Below are positions 1 through 64,000 of a stretch of 64,000 nt of DNA, in pieces. Under the pieces are notes generated by a model. It worked only from the letters and a program-made list of their open reading frames with translations, ran no database searches and was not told the origin of the DNA. The position numbers were made by a program, and so were the translations under genes. Location: positions 1,910,501 to 1,974,500 of the forward strand of contig NZ_CP086063.1 of NCBI RefSeq assembly GCF_020783315.1. Direction: 5' to 3'. Each line of letters starts with the position of its first letter. Within the stretch, counting starts at the first letter, position 1. Origin of the DNA: Ferruginibacter lapsinanis. GTDB taxonomy: Bacteria > Bacteroidota > Bacteroidia > Chitinophagales > Chitinophagaceae.

Positions 1-105
1 TGCAGCTTTTTCAATAGCATGCCTTTCTGCAGGAGTCATTTTACCCGACAAATAGTCGTAAATGTCTTCTACTGTGTAAATGCTATTTATTTTATTGTTA
101 CTCAT
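1..105 (-). CDS. Putative anti-sigma factor, N-terminal part only (runs off window)
   Basis: The minus strand reads an open frame from an ATG at 105..103 to the window edge, starting MSNNKINSIYTVEDIYDYLS and containing GKMTPAERHAIEKAA. The start overlaps the stop of the upstream sigma-factor gene in an ATGA arrangement, which implies translational coupling. A short soluble N-terminus with a 'sGkmspaerhaiE' pattern directly after an ECF sigma gene is typical of Bacteroidota anti-sigma or zinc-finger-like membrane proteins. Only 35 residues are visible, so the assignment rests mainly on position. It could equally be an unrelated protein coupled to the sigma gene. Confidence 0.55.
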   Translation of the reverse strand, partial: MSNNKINSIYTVEDIYDYLSGKMTPAERHAIEKAA

Positions 106-677
106 TTATTTTTTCCTTCTATGCAAAGCTTTAAGTTCCTTTTTCCATTTTGAATAAAACTTCTTACTTTATTCCAATCGTGACCGGTCATTTCGGCAAT
201 TTCATTGTAACATTTTTTTTGTAAAAAGAACAACTCAATAGTCTTTTGCTGATCTCCGGGTAACCTTTTTAAACAATCTTCCAGTTTAAGGAAGCTTTCT
301 TCTTTTTCAAATGCTTCATTTGTCAGATGCGTATTTTCTATCGATTGCATAAAATCGCCACTAAATTCAGTGGTTTTGAGGTTCTTAGGACTTCTTAACT
401 GCATTAAACAAAAATTTCGTGCCAATGTATGTAACCAGCCCTTAAAATTTTCCACTTCGTGAGATCTTAACTTATAATGCAGTTCTTCATAGATATCCAT
501 CACGGCATCTTTACTACGTTCAGCTTCTTTAAAATATTTAAAACATACCCCAAATACCAGGTCCATATATCGTTGATATAGAATGCTTAAATATCTGCTG
601 TCATTACTTTCTTTAAAAGCAAGGATCAACTCCTTGTCAGTTTTTTTATCAGCTGATATGTTGGTAAGAAAATTCAA
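102..677 (-). CDS. ECF-type RNA polymerase sigma-70 factor
   Basis: 191 residues, the usual size for an ECF sigma factor, which directs RNA polymerase to alternative promoters. Region 2 spans about residues 20-100 (helical stretch with YQRYMDLVFGVCFKYF and the WLHTLARNF segment). Region 4 spans about 130-185 (LEDCLKRLPGDQQKTIELFF, then a helix-turn-helix NEIAEMTGHDWNKVRSFIQNG). The frame appears to begin at a TTG codon, since no ATG lies between an upstream in-frame TGA and that point. The gene lies 30 bp after the SAM hydrolase stop and overlaps the next gene by ATGA, so it is probably cotranscribed with both. The downstream partner is a likely cognate anti-sigma factor. The target regulon cannot be inferred. 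Confidence 0.9.
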   Translation of the reverse strand: MNFLTNISADKKTDKELILAFKESNDSRYLSILYQRYMDLVFGVCFKYFKEAERSKDAVMDIYEELHYKLRSHEVENFKGWLHTLARNFCLMQLRSPKNLKTTEFSGDFMQSIENTHLTNEAFEKEESFLKLEDCLKRLPGDQQKTIELFFLQKKCYNEIAEMTGHDWNKVRSFIQNGKRNLKLCIEGKNK

Positions 678-707
678 ATGAAATATGTGTTGTATTCAGT
701 GCTTTCG

Positions 708-1538
708 TTATTCAAAATACACTTTTACCGTTTGGTAAAAAAGCCTGTTACTGTTATACTGGCTTTGATTTTGCTGTTGTTTTTCTGAAAAGCCCTGTAA
801 ACCAAAGAGTCCTGCAGCATTTCCTTTATTAATAGCAATTTCAAGATAACCTGCTGAATTGAATAAGGCTAATTTTTCCCCTTCATGTACATCGGCATAA
901 GTTTCACTAATCTTGTCAATTACTTCGTCTCTTTTAAATACAACTTTAAAACTTCTTCCTTTTCGTTGTTCCTCAAATTCTTCTTTGGTAATATTTACAA
1001 TTACGTTTTCAAAATTATCAATAAAGATGATCTGACCTTCGATCCAATTGTTACCCAATAGTGGCCTAAGCGGATTTTTTACCCTGATCGAAACAGAAGC
1101 ATCTCCAACTTCTTCCAGTTTTTTACCGGAGATGATTTCATTAAAGGCTCTGGAAAAAACCGTAGTGCAATAAAGGGTGTTTTTTTGTTGATTTTTATCC
1201 AGTTCAAGCGCCACTACTTTTTGAGGGACTTCTTCTAATATCATCGTCAGTAAACCATTGTCAGCACAACCAATGATCTGTCCATTGTGCTCAGCAAGTA
1301 GCATATGTTCAGGCCTTTCTTCAAATAAATTTACCATTACCAGGTGCATACTGCCGGAAGGAAAATTCTTTAATGCATTTCTGCATACATAAGCGGCCTG
1401 CGGATAATTGAAAGGCGATAACTCATGTGTAATATCAACAATAGTGATATTGTTGATCAGTTGTAATAACTGTCCCTTTACCGCCCCAACAAGAAAATCC
1501 TGCTGGCCAATATCCGATGTAATTGTTAGTAAAGGCAT
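708..1538 (-). CDS. S-adenosyl-L-methionine hydrolase (adenosine-forming), DUF62 family
   Basis: 276 residues, full length for the SAM hydroxide adenosyltransferase / DUF62 family, which hydrolyses SAM to adenosine and methionine and is related to the chlorinase and fluorinase enzymes. The N-terminal TITSDIGQQD carries the conserved SDxG, followed by GQLLQLINNITIVDITHELSP, the family's second hallmark. The C-terminal beta domain includes FIDNFENVIVNIT, the IDxFGNxxTN-like motif. Active-site residues typical of halogenases cannot be claimed. It sits in a minus-strand run after an SDR gene and before the sigma gene, about 150 bp and 30 bp away. Cytoplasmic housekeeping role is likely; whether it is regulated with the sigma factor is unknown. 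Confidence 0.9.
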   Translation of the reverse strand: MPLLTITSDIGQQDFLVGAVKGQLLQLINNITIVDITHELSPFNYPQAAYVCRNALKNFPSGSMHLVMVNLFEERPEHMLLAEHNGQIIGCADNGLLTMILEEVPQKVVALELDKNQQKNTLYCTTVFSRAFNEIISGKKLEEVGDASVSIRVKNPLRPLLGNNWIEGQIIFIDNFENVIVNITKEEFEEQRKGRSFKVVFKRDEVIDKISETYADVHEGEKLALFNSAGYLEIAINKGNAAGLFGLQGFSEKQQQNQSQYNSNRLFYQTVKVYFE

Positions 1539-1685
1539 TTATTATTTGGTAATTGATAGATGATAATTGATAATACCTTGTGTAATAGCATTATCATCTT
1601 TTATACTTTTTATTTGAGATAAATCAGTTGCGATTAACCTCCTTTTATCTTTTCACGATTTACTTTTAACGGCCGGGTATGTAAA

Positions 1686-2495
1686 TTATTTAACCAGCTT
1701 TCCCTTTTTGAAATAGAAGTTATGTACCAACTTATCAGTCCATGCCGGAAAAAACTTATTTAAAAATACAGTTCGTTTGCCCGTAAAAGTTAGTATTAAT
1801 GTTCTTTTTCTTTTTTCAATGGCATTTAAAATATGTCTGGCACATTCATCAGATGACATCATAGTACTCTCATCCATTGGTCCTTCACCCTGTGCTTGCC
1901 CTCTTTCATTTAATGCCGCATTTCTGATATTACTGCTGGTAAAACCCGGGCATACCCACATTACATTCACCCCGCTATCTGCCAATTCAACCCTTAAAGT
2001 TTCCATAAAACCATTCACGGCAAATTTGGAAGCAGAATACCCGGCTCTTCCCGGTAAACCACGATATCCTGCAATAGAAGATACACCTACAATTGTTCCT
2101 TTTCTCTCTGTAATTGACTCTAAGGCCAGTTTTGTGCAGTAAAGTGTGCCATAAAAATTAATACTCATGACTTTTTCAATCACATCAATATCTGCATCTT
2201 TTAATAATGACCGCATTGAAATACCTGCATTATTAATTAATATGTCAATACCACCAAAGGTTTTGATGGTAGAGTCAATGAATTTTTTACATTCTGAATA
2301 ATGACTTACATCCGCAACAACGGTATGTAATGGCTTATTGGAATTTTGTATCTGAAGATTGTATAATTTATCCTGATTACGGCTACAAGTAGCCACTTTT
2401 GCACCTGATGCAAGCAGGATATCTATAATTGCCTTGCCAATACCATTACTACCACCGGTAATGGCCACCACTTTATTTTTAAAAAATTCGCTCAT
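1686..2495 (-). CDS. Short-chain dehydrogenase/reductase (SDR) family oxidoreductase
   Basis: 269 residues with a classical SDR Rossmann fold. The nucleotide-binding motif TGGSNGIG is at residues 13-20, NNAG at 88-91, and the catalytic triad is S140 with YSASK (Y153, K157). The C-terminal tail (about 240-269, FLNKFFPAWTDKLVHNFYFK) is basic and aromatic, as in membrane-associated SDRs of lipid metabolism such as ketosphinganine- or acyl-reductases. That parallel is only suggestive and the substrate is unknown. The start ATG is well placed and the upstream 150 bp to the tRNA is non-coding. The distance to the SAM hydrolase (147 bp) leaves room for a separate promoter, so operon membership is uncertain. 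Confidence 0.9.
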   Translation of the reverse strand: MSEFFKNKVVAITGGSNGIGKAIIDILLASGAKVATCSRNQDKLYNLQIQNSNKPLHTVVADVSHYSECKKFIDSTIKTFGGIDILINNAGISMRSLLKDADIDVIEKVMSINFYGTLYCTKLALESITERKGTIVGVSSIAGYRGLPGRAGYSASKFAVNGFMETLRVELADSGVNVMWVCPGFTSSNIRNAALNERGQAQGEGPMDESTMMSSDECARHILNAIEKRKRTLILTFTGKRTVFLNKFFPAWTDKLVHNFYFKKGKLVK

Positions 2496-2594
2496 TGTTT
2501 ACGTATTATCAACAAAAATAAGCGACTTAATCGGCTGTTTGGTAAACAATCTTGAAAAATATTATGAATATTTTGGAAAAAGTTTTTTAAAAAG

Positions 2595-2625
2595 TTTGGT
2601 ACAAGATTATTTTGCCTTATTTTTG
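2595..2625 (+). promoter_or_regulatory. Bacteroidota-type promoter for tRNA-Lys
   Basis: TTTG at 2595-2598, a 19-nt spacer, then TATTTTTG at 2618-2625: an exact match to the -33/-7 consensus TTTG-N19-TAnnTTTG of Bacteroidota housekeeping sigma factor. Transcription would start near 2632, about 18 nt before the mature tRNA 5' end. Confidence 0.7.
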
Positions 2626-2649
2626 CACTCCATTAAAAAAATGGCGGAA

Positions 2650-2722
2650 GAATTGGTAGCTCAGTTGGTAGAGCACATCACTTTTAATGATGGGGTCCTG
2701 GGTTCGAGTCCCAGCCAGTTCA
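2650..2722 (+). tRNA. tRNA-Lys (anticodon UUU)
   Basis: A 73-nt cloverleaf: acceptor arm GAATTGG pairs with CCAGTTC (one G-U), D arm GCTC/GAGC with AGTTGGTA loop, anticodon arm CATCA/TGATG with loop CTTTTAA (anticodon TTT), variable loop GGGTC, T arm CTGGG/CCCAG with TTCGAGT loop, discriminator A. CCA is not encoded. Its last bases form one copy of the 16-bp direct repeat that bounds the following island, so the element restored the tRNA end on integration. Confidence 0.97.
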
Positions 2723-2724
2723 CA
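2709..2724 (+). repeat. Left attachment repeat (attL-like) in tRNA-Lys 3' end
   Basis: The 16-bp sequence TCCCAGCCAGTTCACA covers the T-arm and acceptor 3' side of tRNA-Lys and is repeated exactly, in the same orientation, at 8352-8367. A tyrosine integrase gene begins 290 bp inside. This is the standard footprint of site-specific integration into a tRNA gene. Confidence 0.85.
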
Positions 2725-2746
2725 TCTAAAAACACAAAAATTTGCA

Positions 2747-2787
2747 AATGCCTTTAGACTTCAATGTTTAAAGGCATTCTTGTTTTT
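2747..2787 (+). terminator. Rho-independent terminator after tRNA-Lys, inside island
   Basis: Perfect 10-bp stem AATGCCTTTA / TAAAGGCATT with a 12-nt loop, followed by CTTGTTTTT. It now ends tRNA-Lys transcription and was probably delivered by the element, because the putative native terminator lies beyond the right repeat. Confidence 0.7.
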
Positions 2788-2825
2788 ACAACCTCCATAA
2801 CTCTTCAAATTGCCACAAAAAATTT

Positions 2826-2864
2826 GGTAACCTAATTGGTAACTGAAAAAAATCAAGTGGTAAC
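2826..2864 (+). repeat. GGTAAC repeats near left island end (candidate integrase arm sites)
   Basis: GGTAAC occurs at 2826, 2838 and 2859 in the same orientation. The first two are 12 bp apart. At the right end the hexamer recurs at 8273 and 8285, again 12 bp apart and in the same orientation. Paired short direct repeats inside both ends of a tyrosine-recombinase element are what arm-type integrase sites look like; no binding evidence exists. Confidence 0.4.
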
Positions 2865-2896
2865 CTTAGAAAAAAGTAATTTTTTTTAGCTGACTG

Positions 2897-2926
2897 TTGT
2901 TATTTACGAATTTGTTCGTATATTTG
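2897..2926 (+). promoter_or_regulatory. Promoter of the integrase with overlapping palindrome
   Basis: TTG at 2897-2899, 19-nt spacer, TATATTTG at 2919-2926 fits the Bacteroidota consensus. A perfect palindrome TACGAA-TTTG-TTCGTA (2905-2920) fills the spacer, so a repressor bound there would block the promoter. The element or host could use it to keep the integrase silent. Confidence 0.6.
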
Positions 2927-3015
2927 TGGTACGGAAGTCCATTCTTGAATTTCCGTAGCTCTTCATCAGTTAAAAAGGATAACTACAAATAACATATTTG
3001 TTAACTTTTTTAAAG

Positions 3016-4044
3016 ATGGATATGAAGAGAATTAGTATTTTGTTTTGGCTTTATAAGTCAAAAAAGAACAATCAAGGAGAATCCCCGCTTTACTTACGTA
3101 TTACCGTAGGGGGAAAAAAAGTAGAAACTGCTACTGGTTATTTTATTAAAGCTTCTGAATGGGACTCAAACAAGAAGCTTGTCAAGGGTAAGAGTGATAA
3201 TAGTATTCTTATCAACAATTACATTACTGTAAGCCGAAGTAAAATTCTTCAAATTGAGAACGAATTTACTTTGGATAATTCCAATTGCATTACTGCGGAT
3301 TTAGTTAAACAACGTTTTTTGGGTTTATCAACTCAAAGGAAAACTCTATTGGAGGTATTTGACTATCATAATGATAAAGTCAAAGCTCAAGTGGGGAATG
3401 GATATTCTATTGGGACGTATAAACAATATGAAGTCTCCAAAGGAAAATTAAAAAGCTTTCTGAAGTATTCCAGTGGAGAAGAAGATGTATCACTAGATTC
3501 ATTATCTCACAAGTTTGTAACCGATTTTGAAACTTATTTAAAGAACGTTGATGGGCTGAGTTCTAATTCAGCAATGAAAAAGATTACTCAGTTGAAGACT
3601 GTTGTTCATCTTGCTCTAGCGAATGAATGGACTACAAAAAATCCATTCGGGAATTTTAAATGTAGTTATAAAAATCCTAAGAGAGAGGTACTAACAAATG
3701 AGGAATTGCAAACTTTATCAACTAAAGACTTTGGTTGTGATAGACTCAATTATGTGAGAGATATATTTTTGTTTTGTTGTTATACAGGTTTAAGGTATAG
3801 CGATGTAGCGAAATTAACTCCTGCGAATACCATTGTTGGGATTGATGGGAAAAAATGGCTTACAGTTGATACTACTAAGACTGACGAACGTTGTAATATA
3901 CCATTGTTTGAACAAGCCGAAATACTTATTGATAAGTATAAGGATAATCCAGTGTGTTTAAATAGAGGTGTTATGTTCCCAGTAAACAGCTGTATGTCGT
4001 CAAATCAAAGTGAACTTTCTCTTAGAGAGTGTTTCGTGATTTAA
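3016..4044 (+). pseudogene. Tyrosine recombinase (phage-type integrase), 3'-truncated
   Basis: The typical Bacteroidota integrase N-terminus MKRISILFWLYKSKKN is present, followed by an arm-binding region, a SAM-like core-binding domain (about residues 115-215) and the start of the catalytic domain with YTGLRYSDV (first catalytic Arg) and TTKT (Lys). It stops about 80 residues early: the HxxR box and the Tyr nucleophile are absent. The last residues after SCMSSNQ no longer resemble the family and coincide with the start of IS-associated sequence, so the gene was cut by the IS element. The frame can be read from a TTG at 2998, but the ATG at 3016 or 3022 matches family starts better. The protein is almost certainly inactive. 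Confidence 0.85.
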
Positions 4045-4085
4045 AGATACTTTTTATTTTTAGTTTTATAGTGTACAGATTAAAA

Positions 4086-5060
4086 TTAAGATGCTATTTT
4101 TTGTCTTAAATAATTTTGCCTTCTTCTTTGAAGCGTTAGCATTTTTATTCTTTGCCTGTATTTAAAAATCTCTTCTTGCCTTCCGTAATAAACATCTGCC
4201 GGTGTGACATTCCCAAGAGACTCATGATAGCGTTCATGATTATAGTAGTGTACAAAAGCCGTTAATGATGCTTCCAGTTCTTCAGGGCAGTAGTAATTAT
4301 CCAACTTAACAACGTTTTTCATTGACCGATGATAACGTTCAATTTTCCCTTGTGTTTGCGGATGATTGGGCCTGCCATGTAAAAGTTTCATTTTCTTGTT
4401 TTGTAAAAAGATTTTGAGTTCTGATGCGATATAGCAAGCTCCATTGTCCGATAATAACTTTGGCCTGAACTCATTTGGCAACTCTGAAGCCTCCAGGGCT
4501 CTATTAACTGTTCGTTGTACATCCTCTGTTTTCATTGTCTTACAGAGTTCCCAATGAACAATAAAACGGCTGTAATCATCCAGTACTGTACTCAGATAAT
4601 ACCATCCCCATCCCAATATCTTGAAGTAAGTAAAATCTGTTTGCCACATTTCATGAACAAAGCAGGTCTTTTGACTAAATTCATTTCCTGCTGCTAACAA
4701 AATATGTGAAGGGCTGGTGATTAACCCTTTGGCCTTCAAAATCCGGTACACGCTGGATTCTGATATGAATATTCCTTTTACATCACTGAGTTTACAGGAT
4801 AATTCTCTGGGTGATAACTCGGCATATTCCAGCGCAATCTCCACTACAAGATTCTTTTCAGACTGTGGTATCGTATTCCAGCGTTGCCGGGTAGCACGTT
4901 TTGATTCAAGGCCATTAGCACCCTTATCCAAATAAGCTTTGTACCAATTGTAAAACGTACTCTTGTTGATCCCCAACTGTACCAAAGTTCTGTTTACTCC
5001 CAGTTCTGAACGTTCAACCAATTGAATGATTTCCTCCTTTTCTGCTACTGATAATCTCAT
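4086..5060 (-). CDS. IS3-family transposase OrfB (DDE integrase core)
   Basis: 324 residues. An N-terminal helix-turn-helix region (IIQLVERSELGVNRTLVQLG, then STFYNWYKAY) precedes an HTH_21-like segment and the rve integrase core. Catalytic acidic residues are visible as WQTDFTYF (first D), LLSDNGACY (second D) and QGKIERYHRS (E), the D-D-35-E pattern. The frame is open upstream of its ATG into the end of orfA, so the functional product is probably an OrfAB fusion made by frameshifting at an A8 run. It appears intact. Encoded antisense to the integrase it interrupts. Confidence 0.9.
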   Translation of the reverse strand: MRLSVAEKEEIIQLVERSELGVNRTLVQLGINKSTFYNWYKAYLDKGANGLESKRATRQRWNTIPQSEKNLVVEIALEYAELSPRELSCKLSDVKGIFISESSVYRILKAKGLITSPSHILLAAGNEFSQKTCFVHEMWQTDFTYFKILGWGWYYLSTVLDDYSRFIVHWELCKTMKTEDVQRTVNRALEASELPNEFRPKLLSDNGACYIASELKIFLQNKKMKLLHGRPNHPQTQGKIERYHRSMKNVVKLDNYYCPEELEASLTAFVHYYNHERYHESLGNVTPADVYYGRQEEIFKYRQRIKMLTLQRRRQNYLRQKIAS

Positions 5061-5080
5061 ACGACGTTGATATTTTTCGC

Positions 5081-5434
5081 TTACTCCAAGATGGTTAAGC
5101 TTTTTTTTACAATGTCATAGCGGAGCATCAGATCAGCTACCATTTCTTTTAACCTTTGATTCTCTTTACGTAGTTCAGTTACTTCGTCACTAGTAGCTTC
5201 ACGAGTAGTATCACCATTAAGGCGTTTCTTACCTGCTTCCATGAACTCTTTATTCCATTTGTAAAACAATGCCTGGTTAATCCCATGTTTACGACATATC
5301 TCTGCGGTAGAGCTTTCACCTCGTAGTGCTTCCATAACTATAAGGATCTTTTGTTCGGAGGTGAACAATCGCCTAGTCCTGCGACGGATGTCTTTAATGA
5401 AGTTTTCTGTGGACTGTTTTTGTTTCTTTTCCAT
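5081..5434 (-). CDS. IS3-family transposase OrfA (HTH_Tnp_1)
   Basis: 117 residues. An N-terminal helix-turn-helix (FTSEQKILIVMEALRG ... AEICRKHGINQALFYKWNKEF) is followed by a leucine-zipper-like coiled coil (ELRKENQRLKEMVADLMLR), the standard OrfA arrangement for DNA binding and multimerisation. Near its 3' end the coding strand has GTA-AAA-AAA-AGC (A8, complement of T8 at 5101-5108), a slippery run where a -1 shift enters the orfB frame with no intervening stop. It lies 20 bp upstream of the orfB ATG. Confidence 0.9.
   Translation of the reverse strand: MEKKQKQSTENFIKDIRRRTRRLFTSEQKILIVMEALRGESSTAEICRKHGINQALFYKWNKEFMEAGKKRLNGDTTREATSDEVTELRKENQRLKEMVADLMLRYDIVKKSLTILE
5101..5108 (-). promoter_or_regulatory. 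A8 slippery run, candidate -1 programmed frameshift site
   Basis: On the coding strand eight A residues sit 8 codons before the orfA stop. Reading after a -1 shift gives K-L-N-H-L-G-V-S-E-K-Y-Q-R-R and joins the orfB ATG in frame without a stop. IS3-family elements make their active transposase this way. Confidence 0.6.
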
Positions 5435-5504
5435 GTTATTCTATTTTAATGATGAACAATGGAAATACTCTCTAAAATTAACTTATTTTTAGTCCAGTTT
5501 TAGC

Positions 5505-5712
5505 TGACGATTTACATTGCTAGTGAAGTACAAAATCTAAAGCAAATTTTAACACATACAGATAAAACAATTAGTTCAATTATTAAAAATGGGAAAAATG
5601 AGTATATAAGTAAAAAAGAAAATGGTTTTAGTAGAGTTTTTCATAACTATTCAGACTCTCAAAATGGGTTTAAAAACTGGAAGGAAGAAATAGAGAAAGT
5701 GGTTTTGGCATA
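5505..5712 (+). pseudogene. 3' remnant of an unidentified gene beyond the IS element
   Basis: An open frame without a start, preceded by an in-frame stop near the IS edge, encodes about 65 residues including SEVQNLKQILTHTDKTISSI and ends FKNWKEEIEKVVLA before TAG at 5710-5712. Composition is Lys/Glu/Asn rich, like the island genes that follow. It reads as the C-terminus of a protein whose 5' part was lost when the IS inserted or deleted neighbouring DNA. I do not recognise the family. Confidence 0.45.
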
Positions 5713-5828
5713 GTTACTAAAATCATTTTATAATTGCATATTTGTAATATATAAAATTTAGATAACGGCTTTACTTAACAGTTCATTTGTTTATATTTAT
5801 TGTTTATAATTTAAAAACTTGAAAATTA
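5713..5828. other. Non-coding leader of the island cargo operon
   Basis: 116 bp of AT-rich DNA before the first cargo gene. CATATTTG at about 5738-5745 is one base from the -7 consensus, but no well-spaced -33 element is visible. No other structure is seen. Confidence 0.35.
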
Positions 5829-6623
5829 ATGAGTTGGATAAGTAAATTTTTTCCTAAAATTGAGAGGTCTGATAATAAAGATGAAACAATTACTCAAGTA
5901 GAAAGAGCCTACAAAACTGAAGCATTGTTCGCAGGAATTGATTATGAATTTATTGATAAACTTTATTTTCATACTGCTGAATTAAAGGACATTTTTATTT
6001 ATCAACTCAATGAGATTTTGACAGTATTAAAAATATCTGAACAAACCAAAAGAGTTGAAACTACTCAATTGCTCACTGATTACATTACAAACAAGGAAAT
6101 TGAAATTCCTTTTTTGATTTACTTATTTAACTTTGAGACCTACTCAATTGAAATCGATAAGGTAAGTAATATTGAAATAAGCAAGAAAATTGCTTTTGCT
6201 AGCAATAAGGGGAAAGAAAAACTTAGTCATTATTATACTGGACTAAATGTTGCATCATACAATATCGAAAAAAAAATTGCAGCAGGGTATTTGGACTTTT
6301 TAGAAGAAGAAGAACTAATAAATAGAACATTATCTGATGAGCATTATGATTTTGCTAGAATTAGTGGTTTATTCTTATTAGGGCATGGATTTTTTGTTTC
6401 CAATAATATAGAAAAAATGGAGTACTATTTTAATATTATCAAGAAAGACAAATATGAATTGAGCAATATTACTGTTTCTGAATACTATAGAGCAATCGGA
6501 GAGGAATATTATAATGCTAAAATTTTAGAGAAATCCTTAATTTGGTTGAAAGACGGCATCACTCTCAATCCAAAATTGGGGGTCAAAAAGTTGATTCAAA
6601 AAATTGAAAATGAATTGATTTAA
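5829..6623 (+). CDS. Unknown protein, first gene of island cargo operon
   Basis: 264 residues, rich in Lys, Glu, Ile and Asn, with no signal peptide or membrane span. I do not recognise the family. The C-terminal third (about residues 170-262) is helical with a repeat-like pattern (SGLFLLGHGFF, SEYYRAIGEEYYNAKILEKS, LIWLKDGITLNP) that resembles TPR or SEL1-type helices, suggesting protein-protein contact. It starts at an ATG preceded by TTGAAAATTA. The stop is 3 nt before the MazG-like gene, so the two are cotranscribed. Given its partners, a role in sensing or scaffolding a defence response is an inference from context only. Confidence 0.7.
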   Translation: MSWISKFFPKIERSDNKDETITQVERAYKTEALFAGIDYEFIDKLYFHTAELKDIFIYQLNEILTVLKISEQTKRVETTQLLTDYITNKEIEIPFLIYLFNFETYSIEIDKVSNIEISKKIAFASNKGKEKLSHYYTGLNVASYNIEKKIAAGYLDFLEEEELINRTLSDEHYDFARISGLFLLGHGFFVSNNIEKMEYYFNIIKKDKYELSNITVSEYYRAIGEEYYNAKILEKSLIWLKDGITLNPKLGVKKLIQKIENELI

Positions 6624-6626
6624 ATT

Positions 6627-6977
6627 ATGGATAACTTAAAAATAAAACTGCGACAATTTGCAAAGGACAGAAATTGGGATCAATTCCATAGTCCCAAGAA
6701 TTTATCAATGGCTTTAGCTGGTGAAGTTGGTGAACTTATGGAAATCTTTCAATGGCTAAAAGAGGAAGAAACATTATTGGATAATATAAATGAAAAGAAT
6801 CTTTTGAGGGCTAAGGAAGAATTAGCAGACATATTTATTTATATTATTAGAATCGCAGATAAATTAGGTATTGACTTGATTAATGAAGCAAATAAAAAAA
6901 TTGATTTGAATTCAGTTAAATATCCTGTAGAACTATCAAAAGATAATGCTGTAAAATATAATAGAAGAGATGAGTAA
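6627..6977 (+). CDS. MazG-like nucleotide pyrophosphohydrolase (dCTPase-like)
   Basis: 116 residues, the size of stand-alone MazG-like / RS21-C6 (dCTP pyrophosphatase 1) proteins, which hydrolyse (d)NTPs to monophosphate and pyrophosphate. The four-helix metal-binding signature is intact: AGEVGELMEIFQW (E33, E36, E39) and AKEELADIFIYI (E64, E65, D68). An N-terminal FAKDRNWDQFHSPKNLSMAL also matches the dCTPase-type family. It lies 3 nt after the preceding stop and overlaps the next gene by 8 bp (6970-6977), indicating an operon. Such enzymes may clean up modified or damaged nucleotides. Next to a possible modification-dependent nuclease, a nucleotide-pool or alarm-nucleotide function in defence is plausible but unproven. 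Confidence 0.88.
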   Translation: MDNLKIKLRQFAKDRNWDQFHSPKNLSMALAGEVGELMEIFQWLKEEETLLDNINEKNLLRAKEELADIFIYIIRIADKLGIDLINEANKKIDLNSVKYPVELSKDNAVKYNRRDE

Positions 6978-7932
6978 AATAATATTACAACCTTCGGGAA
7001 ATAGGGATGCTCGTGAACATTATCTGGATACCATTGAAACCCCAGTTCCATTAACTCGTATACAACCCCATATAACAGCAGAAGAATTTCAAAATTTATC
7101 TCAGATATACCCTACGGGTTTATGTTATGTCTGGGGGGTGACACCTGGAGGTAATAATATTACAAAATGGGATAGAATTCAACGTGGAGATGTCACACTT
7201 TTTTCAAAAGAGGGAGCTATTTATGCTTCAGGAGTTACTACATTTAAATTACATAGTCGAAATTTAGCCTCAACTCTTTGGGGTTATAATAATAATGGTG
7301 AAACATGGGAATATGTTTACTTTCTAGAAGAAATTCGGAATTTAAATATTCCTTACATTGAATTTAATACAACAGTTGGGTATGCTAATAATTATGTTAT
7401 ACAAGGATTCGGTGTTTTGACTGAGGAACAAAGCAATTTAGTTTTTAATCGTTTTGATTTAGCTAGTGAAGTATTTATTCCAGTAGTAAATGCACCTACT
7501 TTTGAAAATTTAATTAATCTATTAGATAATCTTGAAGATACAGAAAGGGAAATTACTACAACAAGAAGATTAGAACAGGGGTACTTAAAAACATATTTGT
7601 TCGGGAATAATACAAATGGCACCTGTGCTTGTTGTAAGAAAGTTTACCCTGTTTCGTATTTAGTTACAGCACATATAAAGAAAAGGTCATATTGTACTCC
7701 ACAAGAAAAAAGAGATTTGAATGTTGTAATGCCTATGTGTAAGTTTGGATGTGATGAATTATTTGAAAAAGGTTACATAATAGTTGAAAATGGTCAATTT
7801 GTTAGCTTAAATAAAACACCGACTTCGTTAGAATTAGAAAACTACATTAACCAATTAACAGATACAGGTTGTACCTATTATAATCAAAATACTGTTGATT
7901 ATTTTAACTGGCATAAAGAACACCATAAGTAA
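6970..7932 (+). CDS. EVE/PUA-like plus HNH endonuclease, candidate modification-dependent restriction enzyme
   Basis: 320 residues. Residues about 25-150 look like a PUA/EVE-type base-reading domain (CYVWGVTP, then WDRIQRGDVTLF, then AIYASGVTTF). Residues about 200-275 form an HNH-type nuclease: CACCKK (Cys219-222), AHI with His235, DLNVVMPMC with Asn251 and Cys257, and CDELFEKGYI. The usual second His of the motif appears as Cys261-Asp262, so the third metal or base residue is atypical. EVE-HNH enzymes such as VcaM4I cut DNA with 5-methyl- or 5-hydroxymethylcytosine, which supports a type IV-like defence role here. Overlaps the MazG gene by 8 bp; last gene of the cargo operon. The EVE assignment is from pattern recognition and needs structural confirmation. 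Confidence 0.7.
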   Translation: MSKIILQPSGNRDAREHYLDTIETPVPLTRIQPHITAEEFQNLSQIYPTGLCYVWGVTPGGNNITKWDRIQRGDVTLFSKEGAIYASGVTTFKLHSRNLASTLWGYNNNGETWEYVYFLEEIRNLNIPYIEFNTTVGYANNYVIQGFGVLTEEQSNLVFNRFDLASEVFIPVVNAPTFENLINLLDNLEDTEREITTTRRLEQGYLKTYLFGNNTNGTCACCKKVYPVSYLVTAHIKKRSYCTPQEKRDLNVVMPMCKFGCDELFEKGYIIVENGQFVSLNKTPTSLELENYINQLTDTGCTYYNQNTVDYFNWHKEHHK

Positions 7933-8272
7933 AAAGGATATTCCATAATTTTCTTTTTTTTGAAAATTTAGATTGCAATTTTACAATTTTGCAGTAAGTG
8001 TATACAAAAGCCCCCCGCCTCATAATCAACTACCCATCCATTTTGCGTGGCAAAGGGTGTAGCCGTAGCTTGACCAAGAGCAATTGAGGGAAAGTTATGG
8101 TTATTCCTTTTGTAATTTATTTTAAAATGTGTAAAAGAAAGAGTGTGTACTGTAGTAGATAGGTTTTTGAGGTTCTGGAGTACGAAAGAGAAAGGAACGT
8201 CACTAATTATTAAATATAGCATAAAGATGTTTATGCAAGAATATGAGTTTAAGTCCTATTCAGAGCCTAAAA

Positions 8273-8290
8273 GGTAACTAATTCGGTAAC
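8273..8290 (+). repeat. GGTAAC pair near right island end
   Basis: GGTAAC at 8273-8278 and 8285-8290, 12 bp apart, matches the 12-bp-spaced pair at 2826/2838 in sequence and orientation. Candidate arm-type integrase binding sites. Confidence 0.4.
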
Positions 8291-8351
8291 TATAAATACA
8301 AAAATATCATGAAATCCTTTACTGTACTACGTTCTAGTGAAAGTTGGGCAT

Positions 8352-8367
8352 TCCCAGCCAGTTCACA
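8352..8367 (+). repeat. Right attachment repeat (attR-like)
   Basis: TCCCAGCCAGTTCACA, identical to the tRNA-Lys 3' end at 2709-2724 and in direct orientation 5.6 kb away. Upstream bases differ from the tRNA, so the rest of the tRNA is not duplicated. The boundary is followed directly by a strong terminator that most likely belonged to the original tRNA-Lys. Confidence 0.85.
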
Positions 8368-8398
8368 AAGAGGAGTTCAGTAATGAACTCCTCTTTTT
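8367..8398 (+). terminator. Strong terminator, probably the displaced native tRNA-Lys terminator
   Basis: Perfect 13-bp stem AAAGAGGAGTTCA / TGAACTCCTCTTT with GTAA loop and T run. It begins within one base of the attR repeat end. Before integration it would have lain directly 3' of tRNA-Lys. Confidence 0.75.
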
Positions 8399-8569
8399 AT
8401 TTGGGGCTATCAGCAGTTATGCTGTTGTCAACATTTGTTCCGGCTATCACTCCAAGTCCTCACTCCGCTGCGCTACGTTCCGGGCTTTCCGTTCCATCCG
8501 GCATCCATTCAGCTTTTTGCTCTTTATTCATCTTTTATTGTGTTGTGTGATTCCCGGGCATGTCTAAAT

Positions 8570-10168
8570 CTACTGATACATTTCCATTTGCAGTCGTGTT
8601 TCTTCCAAGTCAAGCTCTCTTTCAATTTTGCGGAGGATCTCCTCACTTGCTTTACCTGATTTGTGTAATTCGTCCAGCGCTTTACGTTCAATAGAGATCA
8701 ATCCTATTTGTAATTGAGAATATTCATTAAAAGTATTGGTTGGAAGTGTACCCCCTTTACCAAAGTAATTGGCAGGCAGATCAGTTTTTTGCAGTCTGTT
8801 ATATTTTACTTCGTACTTGCTTTTGATGTTGTGTAATAGTTCATCCTGTATCAGTGAAAGATTTCCTTCAATATGTTCAATAGCATGACTCACCACATGT
8901 GTTCTTACTTCATATTCTTCTGCAACAATAGAATGCGGTTGCATCTTCATTTTCTTTATGATCCAGGGAAGCGTTAATCCTAAAAGTATCAACGTAGAAA
9001 GGATAACACAAAAAGTAAGATATATGATCAGATTGCGATGTGGGAAAGCGGTGCCATTGTCCAATGTAATGGGCAATGCCAATGCAGCCGCCATAGAAAC
9101 GACTCCACGCATGCCGGCCCATCCAAACAATACCATATTGCGTGGGTCAAAATCTTTTTCTTTTTCTCTGATCCTTTTGCTTAAATAACGGGGAAGCATG
9201 GCTGCAGGAACGACCCATATAAATCTTACTATTATTACTACCATGCTTATAGCAATTCCATACAGCACCAATGTGCCGGTAGAGTAATCGGTGATTCCCT
9301 GCATCACATTTCTTAGTTGCAGTCCGATAAGAACGAATATCAGGCTGTTCAATATATACACTACCACATCCCAGACAGCATAAGCCATTATCCTGCTTTC
9401 GTTCGTAAACATTTTTGCAGAACGGAAAGATAAATACAGGCCTGTTGATACTACTGCCAGCACACCTGAAAAATGAAAATGTTCTGCCAACAGGTAGGAA
9501 GCAAACGGGGTTAGGAAAGTAAGTGTAACTTCAATAACCGGGTCACAAATAAATTTTTTATGTATGATATACATGAGATATGCTATACCCAGTCCGATAG
9601 CTATACCAGCAGAAGCTACCACTAAGAAATTAAGTCCTGCTTTCCATAATACAAAACTACCGGTGATGGCGGTCAATGCATATTTATATGCAATCAATCC
9701 ACTGGCATCATTCACTAGACTTTCTCCTTCTAAGATAGAAATGAGTCTGGGACTTAGTCCAAGTCCCTTGGTAACAGAGGATGCTGCTACGGCGTCGGGA
9801 GGAGATACAATTGCACCTAATAAAAATGCAACGGGCCAGCCAATACCCGGAATAAGCCAGTGAGCTGCTACACCAACAAGTACAGTAGTAAATATCACTA
9901 AACCTATTGCTGCTAGTGATATAGGGCGGATTGCTGCTTTAAATTCGTGCCAGCTGGTATTCCATGCTGCACCATATAATAATGGAGGTAAAAAAATGAT
10001 AAACACAATAGTAGGGTCAAGTTCAATAACAGGCAGCCCCGGTATCAAACTAATCAATATTCCACTCAATACCAATATGATGGGAAAAGGGAATTTATAT
10101 TTAGTACTGAGTATGCCTAAAAATGTAATGCCAAACAAAAGCATTACGATAATACCTACATTTTCCAT
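8570..10168 (-). CDS. Na+/H+ antiporter, CPA1 (NhaP/NHE) family
   Basis: 532 residues, full length for bacterial CPA1 exchangers, which swap cytoplasmic Na+ or K+ for protons across the inner membrane. About 12 hydrophobic segments cover residues 1-410, with conserved family motifs: LGAIVSPPDAVAASSV (core region) and ILEGESLVNDASGLIAYK (the ND pair of the ion-binding site). The cytoplasmic tail (about 415-532) is charged and helical (LEEYEVRTHVVSHAIEHIEG and a final EEILRKIERELDLEETRLQ coiled coil). It stands alone on the minus strand beside the island's right end. Ion selectivity cannot be read from sequence. Confidence 0.92.
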   Translation of the reverse strand: MENVGIIVMLLFGITFLGILSTKYKFPFPIILVLSGILISLIPGLPVIELDPTIVFIIFLPPLLYGAAWNTSWHEFKAAIRPISLAAIGLVIFTTVLVGVAAHWLIPGIGWPVAFLLGAIVSPPDAVAASSVTKGLGLSPRLISILEGESLVNDASGLIAYKYALTAITGSFVLWKAGLNFLVVASAGIAIGLGIAYLMYIIHKKFICDPVIEVTLTFLTPFASYLLAEHFHFSGVLAVVSTGLYLSFRSAKMFTNESRIMAYAVWDVVVYILNSLIFVLIGLQLRNVMQGITDYSTGTLVLYGIAISMVVIIVRFIWVVPAAMLPRYLSKRIREKEKDFDPRNMVLFGWAGMRGVVSMAAALALPITLDNGTAFPHRNLIIYLTFCVILSTLILLGLTLPWIIKKMKMQPHSIVAEEYEVRTHVVSHAIEHIEGNLSLIQDELLHNIKSKYEVKYNRLQKTDLPANYFGKGGTLPTNTFNEYSQLQIGLISIERKALDELHKSGKASEEILRKIERELDLEETRLQMEMYQ

Positions 10169-10233
10169 TCTATAAAAATAAGTGTTTCCTTTTATGAGAA
10201 TATCGATTCAAGGTAATTTTATACAACCATTGA

Positions 10234-10593
10234 TTACTCTTTTGGCAATGGCAATCCGTTCATTCTTAAAAAAGATAATCTGTCCCAATAGCCGCGTTGA
10301 AATATTATCTTATCATTGATAATATGAAAGAATCCACAACCTCTTAGTCCTTTGGGGTCTTTCCATTCAAGCATTGCCCAGTCGCCTGATTCGAAAACAT
10401 TTTCTACAATACAAACCATTTCTGCTAAAGAGAATTCGGTCTCAAACATTTTCCTGATAGCATCTTTTCCTACTAGCGGCTCATTTACTACCTGATGATT
10501 AGTAGCGTCATCATGATATAAATTCATCAAAGATTCGATATCAACCTTGTTGAATGCGTCTACCCATTTTTCTATTATTTCTTTAGGTTGCAT
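10234..10593 (-). CDS. SnoaL-like / NTF2-like domain protein
   Basis: 119 residues, one NTF2-like cone fold. The N-terminus EIIEKWVDAFNKVDIESLMNLYHDDATNH is the classical SnoaL start, with Asp/His pairs lining the pocket, followed by GKDAIRKMFE and ESGDWAMLEWKDPKGLRGCGFFHIINDKI. Such proteins may be isomerases, hydrolases or binding proteins; the ligand is unknown. It starts 65 bp upstream of the antiporter on the same strand and may share its transcript, though no functional link is evident. Confidence 0.85.
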   Translation of the reverse strand: MQPKEIIEKWVDAFNKVDIESLMNLYHDDATNHQVVNEPLVGKDAIRKMFETEFSLAEMVCIVENVFESGDWAMLEWKDPKGLRGCGFFHIINDKIIFQRGYWDRLSFLRMNGLPLPKE

Positions 10594-10645
10594 AATGTTG
10601 TATTTTTCTGGGGTTAAAAATCTTCTTTATGAAGGTATAATTTTT

Positions 10646-10674
10646 TTGAAACTTCTATAATTCACCTACATTTG
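10646..10674 (+). promoter_or_regulatory. Bacteroidota-type promoter for the DUF805 gene
   Basis: TTG at 10646-10648 in a T-rich tract, 18-nt spacer, TACATTTG at 10667-10674 (exact TAnnTTTG). Transcription would start near 10681, 20 nt before the ATG. Confidence 0.6.
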
Positions 10675-10700
10675 TTTTTTAACCTTAATATTATACACCC

Positions 10701-11075
10701 ATGAGCGGATTCGATTACTTCGTAAAAGTTTTAAAAAATTACGCAAATTTTGAAGGCAGAGCCAGAAGAAAAGAATATTGGTATTTTACCTTATTTTCTA
10801 TCTTGATTAGTATAGTCATATCTTTTATAGATGCGGCCATTGGTTCTACTATAGGTATTTTAGGACTGATATTTTCTTTTGGTACATTGATTCCATCTAT
10901 TGCAGTTGGCGTGAGACGCATGCATGATGTTGGCAAAAGTGGTTGGTATTTATTGATACCCATCTACAATTTAGTATTGGCTTGTACAGAAGGTCAAACG
11001 GGTTCTAATGAATACGGGTATGATCCGAAAGCAGATCCTATTGAAGATGATATTGATATGATAGGAAATAACTAA
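10701..11075 (+). CDS. DUF805 family inner-membrane protein
   Basis: 124 residues. N-terminal YFVKVLKNYANFEGRARRKEYWYFTLF is the DUF805 signature, followed by three hydrophobic helices (about 25-45, 50-72, 80-100) and the RRMHDVGKSGWY motif with the acidic tail GYDPKADPIEDDIDM. These small membrane proteins are widespread and uncharacterised; some are near transport or stress genes. It is a single-gene unit with its own promoter and a strong terminator 23 bp downstream. Confidence 0.88.
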   Translation: MSGFDYFVKVLKNYANFEGRARRKEYWYFTLFSILISIVISFIDAAIGSTIGILGLIFSFGTLIPSIAVGVRRMHDVGKSGWYLLIPIYNLVLACTEGQTGSNEYGYDPKADPIEDDIDMIGNN

Positions 11076-11097
11076 TTATGTAAGCAAAATATTTTTT

Positions 11098-11125
11098 AAG
11101 CGCAGAGGATACCTGCGCTTTTTTT
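11098..11125. terminator. Rho-independent terminator after DUF805 gene
   Basis: Perfect 8-bp stem AAGCGCAG / CTGCGCTT with 7-nt loop, then a run of T. It separates the convergent DUF805 and porP/sprF genes and may act in both directions. Confidence 0.8.
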
Positions 11126-11142
11126 GTGTACGTGTATTGATT

Positions 11143-12213
11143 TTAATATCCCAGATAACCACTGCTGGATTGTGCTCTTCCAAACTGCGGACACCTTGTT
11201 GACTGTAGTTCGCTGTTACGAATATTTAAAAAATTCCTATAAGATAAAGTAAGTTCAAAACCTCCTCTGTATTGAGAGGCGCTCACAAGTTTGCTGATAT
11301 TAGCATCATAGCTTACGCCAATGGTTATTTTAGATAATTCCAACTGTACAACAGGCATGATGGCATCATTCATCCGATAAAATATGCCGGCTCTGATTCC
11401 TTTACGGTCGTCTTCTTCTATTACAAAATCATGTCCCAACATGAAGCCTGCCTGTAAGGTGGTATGGCCCCCCTGTTTAAAATAATCGCCATAAAAAATA
11501 AATTCATTGGCTTCGCTTGTAGGTGCCGATAGCCCGAAGTTGAGTGCAAATTTTGGATTTAATTTTATTTGATTACCAGCGTAAAATAATTTTGGTTTGG
11601 TAAGATTGAAAGCGCCGATACCTATATAATAATCTACTCCATTACTGAATTCACTACTGTATGAAACACCGGCAGAAACATCAGCATAGGTAAGATTGGT
11701 ATTGTCGAATGTTTGTCGGCTCGTTGGTTGAATAGTGAAACTGCCATCTGCGTTGGCAGAGAACTGATCATTCAAAACCAATTTAGTAGGGTCAAATCTT
11801 TGTTGAACAAAACCTCCCATTAATGCAGCAGATAAGTAAGAGTTCTTTTCACTGCTTAAAGATTTATGAAAATTTAATGTAGGTAAAACCTGCGTTTTAC
11901 TAAACCTGGAAGTGCCTGCGATATCGTTGGTCAACTGCAGTCCTAATGTAAAATGATCGTCTGCTCCCAGAAAACTTGCCGGTAGTTTTACCTCCGAACT
12001 TAAACAATAAGTGCGATAAGGGTCTGTTACACTCTGCCATTGATTTCGGTAAGATGTGATGAATCGGATATCTCCTGTGAAAATACCTGCCAGCGCAGGG
12101 TTACGCAACAATGGTTGTTCGTAAAATTGAGAAAAATGAATATCCTGCGAACATGCTTTTTCAGTACATTGTGCAAGAAGAATGATTGAAAATATTTTAT
12201 AAAAAAGTTTCAT
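11143..12213 (-). CDS. Type IX secretion system membrane protein, PorP/SprF family
   Basis: 356 residues. Signal peptide MKLFYKIFSIILLAQCTEKACS, then the family start QDIHFSQFYEQPLLRNPALAGIFTGDIR and a predicted outer-membrane beta barrel of alternating strands ending in SYRNF. PorP/SprF proteins are T9SS outer-membrane partners that anchor or help export specific surface adhesins bearing type B (CHU_C) sorting tails. The gene begins 7 bp after the stop of just such an adhesin, so the pair is a cognate cargo-partner unit. The C-terminal tail (ELQSTRCPQFGRAQSSSGYL) is slightly longer than usual. Confidence 0.9.
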   Translation of the reverse strand: MKLFYKIFSIILLAQCTEKACSQDIHFSQFYEQPLLRNPALAGIFTGDIRFITSYRNQWQSVTDPYRTYCLSSEVKLPASFLGADDHFTLGLQLTNDIAGTSRFSKTQVLPTLNFHKSLSSEKNSYLSAALMGGFVQQRFDPTKLVLNDQFSANADGSFTIQPTSRQTFDNTNLTYADVSAGVSYSSEFSNGVDYYIGIGAFNLTKPKLFYAGNQIKLNPKFALNFGLSAPTSEANEFIFYGDYFKQGGHTTLQAGFMLGHDFVIEEDDRKGIRAGIFYRMNDAIMPVVQLELSKITIGVSYDANISKLVSASQYRGGFELTLSYRNFLNIRNSELQSTRCPQFGRAQSSSGYLGY

Positions 12214-12220
12214 AAATAAT

Positions 12221-15200
12221 TTATTTAAGCAGTGTTACATTTCCTTTGTAAGTAAATGGTACGCCATTTTCGCAAAGAACTTCGGCTGTATAAACATATA
12301 CTGCTGGTTCAGCAGGTTTGCCATTTATATTTCCATCCCATCCATAAGCAGGAGTGTTAGGAGGGAAATTACTTTTTTCAAAAACGATCTGCCCCCACCG
12401 ATTAAATACCCTGAATGATTTTATTAGCCCGATGCCACTACCTCTTACCATTAATACAGAATTTTCGGGTAACCCTCCCTGTGGGGTAAATGTATTTGGA
12501 ATGAATACTTGTGTTTTTTCACAAAATACTTTTACACAGATCGTATCGGAACCGCTGCAGCCATAAATATTTGTGGCTTTTACAATATAGCACTCGTCCT
12601 TTTTAATATTCGCAACAGGAGTAGCACATACCGCATCATTGCAATCGATATCCTGTGAGGGTGTCCATTCAAATATTTTCATGGGTAAAATATTGGGAGC
12701 GCTGGCATTTGTGATGATGGGTTGTAAATGTAAAAGATTACCTGCCGGAAGAACATAGTCATGTTGAGTAAATCTAACTATCGGATAGCCGCCGATGCCT
12801 ATCATTGTATCGGAACTGGTACTGCATCCTGTTTGTGGTGAAGTAACCGTAATGCTGTATCTGCCTGCATCCTGTGTGATCACATTATTGATTTGTGCAT
12901 TCGGTGCATTAACAGGAAACCCTCTGCCGGGGCCAGCCCATGTATATGTTAATATTGGATTGGGGCCAGGTATAGAACTGGTTGCTTGTAAATTAAGGTT
13001 ATCTCCGATACACAAAGGAGCATTGGTAATTATTTGCGGTTTGGTTGGTGCTTGTTTAATATCCACTAAAAAATTCACTTCTTCCGAAATGCAATTATTT
13101 TGAATCGCATAAACAATATATGTTCCTCCATCAGTCACTTTTGCATTCGGAAAAGTTACCACTGTATTTCTGTTGGTATCAGCTATCGAACCAAAAGCTG
13201 GTCCAACCCAAACATAATCTATCGGTCCTGTTTGAGAACTTGTTGGTGATGATGCTGACAAATTTAATTGTGTGCCGGTGCATAAAGGAGGATTATATCC
13301 TGCTACCGGTTTTGCAGGAGGGGTCGGGTCTTTTAATACAAATACATCAGGGATCTTTTGTGATGCACAACCTTTTGCTTCCACGTAAATATTTTTGTAA
13401 GTGCCTCCTACCAAAGGTATGGTGATCTTGCCTGTGGCGTCACTGGTGTCAGTTGCCTGGTAGGAAGCCAGAAATTTATCATAATAAACAGTCACGGGAG
13501 TATTTGGCATCGCATTGTTATTGATGTCGAGAATGTTTAACACAATTGATCCTGACGGTACACCACAGGTTGGTGGACTTGTAAAATTTGAACTGATTAT
13601 TTTTGGAGTAGGATTTACAATTGCAAGTATTTTTGATTTTGGTCCTTCGCACTGATAGCTATTTGACTGACTTGCATAATATGTGAACTCTGCCGGAACA
13701 ATTGTATTGATAACGGGTGCTGTTGCTAAAGCTGTTTGATTTTCATCATACCAATTGATAGTATTGCCAGGTAATGCATTAGCTGTTAGTGCTGAGCCAG
13801 GGGCCCCCAAGCAAAAGTTGACTGTATCTGAGCCGATCGGTGCAGGAGGTACCGGGTCAACATTGAGCGTTAATAAATATGGAGCTCCGTCACATGGATT
13901 TTGTGAGGCATTCGTTGGTGTAACTTCTATCTTGATTGTTTGCCTGTTTGTCCCTGTATTTGTAAATGATAAATTGATATCAGGTGCAGATGCAGAAGAT
14001 GTGCCCGATGTAATGCCGACAACATCTGCAGGCAATACACCTGCAACATTCCACGAATAATTTGTATTAGCAACTGTGGAAGACGGAGTAAAAATGGCTG
14101 AACCACCAGAACAAATTGTTTTAGTAGATGCAGGAAAAGTTAGTACAGGACTTTCGTCTATTGTTACACTTGCTGTTGTTATATACCCCGGGCAAGGTGG
14201 AGATGGAATAATAGTATAGGTTACGGTATAAGTACCTGGCGTACTCAAAGATGGATTAATATCTCCTGTAGTTGCATCGATGGACAGCTTAGGATCGGAA
14301 GTAAAACTTCCGCCGTTAGTTCCGGTAATTATTCCTTGTTGTGGTATAGTAATACCATGGCAATAAGGTGAGCCCGGGTAGTTAAGTGTTGCTATTGGGG
14401 CGCCACTTACAGTAACAGGAGTTGTAACTATAAGGTCCGAACATCCTCCTGAACCCGGTATAGTATATGTTATTGTGTAATTTCCGGGAGTTGCACCTGA
14501 AGGAGTGATTGTTCCTGTTGTTGCATCAATTGTCAGGTCGACTGTTGCAGGTAATACATTATAAGTTCCTCCACTCGTTCCAGTTAGTGTTACTGTTACT
14601 GGGGGATTGGGAGTTGCAGGGGTATTTGTAACATTACAAAGATTTTTTGGCGTATAACTTATTGTTGCGACTGGTGCTTTTGTTATGGTAACTGTAGCTG
14701 TGGTGGTAAATCCGGGGCAAGGGGCAGCAGGAGGTATCGTATACGTTATTGTATACGTTCCCGGTGCACTTGTTGAAGCAGTGATCGTTCCTGTTGCATT
14801 ATCAATGGTCAAGCCGGTAGTTGATGAAAATGTCCCCCCTGTTGAACCTGTTACTACAACACTTTTAGGTAATTCTGAAGTGCAAATTGTAGAAGGGTAA
14901 TTTATTGTGGCAGTAGGTGTACCATTTACATTTACGGTTGCTTTTACGGTAAAATTACCACAACCTCCTGCACCAGGTATGGTATATGTAATAGTATATG
15001 AACCAGGTGTAGCTCCTGCCGGGCTAAGTTTCCCTGTGGCAGCGTCAATAGGTAAACCAAAAGAAGGAGAGATGGAATAACTACCACCAGTCGTTCCCGT
15101 TAGTATAGCGTCAACGCTAGGAGCACCTGTTACATTGCAAAGGTTTGTCGGAGTATAAGCAATAGATGCAGATGGGCTTGCTTTTACATCAACAGTGATA

Positions 15201-17095
15201 GATGTTCTGGGACTTTCGCCACATCCAGTAAACTGACTTACATAATATGTTGTAGTACCTATAGTAGTTGTCTGTGGAACAGGAGCAACCAGAGAACCTG
15301 TACCTCCAGTAGAAACGGTGTACCATCTTAAATTATTACCCGAAACAAAGAGAGGTGACGCAGTTTGTCCCTGACAATAGATAATAGTTGATGGGGTGGC
15401 AATCGGAGCTGTAGGAAATGAATTGACCGTTACGTTAGTTGCAGCCTTATTGCTTTCGCAATTGTTAACGGTTTGTGTAACATAATAAGTAGTGTTACCG
15501 ATTGTAGTAGTTGGAGGTGTAGGTGCCGTTGCTGATCCTGTGCCTGTTGGGGTTGTATACCATAATAAATTAGTACCCGTTGCTGAGAGTGCGGTAGCTG
15601 TTTGATTTTGACATAATGCTACGTCGGATACACTTGGTGGGTTGGGGGCGGCATTGACTGTAACGGTAATTGGCACTTTAGGGCTTTCGCATCCGTTAGC
15701 TCCTCCAGATTGACTTACGTAATAAGTGGTATTGCCAGGGAAAAAGGTAGATGGCGTTGGGGCTGTAGTGCTGCCGAATCCTCCTGTGGATGTATACCAT
15801 AATAAACCATTACCCGTTGCCGTTAGTGGAATGGCAAGCTGATTTTGACAATATGTTACGGGAGTAGCACTGACTGTTGGTTCAGCAGTTACGGCTTTTA
15901 CCTGTATCTGTTTAGTTTTAGTATCGTTACCACATGCTGCATTGGATGCTGATAGTGTTACATTATATGTACCGATTGTCGCATACGTATGACAAGGTGG
16001 GGTTGTTCCTGTATAGGTAGGGGTACCATCTCCAAAATCCCAAATAAACGTACTAGCGTTGTTACAGAAATTACCACTATAACCACCTGTTGTCAGATTG
16101 GTAAAACAAACCGGGGTATTAACACAGGGGGAAGCAGTTGAGCTACTGAAATCCGCAATTGGCTTCTTTCTTATTACTATCTGGTTCAAAGTGTATTTGG
16201 TAACAAAGCATCCGTTGATAGCATTCAATGTTGCTGTAAAATCGGGCGTAGGACAGGAAGATGTTGTATACGTATGTGAAGTTAAATAAAATGAATTTGT
16301 TGGATTTAAAGGATGAGATAAACTGATATTTTTTCCATCGCCGAAATCCAGTTCATAAATTGTACCCGGTGAATTATTGAACCAATTACCTATCTGAAAT
16401 TCTATTGCGGCGGGAGCACACAGTCCGGTTGTAGGAGACGTCGTTGTTAAACTGGCTAAAGGATTTGTACCATTATAAAATTTATAATTTTTTACTTTCT
16501 TGCAACCGTTAGCAGGGGTAATGGTAAGTGTAATATTAAAATATCCCTGAGCATTGTAAGTATGATTGGTTGTTGCTCCGTTTGGCCAATCTGTTTGTGT
16601 AAAAATAGCGGAACCATCTCCCCAGTTTATTTCATAAATGCAGCTGCCGCCAGCAGTTGTAGAACTATTGCTAACTTTTAATTGATATGTTTGGTTGCCA
16701 TCACAATTGGTAAAAGGGGCATTTAAATAGCCGATGTCAGTTAGCTCCGGTATTGGAGCAGCTAAAACTGTAAGTGAATTTGCACTACTGACTGAGCCTT
16801 TGGGAGTAGTAACAGTAATAGTCCCATTTGATTGTGCTGCTGCTGTTGTAGTAATAGAAGTAGCACTATTTACTATAAAACTTGCGGCATTAATATTACC
16901 TAATTTAACTATGCTTGCATCCGTAAAATTAGTGCCTATAATTGTAACATTTTCACCTGTGCAAATTTGACTTGGAGAAAAAGATGTAATTGTCGGGGCT
17001 TGTGCAAAACCTATTTGTGCGGTGATTATAAATGCACTAAATAAAATCCATACTTTTTTAAAACTCTTCCTAAAATCCGATAAACATAAACTCAT
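12221..17095 (-). CDS. Giant secreted PKD/Ig-like adhesin with T9SS type B (gliding motility-associated) C-terminus
   Basis: 1624 residues. A signal peptide (about 1-31, ending GFAQ) precedes an IPT/TIG domain (33-115), several PKD domains (INWGDGS, YELDFGDGKN, FIWDFGDGTP), then about three Ig-like repeats of the form YCQNQ...LLWYT...TTYYVSQ. Next come about four repeats of TPGSYTITYTIPGAGGC type, further Ig-like modules, and a CHU_C tail (VFIPNTFTPQGGLPENSVL, FNRWGQIVFE, YVYTAEV, ending VTLLK). Exported by T9SS to the cell surface, where it likely mediates adhesion or gliding. Followed after 7 bp by porP/sprF. Internal repeats are protein-level only and well diverged. Divergent from the other giant gene across 226 bp. 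Confidence 0.92.
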   Translation of the reverse strand: MSLCLSDFRKSFKKVWILFSAFIITAQIGFAQAPTITSFSPSQICTGENVTIIGTNFTDASIVKLGNINAASFIVNSATSITTTAAAQSNGTITVTTPKGSVSSANSLTVLAAPIPELTDIGYLNAPFTNCDGNQTYQLKVSNSSTTAGGSCIYEINWGDGSAIFTQTDWPNGATTNHTYNAQGYFNITLTITPANGCKKVKNYKFYNGTNPLASLTTTSPTTGLCAPAAIEFQIGNWFNNSPGTIYELDFGDGKNISLSHPLNPTNSFYLTSHTYTTSSCPTPDFTATLNAINGCFVTKYTLNQIVIRKKPIADFSSSTASPCVNTPVCFTNLTTGGYSGNFCNNASTFIWDFGDGTPTYTGTTPPCHTYATIGTYNVTLSASNAACGNDTKTKQIQVKAVTAEPTVSATPVTYCQNQLAIPLTATGNGLLWYTSTGGFGSTTAPTPSTFFPGNTTYYVSQSGGANGCESPKVPITVTVNAAPNPPSVSDVALCQNQTATALSATGTNLLWYTTPTGTGSATAPTPPTTTIGNTTYYVTQTVNNCESNKAATNVTVNSFPTAPIATPSTIIYCQGQTASPLFVSGNNLRWYTVSTGGTGSLVAPVPQTTTIGTTTYYVSQFTGCGESPRTSITVDVKASPSASIAYTPTNLCNVTGAPSVDAILTGTTGGSYSISPSFGLPIDAATGKLSPAGATPGSYTITYTIPGAGGCGNFTVKATVNVNGTPTATINYPSTICTSELPKSVVVTGSTGGTFSSTTGLTIDNATGTITASTSAPGTYTITYTIPPAAPCPGFTTTATVTITKAPVATISYTPKNLCNVTNTPATPNPPVTVTLTGTSGGTYNVLPATVDLTIDATTGTITPSGATPGNYTITYTIPGSGGCSDLIVTTPVTVSGAPIATLNYPGSPYCHGITIPQQGIITGTNGGSFTSDPKLSIDATTGDINPSLSTPGTYTVTYTIIPSPPCPGYITTASVTIDESPVLTFPASTKTICSGGSAIFTPSSTVANTNYSWNVAGVLPADVVGITSGTSSASAPDINLSFTNTGTNRQTIKIEVTPTNASQNPCDGAPYLLTLNVDPVPPAPIGSDTVNFCLGAPGSALTANALPGNTINWYDENQTALATAPVINTIVPAEFTYYASQSNSYQCEGPKSKILAIVNPTPKIISSNFTSPPTCGVPSGSIVLNILDINNNAMPNTPVTVYYDKFLASYQATDTSDATGKITIPLVGGTYKNIYVEAKGCASQKIPDVFVLKDPTPPAKPVAGYNPPLCTGTQLNLSASSPTSSQTGPIDYVWVGPAFGSIADTNRNTVVTFPNAKVTDGGTYIVYAIQNNCISEEVNFLVDIKQAPTKPQIITNAPLCIGDNLNLQATSSIPGPNPILTYTWAGPGRGFPVNAPNAQINNVITQDAGRYSITVTSPQTGCSTSSDTMIGIGGYPIVRFTQHDYVLPAGNLLHLQPIITNASAPNILPMKIFEWTPSQDIDCNDAVCATPVANIKKDECYIVKATNIYGCSGSDTICVKVFCEKTQVFIPNTFTPQGGLPENSVLMVRGSGIGLIKSFRVFNRWGQIVFEKSNFPPNTPAYGWDGNINGKPAEPAVYVYTAEVLCENGVPFTYKGNVTLLK

Positions 17096-17268
17096 AAGGT
17101 GATATAAGTTGATCTGCTAGGATATAGGTGGTTAATAATGTGATTGTTCCGAAGATAATGATAAAAATTTAATTTTTTATTCGTATGTCAATTTAATTAA
17201 ATACATGTAATAGATTGTGCAAACTATCTTAACATCCTTCCATTATTTACTTGCATTTCTTGCAACTG

Positions 17269-17298
17269 TTTGTTACTTTCATAGCACCAGTATTTTGC
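17269..17298 (+). promoter_or_regulatory. Candidate promoter of the plus-strand giant secreted protein
   Basis: TTTG at 17269-17272, 18-nt spacer, TATTTTGC at 17291-17298. The -7 box is one base short of TAnnTTTG. The start codon follows 24 nt later. Confidence 0.4.
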
Positions 17299-17321
17299 TT
17301 TGCCACCTTTAACCTGTATGT

Positions 17322-20300
17322 ATGAGAAAAATTATACCCTTCCTAGTCCTGTTATTGGCATTATCACAAACACACATCCTACGAGGGCAGAGTTGCTGTC
17401 CACAATTTTCGTTAAGAGATAATGGTCATATTTTCCCCTGTAAAACGGATGACAGATGTGTGGGAGGTTCTAATGGCGGGCCGCTACAGTCAACGTATGC
17501 CTGTAAAAACAGTGTAGCTAATTACACTGTATTCCCCAATTTACCCGGATTTACTTATGTATGGACAGTTGTTGGAGGTACTCCAACAAGCTTTTCCGGA
17601 AATCCTATCAGCATTACCTGGGGCAATGGAAGTACGGGTTCATTACAAGTGATCGTTTCAAATAGTAGCGGAAGCTGTATAGATACACTCACTGAAAATT
17701 TTTGTTTGTTAACCCCTCCATCGGCAGCTTTTAATTTTATACCTAATGCAAATATTTGTTCGGGTACACTTCTACAATTCAATAATACCTCTTCCGGCGC
17801 AAACAGTTATTATTGGGATTTTGGAGATGGGAACTCTTCCAGCGCTTCAAATCCTACACATCAATATACATTGCCCGGTACCTATAATGTAGTGCTTACT
17901 ATTTACAATGTGTTTGACGGAGAAAGATGCGGTTGCCCTGATACAATGTTGGCGGTTATTACGGTGGATCCTGGCACATCTCCCGAAATAATATCAAGTT
18001 GTTCAAAAATGCTTTGCCCTAATGATACTGCTACCTATTGTGTCAACTCAACCTGTCCGCCTTTTAACTGGACAGTAAATGGAGGAACGATCATTGGTCC
18101 GGCCAATCAGCAATGTGTGGTGGTGCAATGGAATAATCCTCCGGTAAATTATCCTACATCCGTAACCGTTAGTACGGGAACTTGTGTTGGACAATGCAGT
18201 AATGTTGGTACGTTAAATGTGCCGGTTTTGTATAATAATATTCCTATAACAGGTAATACGGTTGTGTGCCAAAATTCATCACAAACTTATTCTTTGCCAT
18301 CCTTACCTGGTACATTTTATAGTTGGAGCGTAACAAGTGGTGGCAATATTAATGGCCCTGATTCGAATACGAATGAGATCAATGTTTTATGGATAGGGGC
18401 ACCAGGTAGCACAGATACTATTACCTGTATTTACTCAAATCCTTATACAGGCTGCGGCGATACTTCCATTTTGATTGTAAATATTAAACCCAAGTTTGTT
18501 ATCAACGGTACTTCCCCTTTGTGTGTAGGTAATGTGGGTAGTTATTTTGTTACGGATGGTGGAGCGGCAGATTTTACGATTACTCCTAACAGTGGCTTCA
18601 CTGCAGGATCGTTATTAAATACACCGATCATTACACCAACATGGAATGTAGCAGGAAATTATGTAGTGTTTGCGACTCCCGTTATTACTACGAATTACTG
18701 TACGCCTTCATCTTCATTTAATGTGATAGTTAATGATACGCCTGCCATAGGATTGATTTCCGGTCAGCAGGTAATTTGCCCCGGCGGTAGTTATGTGTAC
18801 AGTGTAGGAACGAATATGCCCGGAGCCGGACAATTTACATGGACAGTTACACCAGGAGATACTATTCTTTCTGAAATGGGAGCACATAAAGATTCGGTAG
18901 TGGTGAAATGGAATGGAACAGGACTACATACAGTTAGTGTATATCAAACAGTAAATGGCTGTCCTTCAAGCGTAGCGACTTTGACTGTAACAACAGTGCC
19001 TCCACCGGTTATACTAACGGGAACGGCTAATGCTTGTGTAGATCAAAATTTTGCCTATATTGCCAATAATACTTTACCAAGCGGAAGTTATACATGGAGT
19101 ATACTGCCTGTTAATTCAGGAACTATTACCAGTGGGCAAGGAACCAATTCAGTGCAGATTCAATGGCATGGATCGATATTTAATCCTGTTACTTTTGATA
19201 CAGTAGTGGTAACTACTTGTGGTGGCACTGATACATTTTTTGTAACAGTGGCAGAGCCACCTGCTACCAGTATTGTGCCTACAGGCTTTTTATGTTCCGG
19301 TATAACATTAACGTCAACTTTAAGTGGTGTTTCTTATCAATGGTATTTGAATGATAATCCATTACCAAGTACCAATACACAGTTTATCAATATCAATCAG
19401 GCAGGAACTTATATGGTGTATGTATATCAATCTCCCGGAGCTTGTCCGTCGAGAGCAAAAATTACCATTTCTCCTGATCAAAAACCTTATTTAGTATTGC
19501 CATGTGGTACAGGCATATTTGACTATTTACCACCGGATACTACTTCTATAAAATATTGCAGCGGTCAGCCTATCAGTTCATCTATTAATGTTGCAACACC
19601 CGGAGGTCCTTGTAATTTTCAATGGTACATGAATACTTATGGTAATCCGGTTGGTACAAATTCGTCTTCTTATACAGCCACAGCTATTGGTTTGTATTGG
19701 GTGATTACTACCAATATAGCAAGTGGTTGCAAGGATACATTAGGCTATGTAAAAATTGATACTATTTGTTGTGATAATAGTTATGCAATGAATTTTGTTG
19801 AGTCAGGATGCGATACTATTCACTTTAAAGCAAACATTACTCCTGTGCCTAATCCACAGTTTCCTTATCATTGGTGTTTTGGAGATGGAGCCAGTGCAGT
19901 TACAGTGGTTGATACAGTCGATCACAAATATAAGTATGCAGGACAGTATACTGTTTGTTTGTATACATATGTAGTAACAGGTGGTGGAGATACCTGTGCA
20001 GAAAATTATTGCCGAACTATTGATGTGCCAATGGAAGCTGATTTTGATACGTTGATCACCTGTGGTGCTGTTACATTAAGTGATCTCTCAACGGCGATGC
20101 CGGCTTATAGTGGTTATTCTTATTTCTGGAGTTCCACAGGACCTGCAACGTTCAGTCCGTCAAATACTGCGGCTAACCCCACCATTACATATACCGCAGG
20201 AGGAACCTATATAGTTACATTAACTATTTCTAAAAATGGTTGTTCATCAACTATTTCAAAACCTGTTACAGTGTATCTGGTGAATGCTGCTATAAGTGGT

Positions 20301-22055
20301 CCAACAACAGTTTGTGCCGGCACAGATGCACCATTTAGTGCAACACCTGTCGGGCCATTGTATCAATACGCCTGGAATTTCGGAGATAATGCCACTTCAT
20401 TTATTGCAAATACAAATCATTCATATCCAACACCAGGCCCAACCAATTACACCATTACGCTAACGGTAACGGATAGCCATGGATGTACCGATAGCGCAAC
20501 GCATGCTATTAACGTGATCATACCTCCGCCATTGAATATTACACCCGATACATTTATTTGTCCCGGTAGTATGGCAACATTAACGGCTACGGCTGGTTTC
20601 CAAACTTATCAATGGTATCATAACGGAAATATTATTAATGGCGCTACTGCAGATACCTTGGCCACAGGAGCTATTGGTCAATATTGGGTGGTAGTAACCA
20701 GTAATAATGGTGGCTGTAATATCACTTCACCTATTTGTCAGGTATTTTACAGACCATTGCCTATAGCTGATATACAGGGTCAAACTGTAGCCTGTTGGGA
20801 TGGCAGCAATCCTGCTAACATATTCCTATACAATGCTCCGGCTTTGTCTAACTATGCTTATCAATGGTATTTGAATGGAGTATTAATGCCGGCAGAAACC
20901 AACTATTATTTAAATACTTCGCAGAATGCAATCGGTACTTACAGTTATTCACTAACAGTTACGGATACAAGCATTAATGGTGGTTGTTCTGTATCTGATA
21001 CTTTTTGTGTGATCGTAGGGTTGCAACCACAGGTGATTGTAACGCCTCCTTCCGGTGGTCCATTCTGTTCGGGAACGATATACACCTTCACTGCCGTAGG
21101 TTTACCGCCTAATCCAAATTATATTTATTATTGGAGTAATGGTGTATATGGTCCAATAATGAGTACGGGGCAATCAGGTAATTATTACGTAACGGTAACC
21201 AATCCGGTGAATGGCTGTTCCGGTAATTCTACCACAGTTTCTATCAAGAGAAGTCCATCTGCTATTTTATTCCCTGTTGGATGTGATACACTTTGTGATA
21301 CGAGTAATATTGTGCCACCGCTTGCTTTAGCCGGAAACCTGAATTACAGCATTTACACGATTGATTGGTTTGATAATGGCAACTATATATTTACTGGGGC
21401 CAGCTTACCCGTTTCAACATTGGTTCCGTTATTAGGAAATCATAACATAAGTATAGTAGTTACTTTCAACGGATGTACTGATTCTTCTGATGTGTACAGC
21501 ATATTTGTGATTGATTGTTCTTCAACGATACCTGTAAGGGTCTCTTCATTTTCGGTGAGTAAACAAAATAAGGATGCGTTCTTACGATGGGAGATGGGTG
21601 AGTCAATTAATGTCGATCATTATGAAATATTGCGTTCTGTAGACGGGGTGCGTTTTTCTTTGATCACTACTGTCAAAAATATTTCCGGAAATAATATTTA
21701 TTCTTTTACTGATCAGTCATTGGTGCCAGGTACATATTATTATCGAATTAAAGTAGTGGAAAATGGTGGAGCAGGCTATTACACTACTATCAGAACTATA
21801 AAGATCAGTGATAATAATTCGATCAAATTATATCCAAATCCTGTTAAAAATGGAGTATTTACCATCGCTACCAGTGAGAATAAACATAAGAAAATAATGG
21901 TGTTTGATAGTCATGGTATGTTGAAATATACATACAGCGCAGCTGCTATAATATATAAAGTTGATGCTACTGCCTGGGCAAAAGGAATGTATATGGTAAG
22001 TGTAATTAGTGATGACGGACAGGTGCAAACGAAACAATTAGTGCTGATAAAATAA
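17322..22055 (+). CDS. Giant secreted PKD/Ig-like protein with T9SS type A sorting domain
   Basis: 1577 residues. Signal peptide MRKIIPFLVLLLALSQTHIL, a Cys-rich segment (CCPQFSLRDNGHIFPC), then many PKD and Ig-like modules: YYWDFGDGNSSSASNPTHQY, FHYHWCFGDG-like and YAWNFGDNATSF PKD cores, alternating with YQWYLNDNPLP / YQWYHNGNIING modules. A fibronectin-like region near 1450 (PVRVSSFSVSKQNKDAFLRW) precedes the type A tail (IKLYPNPVKNGVF ... VDATAWAKGMYMVSV ... KQLVLIK), which directs T9SS export and LPS-linked anchoring. Many paired Cys suggest disulfide-stabilised repeats. Probably an adhesin or surface-layer component; the ligand is unknown. Divergent from the type B adhesin. Confidence 0.92.
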   Translation: MRKIIPFLVLLLALSQTHILRGQSCCPQFSLRDNGHIFPCKTDDRCVGGSNGGPLQSTYACKNSVANYTVFPNLPGFTYVWTVVGGTPTSFSGNPISITWGNGSTGSLQVIVSNSSGSCIDTLTENFCLLTPPSAAFNFIPNANICSGTLLQFNNTSSGANSYYWDFGDGNSSSASNPTHQYTLPGTYNVVLTIYNVFDGERCGCPDTMLAVITVDPGTSPEIISSCSKMLCPNDTATYCVNSTCPPFNWTVNGGTIIGPANQQCVVVQWNNPPVNYPTSVTVSTGTCVGQCSNVGTLNVPVLYNNIPITGNTVVCQNSSQTYSLPSLPGTFYSWSVTSGGNINGPDSNTNEINVLWIGAPGSTDTITCIYSNPYTGCGDTSILIVNIKPKFVINGTSPLCVGNVGSYFVTDGGAADFTITPNSGFTAGSLLNTPIITPTWNVAGNYVVFATPVITTNYCTPSSSFNVIVNDTPAIGLISGQQVICPGGSYVYSVGTNMPGAGQFTWTVTPGDTILSEMGAHKDSVVVKWNGTGLHTVSVYQTVNGCPSSVATLTVTTVPPPVILTGTANACVDQNFAYIANNTLPSGSYTWSILPVNSGTITSGQGTNSVQIQWHGSIFNPVTFDTVVVTTCGGTDTFFVTVAEPPATSIVPTGFLCSGITLTSTLSGVSYQWYLNDNPLPSTNTQFININQAGTYMVYVYQSPGACPSRAKITISPDQKPYLVLPCGTGIFDYLPPDTTSIKYCSGQPISSSINVATPGGPCNFQWYMNTYGNPVGTNSSSYTATAIGLYWVITTNIASGCKDTLGYVKIDTICCDNSYAMNFVESGCDTIHFKANITPVPNPQFPYHWCFGDGASAVTVVDTVDHKYKYAGQYTVCLYTYVVTGGGDTCAENYCRTIDVPMEADFDTLITCGAVTLSDLSTAMPAYSGYSYFWSSTGPATFSPSNTAANPTITYTAGGTYIVTLTISKNGCSSTISKPVTVYLVNAAISGPTTVCAGTDAPFSATPVGPLYQYAWNFGDNATSFIANTNHSYPTPGPTNYTITLTVTDSHGCTDSATHAINVIIPPPLNITPDTFICPGSMATLTATAGFQTYQWYHNGNIINGATADTLATGAIGQYWVVVTSNNGGCNITSPICQVFYRPLPIADIQGQTVACWDGSNPANIFLYNAPALSNYAYQWYLNGVLMPAETNYYLNTSQNAIGTYSYSLTVTDTSINGGCSVSDTFCVIVGLQPQVIVTPPSGGPFCSGTIYTFTAVGLPPNPNYIYYWSNGVYGPIMSTGQSGNYYVTVTNPVNGCSGNSTTVSIKRSPSAILFPVGCDTLCDTSNIVPPLALAGNLNYSIYTIDWFDNGNYIFTGASLPVSTLVPLLGNHNISIVVTFNGCTDSSDVYSIFVIDCSSTIPVRVSSFSVSKQNKDAFLRWEMGESINVDHYEILRSVDGVRFSLITTVKNISGNNIYSFTDQSLVPGTYYYRIKVVENGGAGYYTTIRTIKISDNNSIKLYPNPVKNGVFTIATSENKHKKIMVFDSHGMLKYTYSAAAIIYKVDATAWAKGMYMVSVISDDGQVQTKQLVLIK

Positions 22056-22096
22056 TGGCCAGATTGTAAGGCCAGACCTGAAAATTAAAAGTAAGT

Positions 22097-22125
22097 AATG
22101 GTTCGGCCTTATGGTCGAACCATTA
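22097..22125. terminator. Bidirectional terminator between convergent genes
   Basis: Stem ATGGTTCGGCC / GGTCGAACCAT (one mismatch), loop TTAT, flanked by AT-rich tails. It overlaps the stop codon of the LuxR-type regulator on the minus strand. Confidence 0.6.
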
Positions 22126-22773
22126 AATTAATTTATGCTCATAGGCATACTTGATCAGCCCGATAACGCTGGACGTTTTTGTTTTACGAAAGATATTTTT
22201 TCGATGGGTTTCAACCGTTCTCTCACTAAGAAAAAGTGAGTCTGCTATTTTTCTGTTACTGTATTCTTTTTCGATCAATTTAATGATCTCGATTTCCCTG
22301 GCTGTTAAATTTATCTCTTCATTTTCTTTTCTTACCTCAGCAGCTTTTGTCATTTCTGTCAATACATCCTGACTGAAATAAATACCACCTTCAGAAATTT
22401 TGGTGAGTGCAGTAACAAACTCCTGTTTGCCAATATTTTTTAAAACATAACCTGAAATATTAGCTTCGTCGATCATTTGATTTACCAAATCACCTTGTCC
22501 GCTCATTGAGAGCGCCAGAATTTTTATATCGGGGAATTGTTCTCTTACTTGTTTGGATAATTCAGCGCCATTCATTACGGGCATCATAACGTCAGTAAGC
22601 AGAATGTCAACATGTTTTTCATGAAGTAGCCGCAACATTTCTGTAGGTCGGTTGCATTCTGCAACAACTGTAAATTTATCAAGTCCGTTTAACAGTGATT
22701 TTAATCCATCAATTACAAGTTGATGGTCGTCTACGATAGCGAGTGCGATTTTTCCGTTCTTCATTTTGTTCAA
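22123..22773 (-). CDS. NarL/LuxR-family two-component response regulator
   Basis: 216 residues. Receiver domain (about 8-125) with acidic pocket VDDHQ, phosphoacceptor in HVDILLTDVMMPVMNG and the ALSMSG threonine/serine switch region; C-terminal LuxR-type helix-turn-helix (about 150-212, INLTAREIEIIKLIEKEYSN, then SLFLSERTVETHRKNIFRKT). It would be phosphorylated by a histidine kinase not encoded next to it, so it is an orphan here. The neighbouring surface-protein genes are convergent, and dapB lies upstream on the same strand 116 bp away. Confidence 0.93.
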   Translation of the reverse strand: MNKMKNGKIALAIVDDHQLVIDGLKSLLNGLDKFTVVAECNRPTEMLRLLHEKHVDILLTDVMMPVMNGAELSKQVREQFPDIKILALSMSGQGDLVNQMIDEANISGYVLKNIGKQEFVTALTKISEGGIYFSQDVLTEMTKAAEVRKENEEINLTAREIEIIKLIEKEYSNRKIADSLFLSERTVETHRKNIFRKTKTSSVIGLIKYAYEHKLI

Positions 22774-22889
22774 CTAAGGTTAGGGCGTAATCAGGTTGTT
22801 GATTTCGAATAGGAACAATTGAACTATACATGTGTACACAAAGATAGAGAACGAAAGTTTAAAAGCCGTTAATTTAATTACAGATATAA

Positions 22890-23606
22890 TTAAAATCCAA
22901 GCACATCCTTCATGCTATAGATGCCTTTTTTATTTATTAAAAACTCGGCAGCTAACACAGCACCGGTAGCAAACCCTGTACGGTTATGGGCTGTGTGAAT
23001 TATTTCGATGTCATCTATCGGTGAAGAATACTTTATTATATGAGTGCCGGGAGCAGGATCTATGCGTTCACTGATGATATTTAAATCATCTTTTTTGCTG
23101 CTGGGTTCATTTACCCATTTAGTTTTTCTGTCAATATTTTCCAATATCTGTTCTGCTAATGTAATGGCAGTTCCGCTGGGAGCATCTTTTTTTTGTGTAT
23201 GATGAATCTCTGTCATACTAACGTCATACTCTGCATGCTGGCTCATTAACGCAGCCAGTTTCTTATTCAATTCAAAAAAAATGTTTACACCAACACTGTA
23301 ATTGCTGGCATATAAAAATGAACCGCTTTTTGTTTCACATTCTTTTTTTACTTCATTCCATTTGTCTAACCATCCGGTACTGCCGGAAACAACTGGTGTG
23401 CCAGCATCAATGCATGTTAAAATATTTTGAACAGCGCTATGAGGGCCGGTAAATTCTATGGCAACATCACATTTGTTCAAGTTTGTTTTGGTAAATTCTG
23501 CGGCAGTATCAATGTCTATTTTTAAAGCAATGGTATGCCCTCTTTGAAGAGCGATCTCTTCAATGGCTTTCCCCATTTTACCATAACCGATCAGTGCAAT
23601 GTTCAT
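22890..23606 (-). CDS. dapB: 4-hydroxy-tetrahydrodipicolinate reductase
   Basis: 238 residues, the shorter form usual in Bacteroidota. It reduces 4-hydroxy-tetrahydrodipicolinate with NAD(P)H in the DAP pathway to lysine and peptidoglycan. Seen: N-terminal GYGKMGKAIEE nucleotide-binding motif (residues 7-17), FTGPHSAVQNI, the substrate motif EIHHTQKKDAPSGTA with catalytic His and Lys, and the NRTGFATGAVLAAEF C-terminal region. Upstream of it on the same strand lie DUF5683, parB and parA, an order common in Bacteroidota. The 108-bp gap to the DUF5683 gene contains AT-rich interspersed repeat sequence. Confidence 0.95.
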   Translation of the reverse strand: MNIALIGYGKMGKAIEEIALQRGHTIALKIDIDTAAEFTKTNLNKCDVAIEFTGPHSAVQNILTCIDAGTPVVSGSTGWLDKWNEVKKECETKSGSFLYASNYSVGVNIFFELNKKLAALMSQHAEYDVSMTEIHHTQKKDAPSGTAITLAEQILENIDRKTKWVNEPSSKKDDLNIISERIDPAPGTHIIKYSSPIDDIEIIHTAHNRTGFATGAVLAAEFLINKKGIYSMKDVLGF

Positions 23607-23714
23607 TTGTGATATTTAATGAGTTTAATAAATTGAATGGGTTTAATAAGTTGGACCTTTGAAATATTTTAAAGTCCTTAAACCTTATTATCCGGCTGCA
23701 AGTTAATAAAGAAT
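23607..23714. repeat. AT-rich intergenic repeat
   Basis: Contains ATGAGTTTAATAA, shared with the argE-argH gap (about 36248), and near repeats of GTTTAATAA. Part of a family of short AT-rich repeats seen in several gaps of this window. Confidence 0.35.
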
Positions 23715-24290
23715 TTATTTACCAATGTTTAAAACCAAACTTACTCCTGAGGTATTTGCCAAAGGGCTATAACCCGGCCTTAATTCCAAACTCAGATCAT
23801 CATTTACATCAAATGCTTTGAGATGTGCATCAACAGTGGCGTCTACTACATTCAGTCCCCAAAATATGACAAAGAAAAGGACAGAGTAGTCTACATTTTG
23901 TCTGAATTCATTTCGATAACTTCTAATTGATTCTGCCGAAAGATTTTGAAATTTTACATATACCTGTCCGTCATTTGATGGGTCATTATCCGTTTTAAGG
24001 ATGTAGGCTTTTTTCAAACGGTTATAATTCTTTACATTATATGAAAATACACCTGCGGTAGTTCCCAATGCTCCATATACCAACGGTAGTTTCCAGTATT
24101 TTTTATTATAGATCTGTCCCCAACCGGGTATAATGGCAGAACGAATAGTGGCAGTACGTGGATTGAATTTATTTTTTGTGGTGTCAGGGATTTTTTTAAC
24201 AATGGCAATAGTACTGTCCTTCTTTGTTTGAGAAAAAGACAATAAACTAAAAAAGCAAAAAGAAAAAAGTATGAAAAAAAATTTTTGCAT
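23715..24290 (-). CDS. DUF5683 domain protein, secreted or membrane-associated
   Basis: 191 residues. Signal peptide MQKFFFILFSFCFFSLLSFS, then the DUF5683 core with RTATIRSAIIPGWGQIYNKKYWK, a hydrophobic segment near LPLVYGALGTTAGVFSYN and a second one at VLFFVIFWGLNVVDATVDAHL. The start codon shares one base with the parB stop (TGATG), so translation is coupled. Family members sit in this same parA-parB-DUF5683-dapB order across Bacteroidota. The function is unknown; the PGWGQ helix-pair architecture suggests a membrane protein of the envelope. Confidence 0.88.
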   Translation of the reverse strand: MQKFFFILFSFCFFSLLSFSQTKKDSTIAIVKKIPDTTKNKFNPRTATIRSAIIPGWGQIYNKKYWKLPLVYGALGTTAGVFSYNVKNYNRLKKAYILKTDNDPSNDGQVYVKFQNLSAESIRSYRNEFRQNVDYSVLFFVIFWGLNVVDATVDAHLKAFDVNDDLSLELRPGYSPLANTSGVSLVLNIGK

Positions 24291-25207
24291 CAGCTAACTT
24301 TAATATTCAGCTTGTCAAGCAAGCTATTCAGTTCCTCAATTGAATAGTACTCAAAAGTAACCGAACCATATCCTTTTTTATTATGAGCCAATTTAACTTT
24401 AGTGTTGAATTCAGATGCTAAATTATCTTCAATTTTTTTGAACGCTGGTGGAAGCGCAGGTTTTGCAGAATTTTTAACAGTATTACCTCCTCCGGTATAC
24501 AATCTTCGAACCAGTTCTTCAGTTTGTCTTACGGATAATCCTTTGTTTTTTATTTCGGAAAAAACGAATAACTGTTTGTCTACAACATCAATGCTTATCA
24601 ATGCTCTTGCATGCCCCATTGAAATAACACCGGTACGAACAGCGACCTGAATATCCGGGGGTAATTTTAAAAGACGAATATAATTAGTAACAGTACTTCT
24701 TTCTTTACCCATTCTTTCAGCAACCTGTTCCTGTGTATAATCCAATTCATCCATAAGGCGCTTATAACTTAAACCTACTTCAATAGCGTTTAAATTTTCT
24801 CTTTGTAAATTTTCTAACAATGCCAATTCCAATAATTCAGCATCGTTGGCTTGTCTAACGTAAACGGGTACATCTTTTAATCCAGCAATTTTAGATGCTC
24901 TGAATCTTCTTTCCCCGGCAATTAATCGGTACTTGCCATTAGCCATTTTACTTACGGTAAGTGGCTGGATGATATCATGAATTTTTACAGAAGCAGCCAA
25001 TTCACTCAATGCAGTTTCATCAAAATCTCTTCTTGGTTGTTTGGGATTAACTTCTATCTGATCTAATGGAATACGATTAGATGAAACAGTTTTTTCAACT
25101 ACCTCTGTTTTTAATGACCCGGCAGTTGATTTCAGATCGGAATCAATATTTTGCAAAAGGCTACGAATTCCTTTTCCTAAAGCGTCTTTTTTATTGGGTT
25201 GTGTCAT
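24290..25207 (-). CDS. parB: Chromosome partitioning protein ParB/Spo0J
   Basis: 305 residues. The N-terminal ParB/Srx CTP-binding domain (about 45-140) shows IPLDQIEVNPKQPRRDFDE, the GERRFRA motif (RLIAGERRFRASKIAGLKDV) and ENLQRENLN. The central helix-turn-helix (about 150-215, YTQEQVAERMGKERSTVTNY) binds parS, and the C-terminal region (260-305) dimerises. It works with ParA to segregate chromosome origins. It lies 87 bp downstream of parA. No canonical 16-bp parS palindrome was seen in the window by eye. Confidence 0.95.
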   Translation of the reverse strand: MTQPNKKDALGKGIRSLLQNIDSDLKSTAGSLKTEVVEKTVSSNRIPLDQIEVNPKQPRRDFDETALSELAASVKIHDIIQPLTVSKMANGKYRLIAGERRFRASKIAGLKDVPVYVRQANDAELLELALLENLQRENLNAIEVGLSYKRLMDELDYTQEQVAERMGKERSTVTNYIRLLKLPPDIQVAVRTGVISMGHARALISIDVVDKQLFVFSEIKNKGLSVRQTEELVRRLYTGGGNTVKNSAKPALPPAFKKIEDNLASEFNTKVKLAHNKKGYGSVTFEYYSIEELNSLLDKLNIKVS

Positions 25208-25294
25208 TTCGAGTTTTAAGTTTTAAGTAATAAGTTTTAGGTAGTGCTCTAAGGGTATGGTTATATTAACTTACTACTTAGAACTTACTACTTA
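25208..25294. repeat. AT-rich imperfect inverted repeat in parA-parB gap
   Basis: TAAGTTTTAAGTAATAAGTT on one side and GAACTTACTACTTATTACT on the other form an imperfect inverted repeat across the 87-bp gap. The transcript could fold between the two genes. It resembles the AT-rich inverted repeat between argE and argH. Confidence 0.45.
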
Positions 25295-26095
25295 TTACTC
25301 AAGAATTTTATCTTCTTGTTTAATTTTAGTTAGATTGTTTTTTTGCAAAACCTCTTTAGCCAGATTTAAATAGTTAACAGCACCTTTGCTATCAGCATCG
25401 TATAAAATTACAGGTTTCCCAAAACTTGGCGCTTCACTGAGTCTTGTATTACGATGAATGATACTACTGAAAACCATATCTTCAAAATGTCGTCTAACTT
25501 CGGCTACCACTTGATTACATAAGCGTAAGCGACCATCGTACATGGTCATTAAAATTCCTTCTATTTGTAATTCAGGGTTTAATCTGTTTTGAACAATTTT
25601 TATGGTATTTAATAATTTACCCAAACCTTCCAAGGCAAAAAATTCTGTTTGTACCGGAACAACAACACTATCAGATGCAACCAATGCATTTACTGTGATC
25701 AATCCTAAAGAAGGGGAGCAATCAATAATGATAAAATCATAATCATCTTTGATCGGCTCTAATAATTTTTTTAATACACCCTCACGATTCGGGTAATTGA
25801 TCATTTCAATTTCTGCACCTACCAGATCTATATGTGATGGTATCAGATCTAAATTGGGGACATCAGTTTTCAATAACACATCTTTTGCATTAGCTTCATT
25901 TACCATGCAGTCGTATAAACTCTGCGTTACATTGTGCAGATCAAAGCCTACACCGGTAGTACTGTTTGCCTGAGGATCAGCATCCACTAATAATGTTCTG
26001 TATTCCAATACTGCCAAACTTGCAGCTAAGTTTATTGCCGTTGTTGTTTTTCCAACACCACCTTTTTGATTCGCTATTCCGATTACTCTTGCCAT
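25295..26095 (-). CDS. parA: Chromosome partitioning ATPase ParA/Soj
   Basis: 266 residues. Deviant Walker A KGGVGKTT in IANQKGGVGKTTTAINLA (residues 6-23), Walker A' VDADPQANST, Walker B-like DFIIIDCSPSLG. Full length for Soj-type ParA, which forms ATP-dependent dimers on the nucleoid and positions ParB-parS complexes. Upstream gene of the parA-parB-DUF5683 run. The gap before it contains a GC-rich repeat CCCCTAAAGGGG (26106-26117). Confidence 0.96.
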   Translation of the reverse strand: MARVIGIANQKGGVGKTTTAINLAASLAVLEYRTLLVDADPQANSTTGVGFDLHNVTQSLYDCMVNEANAKDVLLKTDVPNLDLIPSHIDLVGAEIEMINYPNREGVLKKLLEPIKDDYDFIIIDCSPSLGLITVNALVASDSVVVPVQTEFFALEGLGKLLNTIKIVQNRLNPELQIEGILMTMYDGRLRLCNQVVAEVRRHFEDMVFSSIIHRNTRLSEAPSFGKPVILYDADSKGAVNYLNLAKEVLQKNNLTKIKQEDKILE

Positions 26096-26105
26096 ATACC
26101 CCTGT

Positions 26106-26117
26106 CCCCTAAAGGGG
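26106..26117. repeat. CCCCTAAAGGGG palindromic intergenic repeat
   Basis: Member of a GC-rich repeat family that stands out in this low-GC DNA. Other copies: 26291-26304, 33885-33897 (inside argF'), 38991-39010 and 39082-39102. Confidence 0.6.
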
Positions 26118-26290
26118 AACTTAGTTTGTTAGTTAATAATTATTTAGTTACTCTATAAAAGTTCAATAATGGTATTCAGTAGAAAAGTGCGACGCAACGA
26201 TGTTACATAGTAGTACCAATGCTGGTTTCACAAAAAACTTGCACCAATAAATTAAGAACTGATACATTTTATAAAAGTTGCTTCCCGGTT

Positions 26291-26315
26291 CCCCCTTTAG
26301 GGGGTTAGGGGGTAT
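26291..26315. repeat. CCCCCTTTAGGGGG repeat overlapping a stop codon
   Basis: GGTTCCCCCTTTAGGGGG followed by TTAGGGGG. The minus-strand stop (TAA) and final Thr-Pro codons of the UPF0173 gene lie in this repeat, so it has replaced that gene's original 3' end or stop. The extended form matches the copy inside argF'. Confidence 0.6.
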
Positions 26316-26988
26316 TGATTGTTTCTCCAATTTCCGGAAGGATTAATTCCAATCCCTTGCTTCTAAACAACTCAATTGCCTTTTGATGATCTATTTTAAT
26401 AAATCCAAAGGTATCAAAATGTACTCCAATTACTTTTTTTGTTTGTATCATTTTGGTTGCTTCACTTGCATCTTCAATTCCCATGGTAAAATTATCACCG
26501 ATCGGCAAAATGGCCAGATCAATTTCGGCAAACATCGGAATTAATTGCATATCAAGCGTTAAAGCAGTGTCTCCACTGTAATAAAAATTTATTTCATCTG
26601 TAATAAATATAAAGCCCATTGGGTTGCCTCCATAACTGCCATCAGGCAAACCAGAGGAATGTTGCGCTACTACACATTTTACTGTTCCAAAATCAAAATG
26701 CCACTTACCACCTGTATTCATAGGGTGCGTATTGGGTACGCCTTTTTTATTCAGCCATTCATGAATCTCCCAGCTGCAAACTACCTGTGCGCCAGTGCTT
26801 TGTGCAAGCGTAATGCAATCAAGCGTATGATCAGCATGTCCGTGACTTACAAAAATATAATCAGCTTCAATGCTGCCAATATTGATACTTGCCGCTAATT
26901 CGTTACCGGTAATGAACGGATCAAAAAGTATTTTTTTGCCTCCCAACACTACACTAAAACACGAATGGCCGTAATAAGTAAAGTCCAT
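26305..26988 (-). CDS. UPF0173 metal-dependent hydrolase (metallo-beta-lactamase fold)
   Basis: 227 residues. The metal-binding motif HGHADHTLD (SHGHADHTLDC) and later His/Asp ligands (AQHSSGLPDG, YSGDTALTLD, VIGVHFDTFGF) match the UPF0173 branch of the metallo-beta-lactamase superfamily. The enzymatic substrate is unknown. The C-terminal residues INTP and the stop codon are encoded within a GC-rich interspersed repeat, which suggests the gene end was rewritten without loss of the catalytic core. It lies upstream of parA on the same strand, separated by 209 bp. Confidence 0.9.
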   Translation of the reverse strand: MDFTYYGHSCFSVVLGGKKILFDPFITGNELAASINIGSIEADYIFVSHGHADHTLDCITLAQSTGAQVVCSWEIHEWLNKKGVPNTHPMNTGGKWHFDFGTVKCVVAQHSSGLPDGSYGGNPMGFIFITDEINFYYSGDTALTLDMQLIPMFAEIDLAILPIGDNFTMGIEDASEATKMIQTKKVIGVHFDTFGFIKIDHQKAIELFRSKGLELILPEIGETINTP

Positions 26989-27052
26989 ATTGGTATGTTT
27001 AATAATTAATATATATGTGACAGCTTGGCAAATTTAGCTATTCGGCATAAAA

Positions 27053-27079
27053 TTGGGCAACAAAGAGTCAATATCTTTG
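27053..27079 (+). promoter_or_regulatory. Promoter of the FMN reductase gene
   Basis: TTG at 27053-27055, 16-nt spacer (short), TATCTTTG at 27072-27079 (exact TAnnTTTG). It lies inside a longer in-frame extension of the coding frame, which argues that translation starts at the downstream ATG (27109). Confidence 0.5.
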
Positions 27080-27108
27080 TTACAAATAATACACAATTAA
27101 AATATAGA

Positions 27109-27618
27109 ATGATTACAATAATAGCAGGGACGAACAGAGAAGATAGCTATACATTAAGAGTAGCAAAGGAATACCAGCGAATTTTGGCAGAAAAGGGAGT
27201 TGACGCAAATGTGTTTTCTCTGGAAGGGATAAACCTGCTGGAATATGATGAGGCCTTTAAAAAGATAGAATCTGAGATCATTGCTCCCACTGATACATTT
27301 ATATTCATTACACCGGAATACAACGGAAGTTTTCCCGGAGCCCTGAAACTTTTCTTTGACATGTCTAAACCCCGAATTGCCTGGTGGCATAAAAAAGCGT
27401 TGCTTACAGGGATAGCAACCGGAAGAGCAGGAAACCTGAGGGGGATGGATCATTTATCAGCAGTGCTGAACCATCTCAAAATTACCGTACACCATAATCA
27501 ATTGCCAATATCTTCGGTAGATAAATTAATGGATGTAAATGGCAGATTTACTGATGACAATACGTTAAAAGTGATCAATACACAATTAGATGATCTAATT
27601 CATTGGATTAAATCCTAA
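27109..27618 (+). CDS. NAD(P)H-dependent FMN reductase (flavodoxin-like)
   Basis: About 169 residues from ATG 27109. The flavodoxin-fold start MITIIAGTNREDSYTLRVAK contains the phosphate-binding loop GTNRxxSxT, and ITPEYNGSFPGALKLFFD is the flavin-binding signature of the NADPH-dependent FMN reductase family. An in-frame extension to 27025 exists, but it contains the predicted promoter and has no family similarity, so the shorter start is chosen. The enzyme transfers electrons from NAD(P)H to flavin or quinone. The next gene (metallophosphoesterase) follows by 23 bp, so they probably share a transcript. Confidence 0.9.
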   Translation: MITIIAGTNREDSYTLRVAKEYQRILAEKGVDANVFSLEGINLLEYDEAFKKIESEIIAPTDTFIFITPEYNGSFPGALKLFFDMSKPRIAWWHKKALLTGIATGRAGNLRGMDHLSAVLNHLKITVHHNQLPISSVDKLMDVNGRFTDDNTLKVINTQLDDLIHWIKS

Positions 27619-27641
27619 ATTCATAACTCATAATTCAGAAG

Positions 27642-28892
27642 ATGCGTACACCCATTGGTGCTTTTATTTTTGTTGCTGTAATGTTATTGCTTGATACTTA
27701 TGTGTTTCAAGCTGTTAAAGCTGTTTGTCAAAACAGTTCTCCTAAAACAAAAGCCATTGTCTATGCGATCTACTGGTCTATTTCTGCGATAGCTGTAATT
27801 GGCTTTTTGATTTTTGTGTTGACCGACCATACTTTCATGCCTCGTAAAGTAAGGACTTATCTTTTTGCCACTATTCTAGGGTTGTTCTTTGCTAAACTGA
27901 TCGCATTTGTTTTTATATTATTTGATGATCTGCGACGATTAATTCAATGGATAGCCAGTAAAGTATTTTATTTGAATACGGAAGGAGAAGCTGTTGTAGG
28001 TGAGGGAATCACCCGATCGGTTTTTTTAAGCTGGCTTGGATTGGCGGCAGGTGGTGGATTATTTGGCAGTTTGCTCTACGGTTTCAGCAATAAGTATAAG
28101 TATCAGGTAAAGAAAATAAAGCTATCCTTTGATAATTTACCAGCCGGTTTCAAAGGATTAAAGATTTTACACATAAGTGATATACATAGCGGAAGTTTTA
28201 CAAATAAAAAAGCGGTAGAACATGGAGTGCAGGAAATTTTAGATCAACAGGCTGATATCATTTTATTTACCGGAGACCTGGTGAATGACAGAGCAACAGA
28301 AATGGAAGAGTATATGGATGTTTTCAATCGTTTGAAAGCTCCGTTGGGAGTGTATTCTGTTTTTGGTAATCATGATTATGGTGATTATGTAAGCTGGCCA
28401 ATAAATGGAGTGTCTCGTGAACAAAACCTAGAGAATTTAAAGAAAGTGCATGCTGATCTGGGCTGGCGTTTATTGATGAATGAGCATGTGCCGATTGAAA
28501 GAAATGGAGATACGATTGCATTGCTTGGAATAGAGAATTGGAGTGCCAAGGCAAGATTTCCCAAACATGGCAGAATGGACCTGGCTTATCCCGGAGCAGA
28601 AAAATATCCTTTCAAAATATTAATGAGCCACGATCCCAGCCATTGGGATGCACAGGTAAAACCAAATTATCCTGATATAGATCTTACGCTAAGTGGTCAT
28701 ACACATGGTATGCAATTTGGGATTGAAATACCTGGCTTTAAATGGAGCCCCGTGCAATACGTGTACAAGCAGTGGGCCGGACTGTATGAAGATGTGAAAC
28801 AAAAGTTATATGTGAACCGTGGATTTGGCTTCATTGGTTACCCCGGCAGAGTTGGTATTTTAGCTGAAATTACCGTAATAGAGCTGGTCTAA
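27642..28892 (+). CDS. Membrane-anchored metallophosphoesterase
   Basis: 416 residues. The N-terminal third has four or five hydrophobic segments (about 5-22, 42-64, 75-97, 127-150), followed by a calcineurin-like phosphoesterase domain (about 165-410). Metal ligands are visible in order: HISDIHSGSF, FTGDLVND, VFGNHDYGDY, MSHDPSHW and SGHTHGMQFG. This is the YkuE-type arrangement, acting on the cytoplasmic or periplasmic membrane face, perhaps on lipid pyrophosphates. The substrate is not determined. Downstream is the arginine operon with its own promoter. Confidence 0.92.
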   Translation: MRTPIGAFIFVAVMLLLDTYVFQAVKAVCQNSSPKTKAIVYAIYWSISAIAVIGFLIFVLTDHTFMPRKVRTYLFATILGLFFAKLIAFVFILFDDLRRLIQWIASKVFYLNTEGEAVVGEGITRSVFLSWLGLAAGGGLFGSLLYGFSNKYKYQVKKIKLSFDNLPAGFKGLKILHISDIHSGSFTNKKAVEHGVQEILDQQADIILFTGDLVNDRATEMEEYMDVFNRLKAPLGVYSVFGNHDYGDYVSWPINGVSREQNLENLKKVHADLGWRLLMNEHVPIERNGDTIALLGIENWSAKARFPKHGRMDLAYPGAEKYPFKILMSHDPSHWDAQVKPNYPDIDLTLSGHTHGMQFGIEIPGFKWSPVQYVYKQWAGLYEDVKQKLYVNRGFGFIGYPGRVGILAEITVIELV

Positions 28893-28934
28893 GTAAGTGA
28901 TTATATCCCTTGCTAAAGTTTTGTAAAAAAATGG

Positions 28935-28963
28935 CTGATAATTAATAAAAAGATATACCTTTG
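28935..28963 (+). promoter_or_regulatory. Candidate promoter of the arginine operon
   Basis: CTG at 28935-28937 (one mismatch to TTG), 18-nt spacer, TACCTTTG at 28956-28963 (exact -7 match). Transcription near 28970 leaves an approximately 215-nt leader before the first structural gene, enough for an attenuator. Confidence 0.5.
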
Positions 28964-28987
28964 TGTCATTAAATTAATAAACGCAAA

Positions 28988-29098
28988 GTGGAAAATATTC
29001 AACTCCATAATATCAATACAAATTTTAACTCTAACGGAGTAGTATTTGCTATTGTAAATGTGTTTCCAGTATCTCCCCGCCGCCGACCTGGTTGCTGA
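28988..29098 (+). CDS. Candidate arginine leader peptide (attenuator ORF)
   Basis: A 36-codon ORF starting GTG about 18 nt after the predicted transcription start and ending VFPVSPRRRPGC before TGA (29096-29098). Three consecutive Arg codons CGC-CGC-CGA (29078-29086) lie near the end, in a GC-rich patch in low-GC DNA, just upstream of an arginine biosynthesis operon. A hairpin, GCCGACCT pairing with AGGCCGAGC (29082-29108, one mismatch and one bulge), overlaps the Arg codons and is followed by ATTTTATT. This fits ribosome-mediated attenuation: stalling at Arg codons when Arg-tRNA is scarce would block the hairpin. The T run is weak, and no leader of this sequence is known to me. Confidence 0.45.
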   Translation: MENIQLHNINTNFNSNGVVFAIVNVFPVSPRRRPGC

Positions 29099-29185
29099 TA
29101 GGCCGAGCATTTTATTGCCCCTGTCAGTGGATTACTACAACCGAATTCTCACAATTTTACTTTAATCTATTTCAATTTAATACAA

Positions 29186-29890
29186 TTGGAAAATAATAAT
29201 ATTATCATTCGAGTTGCTACATCTGACGATTGTAAGTACTCCAAGACAATTACAGACGAAATGGCTGCGTCCGCTCAAGCCAGAGGAACAGGTATTGCAA
29301 AACGTTCACCGGAATATATCGATCAAAAAATAAGTGAGGGGAAGGCAGTTATCGCTGTTACTAAAGAGGGTGAATGGGTAGGCTTTTGTTATATCGAAAC
29401 CTGGGAAGGTGAGTATGTAGCCAATAGCGGGTTAATTGTTGCACCTGCTTACAGAAAAAGCGGCGTTGCAAAATCTATCAAAGAAAAAATATTTGCGTTA
29501 AGCAGAGAAAAATATCCAAATGCAAAAATATTCGGACTGACAACCGGGCTTGCGGTGATGAAGATAAATTCAGATCTGGGGTACGAACCGGTAACCTATT
29601 CTGAGTTGACACAAGATGAAGCATTTTGGGCAGGTTGTAAAAGCTGCGTTAATTATGATATCTTAATGAGTAAGGGAAGAAAGAACTGTATGTGTACAGC
29701 TATGTTGTACGATCCTGCAGATCATTTTGAGCCGGAAGAAACAAAAGAAGATTTCAAAAAGAATTCGAAGATCTACGAACGTTTTATGGAAGTAAAACAA
29801 AGCAGGTTTTTGAAAATATTAAAACGTAGACAAAACAGCGGCGGTGGTCCGTCTCCAAAATCTATGTTCAGGCAAATATTTAATTTTTAA
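29186..29890 (+). CDS. GNAT family N-acetyltransferase, first gene of arginine operon
   Basis: 234 residues from a TTG start; no in-frame ATG exists upstream before the leader. GNAT features: IIIRVATSDDCKYSKTITDE N-terminus, WVGFCYIETWEG beta strand, and the acetyl-CoA loop LIVAPAYRKSGVAKSIKEKI (V-x-x-x-x-R-x-x-G-x-A form). The C-terminus is Cys-containing (FWAGCKSCVNYDIL, KNCMCTAML). Its position at the head of argG-C-D-F'-B-E-H suggests it performs the first acylation of glutamate, replacing classical argA or argJ, which are not seen in the window. Whether it uses acetyl- or succinyl-CoA is not known. Confidence 0.8.
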   Translation: MENNNIIIRVATSDDCKYSKTITDEMAASAQARGTGIAKRSPEYIDQKISEGKAVIAVTKEGEWVGFCYIETWEGEYVANSGLIVAPAYRKSGVAKSIKEKIFALSREKYPNAKIFGLTTGLAVMKINSDLGYEPVTYSELTQDEAFWAGCKSCVNYDILMSKGRKNCMCTAMLYDPADHFEPEETKEDFKKNSKIYERFMEVKQSRFLKILKRRQNSGGGPSPKSMFRQIFNF

Positions 29891-30008
29891 TAAATGTATG
29901 GAACGGGCATTAGCTCTTTAATCAACATCGTTGTGTCACTCACTTGTACGACATACCGGTATTGAACATTTAATTCGTGATTTTAATTAGTGTAATAAAA
30001 AAATACTC

Positions 30009-31214
30009 ATGAGCAAAAAAGTTGTATTAGGTTTTAGCGGAGGTTTAGATACTTCGTATTGTGTAAAATATCTTACAGATGAATTAGGATATGAAGTACA
30101 TTCTGTTATTGTAAATACAGGTGGTTTTAATGAAGAAGAATTGAAACACATCGAACAACATGCTTACAAGCTTGGAGTAAAAACACATACAACAGTAGAT
30201 GCAGTAGAAAGTTATTACGAGTCGATCATTAAGTATTTGATCTTCGGTAATTGCTTAAAAAATAATACCTATCCATTAAGTGTAAGTGCAGAAAGATTAA
30301 GTCAGGCGATGCATATTGCTGAACATGCAAAGAATTTGCAGGCTGAAGCAGTAGTGCATGGAAGTACCGGTGCTGGTAATGACCAGGTTCGTTTTGATAT
30401 GATATTGAATATTGATGTGCCGGGGATAGAAATTATCACACCAATACGTGATATGAAATTATGCCGTGAAGAAGAAATTGCTTATTTAAAAAGCAAAGGG
30501 GTGGAAATGAATTTTGAGAAGTCAATGTATTCAATCAATAAAGGTTTATGGGGCACAAGTGTTGGCGGTAAGGAAACATTGAATAGTAAAGGTATGTTGC
30601 CTGAAAGCGCATGGCCCACACAGGTTACAAAATCAGGTAGCGAGGAAGTGAAATTGCATTTTGTAAAGGGGGAATTGAAATCGGTGAATGATAAACATTT
30701 TGAACATCCTGCAAGCGCCATACAATATTTACAAACTATTGCTGGTCCTTATGGAGTAGGAAGAGATATACATGTTGGAGATACTATCATTGGGATCAAA
30801 GGTCGTGTTGGTTTTGAAGCAGCTGCGCCAATGGTGATCATTAAAGCGCATCATGCATTGGAAAAACATGTGTTGACCAAATGGCAATTGCAATGGAAAG
30901 ATACTTTATCACAATTCTACGGCAACTGGATGCATGAAGGGCAAATTTTAGATCCTGTGATGAGAGATATTGAAGCGTATTTAGAAAAAAGCCAGCGTAA
31001 AGTAACGGGTGATGTATTCGTTCAATTGAATCCATATCATTTCCAGATTATCGGTATTGAAAGTGATAACGACCTGATGAGTGCGAAGTTTGGTAAGTAT
31101 GGCGAAATGAATACAGGATTCACCGGAGAAGATGTAAGAGGCTTTACGAAAATATTTGGTAACCAGGTTGGAATATATCACAGTGTTTGTGAAACAAATA
31201 AAGATAAAAAATGA
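30009..31214 (+). CDS. argG: Argininosuccinate synthase
   Basis: 401 residues, full length. It joins citrulline and aspartate with ATP to argininosuccinate. The N-terminal PP-loop is VLGFSGGLDTSYC (residues 6-18). Further motifs include VHGSTGAGNDQVRFD and SINKGLWGTSVGGKET, with DVFVQLNPYHFQIIG near the C-terminus. Its ATG start is 118 bp downstream of the GNAT gene, and its stop overlaps argC by ATGA (31211-31214), so the downstream genes are translationally coupled. Confidence 0.97.
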   Translation: MSKKVVLGFSGGLDTSYCVKYLTDELGYEVHSVIVNTGGFNEEELKHIEQHAYKLGVKTHTTVDAVESYYESIIKYLIFGNCLKNNTYPLSVSAERLSQAMHIAEHAKNLQAEAVVHGSTGAGNDQVRFDMILNIDVPGIEIITPIRDMKLCREEEIAYLKSKGVEMNFEKSMYSINKGLWGTSVGGKETLNSKGMLPESAWPTQVTKSGSEEVKLHFVKGELKSVNDKHFEHPASAIQYLQTIAGPYGVGRDIHVGDTIIGIKGRVGFEAAAPMVIIKAHHALEKHVLTKWQLQWKDTLSQFYGNWMHEGQILDPVMRDIEAYLEKSQRKVTGDVFVQLNPYHFQIIGIESDNDLMSAKFGKYGEMNTGFTGEDVRGFTKIFGNQVGIYHSVCETNKDKK

Positions 31215-32203
31215 TCAAAGCAGGTATTATAGGGGCAGCAGGTTATACAGGTGGTGAATTAATAAGGTTGCTTATTAATCATCCTGAAGTTGAAATTGCA
31301 TTTGCACAAAGCGGAAGCAATGCTGGTAATCTATTATCCAAAGTTCATGCTGATCTTGTAGGAGAAACTGATCTGAAATTTTCTGAATCACACAACTATG
31401 ATGTTGATGTGATTTTCTTTTGTGCCGGTCACGGAGAAGCAAAGAAATTTGTTGCAGCCAATGATATTCCATCTAACATAAAATTAATTGATATCGGCAA
31501 TGATTTCAGGTTGAATGCCGATGCCGAAATAAATGGAAGAACATTTATTTATGGTCTTCCTGAATTACAAAGAGAAAAAATAAAAACAGCCAATAATATT
31601 GCTAATCCCGGTTGTTTCGCAACAGCCATACAAGTTGGTTTATTACCTTTGGCAAAAGCAGGTTTGTTGCCGAAAGAAATTTATACTACAGGCATTACCG
31701 GTAGTACAGGAGCCGGGCAATCATTATCCGCTACATCACATTTCAGTTGGAGACAAAATAATATCTCTGCTTACAAAACATTGACGCATCAACATAATGA
31801 TGAGATACAGCAATCGCTTCATCAGTTGCAAAATGTTTTTCCTGCAGCGCCAAAAGATGGCGGATTAAGTTTCATACCGTGGAGGGGTGATTTTACAAGA
31901 GGTATTTTTATCAGCTCGCAATTTAAATGTGAGCTAAGTCTTGAAGAGTTGAATGTGTTGTACTCAGAATATTATAACGAACACCCTTTTACAACTGTGA
32001 TCAAAGAACCTTTGTTCTTGAAGCAAGTAGTGAATACCAATAAAGCAATTATTCAGTTAGAAAAAGCAGGTTCTACATTGGTAGTGCATTCTGCAATTGA
32101 TAATTTATTGAAAGGGGCAAGCGGACAAGCGGTACAGAACATGAACCTGATCTTTGGGCTAGAAGAGACTGCTGGATTGAAACTAAAAGCAAATTATTTC
32201 TAA
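31211..32203 (+). CDS. argC: N-acetyl-gamma-glutamyl-phosphate reductase
   Basis: 330 residues. It reduces the acylglutamyl phosphate to the semialdehyde with NADPH. Seen: IIGAAGYTGGELIRLLINHP dinucleotide motif (residues 6-25), catalytic Cys in NIANPGCFATAIQVG, and TGITGSTGAGQSLSATSHF. Overlaps argG by 4 bp; argD follows by 10 bp. In Bacteroidota the pathway intermediates may be N-succinyl rather than N-acetyl; the sequence does not say which. Confidence 0.95.
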   Translation: MIKAGIIGAAGYTGGELIRLLINHPEVEIAFAQSGSNAGNLLSKVHADLVGETDLKFSESHNYDVDVIFFCAGHGEAKKFVAANDIPSNIKLIDIGNDFRLNADAEINGRTFIYGLPELQREKIKTANNIANPGCFATAIQVGLLPLAKAGLLPKEIYTTGITGSTGAGQSLSATSHFSWRQNNISAYKTLTHQHNDEIQQSLHQLQNVFPAAPKDGGLSFIPWRGDFTRGIFISSQFKCELSLEELNVLYSEYYNEHPFTTVIKEPLFLKQVVNTNKAIIQLEKAGSTLVVHSAIDNLLKGASGQAVQNMNLIFGLEETAGLKLKANYF

Positions 32204-32213
32204 AATTATATCG

Positions 32214-33362
32214 ATGAAACTTTTTGATGTATACCCTTTAAATGATATCGTAATTGAAAGGGCAGAGGGTTCCTATGTTTGGGATGATAAAGGACAAAAA
32301 TACCTTGACCTGTATGGCGGTCATGCGGTAATTAGTATTGGCCATACACATCCGCATTATGTAAAACGATTAGAAGATCAATTGCATAAAGTTGGGTTCT
32401 ATTCTAACTCAATAAAAATTCCTCTGCAGGTTCAATTAGCAGAGAAATTAGGTACAATAAGTGGCAAAGAAGATTATCAATTGTTTTTGTGCAACTCAGG
32501 TGCAGAAGCAAATGAGAATGCATTGAAAGCTGCATCTTTTTACAATGGTAGAAAAAAGATCATTGCATTTACAAAAGCGTTTCACGGACGTACATCTTTG
32601 GCGGTAGCTGTTACAGATAATCCGAATATTGTTGCACCGGTGAACCAAACAGATAATGTGGTGTTCTTGCCTTTTAATGATGAAGCTGCATTACAAGCAT
32701 ATTTTGATACAAATGGCAATGAAGTTTGTGCGGTGATCATTGAGGGGATACAAGGTGTAGGTGGTATCAGGGTTGCATCTGATTCGTTCTTACAATTGAT
32801 AAGAAGTCTATGCGATCAATACAATAGTATATTCATTGCCGATAGTGTTCAATGCGGTTACGGAAGAACAGGGAAATTCTATAGCCATGATCATAGTGGT
32901 GTAAATGCCGATATATATACGATGGCAAAAGGAATGGGGAATGGGTTTCCTGTTGCAGGAGTTTCTATCTCACCAAAGATACCTGCCAAACATTTTATGT
33001 TGGGTACAACATTCGGAGGTAATCATTTAGCTTGCGCCGCAGCTTTAGCTGTGTTAGAAATTATTGAACAGGATAATTTAATGGCGAACGCAGCAACTGT
33101 TGGTAATTATCTGGTTGAAGAGTTGAAAAAATTGCCGAATATAAAAGAAATTAGAGGAAAAGGGTTAATGATAGGGATTGAATTACCTGAAGAACTAAAA
33201 GACGTGAAGAAGAATTTGTTATTCAAGCACAAAATATTTACCGGTGAAGCAAAACCAAATGTGATCAGGTTATTACCAGCTTTGAATATTACAAAGGTTG
33301 AAGCTGATATATTTTTGAAGGCTTTAAAAAGTGAATTAGTGCTTACTCCCGAAACAGTTTAA
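32214..33362 (+). CDS. argD: Acetylornithine/succinylornithine aminotransferase
   Basis: 382 residues, a class III PLP aminotransferase. The N-terminal DLYGGHAVISIGHTHP, CNSGAEANENALKAA and FHGRTSLAVAVTDNP are family signatures; the PLP lysine is in IYTMAKGMGNGFPVAG; FGGNHLACAAALAVLE follows. It transfers an amino group from glutamate to the N-acylglutamate semialdehyde. It starts 10 bp after argC and is 27 bp upstream of argF', consistent with a single operon. Confidence 0.95.
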   Translation: MKLFDVYPLNDIVIERAEGSYVWDDKGQKYLDLYGGHAVISIGHTHPHYVKRLEDQLHKVGFYSNSIKIPLQVQLAEKLGTISGKEDYQLFLCNSGAEANENALKAASFYNGRKKIIAFTKAFHGRTSLAVAVTDNPNIVAPVNQTDNVVFLPFNDEAALQAYFDTNGNEVCAVIIEGIQGVGGIRVASDSFLQLIRSLCDQYNSIFIADSVQCGYGRTGKFYSHDHSGVNADIYTMAKGMGNGFPVAGVSISPKIPAKHFMLGTTFGGNHLACAAALAVLEIIEQDNLMANAATVGNYLVEELKKLPNIKEIRGKGLMIGIELPEELKDVKKNLLFKHKIFTGEAKPNVIRLLPALNITKVEADIFLKALKSELVLTPETV

Positions 33363-33389
33363 TTCAGAACAAAAATTAAAATAAAAAAA

Positions 33390-34364
33390 TTGAAAAATTT
33401 TATTTCAGTAAAAGATGTTGCCGATATCAATGCATTAGTTGCAAAAGCGATTGCATACAAGGCAAATCCCTTTGCCGATAAAAATTTAGGTGCAGGCAAA
33501 AGAATAGGGTTATTATTTTTGAATCCTTCTCTACGTACAAGATTAAGTACACATGTGGCGGCTCAAAACTTAGGACTGGAGCCAATTGTATTCAACGTAG
33601 ACAAAGACGGCTGGGCGTTGGAATTTGAAGATGGTGCCATCATGAGTGGCAACACAGTTGAACACGTTAAAGATGCAGCGCCGATCCTGGGTAATTATTT
33701 CGATATACTATGTATCCGTGCATTTCCAACGTTAAGAAATAAAGAGGAAGATTATAGTGAAGAGGTAATGAAGTCTTTTATTAAATATGCTGGCATCCCA
33801 ATTGTGAGTTTAGAGAGTGCGACATTGCATCCTTTACAATCGCTTACCGACATTCTTACAATTAAAGAGTGTCTTCCTACAGTTCCCCCTTTAGGGGGCG
33901 GAGGGGGAAAACCTAAAGTTGTTTTAACCTGGGCTCCTCACATCAAACCCTTACCTCAATGTGTTCCTAACTCATTTGCAGAATGGGTCAATGCCTGGGG
34001 TGAAGCTGAATTTGTGATCACACATCCGGAAGATTATGAACTGGATGAACAATTTACAAAAGGCGCAACCATTACACAAGATCAGGATGCGGCATTGAAA
34101 GATGCGGATTTTGTGTATGTAAAAAACTGGAGTACTTATACTGATTACGGAAGAATCTATTGCAACGATCCAAAATGGATGTTGACAGAAGAAAAATTAA
34201 AGCTCACTAACAATGCGAAAATTATGCACTGTTTGCCTGTAAGAAGAAATGTGGAATTAAGTGATGAAGTATTGGATAGCGCAAATAGTATCGTAACACA
34301 ACAGGCATCAAACAGAGTTTGGGCTGCACAAGCTGTATTAGCAGAAATTTTGAAGAATAAATAA
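33390..34364 (+). CDS. argF': N-acetyl- or N-succinyl-L-ornithine carbamoyltransferase
   Basis: 324 residues from a TTG start. The carbamoyl phosphate motif NPSLRTRLSTH, the HPLQSLTDILTI and MHCLPVRRN motifs, and the long loop around MSGNTVEHVKDAAP place it in the Bacteroidota/Xanthomonas group that carbamoylates N-acylornithine instead of ornithine. In characterised members (from memory) the loop residue is Glu in the N-acetyl form and Pro in the N-succinyl form; here it is Val, so specificity is open. The segment VPPLGGGGGK (residues about 165-174) is encoded by a GC-rich interspersed repeat inserted in frame. The stop shares one base with the argB start. Confidence 0.92.
   Translation: MKNFISVKDVADINALVAKAIAYKANPFADKNLGAGKRIGLLFLNPSLRTRLSTHVAAQNLGLEPIVFNVDKDGWALEFEDGAIMSGNTVEHVKDAAPILGNYFDILCIRAFPTLRNKEEDYSEEVMKSFIKYAGIPIVSLESATLHPLQSLTDILTIKECLPTVPPLGGGGGKPKVVLTWAPHIKPLPQCVPNSFAEWVNAWGEAEFVITHPEDYELDEQFTKGATITQDQDAALKDADFVYVKNWSTYTDYGRIYCNDPKWMLTEEKLKLTNNAKIMHCLPVRRNVELSDEVLDSANSIVTQQASNRVWAAQAVLAEILKNK
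33882..33909 (+). repeat. GC-rich interspersed repeat within argF' coding sequence
   Basis: GTTCCCCCTTTAGGGGG followed by CGGAGGGGGAAA. It matches the intergenic copy at 26289 (GTTCCCCCTTTAGGGGG then TTAGGGGG). In argF' it encodes VPPLGGGGGK in frame with no stop. Confidence 0.7.
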
Positions 34365-35158
34365 TGGATAAAGTATTTGTCATAAAGATCGGTGGAAATG
34401 TAATAGATAAGGAATCAGCATTGGATTCATTTCTTAAAACATTTGCTGCTGTTGAGGGAAAGAAGATATTAATTCATGGCGGAGGAAAGATCGCAACAAA
34501 AATAGGAGAGCAGTTGGGCATTAAATCTAACTACGTAAATGGCAGAAGGATCACAGATGCTGATACCATAGACCTGGTTACGATGGTGTATGGCGGGTTG
34601 GTAAATAAAAAAGTTGTTGCAAAATTGCAATCATTGAATTGTAACGCTATTGGCTTGACAGGTGCTGATGCAAATATTATTCCTGCTGTAAAAAGACCGA
34701 TCACAAAAGATGGGATAGATTTTGGGTTTGTTGGGGACGTTGACAATAAGCAATTGGCAATTGGCAATTTACAATTGTTATTAGATGCAGGTCTTATGCC
34801 GATAATTGCACCTCTAACACATGATGGTAAAGGGCAAATGCTGAATACCAACGCAGATACGGTAGCTTCAAGTCTTGCGGTGGCTTTATCTAAAAGCTAT
34901 GATGTAAGGTTGGTCTATTGTTTTGAAAAGAAAGGGGTGTTGGAAAATGTGGAAGATGAAAACTCGGTCATCACCTTAATTACAAAAGATATTTATCAGC
35001 AATTGCTGAATGAGAATAAATTATTCGATGGCATACTGCCTAAAATTGATAATGCTTTTGATGCTATTAACAGTGGCGTAAAAGAAGTATTGATCGGCGA
35101 TGCAAACGATTTGTTGCAGAACGTAACAAACGAAACAAAAGGAACCTTAATAAAATAG
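34364..35158 (+). CDS. argB: N-acetylglutamate kinase
   Basis: 264 residues, amino-acid kinase fold. Seen: VIKIGGNVID with the phosphate-binding KxGG near the N-terminus, HGGGKIATKIGEQLG, YVNGRRITDADTIDLVTMVYGG, GLTGADANII, and QMLNTNADTVASSLAV. It phosphorylates N-acylglutamate. The stretch DNKQLAIGNLQLLLDAG (about residues 125-141) includes residues encoded by a near-perfect CAATTGGCAATTGGCAATTT repeat, about two residues longer than expected at this loop. The start overlaps the argF' stop (TAATG) and argE follows by 2 bp. Confidence 0.93.
   Translation: MDKVFVIKIGGNVIDKESALDSFLKTFAAVEGKKILIHGGGKIATKIGEQLGIKSNYVNGRRITDADTIDLVTMVYGGLVNKKVVAKLQSLNCNAIGLTGADANIIPAVKRPITKDGIDFGFVGDVDNKQLAIGNLQLLLDAGLMPIIAPLTHDGKGQMLNTNADTVASSLAVALSKSYDVRLVYCFEKKGVLENVEDENSVITLITKDIYQQLLNENKLFDGILPKIDNAFDAINSGVKEVLIGDANDLLQNVTNETKGTLIK
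34751..34777 (+). repeat. CAATTGGCAATTGGCAATTT repeat within argB
   Basis: Three tandem near copies of CAATTGG/CAATTT with a final ACAATTG. Reads like the short AT-rich intergenic repeats elsewhere but here is coding (NKQLAIGNLQL). Confidence 0.5.
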
Positions 35159-35160
35159 TT

Positions 35161-36222
35161 ATGATTGAAACTTTGTATGCAGATGCATTGGGGTTATTGA
35201 AACAACTGATCGCTACGCCTTCTTTTTCTAAAGAAGAAAATGATACGGCAGAGATCATTATAAACTTTTTTGAAAGTCATGGCATTCCATGTCAGAGAGT
35301 GGGTAATAATATCTATGCAAAGAATAAATATTATGATGTAAACAAGCCATCAGTGTTGTTAAATTCACATCATGATACAGTTAAACCTAATAAAGGTTAT
35401 ACGTTAGATCCATTTACACCGATAGAGAAAGATGGCAAATTGTTTGGATTGGGTAGCAATGATGCAGGAGGGTGTTTGGTTTCATTGATCGCTACATTTT
35501 TGCATTTTTATGATAGAAATGATATCAGTCACAATGTGGTATTTGCAGCCAGTGCAGAAGAAGAGATCAGTGGGGTGAATGGCATTGAACTGGTTTTACC
35601 TTTCTTAGGTAATATTGATTTTGGAATTGTTGGGGAACCGACAAAATTAGAAATGGCTGTTGCAGAAAGAGGGCTGATGGTAATTGATTGTACAGCACCC
35701 GGCAGGGCAGGGCATGCAGCTCGTAAAGAGGGAGAGAATGCATTGTACAATGCTTTAGATGATATTAACTGGATAAGAAATTATCAGTTTCCAAAGGTTA
35801 GTGAGTTGTTGGGTGAATCTCGTTTAACCGTAACAGTTATTGAGACTGAAAACAAACAACACAATGTAGTTCCTTCTACCTGTAAGTTTGTAATTGATGT
35901 GAGGGTGAATGAACTGTACAGCTTCGAAGAAATTTTAGAAGCATTAAAAGCTAACCTGAAAAGTACTTTCAAGCCACGTACAACAAGAATGAAATCGACC
36001 TCTATTGCGTTGGATCATCCTCTGGTTAAAGCGGGTATTGCTCTAGGTAAAGGATACTACGGCTCACCAACTACGTCTGATAAGGCTTTGATGCCTTTTT
36101 CGACATTGAAGATGGGACCTGGAGATAGCGCAAGAAGCCATACTGCAGATGAATTTATTTATCTGGATGAAATTAAGGATGGTATCGCTACTTATATTAA
36201 AATGGTTGAACAAATAGTTTAG
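35161..36222 (+). CDS. argE: M20-family acylornithine deacylase (ArgE-like)
   Basis: 353 residues, M20 metallopeptidase. Zinc ligands are visible in LLNSHHDTVKPN (His-x-Asp), LGSNDAGGCLVSL (Asp), AASAEEEISG (Glu-Glu, the catalytic base and ligand) and SARSHTADEFI (His). A dimerisation/lid domain lies at about 165-280 (AVAERGLMVIDCTAPGRAGHAA). It would remove the acyl group (acetyl or succinyl) from the carbamoylated or free ornithine intermediate; with ArgF', deacylation occurs after carbamoylation, giving citrulline. Adjacent to argB by 2 bp. The gap to argH contains AT-rich repeats. Confidence 0.9.
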   Translation: MIETLYADALGLLKQLIATPSFSKEENDTAEIIINFFESHGIPCQRVGNNIYAKNKYYDVNKPSVLLNSHHDTVKPNKGYTLDPFTPIEKDGKLFGLGSNDAGGCLVSLIATFLHFYDRNDISHNVVFAASAEEEISGVNGIELVLPFLGNIDFGIVGEPTKLEMAVAERGLMVIDCTAPGRAGHAARKEGENALYNALDDINWIRNYQFPKVSELLGESRLTVTVIETENKQHNVVPSTCKFVIDVRVNELYSFEEILEALKANLKSTFKPRTTRMKSTSIALDHPLVKAGIALGKGYYGSPTTSDKALMPFSTLKMGPGDSARSHTADEFIYLDEIKDGIATYIKMVEQIV

Positions 36223-36315
36223 TAATTAAGAGTTAAGAATTAAGAATTATGAGTTTAATAAACTCGAATCTTTTTTCAATAACTCTTAACTCATAATTCT
36301 TAACTCTTAACTCAT
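36223..36315. repeat. AT-rich inverted repeat between argE and argH
   Basis: AGTTAAGAATTAAGAATTAT in direct orientation and ATAATTCTTAACTCTTAACT in the reverse form a long imperfect hairpin. It also contains ATGAGTTTAATAAAC, shared with the dapB-DUF5683 gap. It may act as a structured spacer or transcript-processing site. Confidence 0.6.
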
Positions 36316-37647
36316 ATGAAGCTCTGGCAAAAAGATAAAGTATCTCTGAAAGAAGTAGAAAAATTTACTGTTGGCAACGATAGGGATCTGGATATTTATT
36401 TAGCACCGTTTGATGTGTTAGGTTCTTTGGCGCATACCCAGATGCTGGAGTCTATAGGCTTGTTGACGAAAGATGAATTAACGCAATTACAAGCAGAGCT
36501 TAAAAATATTTACCAATTAACCACGAAACCTGATTTTAAATTAGAAGATGGTGTAGAAGATATCCATTCACAAGTTGAATTGATGTTGACGCAGAAGTTA
36601 GGGGATATTGGTAAAAAGATTCACAGTGCAAGAAGCAGAAACGATCAGGTTTTAGTTGACTTAAAATTATTTTTAAGAAGTGAAATTGAAAAATTAGTTG
36701 GCAATACGAAAGAATTATTTGATCTATTAATTACCCAAAGCGAAAAATATAAAGGCGATCTATTACCTGGCTATACGCATTTACAATTAGCCATGCCTTC
36801 ATCTTTTGGATTATGGTTTGGGGCGTATGCAGAAAGTCTGGTAGACGATCTGATCACTGTGCAAGCTGCTTACGAAGTAGTAAACAAAAACCCTTTAGGC
36901 TCTGCAGCTGGCTATGGCTCTTCGTTTCCGATCAACAGAACAATGACAACTGAGTTGTTGGGCTTTGATAGTTTAAATCACAATGTGGTGTATGCACAAA
37001 TGGGTAGAGGTAAAACAGAAAGAATTGTTGCTGCTGCCATTGCAAATATTGCAGCTACGCTTTCTAAATTAAGTATGGATGCATGTTTATACTTAAATCA
37101 AAATTTTGCATTCATTTCTTTTCCTGATGAATTGACTACAGGCAGCAGCATTATGCCACACAAAAAAAATCCGGATGTATTTGAATTGATACGTTCTCAT
37201 TGCAATAGAATACAAGCATTACCAAATGAGATCATGATGCAGACAACTAATTTGCCTTCCGGTTATTTCAGAGACTTGCAATTATTGAAAGAACATATTA
37301 TTCCTGCATTTCAAAATTTGAATGATTGTATTCAAATGGCAGGTTTGATGTTGAGTAATATTCAAGTGAATAAAGATCTGCTGAAAGATGAAAAATATAA
37401 ATATCTCTTTAGTGTTGAAGAAGTAAATAAATTGGTGTTGCAAGGTGTGCCTTTCAGAGATGCTTATAAACAAGTTGGTCTTTCGATCGAAAAAGGTGAC
37501 TTTACTTATACTCCTGAAGTGAATCACACACATGAAGGGACGATTGGGAATTTGCAGAATGCTCAAATTCAGCAAAAAATGGATATAATTGTAAGTAGGT
37601 TCAATTTTAAGAAGATCAGGGAAGCCTTTGCCAACTTATTAAGTTAA
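36316..37647 (+). CDS. argH: Argininosuccinate lyase
   Basis: 443 residues. It cleaves argininosuccinate to arginine and fumarate. The fumarase/aspartase-superfamily signature GSSIMPHKKNPDVFE, the HSARSRNDQVLVDLK motif, LPGYTHLQLAMPS and the N-terminal DVLGSLAHTQML are present. Last gene of the operon: a clear terminator follows 18 bp downstream. Slightly shorter than the usual 455-460 residues but with all core motifs. Confidence 0.96.
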   Translation: MKLWQKDKVSLKEVEKFTVGNDRDLDIYLAPFDVLGSLAHTQMLESIGLLTKDELTQLQAELKNIYQLTTKPDFKLEDGVEDIHSQVELMLTQKLGDIGKKIHSARSRNDQVLVDLKLFLRSEIEKLVGNTKELFDLLITQSEKYKGDLLPGYTHLQLAMPSSFGLWFGAYAESLVDDLITVQAAYEVVNKNPLGSAAGYGSSFPINRTMTTELLGFDSLNHNVVYAQMGRGKTERIVAAAIANIAATLSKLSMDACLYLNQNFAFISFPDELTTGSSIMPHKKNPDVFELIRSHCNRIQALPNEIMMQTTNLPSGYFRDLQLLKEHIIPAFQNLNDCIQMAGLMLSNIQVNKDLLKDEKYKYLFSVEEVNKLVLQGVPFRDAYKQVGLSIEKGDFTYTPEVNHTHEGTIGNLQNAQIQQKMDIIVSRFNFKKIREAFANLLS

Positions 37648-37665
37648 TAAAATCCTTAATATTTG

Positions 37666-37690
37666 AAAGCCCTTTTTGGGGCTTTTTATT
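37666..37690 (+). terminator. Terminator of the arginine operon
   Basis: AAAGCCC / GGGGCTTT stem, TTTTT loop, then TTATTTT. Confidence 0.8.
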
Positions 37691-37824
37691 TTCCCTTATC
37701 TTTACCCAATATAGCTTTCACGGCAAAACATCTACAAAGATGCCCATTGGCATGTAGATGAAAGGATTGCGATGGAACGATGATGCCATGAAATACTATC
37801 GTTGGTATTAAAAGAAAAATAAAA

Positions 37825-38985
37825 ATGAGTCAAAAAAAACGCATAGCAATATTTGGTTCCACCGGTTCAATAGGTACACAATCATTAGAAGTGATCCGTG
37901 CTAATCCTGAATTATTTGAGGTAGAGATATTAACTGCACAAACAAAAGATGAATTGCTGGTTGCGCAAGCTTTGGAATTTAAACCGAATGCTGTTGTGAT
38001 CGGAGACGAAACAAAATACCAGAAAGTAAAGGATGCATTAGCAGGTACAGATACAAAAGTTTTTGCAGGCGAAGATGCTTTGGAAGAAGCTGCGGATTTT
38101 GATACCTACGATTTTATGATGGCTGGTATTGTTGGTTTTGCAGGGTTAAAACCTACATTAAAAGCGGCACAGAAAGGGAAGGCGATTGGTTTGGCAAATA
38201 AAGAAACATTGGTGGTGGCAGGAGATATTGTAATGCAAACTGCTGTTGAAAATCGTTCGCCAATTATTCCTGTTGATAGCGAACACTCTGCTATTTTTCA
38301 ATGTTTGGTTGGTGAAGGACGAAATGCCATTGAGAAAATTATATTGACAGCAAGTGGTGGCCCTTTCTTTGGGAAGAAGCCTAATTTTTTGGTGAATGTA
38401 AAAAGAGATCATGCATTGCAACATCCAAACTGGAATATGGGGGCAAAAATTTCTGTTGATTCTGCCACATTGATGAACAAAGGGTTGGAGATGATAGAAG
38501 CAAAATGGTTGTTTAATTTAAAGCCCGAACAAATACAGGTAGTGATTCATCCGCAAAGTATTATTCATAGTATGGTACAGTTTGAGGATGGCAGTATAAA
38601 AGCTCAAATGGGATTGCCGGATATGAAATTGCCGATACAATATGCAATGACTTTCCCCCAACGTATAAAGAATGATTTCCCTCGATTTGAGTTTCGCAGG
38701 TTTGCCAACCTTAGTTTTGAGGAGCCTGATGTTAAAACTTTCAGAAATTTAGCATTGGCGACAGAGGCCTTATTTAAGGGAGGAAATATGCCTTGCATAT
38801 TAAACGCTGCTAATGAGATTGCCGTGTGGGCCTTTCTACGCAACCGTATTGGCTTTTTAGATATCACTGCCGTTGTGGAAAAAACTATCCAAAACACTGC
38901 ATTTATCGAATCTCCAACACTTGAAGAATATTTTGAAAGCGATGGGGAAGCCCGTAATTTTGCGGCTTCGCTGATCAAGTTGTAA
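37825..38985 (+). CDS. dxr: 1-deoxy-D-xylulose 5-phosphate reductoisomerase
   Basis: 386 residues, full length. Converts DXP to MEP in isoprenoid biosynthesis using NADPH. The N-terminal FGSTGSIGTQSLEVI dinucleotide motif (residues 9-23), LANKETLVVAGDIV, PVDSEHSAIFQC (metal and substrate residues), SASGGPF-like ILTASGGPFFG, and CILNAANEIAVWAFL are conserved. Downstream, 125 bp carry an inverted pair of GC-rich repeats before rseP. Confidence 0.97.
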   Translation: MSQKKRIAIFGSTGSIGTQSLEVIRANPELFEVEILTAQTKDELLVAQALEFKPNAVVIGDETKYQKVKDALAGTDTKVFAGEDALEEAADFDTYDFMMAGIVGFAGLKPTLKAAQKGKAIGLANKETLVVAGDIVMQTAVENRSPIIPVDSEHSAIFQCLVGEGRNAIEKIILTASGGPFFGKKPNFLVNVKRDHALQHPNWNMGAKISVDSATLMNKGLEMIEAKWLFNLKPEQIQVVIHPQSIIHSMVQFEDGSIKAQMGLPDMKLPIQYAMTFPQRIKNDFPRFEFRRFANLSFEEPDVKTFRNLALATEALFKGGNMPCILNAANEIAVWAFLRNRIGFLDITAVVEKTIQNTAFIESPTLEEYFESDGEARNFAASLIKL

Positions 38986-38990
38986 AACCG

Positions 38991-39102
38991 CCCCCATCCC
39001 CTAAAGGGGGTGTAAAGGCAGAGACTTTACATGCGTCTTTTCAAAAGCGATAGCAAGAAAACTTTAAATTAACAATCACAACTCCCCTTTAGGGGATGGG
39101 GG
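38991..39102. repeat. Inverted pair of GC-rich repeats with internal hairpin (REP-like doublet)
   Basis: CCCCCATCCCCTAAAGGGGG at 38991-39010 and CTCCCCTTTAGGGGATGGGG from 39082 form an inverted pair around 71 bp. Inside lies hairpin TGTAAAG / CTTTACA at 39011-39031. The second copy contains an ATG (39096) that extends the rseP frame by five codons but is probably not its start. Confidence 0.6.
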
Positions 39103-39110
39103 CAACAAAT

Positions 39111-40490
39111 ATGACATTATTAGCAATCAATTGGGGCAACGTAGGAATACAGGTTTTCTATCTGATCCTGTCTTTATCAATATTAGTGATCCTGCATGAA
39201 TTCGGACATTATATCACCGCCAAATGGTTTGGCTGCAGGGTAGAAAAATTTTATCTGTTCTTTAATCCTTGGTTTTCTTTAGTTAAAAAGAAAGTAGGTG
39301 AAACAGAATATGGTATTGGTTGGTTACCCTTAGGCGGCTATGTAAAAATTGCCGGCATGATTGATGAAAGTATGGATAAAGAAGCAATGAAATTGCCACC
39401 TCAATCATATGAATTCAGAAGTAAGCCGGCCTGGCAACGTTTGATCATTATGTTGGGAGGTATTATTGTAAATATCTTATTGGCATTTTTTATTTACGCA
39501 ATGGTATTATTTGTTTGGGGAGAAACCAAGGTGCCTAATGCTTCTGTAAAAAATGGTATTTGGGTACAGGATAGTGTGTTATATGAATTAAGTCTTCGTA
39601 ACGGAGATAAAATATTGGCAGTGGATGGCAAGCCGATGGAATTTTTTGATGAGATCCAGGCGAAATTATTATTGAGTAAAAATATTACGATAGAAAGAAA
39701 TGGTGTGCAAAGCAATATAACAATGCCTCATAATTTTATTGAGCGTTTGGTAGAAAATAAAAAGAAAACGGGGATGTTATTAATGCAGCGTATTCCTCCG
39801 TATGTGGGGGCTTATGATGCAAAAGATTCTTCCAACGGGAAAAAAGCCGGCTTGCAGGAAATGGATAAAATTATTGCGATAGATTCTTTGCCTGTAGCTT
39901 TCTATGATGAGATGCCTGTGATTCTTGCGAGCAGAAAGAATCAAAAAGTAAACTTAAGTGTTGATAGAAAAGGTACGTTGATCAATGTACAGGCAAATGT
40001 AAATGAGGATGGAAAAATAGGATTACCTTTTTTAACATTGGAGCAGTTTGATAGTTTGGGTGTATTTAAATTAGATAAAAAGAAATACGGTCTATTAGAA
40101 GCAATACCTGCAGGCATTTCAATGGCAATGGGAAAATTAAAATTTTATATTGATCAGTTTAAATTGATATTAAGTCCTAGTACCGGAGCCTATAAAGGCT
40201 TAGGTGGTTTTAAATCTATGGGATCTATCTTTCCTACACAATGGGGAGAATGGGAGTCCTTCTGGAGAATCACCGGGTTCTTATCTATTGTATTGGCATT
40301 TATGAATTTATTACCAATACCGGCACTAGATGGAGGACATGTAGTATTTACTCTTGTAGAAATGATCACGGGCAGAAAACCGAGTGAAAAATTTTTAGAG
40401 TATGCTCAAATTGTTGGCATGATTCTATTGTTAGGTTTAATGCTCTTCGCCAATGGCAATGATTGGTTTGGTTGGGGGAGAGGAAAATAA
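39111..40490 (+). CDS. rseP: RIP metalloprotease RseP (site-2 protease)
   Basis: About 459 residues. Zinc motif HEFGH in ILVILHEFGHYITAKWFG (first membrane helix) and LDGGH in PIPALDGGHVVFTLVEMI; tandem PDZ-like domains at about 150-310 (LRNGDKILAVDGKPM; GLQEMDKIIAIDSLPV), and four membrane spans in all. The intramembrane protease cleaves anti-sigma factors or remnant signal peptides. The earlier in-frame ATG at 39096 lies inside a GC-rich repeat, so ATG 39111 (MTLLAINWGNVG) is preferred. Confidence 0.93.
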   Translation: MTLLAINWGNVGIQVFYLILSLSILVILHEFGHYITAKWFGCRVEKFYLFFNPWFSLVKKKVGETEYGIGWLPLGGYVKIAGMIDESMDKEAMKLPPQSYEFRSKPAWQRLIIMLGGIIVNILLAFFIYAMVLFVWGETKVPNASVKNGIWVQDSVLYELSLRNGDKILAVDGKPMEFFDEIQAKLLLSKNITIERNGVQSNITMPHNFIERLVENKKKTGMLLMQRIPPYVGAYDAKDSSNGKKAGLQEMDKIIAIDSLPVAFYDEMPVILASRKNQKVNLSVDRKGTLINVQANVNEDGKIGLPFLTLEQFDSLGVFKLDKKKYGLLEAIPAGISMAMGKLKFYIDQFKLILSPSTGAYKGLGGFKSMGSIFPTQWGEWESFWRITGFLSIVLAFMNLLPIPALDGGHVVFTLVEMITGRKPSEKFLEYAQIVGMILLLGLMLFANGNDWFGWGRGK

Positions 40491-40590
40491 ATAATTTGAA
40501 GATTTGGAAATTTGATGATTTGGAAATGAGCATTCTTAATTTCGAAAGCTATCCATCTTCAAATCATCAAATTTCCAAATCTTCAAATCA
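40491..40590. repeat. AT-rich inverted repeat upstream of tmRNA
   Basis: TTTGAAGATTTGGAAATTTG and, 30 bp on, CAAATTTCCAAATCTTCAAA are near-perfect inverted copies. Together they form a hairpin-capable structure of about 95 nt between rseP and tmRNA. It may end rseP transcription or be a mobile repeat. Confidence 0.6.
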
Positions 40591-40594
40591 ACCC

Positions 40595-40964
40595 GGGGCT
40601 GACCGGTTTTGACAGCATAGTTCTTTGTAAGTGTAAGCATGTAGTGCGTTGGATAATTAGCACTTTAATCTGAATATTCAAAATTTCAAATGGCAATACT
40701 TCGTATGCCATGGCTGCTTAATCGATAGATTAGCATCCATTAGGGCCGCCGGGCAGGTTTACCTGTTACCAAGCTCCGCCGCCGACTCAAAAAGAAAACG
40801 GGTTGCTGCAATGGAATGAAGTGCCCATTGTTTAAGACTATTCTTCTACGGATAAGGTTGGTGTGTGTTGCTCCTGCTTTTTCCCGACAACTAATGCAAC
40901 AATAAACATGTAGAAAGCTTATGACGAATGTGTTTGGACCAGGGTTCGACTCCCTGCAGCTCCA
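40595..40964 (+). ncRNA. ssrA: Transfer-messenger RNA (tmRNA)
   Basis: The 5' end GGGGCTGACCGGTTTTGACA and the 3' tRNA-like domain (GGTTCGACTCCCTGCAGCTCCA) pair as the acceptor stem GGGGCTG / CAGCTCC. The tag reading frame starts at GGC 40692 and reads GNTSYAMAA before TAA at 40719-40721, a typical Bacteroidota degradation tag ending. About 370 nt, normal length. CCA is not fully encoded. tmRNA rescues stalled ribosomes and tags the unfinished peptides for proteolysis. Confidence 0.96.
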
Positions 40965-40967
40965 CTT

Positions 40968-41007
40968 AAAAAATCGTAATTAATTTGAATTAATTACGAT
41001 TTTTTAT
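40968..41007. terminator. Terminator after tmRNA
   Basis: AAATCGTAATTAATT / AATTAATTACGATTT near-perfect 15-bp stem around TG, followed by TTTTATT. Likely bidirectional. Confidence 0.8.
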
Positions 41008-41202
41008 TTAGCCTACTTTTAAAGAAAACAGCCAAGTTTCAGAATCAATACTTATAGTTCTGATGATTTTTGACAACTGTGCTGGAATGATCCCAATTTT
41101 TTGGAATAAATTCTCTTCTTGTTTCACATAGCTTCTCAGGGTTATATTAGGAATGAAGCAATTTATATTGAAGTATGTTTTCAGTAAATCAAGTATATGC
41201 AT
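41008..41202 (-). CDS. Small hypothetical ORF, doubtful
   Basis: 64 residues beginning MHILDLLKTYFNINCFIPN with no recognised family. Hydrophobic-polar periodicity (SYVKQEENLFQKIGIIPAQL SKIIR, split here) is protein-like, and the stop abuts the tmRNA terminator. It could be a real small gene or the remnant of a larger one. No promoter or RBS was found. Confidence 0.25.
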   Translation of the reverse strand: MHILDLLKTYFNINCFIPNITLRSYVKQEENLFQKIGIIPAQLSKIIRTISIDSETWLFSLKVG

Positions 41203-41288
41203 TCGTTACCTATAGATTCAGATACTTTTTAGCAATTTGATTCATTCGTTGTTAGTAGAATTTATATCATAATATAGGGGATAAGATT

Positions 41289-42563
41289 CTATAGCTTTTT
41301 TTTCAGAGGTATTGTAAAACTAAATGTACTGCCTTTGCCTTGCTCACTTTCTACAAAGAGGGCGCCACCGTTTTTGATAGCAAAATCTTTACAGAAATAA
41401 AGACCTAAGCCAGTGCCCGATTCATCAAGTGTTCCCTTAGTGCTTACCTCAAGACCATTGCGGATCTTCTTTAAATTTTCTTCAGAAATTCCACGCCCCG
41501 TATCTTTTACAGATATTGTATCAAAAAAATCATTCTTTTCTGAGTATATAAAAATATCACCCCCCATATCAGTGAATTTTATTGCATTCGAAATAAGATT
41601 TCTTAAAATCACTTTCACAGATCGTTCATTTGCAAAAATTATCCTGGAATCGTTTATTTGGTTGTGCAGTGTTATTCGTTTTGAACTGGCTGCCCCTATA
41701 TAAGCATGACATACCTCTTCAGTAATATCTTTTAAACTCAAATACTCTTTTTCCAACTCCTGATGTGTTCGTTGAGCCTTTGACCAGCATAGCATGTCTT
41801 CAAAAAGATCATTTAGATAACGAACGTTTTCTTCAATGTCAGGTAAATATTCAAGAATGGTTTCTTTTGATATTTTTTCCTTGGAATATGAGGTGAGCAT
41901 ATTTTTTATTGCCACTAACGGAACTCTGATGTCGTGAGAAAGAATAGTGACGACCTTATTCTGAAATTCAGTTGACTCAGCTAATGATTTATTTTTGAGC
42001 GCTAATTCGATAATACCTCTTATATATCCAAGAATGAAATAAAACGGGATAAAGAAAATGCAGAAATTTAATATCAAAAGACCGATCTGGTATGTAGGAG
42101 AAGTTGTTGTGTTTAAGATCTCCCTGATTCCAATCATAAGGCCGGTCAAAGCAGTAAAAGTGTAAGAGATTATTATATAGCTTCTTTTTTGAAGAATAAA
42201 AAAACCAACTATACCATAAGCAACTTCAAAAAGTACCAGGTAAGTCATTTGCTCATATAAACCAACTAAAATAATGCTAACTGGCATACAGTAAAAAGAT
42301 AAAATAAAACAAGCGGTAAATCTTTTTTTTGCCAGAAGAAAGTGAGTGCCGGTACTTAAAAGAAGTGGTAGCAAATAAACAAATAACGCTAAGTATGAGT
42401 GCCTTAATTGGTTATTTTCGATTATGGCAGAAATTAATTTCAAGCAGCTCATTAAAATCACGATGTGGTTTAGCTGCTCAAAAATGTTTAGTCCATTTTT
42501 CTTTAAGCTGTAAAGCTGCTCCTTCGCCAGGTAAAAATTGTTGTTCCAAAGTTTTAAAGTCAT
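41289..42563 (-). CDS. Membrane sensor histidine kinase
   Basis: 424 residues. The N-terminal half (about 30-195) has about six hydrophobic segments with no recognised extracytoplasmic domain. The transmitter follows: HisKA with phosphoacceptor His in VVTILSHDIRVPLVAIKN, HATPase_c N-box KVILRNLISNAIKFTD, and G boxes VKDTGRGIS and GTGLGLYFC. It has no adjacent response regulator (the nearest is 19 kb away). The membrane-embedded sensor suggests detection of a membrane or lipophilic signal. Two Crp/Fnr regulators are encoded upstream on the same strand. Confidence 0.92.
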   Translation of the reverse strand: MTLKLWNNNFYLAKEQLYSLKKNGLNIFEQLNHIVILMSCLKLISAIIENNQLRHSYLALFVYLLPLLLSTGTHFLLAKKRFTACFILSFYCMPVSIILVGLYEQMTYLVLFEVAYGIVGFFILQKRSYIIISYTFTALTGLMIGIREILNTTTSPTYQIGLLILNFCIFFIPFYFILGYIRGIIELALKNKSLAESTEFQNKVVTILSHDIRVPLVAIKNMLTSYSKEKISKETILEYLPDIEENVRYLNDLFEDMLCWSKAQRTHQELEKEYLSLKDITEEVCHAYIGAASSKRITLHNQINDSRIIFANERSVKVILRNLISNAIKFTDMGGDIFIYSEKNDFFDTISVKDTGRGISEENLKKIRNGLEVSTKGTLDESGTGLGLYFCKDFAIKNGGALFVESEQGKGSTFSFTIPLKKKL

Positions 42564-42600
42564 AATATTTTAATTTAGTCCGTTAAGGGATGTGTTTAAG

Positions 42601-42628
42601 ATTCCGGTATTTATTAAAATACGGGAAT
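42601..42628. repeat. 28-bp imperfect palindrome upstream of histidine kinase gene
   Basis: ATTCCGGTATTT-ATTA-AAATACGGGAAT lies between the Crp/Fnr-type gene (42789) and the kinase start (42563). It can be a terminator-like hairpin for the upstream gene or an operator for the kinase. No T run follows on the minus strand. Confidence 0.4.
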
Positions 42629-42788
42629 TTGTTTTTTATAAGGGTACGGTTAAAATATTGTCTTCAAACTCCCTTGTAAGGGAGCAATGGAATTGGATTT
42701 TTTTGGTATAGATCAGATCAATAGCTCCAACGATTCTCTGGATGAGCTTTTATTCTAAATCTTGTATGTTGCAATATGTTTTTTATGC

Positions 42789-43379
42789 CTATGATGATTT
42801 GGTAATCATAGCCCTCTTGGTTCTGCTTAATGTCTCAGGACTTACATTTAAAAATGAAGCAATTTCATTTTGAGGAACATAATCAGCAAAAGGTTTATAT
42901 GCAACCATAAAATTTTCGACTTTTTCATTTGACTTCTTATTAATGATCTGTCTTAATTTGTTGGTTTGATTCTTCCGAATCTTCATAATAAAATCAAGGT
43001 AAAGCAGGCCTAATTTGTAGTTTGATTTACAAATACTAAATAATGATTGTTTCGTTATATAAAGTAGCTTTACTTTTGTTACTGCCTCAAGTGTTTCCCA
43101 GGCTTTTCCATCACTTATTTCTGAAGATAAATTACTGATCAGATTACCGGGTTTAATAAAATTGGTGATATTTCTTTTCTTACCCGTTTCAAAGTACCTC
43201 TTCATTAATCCTTCAATCAAAAAATAATTATTCTCATCGATGGATTCTTCGATAAATAGCAATCGGCCAGGTTCTAATTCTTTTATAAATACATGTGGCA
43301 AAATCGCCTCAATTTCTACTTCGGAAATATAATGGCCAAGTTTGCTTTTGATCAAACTTTTAGTTTCGGTGTCGAGCAT
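42789..43379 (-). CDS. Crp/Fnr family transcriptional regulator (copy 1)
   Basis: 196 residues. An N-terminal cyclic-nucleotide-binding-like jelly roll (about 20-125) has LEPGRLLFIEESIDENNYFLIEG, but lacks the cAMP pocket signature RxxSAxV; the C-terminal winged helix (about 150-192) has QNEIASFLNVSPETLSRTKR. There are no Cys clusters for an iron-sulfur centre, so it is not a classical Fnr. A paralogue lies directly upstream (15 bp gap). Sequences differ, so this is an old duplication. Confidence 0.88.
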   Translation of the reverse strand: MLDTETKSLIKSKLGHYISEVEIEAILPHVFIKELEPGRLLFIEESIDENNYFLIEGLMKRYFETGKKRNITNFIKPGNLISNLSSEISDGKAWETLEAVTKVKLLYITKQSLFSICKSNYKLGLLYLDFIMKIRKNQTNKLRQIINKKSNEKVENFMVAYKPFADYVPQNEIASFLNVSPETLSRTKRAMITKSS

Positions 43380-43394
43380 TGCTGTAATTTTTAG

Positions 43395-43988
43395 TTAATA
43401 TGTAATTCTCCGATTTGGTTTTTTGTTTCGTAATCTGCTTAAAGTTTCCAGTGTAATATTCAGGTATGATGCAATATCTTTCAGTGATAGATAAGGCAAT
43501 TGATTACTCATTATTTTTTCAAATTCCCGGTATCGTTCAACTGCAGTTTTAAACAATAAATTTTTGTGTCGCTGAAAATGCTGGAGCAGTGTTTTTTTAG
43601 AGCTTTCTATATAAAGGCTAAACATCATAGCGTCACTGTCATAAAGATTTAAAAATTGTTCATGTTCAAAATAAACTAAATGAGTTTTTGTAGTAGCTTC
43701 TACTGTTTCCCAAACAGTATTTTTTTCATTATTAGTTGGAGACGCAGTTATAATATCGCCAGCTTCAAAAAATAGCGATAATATTTTTTCGTTGTTTTCA
43801 TGAATATAACTCTTCAGTATGCCCGATATAATTATATATACATTTGAATCGACTTCTCCTTCTCTATGTAAAATCTCACCAGGCTTAAGCGTTTTTGTCT
43901 TAATAAGCGGCAGCATTACCTGATAAGGATAATGTTTTAGTATGGGGGAGGTTCTGAATAATGATTTGATGATAGAATCTGATATCAT
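43395..43988 (-). CDS. Crp/Fnr family transcriptional regulator (copy 2)
   Basis: 197 residues. Same two-domain layout: cyclic-nucleotide-binding-like domain (TLKPGEILHREGEVDSNVY, ILKSYI) and C-terminal helix-turn-helix (LSLKDIASYLNITLETLSRL). It lacks an obvious ligand pocket Arg-Ser pair and has no Fe-S Cys cluster. An Fnr-like double box lies 91-126 bp upstream of its start. The following paralogue starts 15 bp after its stop, so both are likely cotranscribed. Confidence 0.88.
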   Translation of the reverse strand: MISDSIIKSLFRTSPILKHYPYQVMLPLIKTKTLKPGEILHREGEVDSNVYIIISGILKSYIHENNEKILSLFFEAGDIITASPTNNEKNTVWETVEATTKTHLVYFEHEQFLNLYDSDAMMFSLYIESSKKTLLQHFQRHKNLLFKTAVERYREFEKIMSNQLPYLSLKDIASYLNITLETLSRLRNKKPNRRITY

Positions 43989-44078
43989 ATTTAATAATTA
44001 AAGTTTTTACCTAGATAAATCACAGCGCTTGGGATTAACAGAATACAATTATGTGTGTTAATCCATGGTCGCCATATA

Positions 44079-44114
44079 TTGATATTTGTCAATTATTTAA
44101 TTGACAAATATCAA
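44079..44114. promoter_or_regulatory. Palindrome made of two Fnr-like boxes
   Basis: Perfect 17-bp inverted repeat around TT. It contains TTGATATTTGTCAA (44079-44092) and TTGACAAATATCAA (44101-44114), each one base from the Fnr consensus TTGAT-N4-ATCAA. It lies upstream of the paired Crp/Fnr genes. Confidence 0.5.
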
Positions 44115-44180
44115 TTTCTTGATAATGAAGCAAAGGTATAATTGAGGTATAGTGGGAAATGTAATAATTGCAATATGCGG

Positions 44181-44208
44181 CTGTAGTACTTTTACTACAG
44201 GCTTTTTT
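44181..44208 (+). terminator. Orphan rho-independent terminator
   Basis: CTGTAGTA / TACTACAG perfect 8-bp stem, loop CTTT, then GCTTTTTT. No plus-strand gene precedes it, so it may end a short RNA initiated near the palindrome at 44079-44114. Confidence 0.55.
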
Positions 44209-44364
44209 GAAAAGAAATTACCTTGTTCAGAGAGGAGAAAACATATTCGAAATAGAATACTTTCGGGAAGATTCTTATTTGATGTGAGTAAAAGATATAA
44301 TTATACAGGCAACTTAATGTTTGAATTGAATATATACTTGTATTTGAGGATTATTGTTTTTATT

Positions 44365-45461
44365 TTATTTAACTGATGAAATTATTTTTACTTCTGTGCC
44401 TCGTTCCGGAGTACTATCAATTACTATTTTAGCTTTGATCACAGAAATTAATCTTCCGATGATGAGGTAACCTAATCCTGTGCTGATTGCTTCATTATTT
44501 GCTTGCATGAAATTCCCTTTTAATACTTCGTGTATGCGTTTCAGTTTGTTTTTACTTATGCCCGAACCAGTATCTTTTATTGTTAATATTTCTTCTGAAT
44601 CTGTATGTGAAAAGCTAATTTCAATATAACCCTCGTTTGTATTTTTTACAGCATTAGAAACAAGATTACTGATTATGACCTTGATTATGTTTGGATCGGA
44701 TTCGATCGCCACTGTATTATTTATAGTAGAGTATAGGTTTATTCCCTTTTTATTTGCTAAAGGAGAAAATAACTGAATAATTTCTTCAGTCAATGAGTAA
44801 AGATCGATTGACTGTCTTTCTGTTTTTATTTTTCCGCTACTATATTTTATCCAGCTAATAATATTTAGCGAGTCAGACAAAACTTTATCGGTTGTTTTCT
44901 TAATATCTGTGAGTGCATCATTTATTTTTTGGGGATCTTTTTCAATTCCTTTTCCAAGAATATCTGTTATATAGGAAACGAATTTTAATGGAGCGATCAT
45001 ATCATGCGAAACAACAGATATCAACGTTTCTTTGGTATTAAGGGCTTTTTTCAGTTCTTTTGTCTGTAGATCTACTTGTTTTTGTAATTGTTTCTTTTTT
45101 CTTTGTAAATTTTTATTAGATAATAAAACCGTCATCCATATTATACCTGTTAGTCCTAATAACAGTACTGGTATGAACCACCATTTTTCATAATACTTTT
45201 TATCAATATAGATAGCAACTTTGGTGTATGCAAAATCATTTGTATCAAAGCCTGTTCGCTTTCTGATTATAAGCTCGTGCCAGCCAGAAGAAAGATTATA
45301 AAGATTCAATCCGAGTAGCTCTTCATTTTTTATCAAGCTCCATGGTTGGTTATCTAATTTGTATTGAATCAGTAAATTTTCCTGATCTGTAAAGCGTGGT
45401 ACGGAAAATTCTAAAAAGATTTGATTGGTATTGTTATCAAATATTATAGAATCGAACCGAT
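44365..45461 (-). pseudogene. Sensor histidine kinase, 5'-truncated at a chimeric junction
   Basis: About 365 kinase-like residues. From the N-terminus: a Y_Y_Y-type segment (IFLEFSVPRFTDQENLLIQY), a membrane span (WWFIPVLLLGLTGIIWMTVLL), a coiled coil, HisKA with His in TLISVVSHDMIAPLKFVSYI, and HATPase_c (KVIISNLVSNAVKNTN; IKDTGSGIS; STGLGYLIIG). The Y_Y_Y segment normally follows a large beta-propeller sensor, which is missing. The frame continues past 45461 only as antisense of the neighbouring adhesin repeat (LQNYMYHLLLLP), so the true 5' end is lost. It is either a real rearrangement or an assembly misjoin. Confidence 0.7.
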
Positions 45462-47675
45462 CTAACTGCAACGGCAGTAGCAGCAAATGGTACATATAGT
45501 TTTGCAGGTTTGAATGCAGGTACATATAGTGTGCTTATTAATACCTCATCCACTGCATCAACAGCAACCACTTTGCCAACTAACTGGGTAAATACCGGAG
45601 AGTTTATCGGTACAGGAGTTGGTAATGATGGATTGGTAAATGGTAAATCTGTAAATATTGTATTGTCATCTGCAAGTGTTACTAATGTAAACTTTGGTAT
45701 TGAACAATTACCAACAGCCAATGCAGTAACTGCTGCTAGTCAGGTTAACCCCGGCGGTACGACTAAAGTAATAGTACCAACATTAAATGGCAGTGATCCG
45801 GAACAAGGAGTTTTCCCGGGCACAGGAAATTTAGATACAGTAATTATCAAAACCCTTCCAACAAATGGTGTATTGTATTACAATGGAATTGCGGCAGTAG
45901 CCGGCGATACCATTAAGAATTACAATCCGGCATTATTAACAGTGGATCCTAATGACGGTGCAGTAACAGTAAGCTTTACATATGCTGAAGTAGATGCGGC
46001 ATTACAATCAAGTGCACCTGCAACAGTAACCATGCCGTTTACAACACTTTCTATCAGTGGTAATGTGTATGATGATGCCAACGGTTTGCAGGATGCAACG
46101 GTAAATGGCTTAGGTACAAATGCAGGAGGTAAACTTTACGCTCAATTATTAAACAGCAGCAATGTTGTAGTAGCAACAATAGCAGTAGCAGCAAATGGTA
46201 CATATAGTTTTGCAGGTTTGATTGCAGGAACATATAGTGTGCTTGTTAATACCTCATCCACTGCATCAACAGCAACCACTTTACCGGGCAATTGGGTAAA
46301 TACCGGAGAGTTTATCGGTACAGGAATTGGTAACGATGGTGTAGTAAATGGTATATCAGCTTCAATAAATCTAACTACAGCAAATGTTACTAATGTAAAC
46401 TTTGGAATAGAACAATTGCCGACTGCAAAAAATGTGGCGCAACCATTTTTCTATATTAATCCTGGCGGTACAAATAAAATAGTAGTACCAACATTAAATG
46501 GTAGTGATCCAGAACAAGGAAGTTTCCCTGGTACAGGTAATCAGGATACGGTGATTATTAAAACCCTTCCAACAAATGGTGTATTGTATTACAATGGCGT
46601 TCCGGTAGTAACCGGCGATACTATTAAGAATTACAATCCATCATTATTAACAGTAGATCCTAATGACGGCGCAGTAATAGTAAGCTTTACTTATGCTGAA
46701 GTAGATGCGGCCTTACAATCAAGTGCACCTGCAACAGTAACCATGTCGTTTAAAACACTTTCAATCAGTGGTAATGTGTACGAAGATGCCAATGGTTTGC
46801 AGGATGGGGCAGTAAATGGCTTAGGTACAAATGCAGGAGGTAAACTGTATGCCCACTTATTAGACAGTATTAATACAATTTTAGCAACCAAAGCAGTTGC
46901 GGCAGACGGCAAATATAACTTTGCAGGTTTAAATGCTGGAAAATATTGGGTATTGATAAATGATTTGATGGCATCTGCTGAAGCCTCTTTACCAGATGGA
47001 TGGGAAAATACTGGAGAATTTATTGGTCTAGGATCTGGTGACGATGGAGGAGTAGATGGTAAATCAGCTACAATAAATCTAACCACAATAATTATTACTA
47101 ATGTAAACTTTGGGATAAAGCGAAGGGGCTCAAATTCAACTCTTCCTGTAAAATTTGTAAATACAGTAGCAAATAGATCAGGGGATGCAGTGCAAGTTGA
47201 TTTTTCAATTGCACAGGTAGTATCTGGTAGCACTTTTACTGTTGAAAGAAGTTTTGATGGAATTACATTCAGCAAGTTAGCTGCTATTGTTTCAACTAAT
47301 GCTTTAAAATACACTTATACAGATGTGCAGCCGGCTATTGATAATTATTACAGAATAAAAGAGACAAGTGCAGAGGGCATAATAACATTTAGCCAAATAA
47401 TGTATGTAAAGGGTATCAATAAAAATGAGATACATATTTACCCAATCCCGGCAACAACAAATATTAATATTAATTTCGGCAAGGATGGGTTTAATAAACC
47501 TGGCAAGCTTGTGTTGTATGATAATATCGGACGGGTAGTTTATACAAGGTATATACCTTCAATTAAAGAAACGGAACAAATGGATATAAGTAACCTTAGC
47601 TCCGGAACATATCAGCTTTCCATATATTATAATAATAAGCAGTCTCTCTCTAAAACAATAATTGTATGGAAGTAA
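45462..47675 (+). pseudogene. Repetitive SdrD-B-like surface protein with T9SS type A tail, 5'-truncated
   Basis: The open frame begins without a start codon or signal peptide at the junction. It contains two and a half copies of a unit of about 236 residues (DNA period about 708-711 bp): an SdrD-B-like fold (SISGNVYDDANGLQD ... GTYSFAGL), then NPGGTTKVIVPTLNGSDPEQ and NYNPALLTVDPNDGAV with a cadherin-like calcium motif. The tail EIHIYPIPATTNININF ... SSGTYQLSIYYNN is a type A sorting domain. The units are highly similar at DNA level, which favours recombination or misassembly. The product would be a secreted adhesin, but here it lacks its export signal. Confidence 0.75.
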
Positions 47676-47977
47676 TAATAGTTTTATAGTTTTAGCAATT
47701 ATCAAAAGGGAATCAAGCGAGAAGGGCTTGATTCCCTTTTGCTTTAGGGATAATTGTTTTGAACCGGGTTTAAATTGAAACATATCATTTTTTGTTTTTG
47801 TTAGATTTCGTATTGTCTGTAAAACATTAAAAGACAAAAGCCGTATCACACAAGTTAAAATGAGTAGAAAAAATTACATTGGGAGAACCGAGATATGACC
47901 TGTGTTTATTCCTCGGTTGAACTTTTAAAAATACAATTACAATTATTCATAAAATCAAGCTGTATCTTTATGTTTCT
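47676..47977. other. Non-coding gap after repetitive protein
   Basis: 302 bp. Contains a strong terminator (47704-47740); beyond it there is only AT-rich DNA up to the AraC-type regulator. No clear promoter consensus was found. Confidence 0.5.
47704..47742 (+). terminator. Strong rho-independent terminator
   Basis: Perfect 15-bp stem AAAAGGGAATCAAGC / GCTTGATTCCCTTTT, 7-nt loop, T-rich tail. Confidence 0.85.
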
Positions 47978-48538
47978 ATGAAGGTTTATATAAAAAATAT
48001 GGTGTGCAGCCGGTGTTCAATGGTTGTAAAATCGGTTTTTGAAAAACTTGCAATTAAAACCTTATCTGTGCGCCTGGGTGAAGTGGAAACCGAAACGGAC
48101 CTGTCAAAAGACCAGCTTTTAGCGTTGAATACATCTTTAAAAGCATTAGGTTTTGAAGTCATCGATAACAAAAAAATACGTACCATCGAGAAGATAAAAA
48201 ATGCCATTATTCGTTTGGTCCATCATTCTGATAGTGAGTTAAAAACCAATCTTTCTGATTTTATTACGGCGGAAGTTCACCAGGAGTATAATTATTTAAG
48301 CAATCTTTTCTCCGAAGCAGAAGGTACAACAATTGAGAAATATTATATCACTCAGCGCATTGAAAAAGCAAAGGAACTGATTGTGTATGATGAACTTAGC
48401 TTGTCAGAAATTGCGGATAGGTTGGGCTATAGCAGTGTTGCGTATTTATCCAATCAGTTTAAAAAAGTAACAGGGTTTACCCCCAGTCATTTTAAAGCGC
48501 TGAAGGAGTTTAAGCGAAAAAATATAGAAGAGCTGTAA
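47978..48538 (+). CDS. AraC-type regulator with Cys-containing metal-sensing N-terminus
   Basis: 186 residues. The N-terminal about 70 residues resemble an HMA-like beta-alpha-beta fold with NMVCSRCSMVVKSVFEKL (Cys-x-x-Cys) and end at LGFEVIDNKKI. The C-terminal AraC helix-turn-helix pair (about 95-180) includes AEVHQEYNYLSNLFSE and LSLSEIADRLGYSSVAYLSN QFK (split here). This layout suggests direct metal sensing by the HMA-like part. It heads a plus-strand run of four genes, three of which carry metal-binding motifs, so it is likely their regulator. Confidence 0.85.
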   Translation: MKVYIKNMVCSRCSMVVKSVFEKLAIKTLSVRLGEVETETDLSKDQLLALNTSLKALGFEVIDNKKIRTIEKIKNAIIRLVHHSDSELKTNLSDFITAEVHQEYNYLSNLFSEAEGTTIEKYYITQRIEKAKELIVYDELSLSEIADRLGYSSVAYLSNQFKKVTGFTPSHFKALKEFKRKNIEEL

Positions 48539-48615
48539 ATCTTACAAATCTTATCCAAAATAGTATAACGTGGCATTGTAGATATGTTTTACCTTTATGA
48601 TATCAAATTTCTATA

Positions 48616-48996
48616 ATGAAGCGCCTGTTACTAATAGCAATTTTAATTACTTACTCTATCTCCTCTTTCGGAGTAAGTATTAATTATTTTTATTGCTGCG
48701 GTAAATTAAAAAGCGTTTCTCTTACACCGGATATAAAAGAAGAAAAATGCAAAGCCAGGTCTGGGAAAGGTTGTTGTAAAAATGAAACCGTTGTAATAAA
48801 ATTAACTACAGATCAAAAAAATACTGATCAAACTTCTTTTCAATTAGCCCCTGCAGTTTTAGCGGTAATTTTACATCCAACAGATAATATTGTTATAAAT
48901 TTTACCGGCGCAGGCAATACTGATTTATTTTACAAATGCCCTCCACCGGATCTTTTGCCATCCAGGCGTATTCTCTATTGCATCTTCCGAATCTGA
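48616..48996 (+). CDS. HYC_CC_PP family secreted protein
   Basis: 126 residues. Signal peptide MKRLLLIAILITYSISSFG, then NYFYCCGKLKSV, SGKGCCKNE and a C-terminal KCPPPDLLP, matching the HYC_CC_PP pattern of Bacteroidota (Tyr-Cys-Cys, Cys-Cys, Pro-Pro). The function is unknown; paired Cys motifs suggest metal binding in the periplasm. The location between a metal-type AraC regulator and an HMA-TonB receptor supports that. It starts 77 bp after araC-type stop. Confidence 0.8.
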   Translation: MKRLLLIAILITYSISSFGVSINYFYCCGKLKSVSLTPDIKEEKCKARSGKGCCKNETVVIKLTTDQKNTDQTSFQLAPAVLAVILHPTDNIVINFTGAGNTDLFYKCPPPDLLPSRRILYCIFRI

Positions 48997-49136
48997 TTTT
49001 TTTCTGAACAGTATGTTTGATTTTGAGCCATATCGCAGCTGTAAATAATGCTGTAGAAGCTCATATCCAATAATATTTATATGATATTGAATAGCAATAA
49101 TTGAATCGATATCATTTACTTGAAAAAATTAAGAAG

Positions 49137-51707
49137 ATGAAATATATCCTTGCGGCGTTATTTACTGTAATAAGTTTTGCAGCATCCGCACAAAATAAAA
49201 ATATAAAGACAGAAAGTTTTAAAGTATTCGGTACCTGTTCACAATGTAAGAGCCGGATTGAAAAGGCGATGAAAAGCATGAATGTATATAAGGCAAACTG
49301 GAGTATAGAGACAAAAATGCTTACAGTTAGTTATGATAGCTTAAAATTATCTAAAACGCAACTATCAAAAAAATTGGCTTCGGTAGGGCACGATACTGAA
49401 GAATTTCAGGCTGATGAAAATACATACAAGAGTTTGCCGGAATGTTGTTATTATGAAAGATATGTAAAACCAGCAGCTGCAGCAGCGATAGCTGATACAA
49501 CGTATAAAGTGATAGTGCCTGCAATGGAAACACAGACCATCACAGGGGTTATTTTGGAAGAAAATAAAAAGGGTAAATTGTCGGCACTGGCAAATGCTAC
49601 TGTAGTTTGTTTAAATACAAAACATACAACTTCCTCTGATAGTATGGGAGTGTTTCGTTTGGAATGTAATATTCCTATACAACTTGCTATTAGTTATGTG
49701 GGTTTTAAAACAGATACAGTAAATATTATTTCTTCTGAACAGGTAAAAATAATACTTAAGAATGCAGTTACTTCAAAGCTCACTGAGGTGGTGGTAAATT
49801 CCAAAAGGCCATCAACATATATTTCTTCGTTGAGCACTTTAAATACGTTGAATATCGGTAGTAAAGAATTGGTCAAAGCAGCTTGTTGCAATTTGAGTGA
49901 AAGTTTTGAAACCAGCCCATCTGTTGATGTTAGTTATGCAGATGCGGTAACAGGCATCAGACAAATTCAATTATTAGGTTTGTCAGGAAATTATACACAG
50001 ATAACTACAGAGAACACTCCTGAAATACGTGGACTGGCAGGGAGTTACGGACTCACCTTTATTCCCGGACCATGGATAGAAGGGATACAGGTTACCAAAG
50101 GAACCGGCTCCGTTGCTAACGGCTCCGAAAGCATTGCCGGGCAGATAAATGTGGAAGAGAAAAAACCGGATAAAATGGACAGGCTGTTCATAAATGCTTA
50201 CGCCAATAATTTGGGACGCATGGAAACATCCATTGATCTTTCACAAAGAGTGAACGACAAGTGGAGCACAGCACTGTTTACACATGTAAACGGCGTTGCT
50301 GCAAAGACAGATGATAATAAAGATGGCTTTCTGGACATTCCGTTGGGTAGACAATTCAATGTGATCAACCGTTGGAAATATGCTGATACAAAAGGCATTT
50401 TTGCACAGTTTGCTATTAAAGTTTTAAATGATCATCGGCAGGCAGGGCAGTTAGATTTTAATCCTTCAACTGATAAGCTTACAACAAATAAATATGGTGT
50501 TGGCATTAATGTAGAGCAATATATTTTTACGGGAAAACTCGGCTATGTATTTCCACAACAAAAATATAAAAGCATTGGGTTTATTTTTTCAGCAAATACT
50601 TATAATAATGATTCTTATTATGGATTGACAAAATATGATGGTAAACAACAGTCTGTTTATGCCAATCTTATTTATCAATCTATTATCGGTACAACAGTTC
50701 ATAAATTTCGGACGGGGTTAAGTTTTGTGAATGATGTGTTTAATGAAAAATATAATGCTACCAATTTTAAACGCCGGGAAACGGTACCAGGAACTTTTTT
50801 TGAATACACGTATACTCCGGGTAAAAAATTTACTGCTGTTGCCGGAGTACGGTTGGATTATCACAATGAATATAAATGGATCGCAACACCAAGGCTGCAT
50901 TTAAAATATGACTTCAGCCCTAAAACAAATCTTCGTTTTTCTGTTGGATCTGGTTTCAGAACAGCAAATGTTTTTGCAGAAAATGCCGGGTTATTTGCCA
51001 GTTCAAGAGTGTATACTATATTAAATCCGTCTACTGCTTATGGCTACGGACTTGATCCTGAAAGATCATGGAATTATGGAGTTAATTTTGTTCGAAACTT
51101 TATACTGAATAGCCGTTCCGGATCATTTAGTATAGATGCTTATCATACCTCTTTTACTCATCAGGTGGTAGTGGATATAGATGCAAACCCACAAAAAATA
51201 TTTTTCTATAATCTGAAAGGAAGATCGTTTAGCAATAGTGTGCAAATGGAGCTGAATTATGAATTCTTTCCAAAATTTGATGTTCGGTTAGCATATCGTT
51301 GGCTTGATGTGCAGACAAATTATAATGGTCTTGTGCTTGATAAGCCATTAATAGCGAAGCATAGAGCTTTTGTGAATCTGGCTTACGAAACCAAGGATAA
51401 ATGGAAATTTGATTTTACTACACAATGGTTTAGTAAAAAAAGATTACCCTACACCGGTAGTAACCCTTCCGATAAACAAATGGGAGATTACTCTCCTGAT
51501 TTTTTACAAATGGCAGCACAGGTTACTAAGCAATTAGGTAGTAAGTGGGATCTGTATGTCGGCACAGAAAATCTGACTAACTACATGCAGGGGAATCCGA
51601 TCGTATCTGCCGCTGATCCGTTCAGTCCATACTTTGATGGTTCAATCATTTGGGGACCTGTAAATGGGAGAGTATTGTATGCAGGATTGCGGTTTAAAAT
51701 AAAATAA
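49137..51707 (+). CDS. TonB-dependent outer-membrane receptor with N-terminal HMA domain
   Basis: About 856 residues from ATG 49137. Signal peptide MKYILAALFTVISFAASAQ; an HMA-like domain (about 25-95) with FKVFGTCSQCKSRIEK; CarboxypepD_reg-like (TITGVILEENKKGKL ... YVGFKTD); plug domain (SKELVKAACCNLSESFETSP ... GRIQLLGLSGNY-like); 22-strand barrel ending RVLYAGLRFKIK. A CC pair occurs in the plug. A frame from TTG 49101 extends 12 residues upstream but the ATG start gives a clean signal peptide. A TonB receptor with a metal-binding head suggests uptake of metal or metallophore. Coupled by context to the downstream HMA-MauE protein. Confidence 0.88.
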   Translation: MKYILAALFTVISFAASAQNKNIKTESFKVFGTCSQCKSRIEKAMKSMNVYKANWSIETKMLTVSYDSLKLSKTQLSKKLASVGHDTEEFQADENTYKSLPECCYYERYVKPAAAAAIADTTYKVIVPAMETQTITGVILEENKKGKLSALANATVVCLNTKHTTSSDSMGVFRLECNIPIQLAISYVGFKTDTVNIISSEQVKIILKNAVTSKLTEVVVNSKRPSTYISSLSTLNTLNIGSKELVKAACCNLSESFETSPSVDVSYADAVTGIRQIQLLGLSGNYTQITTENTPEIRGLAGSYGLTFIPGPWIEGIQVTKGTGSVANGSESIAGQINVEEKKPDKMDRLFINAYANNLGRMETSIDLSQRVNDKWSTALFTHVNGVAAKTDDNKDGFLDIPLGRQFNVINRWKYADTKGIFAQFAIKVLNDHRQAGQLDFNPSTDKLTTNKYGVGINVEQYIFTGKLGYVFPQQKYKSIGFIFSANTYNNDSYYGLTKYDGKQQSVYANLIYQSIIGTTVHKFRTGLSFVNDVFNEKYNATNFKRRETVPGTFFEYTYTPGKKFTAVAGVRLDYHNEYKWIATPRLHLKYDFSPKTNLRFSVGSGFRTANVFAENAGLFASSRVYTILNPSTAYGYGLDPERSWNYGVNFVRNFILNSRSGSFSIDAYHTSFTHQVVVDIDANPQKIFFYNLKGRSFSNSVQMELNYEFFPKFDVRLAYRWLDVQTNYNGLVLDKPLIAKHRAFVNLAYETKDKWKFDFTTQWFSKKRLPYTGSNPSDKQMGDYSPDFLQMAAQVTKQLGSKWDLYVGTENLTNYMQGNPIVSAADPFSPYFDGSIIWGPVNGRVLYAGLRFKIK

Positions 51708-51799
51708 ATTCCGCTACAGTAAATCTTACAAATCAAACAAGATATTTTATAACACACTAGGCAGTTGATCAAATTAATTTTGTATAAAAAATTAAAGCA

Positions 51800-52519
51800 A
51801 TGACACACACGTATAAAGTTACCGGAATGACATGCAGCAGTTGTGAAGCGAAAGTAAAAAGTAGTTTGCTTTTATTGCCTGATGTTACAGCTGTAGCCGT
51901 TTCAAAAGAAAAACAGACTGCAACCATTACAATGGAAAAACATATACCTCTTAGTGTTTTTCAACATTCGCTTAATGAAAAATATACCATCTCAGCAATA
52001 GAACATAATGAAACCGCCGAGCAGGCAAAAAGTTGGGTAGCTACATATAAACCCATACTGTTGATCTTTGCTTATATCACTGCTATTGCTTTGATAGCCG
52101 CAATCAAATATGATGCTATTGATTGGATGCATGGAATGAATGTTTTTATGGCAGGATTTTTTCTTGCTTTTTCTTTTTTCAAATTGCTTGATCTTAATGG
52201 CTTTGCAGATAGCTATGCCATGTATGATATTGTAGCAAAAAAATGGAGAGGCTGGGGCTTTGTATATCCTTTTATAGAGTTGGGGTTAGGGATTTCATAT
52301 ACAATAGGTTTTCAATCTTTGCTTACTAATATAGTTACAATCGTGGTGATGACTGTTAGCATAATAGGAGTGTTGAAGAGTGTATTTAATAAACGTAAAA
52401 TTCAATGCGCTTGCCTGGGAGCAGTATTCAATCTTCCTATGAGTACTGTTACAATTATTGAAGATGCCCTGATGATTGTAATGAGTGCAGTGATGTTATT
52501 CTCTATGCTGTATAGGTAA
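51800..52519 (+). CDS. HMA domain plus MauE/DoxX-like membrane protein
   Basis: 239 residues. Residues 1-70 are a copper-chaperone-type HMA domain (VTGMTCSSCEAKVKSSLLLL, Cys14 and Cys17). Residues 82-239 hold about five membrane helices with the MauE-like signature IQCACLGAVFNLPMSTVTIIED, in which a Cys-x-Cys can transfer electrons or bind metal. In other Bacteroidota similar fusions accompany metal or redox genes. It follows the TonB receptor by 92 bp. It may receive metal from the periplasm or maintain thiol redox state. Confidence 0.85.
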   Translation: MTHTYKVTGMTCSSCEAKVKSSLLLLPDVTAVAVSKEKQTATITMEKHIPLSVFQHSLNEKYTISAIEHNETAEQAKSWVATYKPILLIFAYITAIALIAAIKYDAIDWMHGMNVFMAGFFLAFSFFKLLDLNGFADSYAMYDIVAKKWRGWGFVYPFIELGLGISYTIGFQSLLTNIVTIVVMTVSIIGVLKSVFNKRKIQCACLGAVFNLPMSTVTIIEDALMIVMSAVMLFSMLYR

Positions 52520-52536
52520 ATTGTATTTTATTAAAT

Positions 52537-52577
52537 AAAAAAGCGGGATAAGATCTTAAAATCTTTCCCGCTCTTAA
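52537..52577. terminator. Bidirectional terminator between convergent genes
   Basis: AAAGCGGGATAAGAT and ATCTTTCCCGCTCTT form a long near-perfect stem, with A-rich and T-rich flanks on both strands. Confidence 0.75.
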
Positions 52578-52598
52578 TCAAAAAACCATCCTTTATCC

Positions 52599-55500
52599 TT
52601 AATTAACCATAATTTTCTTTGTTATTCTTTCATTGGCCGGAGTGATCAATTCCATTTGATAAATACCTTTTGGTAATGAAGTTGGAACTGATACAGATTG
52701 TCCACCGTTTCCGCCTTCATAACTCAATTTTGCAGTTTGTACTTGTTGTCCCATTTCATTGTAAAGATTTACATTGTAAACTCCTTTACTTTGATTGTTG
52801 AACTGTAAACTGATCAAACTGTTTAGTACAGGATTATTTAATAACTCTATTGATGAAGTAGCTTTATCTGAAGTAACTTTTACAATAGTTGAATATTTAG
52901 CTTGCTCTGAAAAGAATGTGCATTTAACTCTGTAGTAATTATTGCCTTGTAATGGCATTGCATCTATCCAGCTGTGAGTATTTACATTAGTAGTACCCAC
53001 TGTAGTGAAGTTGATGCCATCAGCTGATCTTTCAACTTCATATTGATTCACGTTTGTTTCTGTGGCAACTTCCCATTTAACAGCAATTTTATTTTGTTGT
53101 TGTACTGCATTAATACTGGTGAAGCTAACCGGAAGCGGAGCATTGATACTTGTTTTAAATACTACCATGAAACGATTCATACTGTTTGATTGTGGGTCTG
53201 CAGTTATTTCAAAATCCAGGAATGTAGAATCATTGTTATTTAATGTTATCGGTGTTGAAGTGCCCAGGTAGTTATCTATCGCATAAGCCTGAGTGTTATT
53301 CATACTTATATTCTTAGAAGAAAAAGCTAAACGATGACGCATTTGTGATAGTTTAGAAATATTTAGGTAAATAGTATCATTTTCCGTCAAAGGTTGTTCC
53401 TTACTGATAGATAATTGACTGCCGTTTTTTGCAATTCTTATTGCACCTGTTGTTGTACCACCTATAGCTGATAAAACATCTTCAAACTGATCTACTGAAG
53501 AACTATAAGTTGAATTGTATAAATTTAAAGTGCCATCAATGTATGAATAGTTTGAACTTGCTGTTGTATCATAAAAAGCCAGATCGCAACGGAAACTTGA
53601 TGAAGTAAGACCACTTGGACGATTTTGGATACCATTCAGAGAGTTTGAATTGTTTACTTTATCTGATTCGTGAAAAATCATTTGTGAACCTGACGGGTTG
53701 ATCAAAAATGCCACGCCTGATTCTACTGTTCCTGCGGTCCATTTTGTAACTGGTGAATTGGCCTGTACATAAGTTCCTGCAACATCATCCCATACAAACG
53801 GAATGTATTTTCCTGTTTTTGAATAATTTGAAAAGGCTTTTGGATCCCATAATTCATACCAGCCATTCCTTTTACCGCCAATAGAAACATTCGACATATT
53901 AATTTGTGCAGGGTAAGGGTTACCAATAAGATTAAATTTACCTTTTACAACATCTACTGTAATATCACCGGTGTTTATTTTTCCTTTTGGCTCTAATACT
54001 GTGCTGGTAGGGGCGGTATATTGATTAGCGATTCCAAAACTTCTATCGCCACGAATAAATATTGCCCAACCTGATTGACTCATCAAAGCGGTCTTATTGG
54101 TAGTAGATGGATATCCCCATGAGCTGGTAGCTGCATTAAAATATTTAATTGAATAACTAGATGAACCTGACCCCTGATCAAAACCATTACCGGCAGTATA
54201 TCCTTTTGGCCCCGTAATTTGTGTGCCAAATCCTGGCCAAGGATTAAAAGTTTCTGGTGTTGTATAATTATTGCTTTCTGTATTTTCCTGCCATGCTTCA
54301 CTGATAGAAATACTTTCTGTGCTTTGTAAAGGAGCAGTTAACATTCTCCATGTACGTACCGTAGAACTGCTATTGTCAATAAAACGTTGAACAATAAAAC
54401 GACCGGTGCTGCTGTAAATAATAGAAGCATTTGTGCTGTTGAATTGGTTCAGACTGGCAGTGTTATTTTTATTTGAAACTAAAACGATATTGCTATCACC
54501 AATGTTAAGTGTGCCTTTAGTTATAGTAAGACCATGTAATACAGCAATATTTACACCCGTGCCATTACCGACAGTAGTAGAGGTATTGTGTTTATTTATT
54601 TCCAGATCATAAAAAATTTCACCTCCAAAAGCACCATATTGATTTCTTGTGCTTGATTTTGGTGCAGAAATAACTGCATTTTGATTATCGCTATTATCTC
54701 CAATAAATATAACTTTATAAGTGTTAGGTTCGAATGTTGCTGTACCTGTACGAACCCAATTACGACTTACCGAAATATTACTGTTCAAGCTCTTTTTACC
54801 ACTTCCACTTAATTTTAGGTTGCTAAAAGTATTGTTAACAAAAGTTCCATTAATCGTTTGATCAATAGTTCCGCTAAAATCAATTGTGAAACCTGCATTT
54901 AGCGTTTTTGTTAAAAAACCTGTTGGGAAATTGGAGTTACCTCCGATTGAAAGTGTTCCGCTATTTTCAGCAATAAAATCTTCTGTGCCGGTTAATGAAT
55001 AGGTTGCAAGATTTAAAGTACCGTTGATAGCAACACTGCTTGCAGTAGAATTGGCAGTAAGAGTTACTGTTGTTCCGGTTGATATGGTTACAATCTCATC
55101 TTTATAAATAGGTGTTGTAGTAGCAGCAGTCCATGTTACACCACGATCCATTGATTGTTCCCATATAGAAGTGGCATTCCAATTTCCTGATGTAATAGAA
55201 CGGAATTGTTTTCTGATCTTTGGTCTTATTGCCAAAATGATTCCTCCTAAATAGGCATTTCCCGAAACTGTGATGGTACCATTACCGGTAGCACCCGCCA
55301 CAGATTTTAAACCAGTAGCTGCACCAACCGATACATAATTTGTTCCGGCGTTATCATACACTTCTGTTAATGTAGAAGTAGAAGTAGCTGACCATGTACT
55401 AAAAGTTCTGCTAGTAGTAGCATTGCTGAAACTCATCCCCAACATCAATATGAAAGCTCTTGGAGTAACTGTTGTTACGCTTGCAGGATTTACAGTTGTA

Positions 55501-55961
55501 GCTACACTTGAAGGTGTTGTAATTGATGTTGGAGTTACATCAAATGGGCTGGTAGGGTCTACGTTGGTATATGCAATAATTGTAGCTTGAGCATAGTTTG
55601 ATCCTCCTAATGAATAAGTAAAACTTGACCCTTCTGTTCCGTCAACAACTCTATACAGAAGAATTCCGATCTTATCAGAACTGCCTCCTAATGCTGATTC
55701 TATTTTGGTCCAGCCAGACATTGCGTTTCCGGCGGTATTTCCGTTTGCATACTTAATTACATTGATGATCATTAGATCACCCACAGCAACTCCGGCTGGT
55801 TTATTTATAGTAAGAGAGTTTGATGTAGAATAAACTGTCTGACTTGTACCTACTTGAGTTACTTGTCCTTGTACGCTGTTAAATGAACAGATGGTAAAGA
55901 TTGCCATCATTGCGATAGTAAATAAGGTTGATGCGTTTAGGTTCTTAAGGTTCTTTTTCAT
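52599..55961 (-). CDS. Large secreted protein with T9SS type A sorting domain
   Basis: 1120 residues from ATG 55961 (frame open to 56006). Signal peptide MKKNLKNLNASTLFTIAMMA ... VQGQ; N-terminal beta-sandwich (about 35-260, GDLMIINVIKYANG ... LGGIILAIRP); a G8/parallel-beta-like section with SGNWNATSIWEQSMDRGVTW and SGTLSIGG repeats; a fibronectin-like region (PVSFTSINAVQQQNK, YEVERSADGINF); and a T9SS tail (KGIYQMELITPANERITKKIMVN, split as needed). Few Cys. Upstream lies a sigma-54-like -24 element TTGGCACG (minus strand 56030-56023) and TTCCA-N5-TGGAA sites, making it a likely target of the sigma-54 activator encoded nearby. The 5' ATG at 56006 would overlap that promoter, hence the later start. 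Confidence 0.88.
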   Translation of the reverse strand: MKKNLKNLNASTLFTIAMMAIFTICSFNSVQGQVTQVGTSQTVYSTSNSLTINKPAGVAVGDLMIINVIKYANGNTAGNAMSGWTKIESALGGSSDKIGILLYRVVDGTEGSSFTYSLGGSNYAQATIIAYTNVDPTSPFDVTPTSITTPSSVATTVNPASVTTVTPRAFILMLGMSFSNATTSRTFSTWSATSTSTLTEVYDNAGTNYVSVGAATGLKSVAGATGNGTITVSGNAYLGGIILAIRPKIRKQFRSITSGNWNATSIWEQSMDRGVTWTAATTTPIYKDEIVTISTGTTVTLTANSTASSVAINGTLNLATYSLTGTEDFIAENSGTLSIGGNSNFPTGFLTKTLNAGFTIDFSGTIDQTINGTFVNNTFSNLKLSGSGKKSLNSNISVSRNWVRTGTATFEPNTYKVIFIGDNSDNQNAVISAPKSSTRNQYGAFGGEIFYDLEINKHNTSTTVGNGTGVNIAVLHGLTITKGTLNIGDSNIVLVSNKNNTASLNQFNSTNASIIYSSTGRFIVQRFIDNSSSTVRTWRMLTAPLQSTESISISEAWQENTESNNYTTPETFNPWPGFGTQITGPKGYTAGNGFDQGSGSSSYSIKYFNAATSSWGYPSTTNKTALMSQSGWAIFIRGDRSFGIANQYTAPTSTVLEPKGKINTGDITVDVVKGKFNLIGNPYPAQINMSNVSIGGKRNGWYELWDPKAFSNYSKTGKYIPFVWDDVAGTYVQANSPVTKWTAGTVESGVAFLINPSGSQMIFHESDKVNNSNSLNGIQNRPSGLTSSSFRCDLAFYDTTASSNYSYIDGTLNLYNSTYSSSVDQFEDVLSAIGGTTTGAIRIAKNGSQLSISKEQPLTENDTIYLNISKLSQMRHRLAFSSKNISMNNTQAYAIDNYLGTSTPITLNNNDSTFLDFEITADPQSNSMNRFMVVFKTSINAPLPVSFTSINAVQQQNKIAVKWEVATETNVNQYEVERSADGINFTTVGTTNVNTHSWIDAMPLQGNNYYRVKCTFFSEQAKYSTIVKVTSDKATSSIELLNNPVLNSLISLQFNNQSKGVYNVNLYNEMGQQVQTAKLSYEGGNGGQSVSVPTSLPKGIYQMELITPANERITKKIMVN

Positions 55962-56014
55962 TTTCTTGGGAATGGTTGTTTCAAAATTTTCTTTCGGGTT
56001 GTGCATACCGGTTT

Positions 56015-56030
56015 TCCACTACCGTGCCAA
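56015..56030 (-). promoter_or_regulatory. Sigma-54-like promoter of the large T9SS protein
   Basis: On the minus strand TTGGCACG at 56030-56023, then GTAGTG and GA 10 nt after GG where GC is expected. The -24 element matches the consensus; the -12 element is one base off. Transcription would start near 56003, 42 nt before ATG 55961. Confidence 0.5.
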
Positions 56031-56081
56031 AATAAAAACCCTTGCCAGTACTGCATTTCAGAGAATGAGCGGTGTAGGATT

Positions 56082-56106
56082 TTCCAAAATATGGAATCGT
56101 TTTCCA
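56082..56106. promoter_or_regulatory. TTCCA-N5-TGGAA activator-type site plus half site
   Basis: TTCCAAAATATGGAA at 56082-56096 is a perfect interrupted palindrome; TTCCA recurs at 56102-56106, 20 bp away. It lies 52 bp from the -24 element of the minus-strand T9SS gene. The same palindrome and 20-bp pairing occur at 58109-58143. Confidence 0.5.
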
Positions 56107-56360
56107 AAAAAAATTGATATCAAACTGATTTCAGGTAATAGAATTAGTTAATAAGTATTCTGATTAAAACTGTTTAATCGATACAGTAAATAAATATTTA
56201 CTTGTATACAATATTTGGAATGATTTGTCGTCTTAAGTAAGTAATCGTTGATTATCAGTAGTATACAAATTTGTAGAAAGCTTACTACATGAAAGTAGAA
56301 AAGCTTTTACACAGATTTTCAGGGGAGGTTATTATATTTTAAACATTAAAAACAGAAAAA

Positions 56361-56636
56361 ATGTCAATGAGATCGAAAGGGCTCTTATTAGCCGCTATGT
56401 CTATGGCGCTGATGGGGGAAAACATGAAAGGAAACAAGACAGTTAATAAGCTAAAAGATGTTGTAGATGATAATATATCGGAAGAACCACCTTTGCATCA
56501 AGGTTGTAGCAGGTTTTATTTTAATAAAGATGGACTGTGTTCAAAAGGCCAGCATACCGTTTATTTTGATGTATTGAATGACAGTAATGCGAATGAAGAG
56601 TTTGAATTTTGGTTAAATACTCAGCGTGAACAATAA
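56361..56636 (+). CDS. Small hypothetical protein
   Basis: 91 residues, preceded by AACATTAAAAACAGAAAAA, an A-rich leader favourable for Bacteroidota translation. The N-terminus (MSMRSKGLLLAAMSMALMGE) is moderately hydrophobic and could be a weak signal or a membrane anchor. The rest is charged with an EEPPLHQGCSRFYF patch and a C-terminal VYFDVLNDSNANEEFEFWLN. I do not recognise the family. It sits alone between the T9SS protein and the sigma-54 activator. A real gene is likely from its codon use and spacing. Confidence 0.55.
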   Translation: MSMRSKGLLLAAMSMALMGENMKGNKTVNKLKDVVDDNISEEPPLHQGCSRFYFNKDGLCSKGQHTVYFDVLNDSNANEEFEFWLNTQREQ

Positions 56637-56760
56637 GGTCGCTTAAAAAGCTGCAACTAATGTTACTAGAATTCTTATAGTATCTTATCCAGATAACATA
56701 GCTTTGTTTTCTTACCGGTTTACTTAAAAACACGAACATAAATTTGATATATTTTAATGC

Positions 56761-58107
56761 ATGGAATCGTATAAAATTTTTATTGTAGAAGATGACCCGT
56801 GGTATGGTGAAATTTTAGAGTATCATCTCTCATTGAACCCAGACTTTAGTATCAGCCGTTTTACCACAGGAAAAGATTGCCTGGCAAACATTCACCAAAA
56901 TCCTGATCTGATCACCATTGATTTTTCTCTGCCGGATTTTTCCGGAGATAAACTGTATCAAAAGATACAAGCGGTGAATGATCAGATACCTGTTATTGTT
57001 ATTAGCGGACAGGAAGATATTCCTGTTGCTGTTAATTTACTCAAGATGGGGGTTGCTGATTATCTGGTGAAAGATGATAGTACTAAAGATCTGTTGTGGA
57101 ATGCGGTAAATAAGATCAGGCAAACCGGTTCGTTAAAAAAAGAAGTAGAACACCTTAAAGAGGAATTAGGAAAAAAATATTCCTTCGATAAAAGTATCAA
57201 AGGACAAAGTGCAGCATTGCAAACAATATTTGCATTGATGGATAAAGCAGCTAAAACTAATATTAATGTTTCTATTACCGGAGAAACGGGGACGGGGAAA
57301 GAAGTGGTAGCTAAAGCCATTCATTATAACTCAGAAAGAAAAAAGAAAAATTTTGTTGCCGTAAACATGGCTGCTATACCCAGAGAACTGATAGAAAGTG
57401 AACTGTTTGGACACGAAAAAGGAGCATTCACTGGTGCTGTGGCAAGAAAATCAGGTAAGTTTGAAGAAGCCAACAATGGAACTATTTTTTTGGATGAGAT
57501 AGCTGAGCTGGATATGAGTTTGCAGAGTAAATTGCTGAGGGTGTTGCAGGAAAGAGAAGTGATTCGTGTAGGAGGAAATGAAAAAGTAAAACTTGACATC
57601 AGGTTGATAGTAGCTACGCATAAAAATCTGGCAGATGAGGTTAAAAAGGGGGCATTTCGTGAAGATCTTTACTATCGTATTATTGGTTTACCAATAGAAT
57701 TACCTCCATTGAGAGAAAGAGGAAACGATATTCTCATTCTTGCTAAATATTTTATTGAAGAATTTGCTAAAGAAAATAAATTAGAAAATATTACACTGGC
57801 TCAATCTGCCAAAGACAAACTCATGCGTTATAACTATCCTGGTAATGTAAGAGAGTTGAAAGCTATTACAGACCTTGCAGTAGTGATGTGTAATGGAAAG
57901 GAACTTACTGCAGAAGATATAAGTTATCCAACGGTAAATGCAGATGAAACTTTTACTGCAGAAGAAAAAACACTTCGGCAATATACTTGCGATATTGTAA
58001 AATATTATTTAAAGAAATATAATAATGATGTAATTGTTACGGCTGATAAGCTGGATATTGGTAAGAGTACTATATATAAAATGATCCAAACAGGAGAATT
58101 GGTGTGA
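56761..58107 (+). CDS. Sigma-54-dependent response regulator (NtrC family)
   Basis: 448 residues. Receiver domain (about 1-120) with acidic pair FIVEDD and phosphoacceptor Asp in PDLITIDFSLPDFSGD; AAA+ domain (about 140-375) with Walker A GETGTGKE, the sigma-54 loop GAFTGA in FGHEKGAFTGAVARKS, Walker B GTIFLDEIAELD, and sensor II RYNYPGNVRELKA; C-terminal Fis-type helix-turn-helix (about 400-446, IVKYYLKKYNNDVIVTADKL). It should be phosphorylated by a kinase, plausibly the hybrid kinase encoded two genes downstream. The TTCCA-N5-TGGAA pairs on both sides are candidate binding sites. Upstream 124 bp contain no clear promoter. Confidence 0.94.
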   Translation: MESYKIFIVEDDPWYGEILEYHLSLNPDFSISRFTTGKDCLANIHQNPDLITIDFSLPDFSGDKLYQKIQAVNDQIPVIVISGQEDIPVAVNLLKMGVADYLVKDDSTKDLLWNAVNKIRQTGSLKKEVEHLKEELGKKYSFDKSIKGQSAALQTIFALMDKAAKTNINVSITGETGTGKEVVAKAIHYNSERKKKNFVAVNMAAIPRELIESELFGHEKGAFTGAVARKSGKFEEANNGTIFLDEIAELDMSLQSKLLRVLQEREVIRVGGNEKVKLDIRLIVATHKNLADEVKKGAFREDLYYRIIGLPIELPPLRERGNDILILAKYFIEEFAKENKLENITLAQSAKDKLMRYNYPGNVRELKAITDLAVVMCNGKELTAEDISYPTVNADETFTAEEKTLRQYTCDIVKYYLKKYNNDVIVTADKLDIGKSTIYKMIQTGELV

Positions 58108-58108
58108 T

Positions 58109-58143
58109 TTCCAGAATATGGCTTTTTATTCCAGATCATGGAA
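58109..58143. promoter_or_regulatory. Pair of TTCCA-N5-TGGAA sites upstream of FIST gene
   Basis: TTCCA-GAATA-TGGCT at 58109-58123 (right half imperfect) and TTCCA-GATCA-TGGAA at 58129-58143 (perfect), start-to-start 20 bp. Located 62 bp before the TGGCATG -24-like element. Candidate binding sites for the adjacent sigma-54 activator. Confidence 0.5.
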
Positions 58144-58204
58144 TGGAAGAAAAAAAGTATTTTGTAAAAGGCTTATTATCAATATGAAAAAATGTTTTTT
58201 TTTA

Positions 58205-58219
58205 TGGCATGGTTTTGAT
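58205..58219 (+). promoter_or_regulatory. Sigma-54-like promoter for FIST-kinase operon
   Basis: TGGCATG at 58205-58211 matches the -24 consensus; TTGA at 58215-58218 is a near -12 element with the spacer one base short. It lies about 50 bp before the ATG at 58267. Confidence 0.35.
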
Positions 58220-58266
58220 ACTTCCGGTATCAGTAAATCCTATTAAAAAACCGAAAAAAGAAATCA

Positions 58267-59409
58267 ATGAGAACATCTCTTTATCAATTGGCTGAAAACA
58301 CTTGGAACGAACATCCGGCAAATAATGCAAATAATAAAAACAAGGCACAGCTGGTTTTAAGTTTTGGTGGAAAGGAACAATTGAAAGATAAAAATATTTA
58401 TGCAGCCTTAAAGGAGCAATTCCCCGTAGCACAAATTTCCATGTGTAGTACGGCAGGAGAAATTTATCATGATGCAGTTTTGGATAATGCTATAATAGCA
58501 ATAGCGTTGGAATTTGAAAAGACTGCTATCCATACAGCCTCAATAAATATTAGCAATTGTGCATGTAGTTATGATGCCGCAATCAAGCTGGCTGATAAAC
58601 TGCCTAAGAAAGATTTGACCTATGTAATGATTTTTGCTGATGGCAGTTTAGTAAATGGCAGCGAATTGGTAAAAGGATTAAATACAACGCTAGATAAAGA
58701 TGTTTTAATAACGGGAGGGATTGCGGGAGATGCAGCCAATTTTCAATCAACTTTGGTAGGTTTAAATGAGCAGCCAAAAGAGGGGGAAGTTATTGCAATT
58801 GGCTTTTATGGAGACAATTTGTTGGTTACCCATGGTTCTAGGGGAGGCTGGGAAATGTTCGGCGTAGAAAAGGAAATTACAAAGTCTGCAGATAATGTGC
58901 TGTATGAAATAGATGATAGCAATGCATTGGAACTCTATAAAAAATACTTGGGCAGTGAAGCTGAAAATCTCCCCGGCGCTGCATTATTATTTCCGTTGGC
59001 TATTACAGTACCTGGAAGTTCAACACCCGTAGTACGCACTATTTTATCAATAGACGAAAGTAATAACAGCATGACTTTTGCCGGAGATATCCCTCAGGGG
59101 GCATCTGTCAGATTTATGAAAAGTAATCTTGCCAAGCTAACAGAAGCTGCTGCAGCAGCAGCAAAGCAAACAATGTTGAAAGAGTATCAAGAGCCTGCGT
59201 TCACAATGTTGGTTAGTTGTGTTGGCAGAAAAATAATTTTAGGTCCTCGTATCGAAGAAGAAGTAGAAGCTGTAAATGAAACGTTCAATAATAAAACATT
59301 ATTGGCTGGTTTTTATTCATATGGAGAGATTGCTCCTTTTGATGAAGGAGGTTACAGTCAGCTACACAATCAAACTATGACCATTACCTCTTTTTATGAA
59401 TTACCATAA
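58267..59409 (+). CDS. FIST domain sensory protein
   Basis: 380 residues. FIST_N (about 25-215) has SMCSTAGEIYHDAV-type sequence (QISMCSTAGEIYHDAV) and GGIAGDAANFQSTLVGLNEQ; FIST_C (about 220-365) has ALELYKKYLGSEAENLPGA and LVSCVGRKIILG. FIST proteins are thought to bind small ligands (often amino acids) and are encoded next to histidine kinases or chemotaxis genes. It overlaps the hybrid kinase gene by 14 bp (59396-59409), a translational coupling that implies a sensor-kinase pair. Confidence 0.9.
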   Translation: MRTSLYQLAENTWNEHPANNANNKNKAQLVLSFGGKEQLKDKNIYAALKEQFPVAQISMCSTAGEIYHDAVLDNAIIAIALEFEKTAIHTASINISNCACSYDAAIKLADKLPKKDLTYVMIFADGSLVNGSELVKGLNTTLDKDVLITGGIAGDAANFQSTLVGLNEQPKEGEVIAIGFYGDNLLVTHGSRGGWEMFGVEKEITKSADNVLYEIDDSNALELYKKYLGSEAENLPGAALLFPLAITVPGSSTPVVRTILSIDESNNSMTFAGDIPQGASVRFMKSNLAKLTEAAAAAAKQTMLKEYQEPAFTMLVSCVGRKIILGPRIEEEVEAVNETFNNKTLLAGFYSYGEIAPFDEGGYSQLHNQTMTITSFYELP

Positions 59410-62400
59410 ACTATTGTCTAAACAAATATTGAAGCTGCTGCCGGAAGATCTACAGCATAATCCGGCAATGCAGCAGTTCTTGTCTGTAGTAAATGAATCA
59501 TATATAACACTCGAAAGAGAGAAGGAACTTTCCGACAGAGCTTTCAAAATAAGCGAAGAAGAGTATAGCGAATTAAACAAAACCCTGCAACAAGAAGCGG
59601 AAGTAAAAAGGTTGTCCATAGAAAAATTAAAAGAAGCAGTTGGCGTAATATCGGGAGCCAGCTTGCAGGAAGATTCTGATGATCTGTTAATGATTGCAGA
59701 AATGCTCAATTTGCAGATCAATAAAAGAAAAAACGCCGAAAAGGTTTTTACTTCGTTAATATCTAATATGCAAAGCGGTGTGTTGCTCGAAGATGAAACA
59801 CGCCATATTGTTTTTGCTAATCAATTATTTTGCGATTTGTTTGGTGTTCCTGTTTCACCCGATGATTTACAGGGGGTGGATTGTGCTGATAGCGCTGAAC
59901 AGCATAAACATTTGTTCAAGTCTCCTGATAAGTTTGTTGAGAATATTGAAAAAATACTGAAAGAAAAAAAACTTGTCAATGGAGAGATACTGGAATTGGA
60001 TGATGGTCGAATCATCGAAAGAGATTTTATTCCAATTACCATAGACGGCGAATATAAGGGGCATTTATGGAGTTATACGGATGTTACAGAGATTGTTAAT
60101 TCAGAAGCTGCCATTGAGCAAAGCGAAATAAAAACCCGTTTGATCATGAACGCTTCTTTGGATGCGATCATTACAATGGATAGTTACGGATTGATTACTT
60201 TCTGGAATCACCAGGCGGAAAAAATATTTGGATGGAAAGCAGAGGAGGTGATTGGACGGAAATTGAGCAAAACAATCATTCCTGAAGCATATCGGAGAGC
60301 ACATGAAGAAGGGGTACTGCATTTTGCTAAAGTAAATGAAGGTACACTGCTGAATAAAGAAGTAGAGATAGCTGCTATAAATAGAGATGATAAAGAGTTT
60401 CCGGCGGAACTTTCTGTTATTCCTGTAAAACAGGGAAATACAGAATTCTTATGTTTTTTTATTAAGGATATTTCTGATAGAAAAAAATATGAGGCAGAGC
60501 TGGAAAGGCTTTCTTTGATCATACAACAATCAAGAAATGCTATTCTTATAGCAGATGCAACAGGTAGGGTAGAATGGGTAAATGATGCATATACCAAAAT
60601 AACCGGATACACACTTGAAGAAGTTAGAGGCGGAACTCCGGGATTAGCGAAAGGGCCATTAACAAGTGAAGCCACTATACGTTTTATGCGGTTAAAAGTT
60701 AGTCGTGCAGAACCATTTGTTTGCGAAATTTATAATTACAAAAAATCAGGAGAAGGGTATTGGGTAAGGGTAAATGCTCAGCCTGTATTTGATAAAGACA
60801 ATAATGTGGTGCAGTATTTCTCTTACGAAGAAGATATTACACTTGAAAAGGAATCGCAAGAAAAATTGAAGGCAGCAGCTACAAGAATGTCTTCTCTGAT
60901 CACTAACCTGCATGCCGGTATTTTACTTTCAAATGAAGATAAAACCATTGCCCTCATTAATCAACATTTTTGCGATTTGTTTAAAATTGAACAAGATCCT
61001 TCGGCCTTTGTCGGATCAGATTGTTTTGCATCTTTCGAACACGTTAGTCAATTTTTTAAAAATGAAAAATCTTTTCTCGAACATACAACTAAGATACTGA
61101 ATGAACGAAAAGAAGTGATCGGTGAAAAATTGGAACTTAAAGATGGCAGATGTTTTGAAAGAGATTTTGTTCCTGTATGGAGTGATAATGTTTACGATGG
61201 TCATTTGTGGGTATACACAGATATAACGGAAAAGATAAACGTAGAAAAAAGGCTGGATGAACAAAGAGTGTTTTATGAAGAGATCTTAGATAATATTCCT
61301 TCCGATATAGCTGTGTTTGATAAGGGGCATCGTTATTTGTATATAAATCCGATGGCTATAAAAGATAAGGAGATGAGGAAATGGATCATTGGGAAAACAG
61401 ACGAAGAGTATTTTGAATATAGAAATAAGCCATTGTCTTTTTTAGCCGGAGTAAGAAAAAGAATGTTCGATAAGATGTTTGATACAATAACTAAAACAAA
61501 AAAAATAGCCAGTTGGGAGGAAGAAATGCAGGGGGCTGATAATACAGTTCAAACCATTTTGCGTAATTTTTATCCTGTGCTAAATGATAATGATGAAGTG
61601 AAGATGGTAATTGGTTATGGTATTGATATTACTGATATTAAAAAAATACAGAGGGAAATAGAGCAAAGTGAAAAGCGATATAGGGATGTGATTGATAACA
61701 GTATGGCTATTATTACTACTCATGATATGGATGGCAAATTTTTAACTGTCAATCCAATGGTAGGGAAAACTTATGGGTATGAGGATGAGGAGATATTGGG
61801 GCATCATATAAGCGATTTTATGTTGGAAGATGATAAAAAGCTTTTTACAGAATCATACCTGAAAGTTATTAAGGACAATAAAGAGGCAAGTGGTATATTA
61901 AGAGTGGTACATAAAAGTGGAAAATTATTATATACATTATATAATAATTTTCTTAAAGAAGAGGAAGGAAGAGCGCCATATGTCATCGGGTTTTCCGTAG
62001 ATATTACAGACAGGATAATGGCAGAGAAAGAATTGAAGATCGCTAAACAGGCCACGGAAGAAATGGCGCAAACCAAACAGAATTTCCTGGCAAATATGAG
62101 TCACGAAATACGTACTCCAATGAATGCCATTTTGGGAATGACAAATCTGTTAGCTAAGACACCACTCAATCAGAATCAGCAATTTAATCTTGAGGTCATT
62201 CAGTCTTCAGCAGAAAATTTAATGGTCATTATTAATGATATTCTCGATCTGTCAAAAATAGAAGCAGGGAAATTAACGCTTGAAAATATTGCATTCGAAT
62301 TAAATAGTGTAATAGACAAGGCTATTCAGGTAATGGTACATAAAGCTGAAGAAAAGGGATTAATACTTACAGCCAACCTGTTTGATGATCGGGTATCAAA

Positions 62401-63586
62401 AATACTTATAGGAGATCCGTATCGTCTTAATCAGGTATTACTTAACCTGATCTCTAATGCCATTAAATTTACAGAAAAAGGAACCGTTGATATTAGTTGT
62501 AAACTGGTGCATGAACAAGGTCAGCAACAAACAATAAAAATAACTGTAAAAGATACCGGCATTGGCATGGACAAATCTTTTACCAATGATCTCTTTAAAA
62601 AATTCACTCAGGAAGATGATTCGGTTAGTCGCCGTTTTGGAGGCACGGGATTAGGTATGAGTATTTGTAAAGAGTTGATCGAACTCATGAATGGTAAGAT
62701 AAATGTACAAAGTCAGAAGGGGGTAGGTACAGAGTTTTCATTTGTGATTCCATTTCAAAAAGGAACTGCGGCCCAATTGCCCGTTAAGGAAATAAAAAAT
62801 ATCGATACGACTGTTTTGGTAAATAAAAAAGTGTTGATTGTAGATGATAATGAAATGAATCGTTTGGTAGCTGCAACTATTTTAAAGAATTATGGAGTAT
62901 TTACTGATGAGGCGGTAAATGGAGCTGAGGCAGTTGAAAAAATCAAGGGCAATCAATATGACATTGTGCTGATGGATGTACATATGCCAATAATGAACGG
63001 TATAGAGGCCACAGAAAATATTCGCAAAAATATAAGTAAAGAGTTGCCTGTAATTGCACTTACTGCCTTTGCGTTAAAAGATGATAATCTCAGATGCCTT
63101 GAAGTTGGTATGAATGATTATTTATCTAAACCGTTCAAAGAAATTCAGTTGGTTAATATTATTTTGAAATGGTTGGGTAAACACGAAATGAAAGCAGAAA
63201 CGAATAGTGACGAAAATTTCAATGTTTCATTGTACGATTTGTCGAGACTTAAAGAGATAGGGCATAACGACGAAGTATTCATAAAAAAAATGCTTGATAT
63301 TTTTTGTGATCAGATACCACTTGCAATAACAGAAATGAATGAAGGGTATGCAACCAATAATTTTGAAAAAATAAAAGCAACTGCACATCGTATTAAACCT
63401 TCGATAGATAATATGGGCATCTATTCTTTGCAAAATGAGATACGACGAATTGAAATACTGGCGTTAGATAACATGCCGTCAGAAGAGCTGCTCGTTCTAA
63501 TACAGACTGTAGGAACAGTGCTGACCCATGTCGTAACAGATATTAAAATGCCAGGGTCAAGAGAAAAATTTACAACCAAAAGTTAA
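59396..63586 (+). CDS. Hybrid histidine kinase with six PAS domains, receiver and HPt
   Basis: 1396 residues. N-terminal coiled coil (1-115), six PAS domains (about 118-235, 240-365, 366-490, 492-620, 622-760, 762-890), HisKA with phosphoacceptor His903 in FLANMSHEIRTPMN, HATPase_c (NQVLLNLISNAIKFTE; KDTGIGMD; RRFGGTGLGM), receiver with Asp1194 in DIVLMDVHMPIMNG, and C-terminal HPt with His1331 in TAHRIKPSIDNMGIY. PAS 1 and PAS 4 are mutual paralogues (DGRIIERDFIPI and DGRCFERDFVPV; GHLWSYTDVTE and GHLWVYTDITE), so the array grew by internal duplication. There is no membrane span; it is cytoplasmic. Phosphorelay via HPt can reach the adjacent sigma-54 regulator. Overlaps the FIST gene. Confidence 0.95.
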   Translation: MNYHKLLSKQILKLLPEDLQHNPAMQQFLSVVNESYITLEREKELSDRAFKISEEEYSELNKTLQQEAEVKRLSIEKLKEAVGVISGASLQEDSDDLLMIAEMLNLQINKRKNAEKVFTSLISNMQSGVLLEDETRHIVFANQLFCDLFGVPVSPDDLQGVDCADSAEQHKHLFKSPDKFVENIEKILKEKKLVNGEILELDDGRIIERDFIPITIDGEYKGHLWSYTDVTEIVNSEAAIEQSEIKTRLIMNASLDAIITMDSYGLITFWNHQAEKIFGWKAEEVIGRKLSKTIIPEAYRRAHEEGVLHFAKVNEGTLLNKEVEIAAINRDDKEFPAELSVIPVKQGNTEFLCFFIKDISDRKKYEAELERLSLIIQQSRNAILIADATGRVEWVNDAYTKITGYTLEEVRGGTPGLAKGPLTSEATIRFMRLKVSRAEPFVCEIYNYKKSGEGYWVRVNAQPVFDKDNNVVQYFSYEEDITLEKESQEKLKAAATRMSSLITNLHAGILLSNEDKTIALINQHFCDLFKIEQDPSAFVGSDCFASFEHVSQFFKNEKSFLEHTTKILNERKEVIGEKLELKDGRCFERDFVPVWSDNVYDGHLWVYTDITEKINVEKRLDEQRVFYEEILDNIPSDIAVFDKGHRYLYINPMAIKDKEMRKWIIGKTDEEYFEYRNKPLSFLAGVRKRMFDKMFDTITKTKKIASWEEEMQGADNTVQTILRNFYPVLNDNDEVKMVIGYGIDITDIKKIQREIEQSEKRYRDVIDNSMAIITTHDMDGKFLTVNPMVGKTYGYEDEEILGHHISDFMLEDDKKLFTESYLKVIKDNKEASGILRVVHKSGKLLYTLYNNFLKEEEGRAPYVIGFSVDITDRIMAEKELKIAKQATEEMAQTKQNFLANMSHEIRTPMNAILGMTNLLAKTPLNQNQQFNLEVIQSSAENLMVIINDILDLSKIEAGKLTLENIAFELNSVIDKAIQVMVHKAEEKGLILTANLFDDRVSKILIGDPYRLNQVLLNLISNAIKFTEKGTVDISCKLVHEQGQQQTIKITVKDTGIGMDKSFTNDLFKKFTQEDDSVSRRFGGTGLGMSICKELIELMNGKINVQSQKGVGTEFSFVIPFQKGTAAQLPVKEIKNIDTTVLVNKKVLIVDDNEMNRLVAATILKNYGVFTDEAVNGAEAVEKIKGNQYDIVLMDVHMPIMNGIEATENIRKNISKELPVIALTAFALKDDNLRCLEVGMNDYLSKPFKEIQLVNIILKWLGKHEMKAETNSDENFNVSLYDLSRLKEIGHNDEVFIKKMLDIFCDQIPLAITEMNEGYATNNFEKIKATAHRIKPSIDNMGIYSLQNEIRRIEILALDNMPSEELLVLIQTVGTVLTHVVTDIKMPGSREKFTTKS

Positions 63587-63624
63587 TGAGCCTGATGAGA
63601 AGGCATATAGTGGGATGCCATCAT

Positions 63625-64000
63625 TTATTTGAGCTGTAATTTGTTACAAACCGCAGTACGCATAGAGTCAAACTGTTTGTCATCGAATCGATAATGAGGG
63701 TATTTCTCTGATTCTAAAATAAAAAACTGAATAGGATAAGATTGTTTGCCACATTGTATCGTGTCTTTTTCCATAAAAGTCATTGGATAGATCTGCTTGT
63801 ATCTGTATCCTCCGGAGGTACGAGCAACCAGGCGCCTCCACTCATTAGTACGTAAAAAAGTTTTTAGTTGAAGAATATTGTCGGGAGGGATAATGAATGT
63901 AGTGCTTTGCTGCAAGAAATCTCTTTCCGGCTCCTTGCCTGTCTGTATATCTTTAACGAATACTATTATCGGAGTTACAGATGTTGTAACAAATTCTGTA
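63625..64000 (-). CDS. Hypothetical protein, C-terminal part (runs off window)
   Basis: The minus-strand frame is open from the window edge to TAA at 63625-63627, giving about 124 residues with no start in view. Visible segments: TEFVTTSVTPIIVFVKDIQT, IIPPDNILQLKTFLRTNEWR, and SYPIQFFILESEKYPHYRF. I do not recognise a family. It converges with the hybrid kinase gene 38 bp away; no clear terminator between. Confidence 0.5.
   Translation of the reverse strand, partial: TEFVTTSVTPIIVFVKDIQTGKEPERDFLQQSTTFIIPPDNILQLKTFLRTNEWRRLVARTSGGYRYKQIYPMTFMEKDTIQCGKQSYPIQFFILESEKYPHYRFDDKQFDSMRTAVCNKLQLK

Follow-up and report, generated by a model that had tools for sequence, protein, structure and literature searches.

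The window analysed here, a 64,000-nucleotide stretch of the genome of Ferruginibacter lapsinanis (contig NZ_CP086063.1, positions 1,910,501 to 1,974,500), contains a 5.6-kb island between 16-bp direct repeats at a tRNA-Lys gene, with orfA, mazG and an EVE-HNH nuclease gene as its cargo. The attL repeat (2709-2724) lies at the 3' end of the tRNA gene (2650-2723) and is matched exactly by attR (8352-8367), and no third copy of the repeat was found in the window. Inside the repeats are a tyrosine integrase gene (2998-4044, + strand; Pfam Phage_int_SAM_5, E 8.8e-18, and Arm-DNA-bind_5, E 1.4e-16), the catalytic part of which is curtailed at an IS element, and the genes of an IS3-type insertion sequence (4086-5434, - strand; HTH_Tnp_1 at 5081-5434 and rve at 4086-5060). 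The Phage_integrase match of the integrase covers positions 23-84 of 172 only (E 0.082), and because the catalytic domain is curtailed in this way, the island probably can no longer be moved by its own integrase. Between the IS3 genes and orfA, positions 5520-5711 look by eye like the 3' end of another gene (the frames tried contained stops), which suggests that a deletion associated with the IS took the end of the integrase gene with it.

The three cargo genes lie on the + strand: orfA (5829-6623), encoding a 264-aa protein of no known family; mazG (6627-6977), encoding a 116-aa all-alpha NTP pyrophosphatase of the DCTPP1/RS21-C6 type; and the gene for a 320-aa EVE/YTH-like-HNH endonuclease (6970-7932). 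A gap of 3 bp separates orfA from mazG, and mazG overlaps the nuclease gene by 8 bp. This arrangement on a mobile island had been proposed in the initial annotation, and the repeats at tRNA-Lys and the integrase bear it out. A Pfam search of the six main ORFs of the island (integrase, two IS3 genes, orfA, mazG and nuclease) found no methyltransferase.

The nuclease is composed of a reader (residues ~1-165), a linker (~165-200) and an HNH domain (~200-320). In the AF2 model (pLDDT 90.5) the reader adopts a PUA-superfamily fold, and the linker shows one short helix at 175-186 with low confidence (block means of 68-74 over residues 161-200). Foldseek and VIA comparisons matched the model to the N-domain of TgMcrB, to VcaM4I and to YTH domains. 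VcaM4I, an EVE-HNH enzyme (PDB 6yex), is the best Foldseek match and has the same reader-HNH domain order; its catalytic residues H224, D250 and D254 align with H235, D262 and E266 of the window nuclease (profile match, E 2.3e-11), which are kept in 65, 64 and 64 of 65 relatives, respectively. The two enzymes nevertheless share only 15-17% identity in structural alignments, the VcaM4I reader is missing from the sequence matches of the window reader (E up to 10), and five conserved cysteines in the HNH domain (219/222/242/257/261) set the window nuclease family apart from VcaM4I. By both sequence and fold, the nearest solved relative of the reader is the N-terminal YTH-type domain of TgMcrB from Thermococcus gammatolerans (6p0f/6p0g), which is fused to an McrB GTPase instead of an HNH domain. 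The initial annotation, which had named an N-terminal fold unlike EVE/PUA as grounds for refutation, was therefore right to expect an EVE/PUA-type reader joined to a VcaM4I-like HNH nuclease, although the likeness of the reader to the TgMcrB domain is greater than that to the EVE domain of VcaM4I.

Three tryptophans of the reader (W55, W104 and W113) are conserved at the sequence level in 62-64 of 65 relatives. The TgMcrB domain is reported as a 6mA reader (PMC7897488, PMC12707154), and the title of PDB entry 6p0g has 'bound to m5C DNA'. Because the reader is closer to TgMcrB than to VcaM4I, 5mC or hmC is not established as the target. Taken together, the sequence and the predicted structure indicate that the nuclease is probably a modification-dependent endonuclease cutting modified (phage-like) DNA. 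Its sole match in PADLOC-DB 2.0.0 was to a generic model for HNH type II (E 1.7e-5).

The MazG-type enzyme recognized in the initial annotation can be refined to a DCTPP1-like one, since it matches PF12643 (E 9.9e-11) and its nearest PDB relative is dCTP pyrophosphatase 1 (DCTPP1, E 1.9e-23). It has the E-x-x-E and E-x-x-D metal sites of all-alpha NTP pyrophosphatases, and the metal ligands E33, E36, E65 and D68 as well as the pocket residues W17 and W43 are invariant in all 53 distinct MazG sequences, the window's included, with Y72 kept in 49 of the 53. W17, W43 and Y72 correspond to W47, W73 and Y102 of the DCTPP1 cytosine pocket. A docking study (PMC4491611) describes the dCTP pocket of DCTPP1 as His38, Trp47, Glu63, Glu66, Trp73, Glu95, Asp98 and Tyr102, and seven of these eight contact residues are kept in MazG. 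The exception is His38, said in that study to hydrogen-bond the cytosine oxygen: its position, which sits one residue past the printed MazG/DCTPP1 alignment, is occupied by Leu8 in the window and by L, I or V in 53/53 sequences. The same source reports that the Km of DCTPP1 is lower with 5-methyl-dCTP than with dCTP. MazG also differs from DCTPP1 in being an operon partner of nucleases.

The comparison was extended to ten more MazGs, of which L125-L131 and L133 have no EVE partner and L113 and L132 have one. Six of the eight lacking an EVE partner keep W17, W43, Y72 and all four metal ligands; the other two (L128 and L131) have F at positions 43 and 72, and the EVE-partnered MazG of L132 deviates at 43. 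The pocket residues, being kept without an EVE partner as well, are thus no signature of the pairing and point to dCTP-type chemistry, and the substrate of this DCTPP1-like enzyme would most likely be dCTP or C5-modified dCTP. MazG matched none of the families in PADLOC-DB 2.0.0. In L132, from Rhodococcus qingshengii, a 204-aa protein with two MazG-like stretches (3486-4097) precedes an EVE-domain protein.

The recurrence of the arrangement was examined with EVE-HNH relatives from genome contigs (80 of 117 retained from a scan that used HNH motifs as anchors), from plasmids (28 records matched, 16 examined, namely 15 fetched and L132) and from viral contigs (14 loci). Such relatives are rare, occurring in 4 of 394 genomes of the window's family and 5 of 395 of its phylum (own genome counted in both). 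In the set L002-L106, a non-random collection of 105 loci that includes near-copies and one record fetched twice and whose counts ignore shared descent, 61 have a MazG gene on the same strand no more than 0.7 kb away, upstream in 56 and downstream in 5, and this gene mostly overlaps or nears the nuclease start; no further MazG match was found in the 1.2 Mb of loci. MazG stands beside 60 of the 83 loci with EVE and HNH and beside the single one with EVE but no HNH (L004, EVE plus a McrB-like AAA_5 domain), and beside none of the 21 relatives in which no EVE was seen, three of which (L044, L062 and L071) are incomplete loci. After single-linkage clustering, the numbers of EVE+HNH clusters with and without MazG were 50/23 at 90% identity, 36/15 at 70% and 13/4 at 50%, versus 0/17, 0/14 and 0/5 for the clusters with no EVE seen. 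The hosts of the pair belong to Bacteroidota, Bacillota, Actinomycetota, Pseudomonadota, Verrucomicrobiota and candidate phyla. MazG and EVE-HNH distances are correlated (r 0.72 over 50 pairs; 0 of 2000 permutations as high), as is expected of genes inherited together. MazG of this type was found as a single copy in 26 of 294 family genomes, and it occurs in 21 of 296 phylum genomes (both counts take in the window's genome), and at such sparsity its adjacency to the nuclease is not due to chance.

The 8-bp overlap is kept in L027, L028 and L029, which are among the nearest pairs and have no orfA. Relatives of orfA were not found in loci L002-L106 (tblastn, E limit 0.5) or in viral contigs; they occur in 4 of 393 other family genomes, where the short flanks of the four loci gave no MazG match. 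The sole match of orfA in PADLOC-DB 2.0.0 was Csm3 at E 0.5. The initial view of orfA as a protein without a recognized family thus held, whereas its proposed role as partner in a conserved three-gene system is rejected, as these searches did not find orfA with the MazG/EVE-HNH pair elsewhere, and orfA is probably a passenger. As judged by sequence comparison, the conserved unit is the pair of a DCTPP1-like MazG and an EVE/YTH-like-HNH endonuclease, not the trio.

The pairing has exceptions, as 23 of the 83 EVE-HNH loci have no adjoining MazG. Among 18 genomes with such loci that were searched (of 19 put up), MazG was found elsewhere in 10 and not at all in 8, indicating that it is not obligatory; one of these eight (L034) has a MazG remnant upstream of EVE-HNH. 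All 19 pair-bearing genomes searched, of 20, were MazG-positive, as they must be, and nine had a second copy, whereas the island copy is the only one in the genome of the window. Beside the EVE-HNH gene of L034, on the opposite strand, 4603-5505 encodes what looks by eye like a second EVE-like protein (no Pfam match). L036 and L040, two EVE-HNH loci lacking an intact MazG, have proteins alike by eye, one encoded at 4461-5951 in L036 (497 aa, upstream, no Pfam match) and the other upstream of the EVE gene in L040 (485 aa).

Outside the EVE-HNH set, seven EVE proteins from archaea that have other effectors were examined (L117-L120, L122-L124); six are without MazG, and in L122 the match is weak, partial and on the opposite strand (E 1.1e-5). 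No EVE-McrB relatives of L004 were found in viral contigs, and a MazG search of these contigs returned three loci, all on contigs already known as EVE pairs. Around 36 clustered pair loci, the 126 neighbouring ORFs (two per side at most, those above 700 aa dropped) include, as raw counts for which no enrichment is claimed, five Schlafen-group-3 (SLFN-g3) helicases, four HNH, two GmrSD_N and two GIY-YIG proteins, as well as some PADLOC matches among the best 25 of 102 and of 101 families. Terminase genes lie ~1-4 kb from the locus in L007 and L018, with a portal gene in L007 and no MazG in L018, and these prophage settings would fit exclusion of competing phages.

We find it somewhat the likelier explanation that the pair forms a two-gene mobile antiviral module, in which a modification-dependent endonuclease is joined by a MazG acting at the nucleotide level on dCTP, possibly modified. 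This reading starts from the domains, the conserved catalytic and pocket residues, the recurrent operon coupling and the mobile and prophage settings computed here. From these we infer a modified base, a MazG substrate, a division of labour and an effect on phage as follows. MazG would be made just before the nuclease, probably through translational coupling, and would hydrolyse a free deoxynucleotide, most likely dCTP or C5-modified dCTP, thereby policing among precursors what the nuclease polices in the polymer. MazG may in this way bar modified nucleotides from the host chromosome so that the nuclease spares its own cell, or strip the phage of modified precursors, or both. Within the HNH set, the restriction of MazG to EVE-bearing members favours self-protection.

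The same MazG also has other company. In the family, a SLFN-g3 helicase (PF09848) lies within 1.5 kb in 22 of 24 MazG loci (own locus and fragment L162 excluded), three of which also have EVE; one further locus has EVE only and one neither. In the phylum, the 21 MazG loci of 20 genomes have a helicase in 14 cases, EVE in one and none in six, so that for Bacteroidota in total the helicase adjoins MazG in 36 of 45 loci and the EVE gene does so less often. The helicase profile was built from nine family loci, and the nine helicases scanned matched PF09848 with E of 1e-43 to 1e-66. Plasmid records label such proteins DUF2075, which we take to be PF09848. Twelve of 25 plasmid records with a MazG match were examined (nine fetched plus L019, L020 and L023). 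The 13 MazG ORFs in L108-L133 have EVE in five cases (three of them genome loci, one being the window), a helicase in two and neither in six. From the helicase side, PF09848 is present in 14 of 147 family genomes, with MazG in the same short locus in eight of the 14; the genome of the window itself yielded no PF09848 match.

Both partners may occur together. In EVE loci, 16 of 63 MazG ORFs also have a helicase no more than 1.5 kb away, although four of these are pieces from a single record that is present twice; in nine loci of the Streptomyces type the helicase is divergent and 110-357 bp upstream, and in L138 (385-3296) EVE-HNH, MazG and the helicase are consecutive on one strand. L140 is among the loci whose helicase bears a GIY-YIG domain. 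On a 106-row MazG tree, built from few columns and with several long branches and unsettled bootstrap, the EVE label changes 13 times and the Schlafen label nine times, with at least eight and four of these changes, respectively, required by well-supported branches, so partner labels cluster yet change repeatedly. By these sequence-based criteria, MazG is an enzyme that switches between unrelated DNA-acting effectors. Two Hymenobacter plasmids have a different gene, TPR in L129 (1442-3803) and unnamed in L126 (434-1136), overlapping the MazG start, and neither EVE nor SLFN-g3 was detected in these stretches. In L144 and L149, the gene between MazG and a Schlafen-g3 helicase-type gene (1806-2891) encodes a protein of 362 aa that matches EVE weakly (E ~1e-4 and 2e-5); the L144 copy matched no Pfam family.

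As the usual neighbour of MazG in Bacteroidota, the helicase weakens a role tied to the base that the reader recognizes, and the sharing of MazG with helicases that mostly have no detected EVE gene nearby favours phage starvation or a broader role. A credible but less probable explanation is that MazG is the attacking arm, which would destroy dCTP or phage hm-dCTP on infection and stall replication while the adjoining nuclease or helicase attacks DNA. Defences that deplete dNTPs exist, and Nhi and AbiO are anti-phage helicase-type proteins. One enzyme swapping between unrelated DNA-acting partners across the tree would fit such depletion, as would the helicase beside MazG in 22/24 family and 14/21 phylum loci and the best PADLOC matches of the five helicases scanned, which are the Nhi and AbiO models over partial length (E 1e-9 to 6e-17). 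A constitutive dCTPase would however burden the host, and DCTPP1 is described as a house-cleaning enzyme (PMC7162842).

It is unlikely that MazG is instead a regulator or sensor, which would bind the nuclease, perhaps during its synthesis, and keep it inactive; the signal would be nucleotide binding, and catalysis would be secondary. Its place as the first gene in 56 of 61 pairs, mostly overlapping or near the nuclease start, would suit this role, and the HNH domain of VcaM4I is toxic alone and restrained by the linker (PMC7897488); but the four metal ligands are invariant in 53/53 sequences, as expected of an enzyme, 23 of 83 EVE-HNH genes do without MazG, and unrelated helicases are also accompanied by it. 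Least probable is that MazG and EVE-HNH are independent genes without joint function that gather on the same mobile elements. In favour of this, both are sparse accessory genes found on the island, plasmids and phage-like contigs, and the adjoining orfA looks like a passenger; against it, adjacency, order and strand are consistent over several phyla, the distances are correlated, and 0/21 relatives without a seen EVE have MazG.

A wider form of the two-gene module reading, which we put forward tentatively and consider rather doubtful, is that a DCTPP1-like MazG is the portable part of a class of immune systems whose partners are EVE-HNH nucleases, EVE-McrB-like GTPases and Nhi/AbiO-like Schlafen-g3 helicases, and which would exert a 'two-level base exclusion' by refusing modified bases both as precursors and in the polymer. 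In the helicase operons the same MazG is the preceding gene, with an effector unrelated to EVE-HNH. Judged by its sequence context, MazG seems to be a common component of antiviral systems in bacteria. SauUSI is a modification-dependent restriction enzyme. A comparable case comes from Streptococcus, in which homologues of SauUSI have a MutT as neighbour (Bell et al. 2020, PMC7641849); here another nucleotide pyrophosphohydrolase adjoins a modification-dependent restriction enzyme, albeit with a Nudix fold and another nuclease.

Whereas the parts are already known, the coupling of MazG with EVE-HNH appears new relative to the searchable open-licence PMC literature, in which no description of the pairing was found among the matches listed, nor a paper joining MazG with type IV restriction and defense system, or MazG with DUF2075. 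EVE-HNH and EVE-McrB are described in PMC7641849, in the text of which MazG does not occur, as it does not in PMC11090510 and PMC12839542, and the main text of the VcaM4I paper (PMC7897488) never mentions pyrophosph, operon, neighbo or genomic context. The module suspected in the initial annotation to be undescribed or barely described was thus not found in this literature or among the PADLOC systems, but it is a pair instead of a trio, and its MazG, shared with Schlafen-g3 helicases, is not specific to the nuclease.

The recurrence of a dNTP pyrophosphatase beside type IV enzymes suggests that modified nucleotides in free form, whether salvaged or phage-made, pose a genuine danger or serve as a target. 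According to PMC7897488, type IV restriction enzymes of this sort are encoded by lone genes with no methyltransferase to accompany them, and the host is safe because it does not carry the mark; if two-level base exclusion is true, such an enzyme would gain a route to self-protection. The EVE-HNH and Schlafen-g3 pairings also provide concrete partners for the MazG domain listed by DefensePredictor among predicted, unvalidated defence domains (PMC13092281). As putative modified-DNA endonucleases, the EVE-HNH family is a possible reagent. On the Peribacillus plasmid pSHB26 (L121, 2754-8389), one such nuclease is encoded together with a NucS-like protein and a 73-aa MazG piece, and two DNA cytosine methyltransferase genes lie ~1 kb off on the opposite strand, a neighbourhood awkward for a 5mC target.
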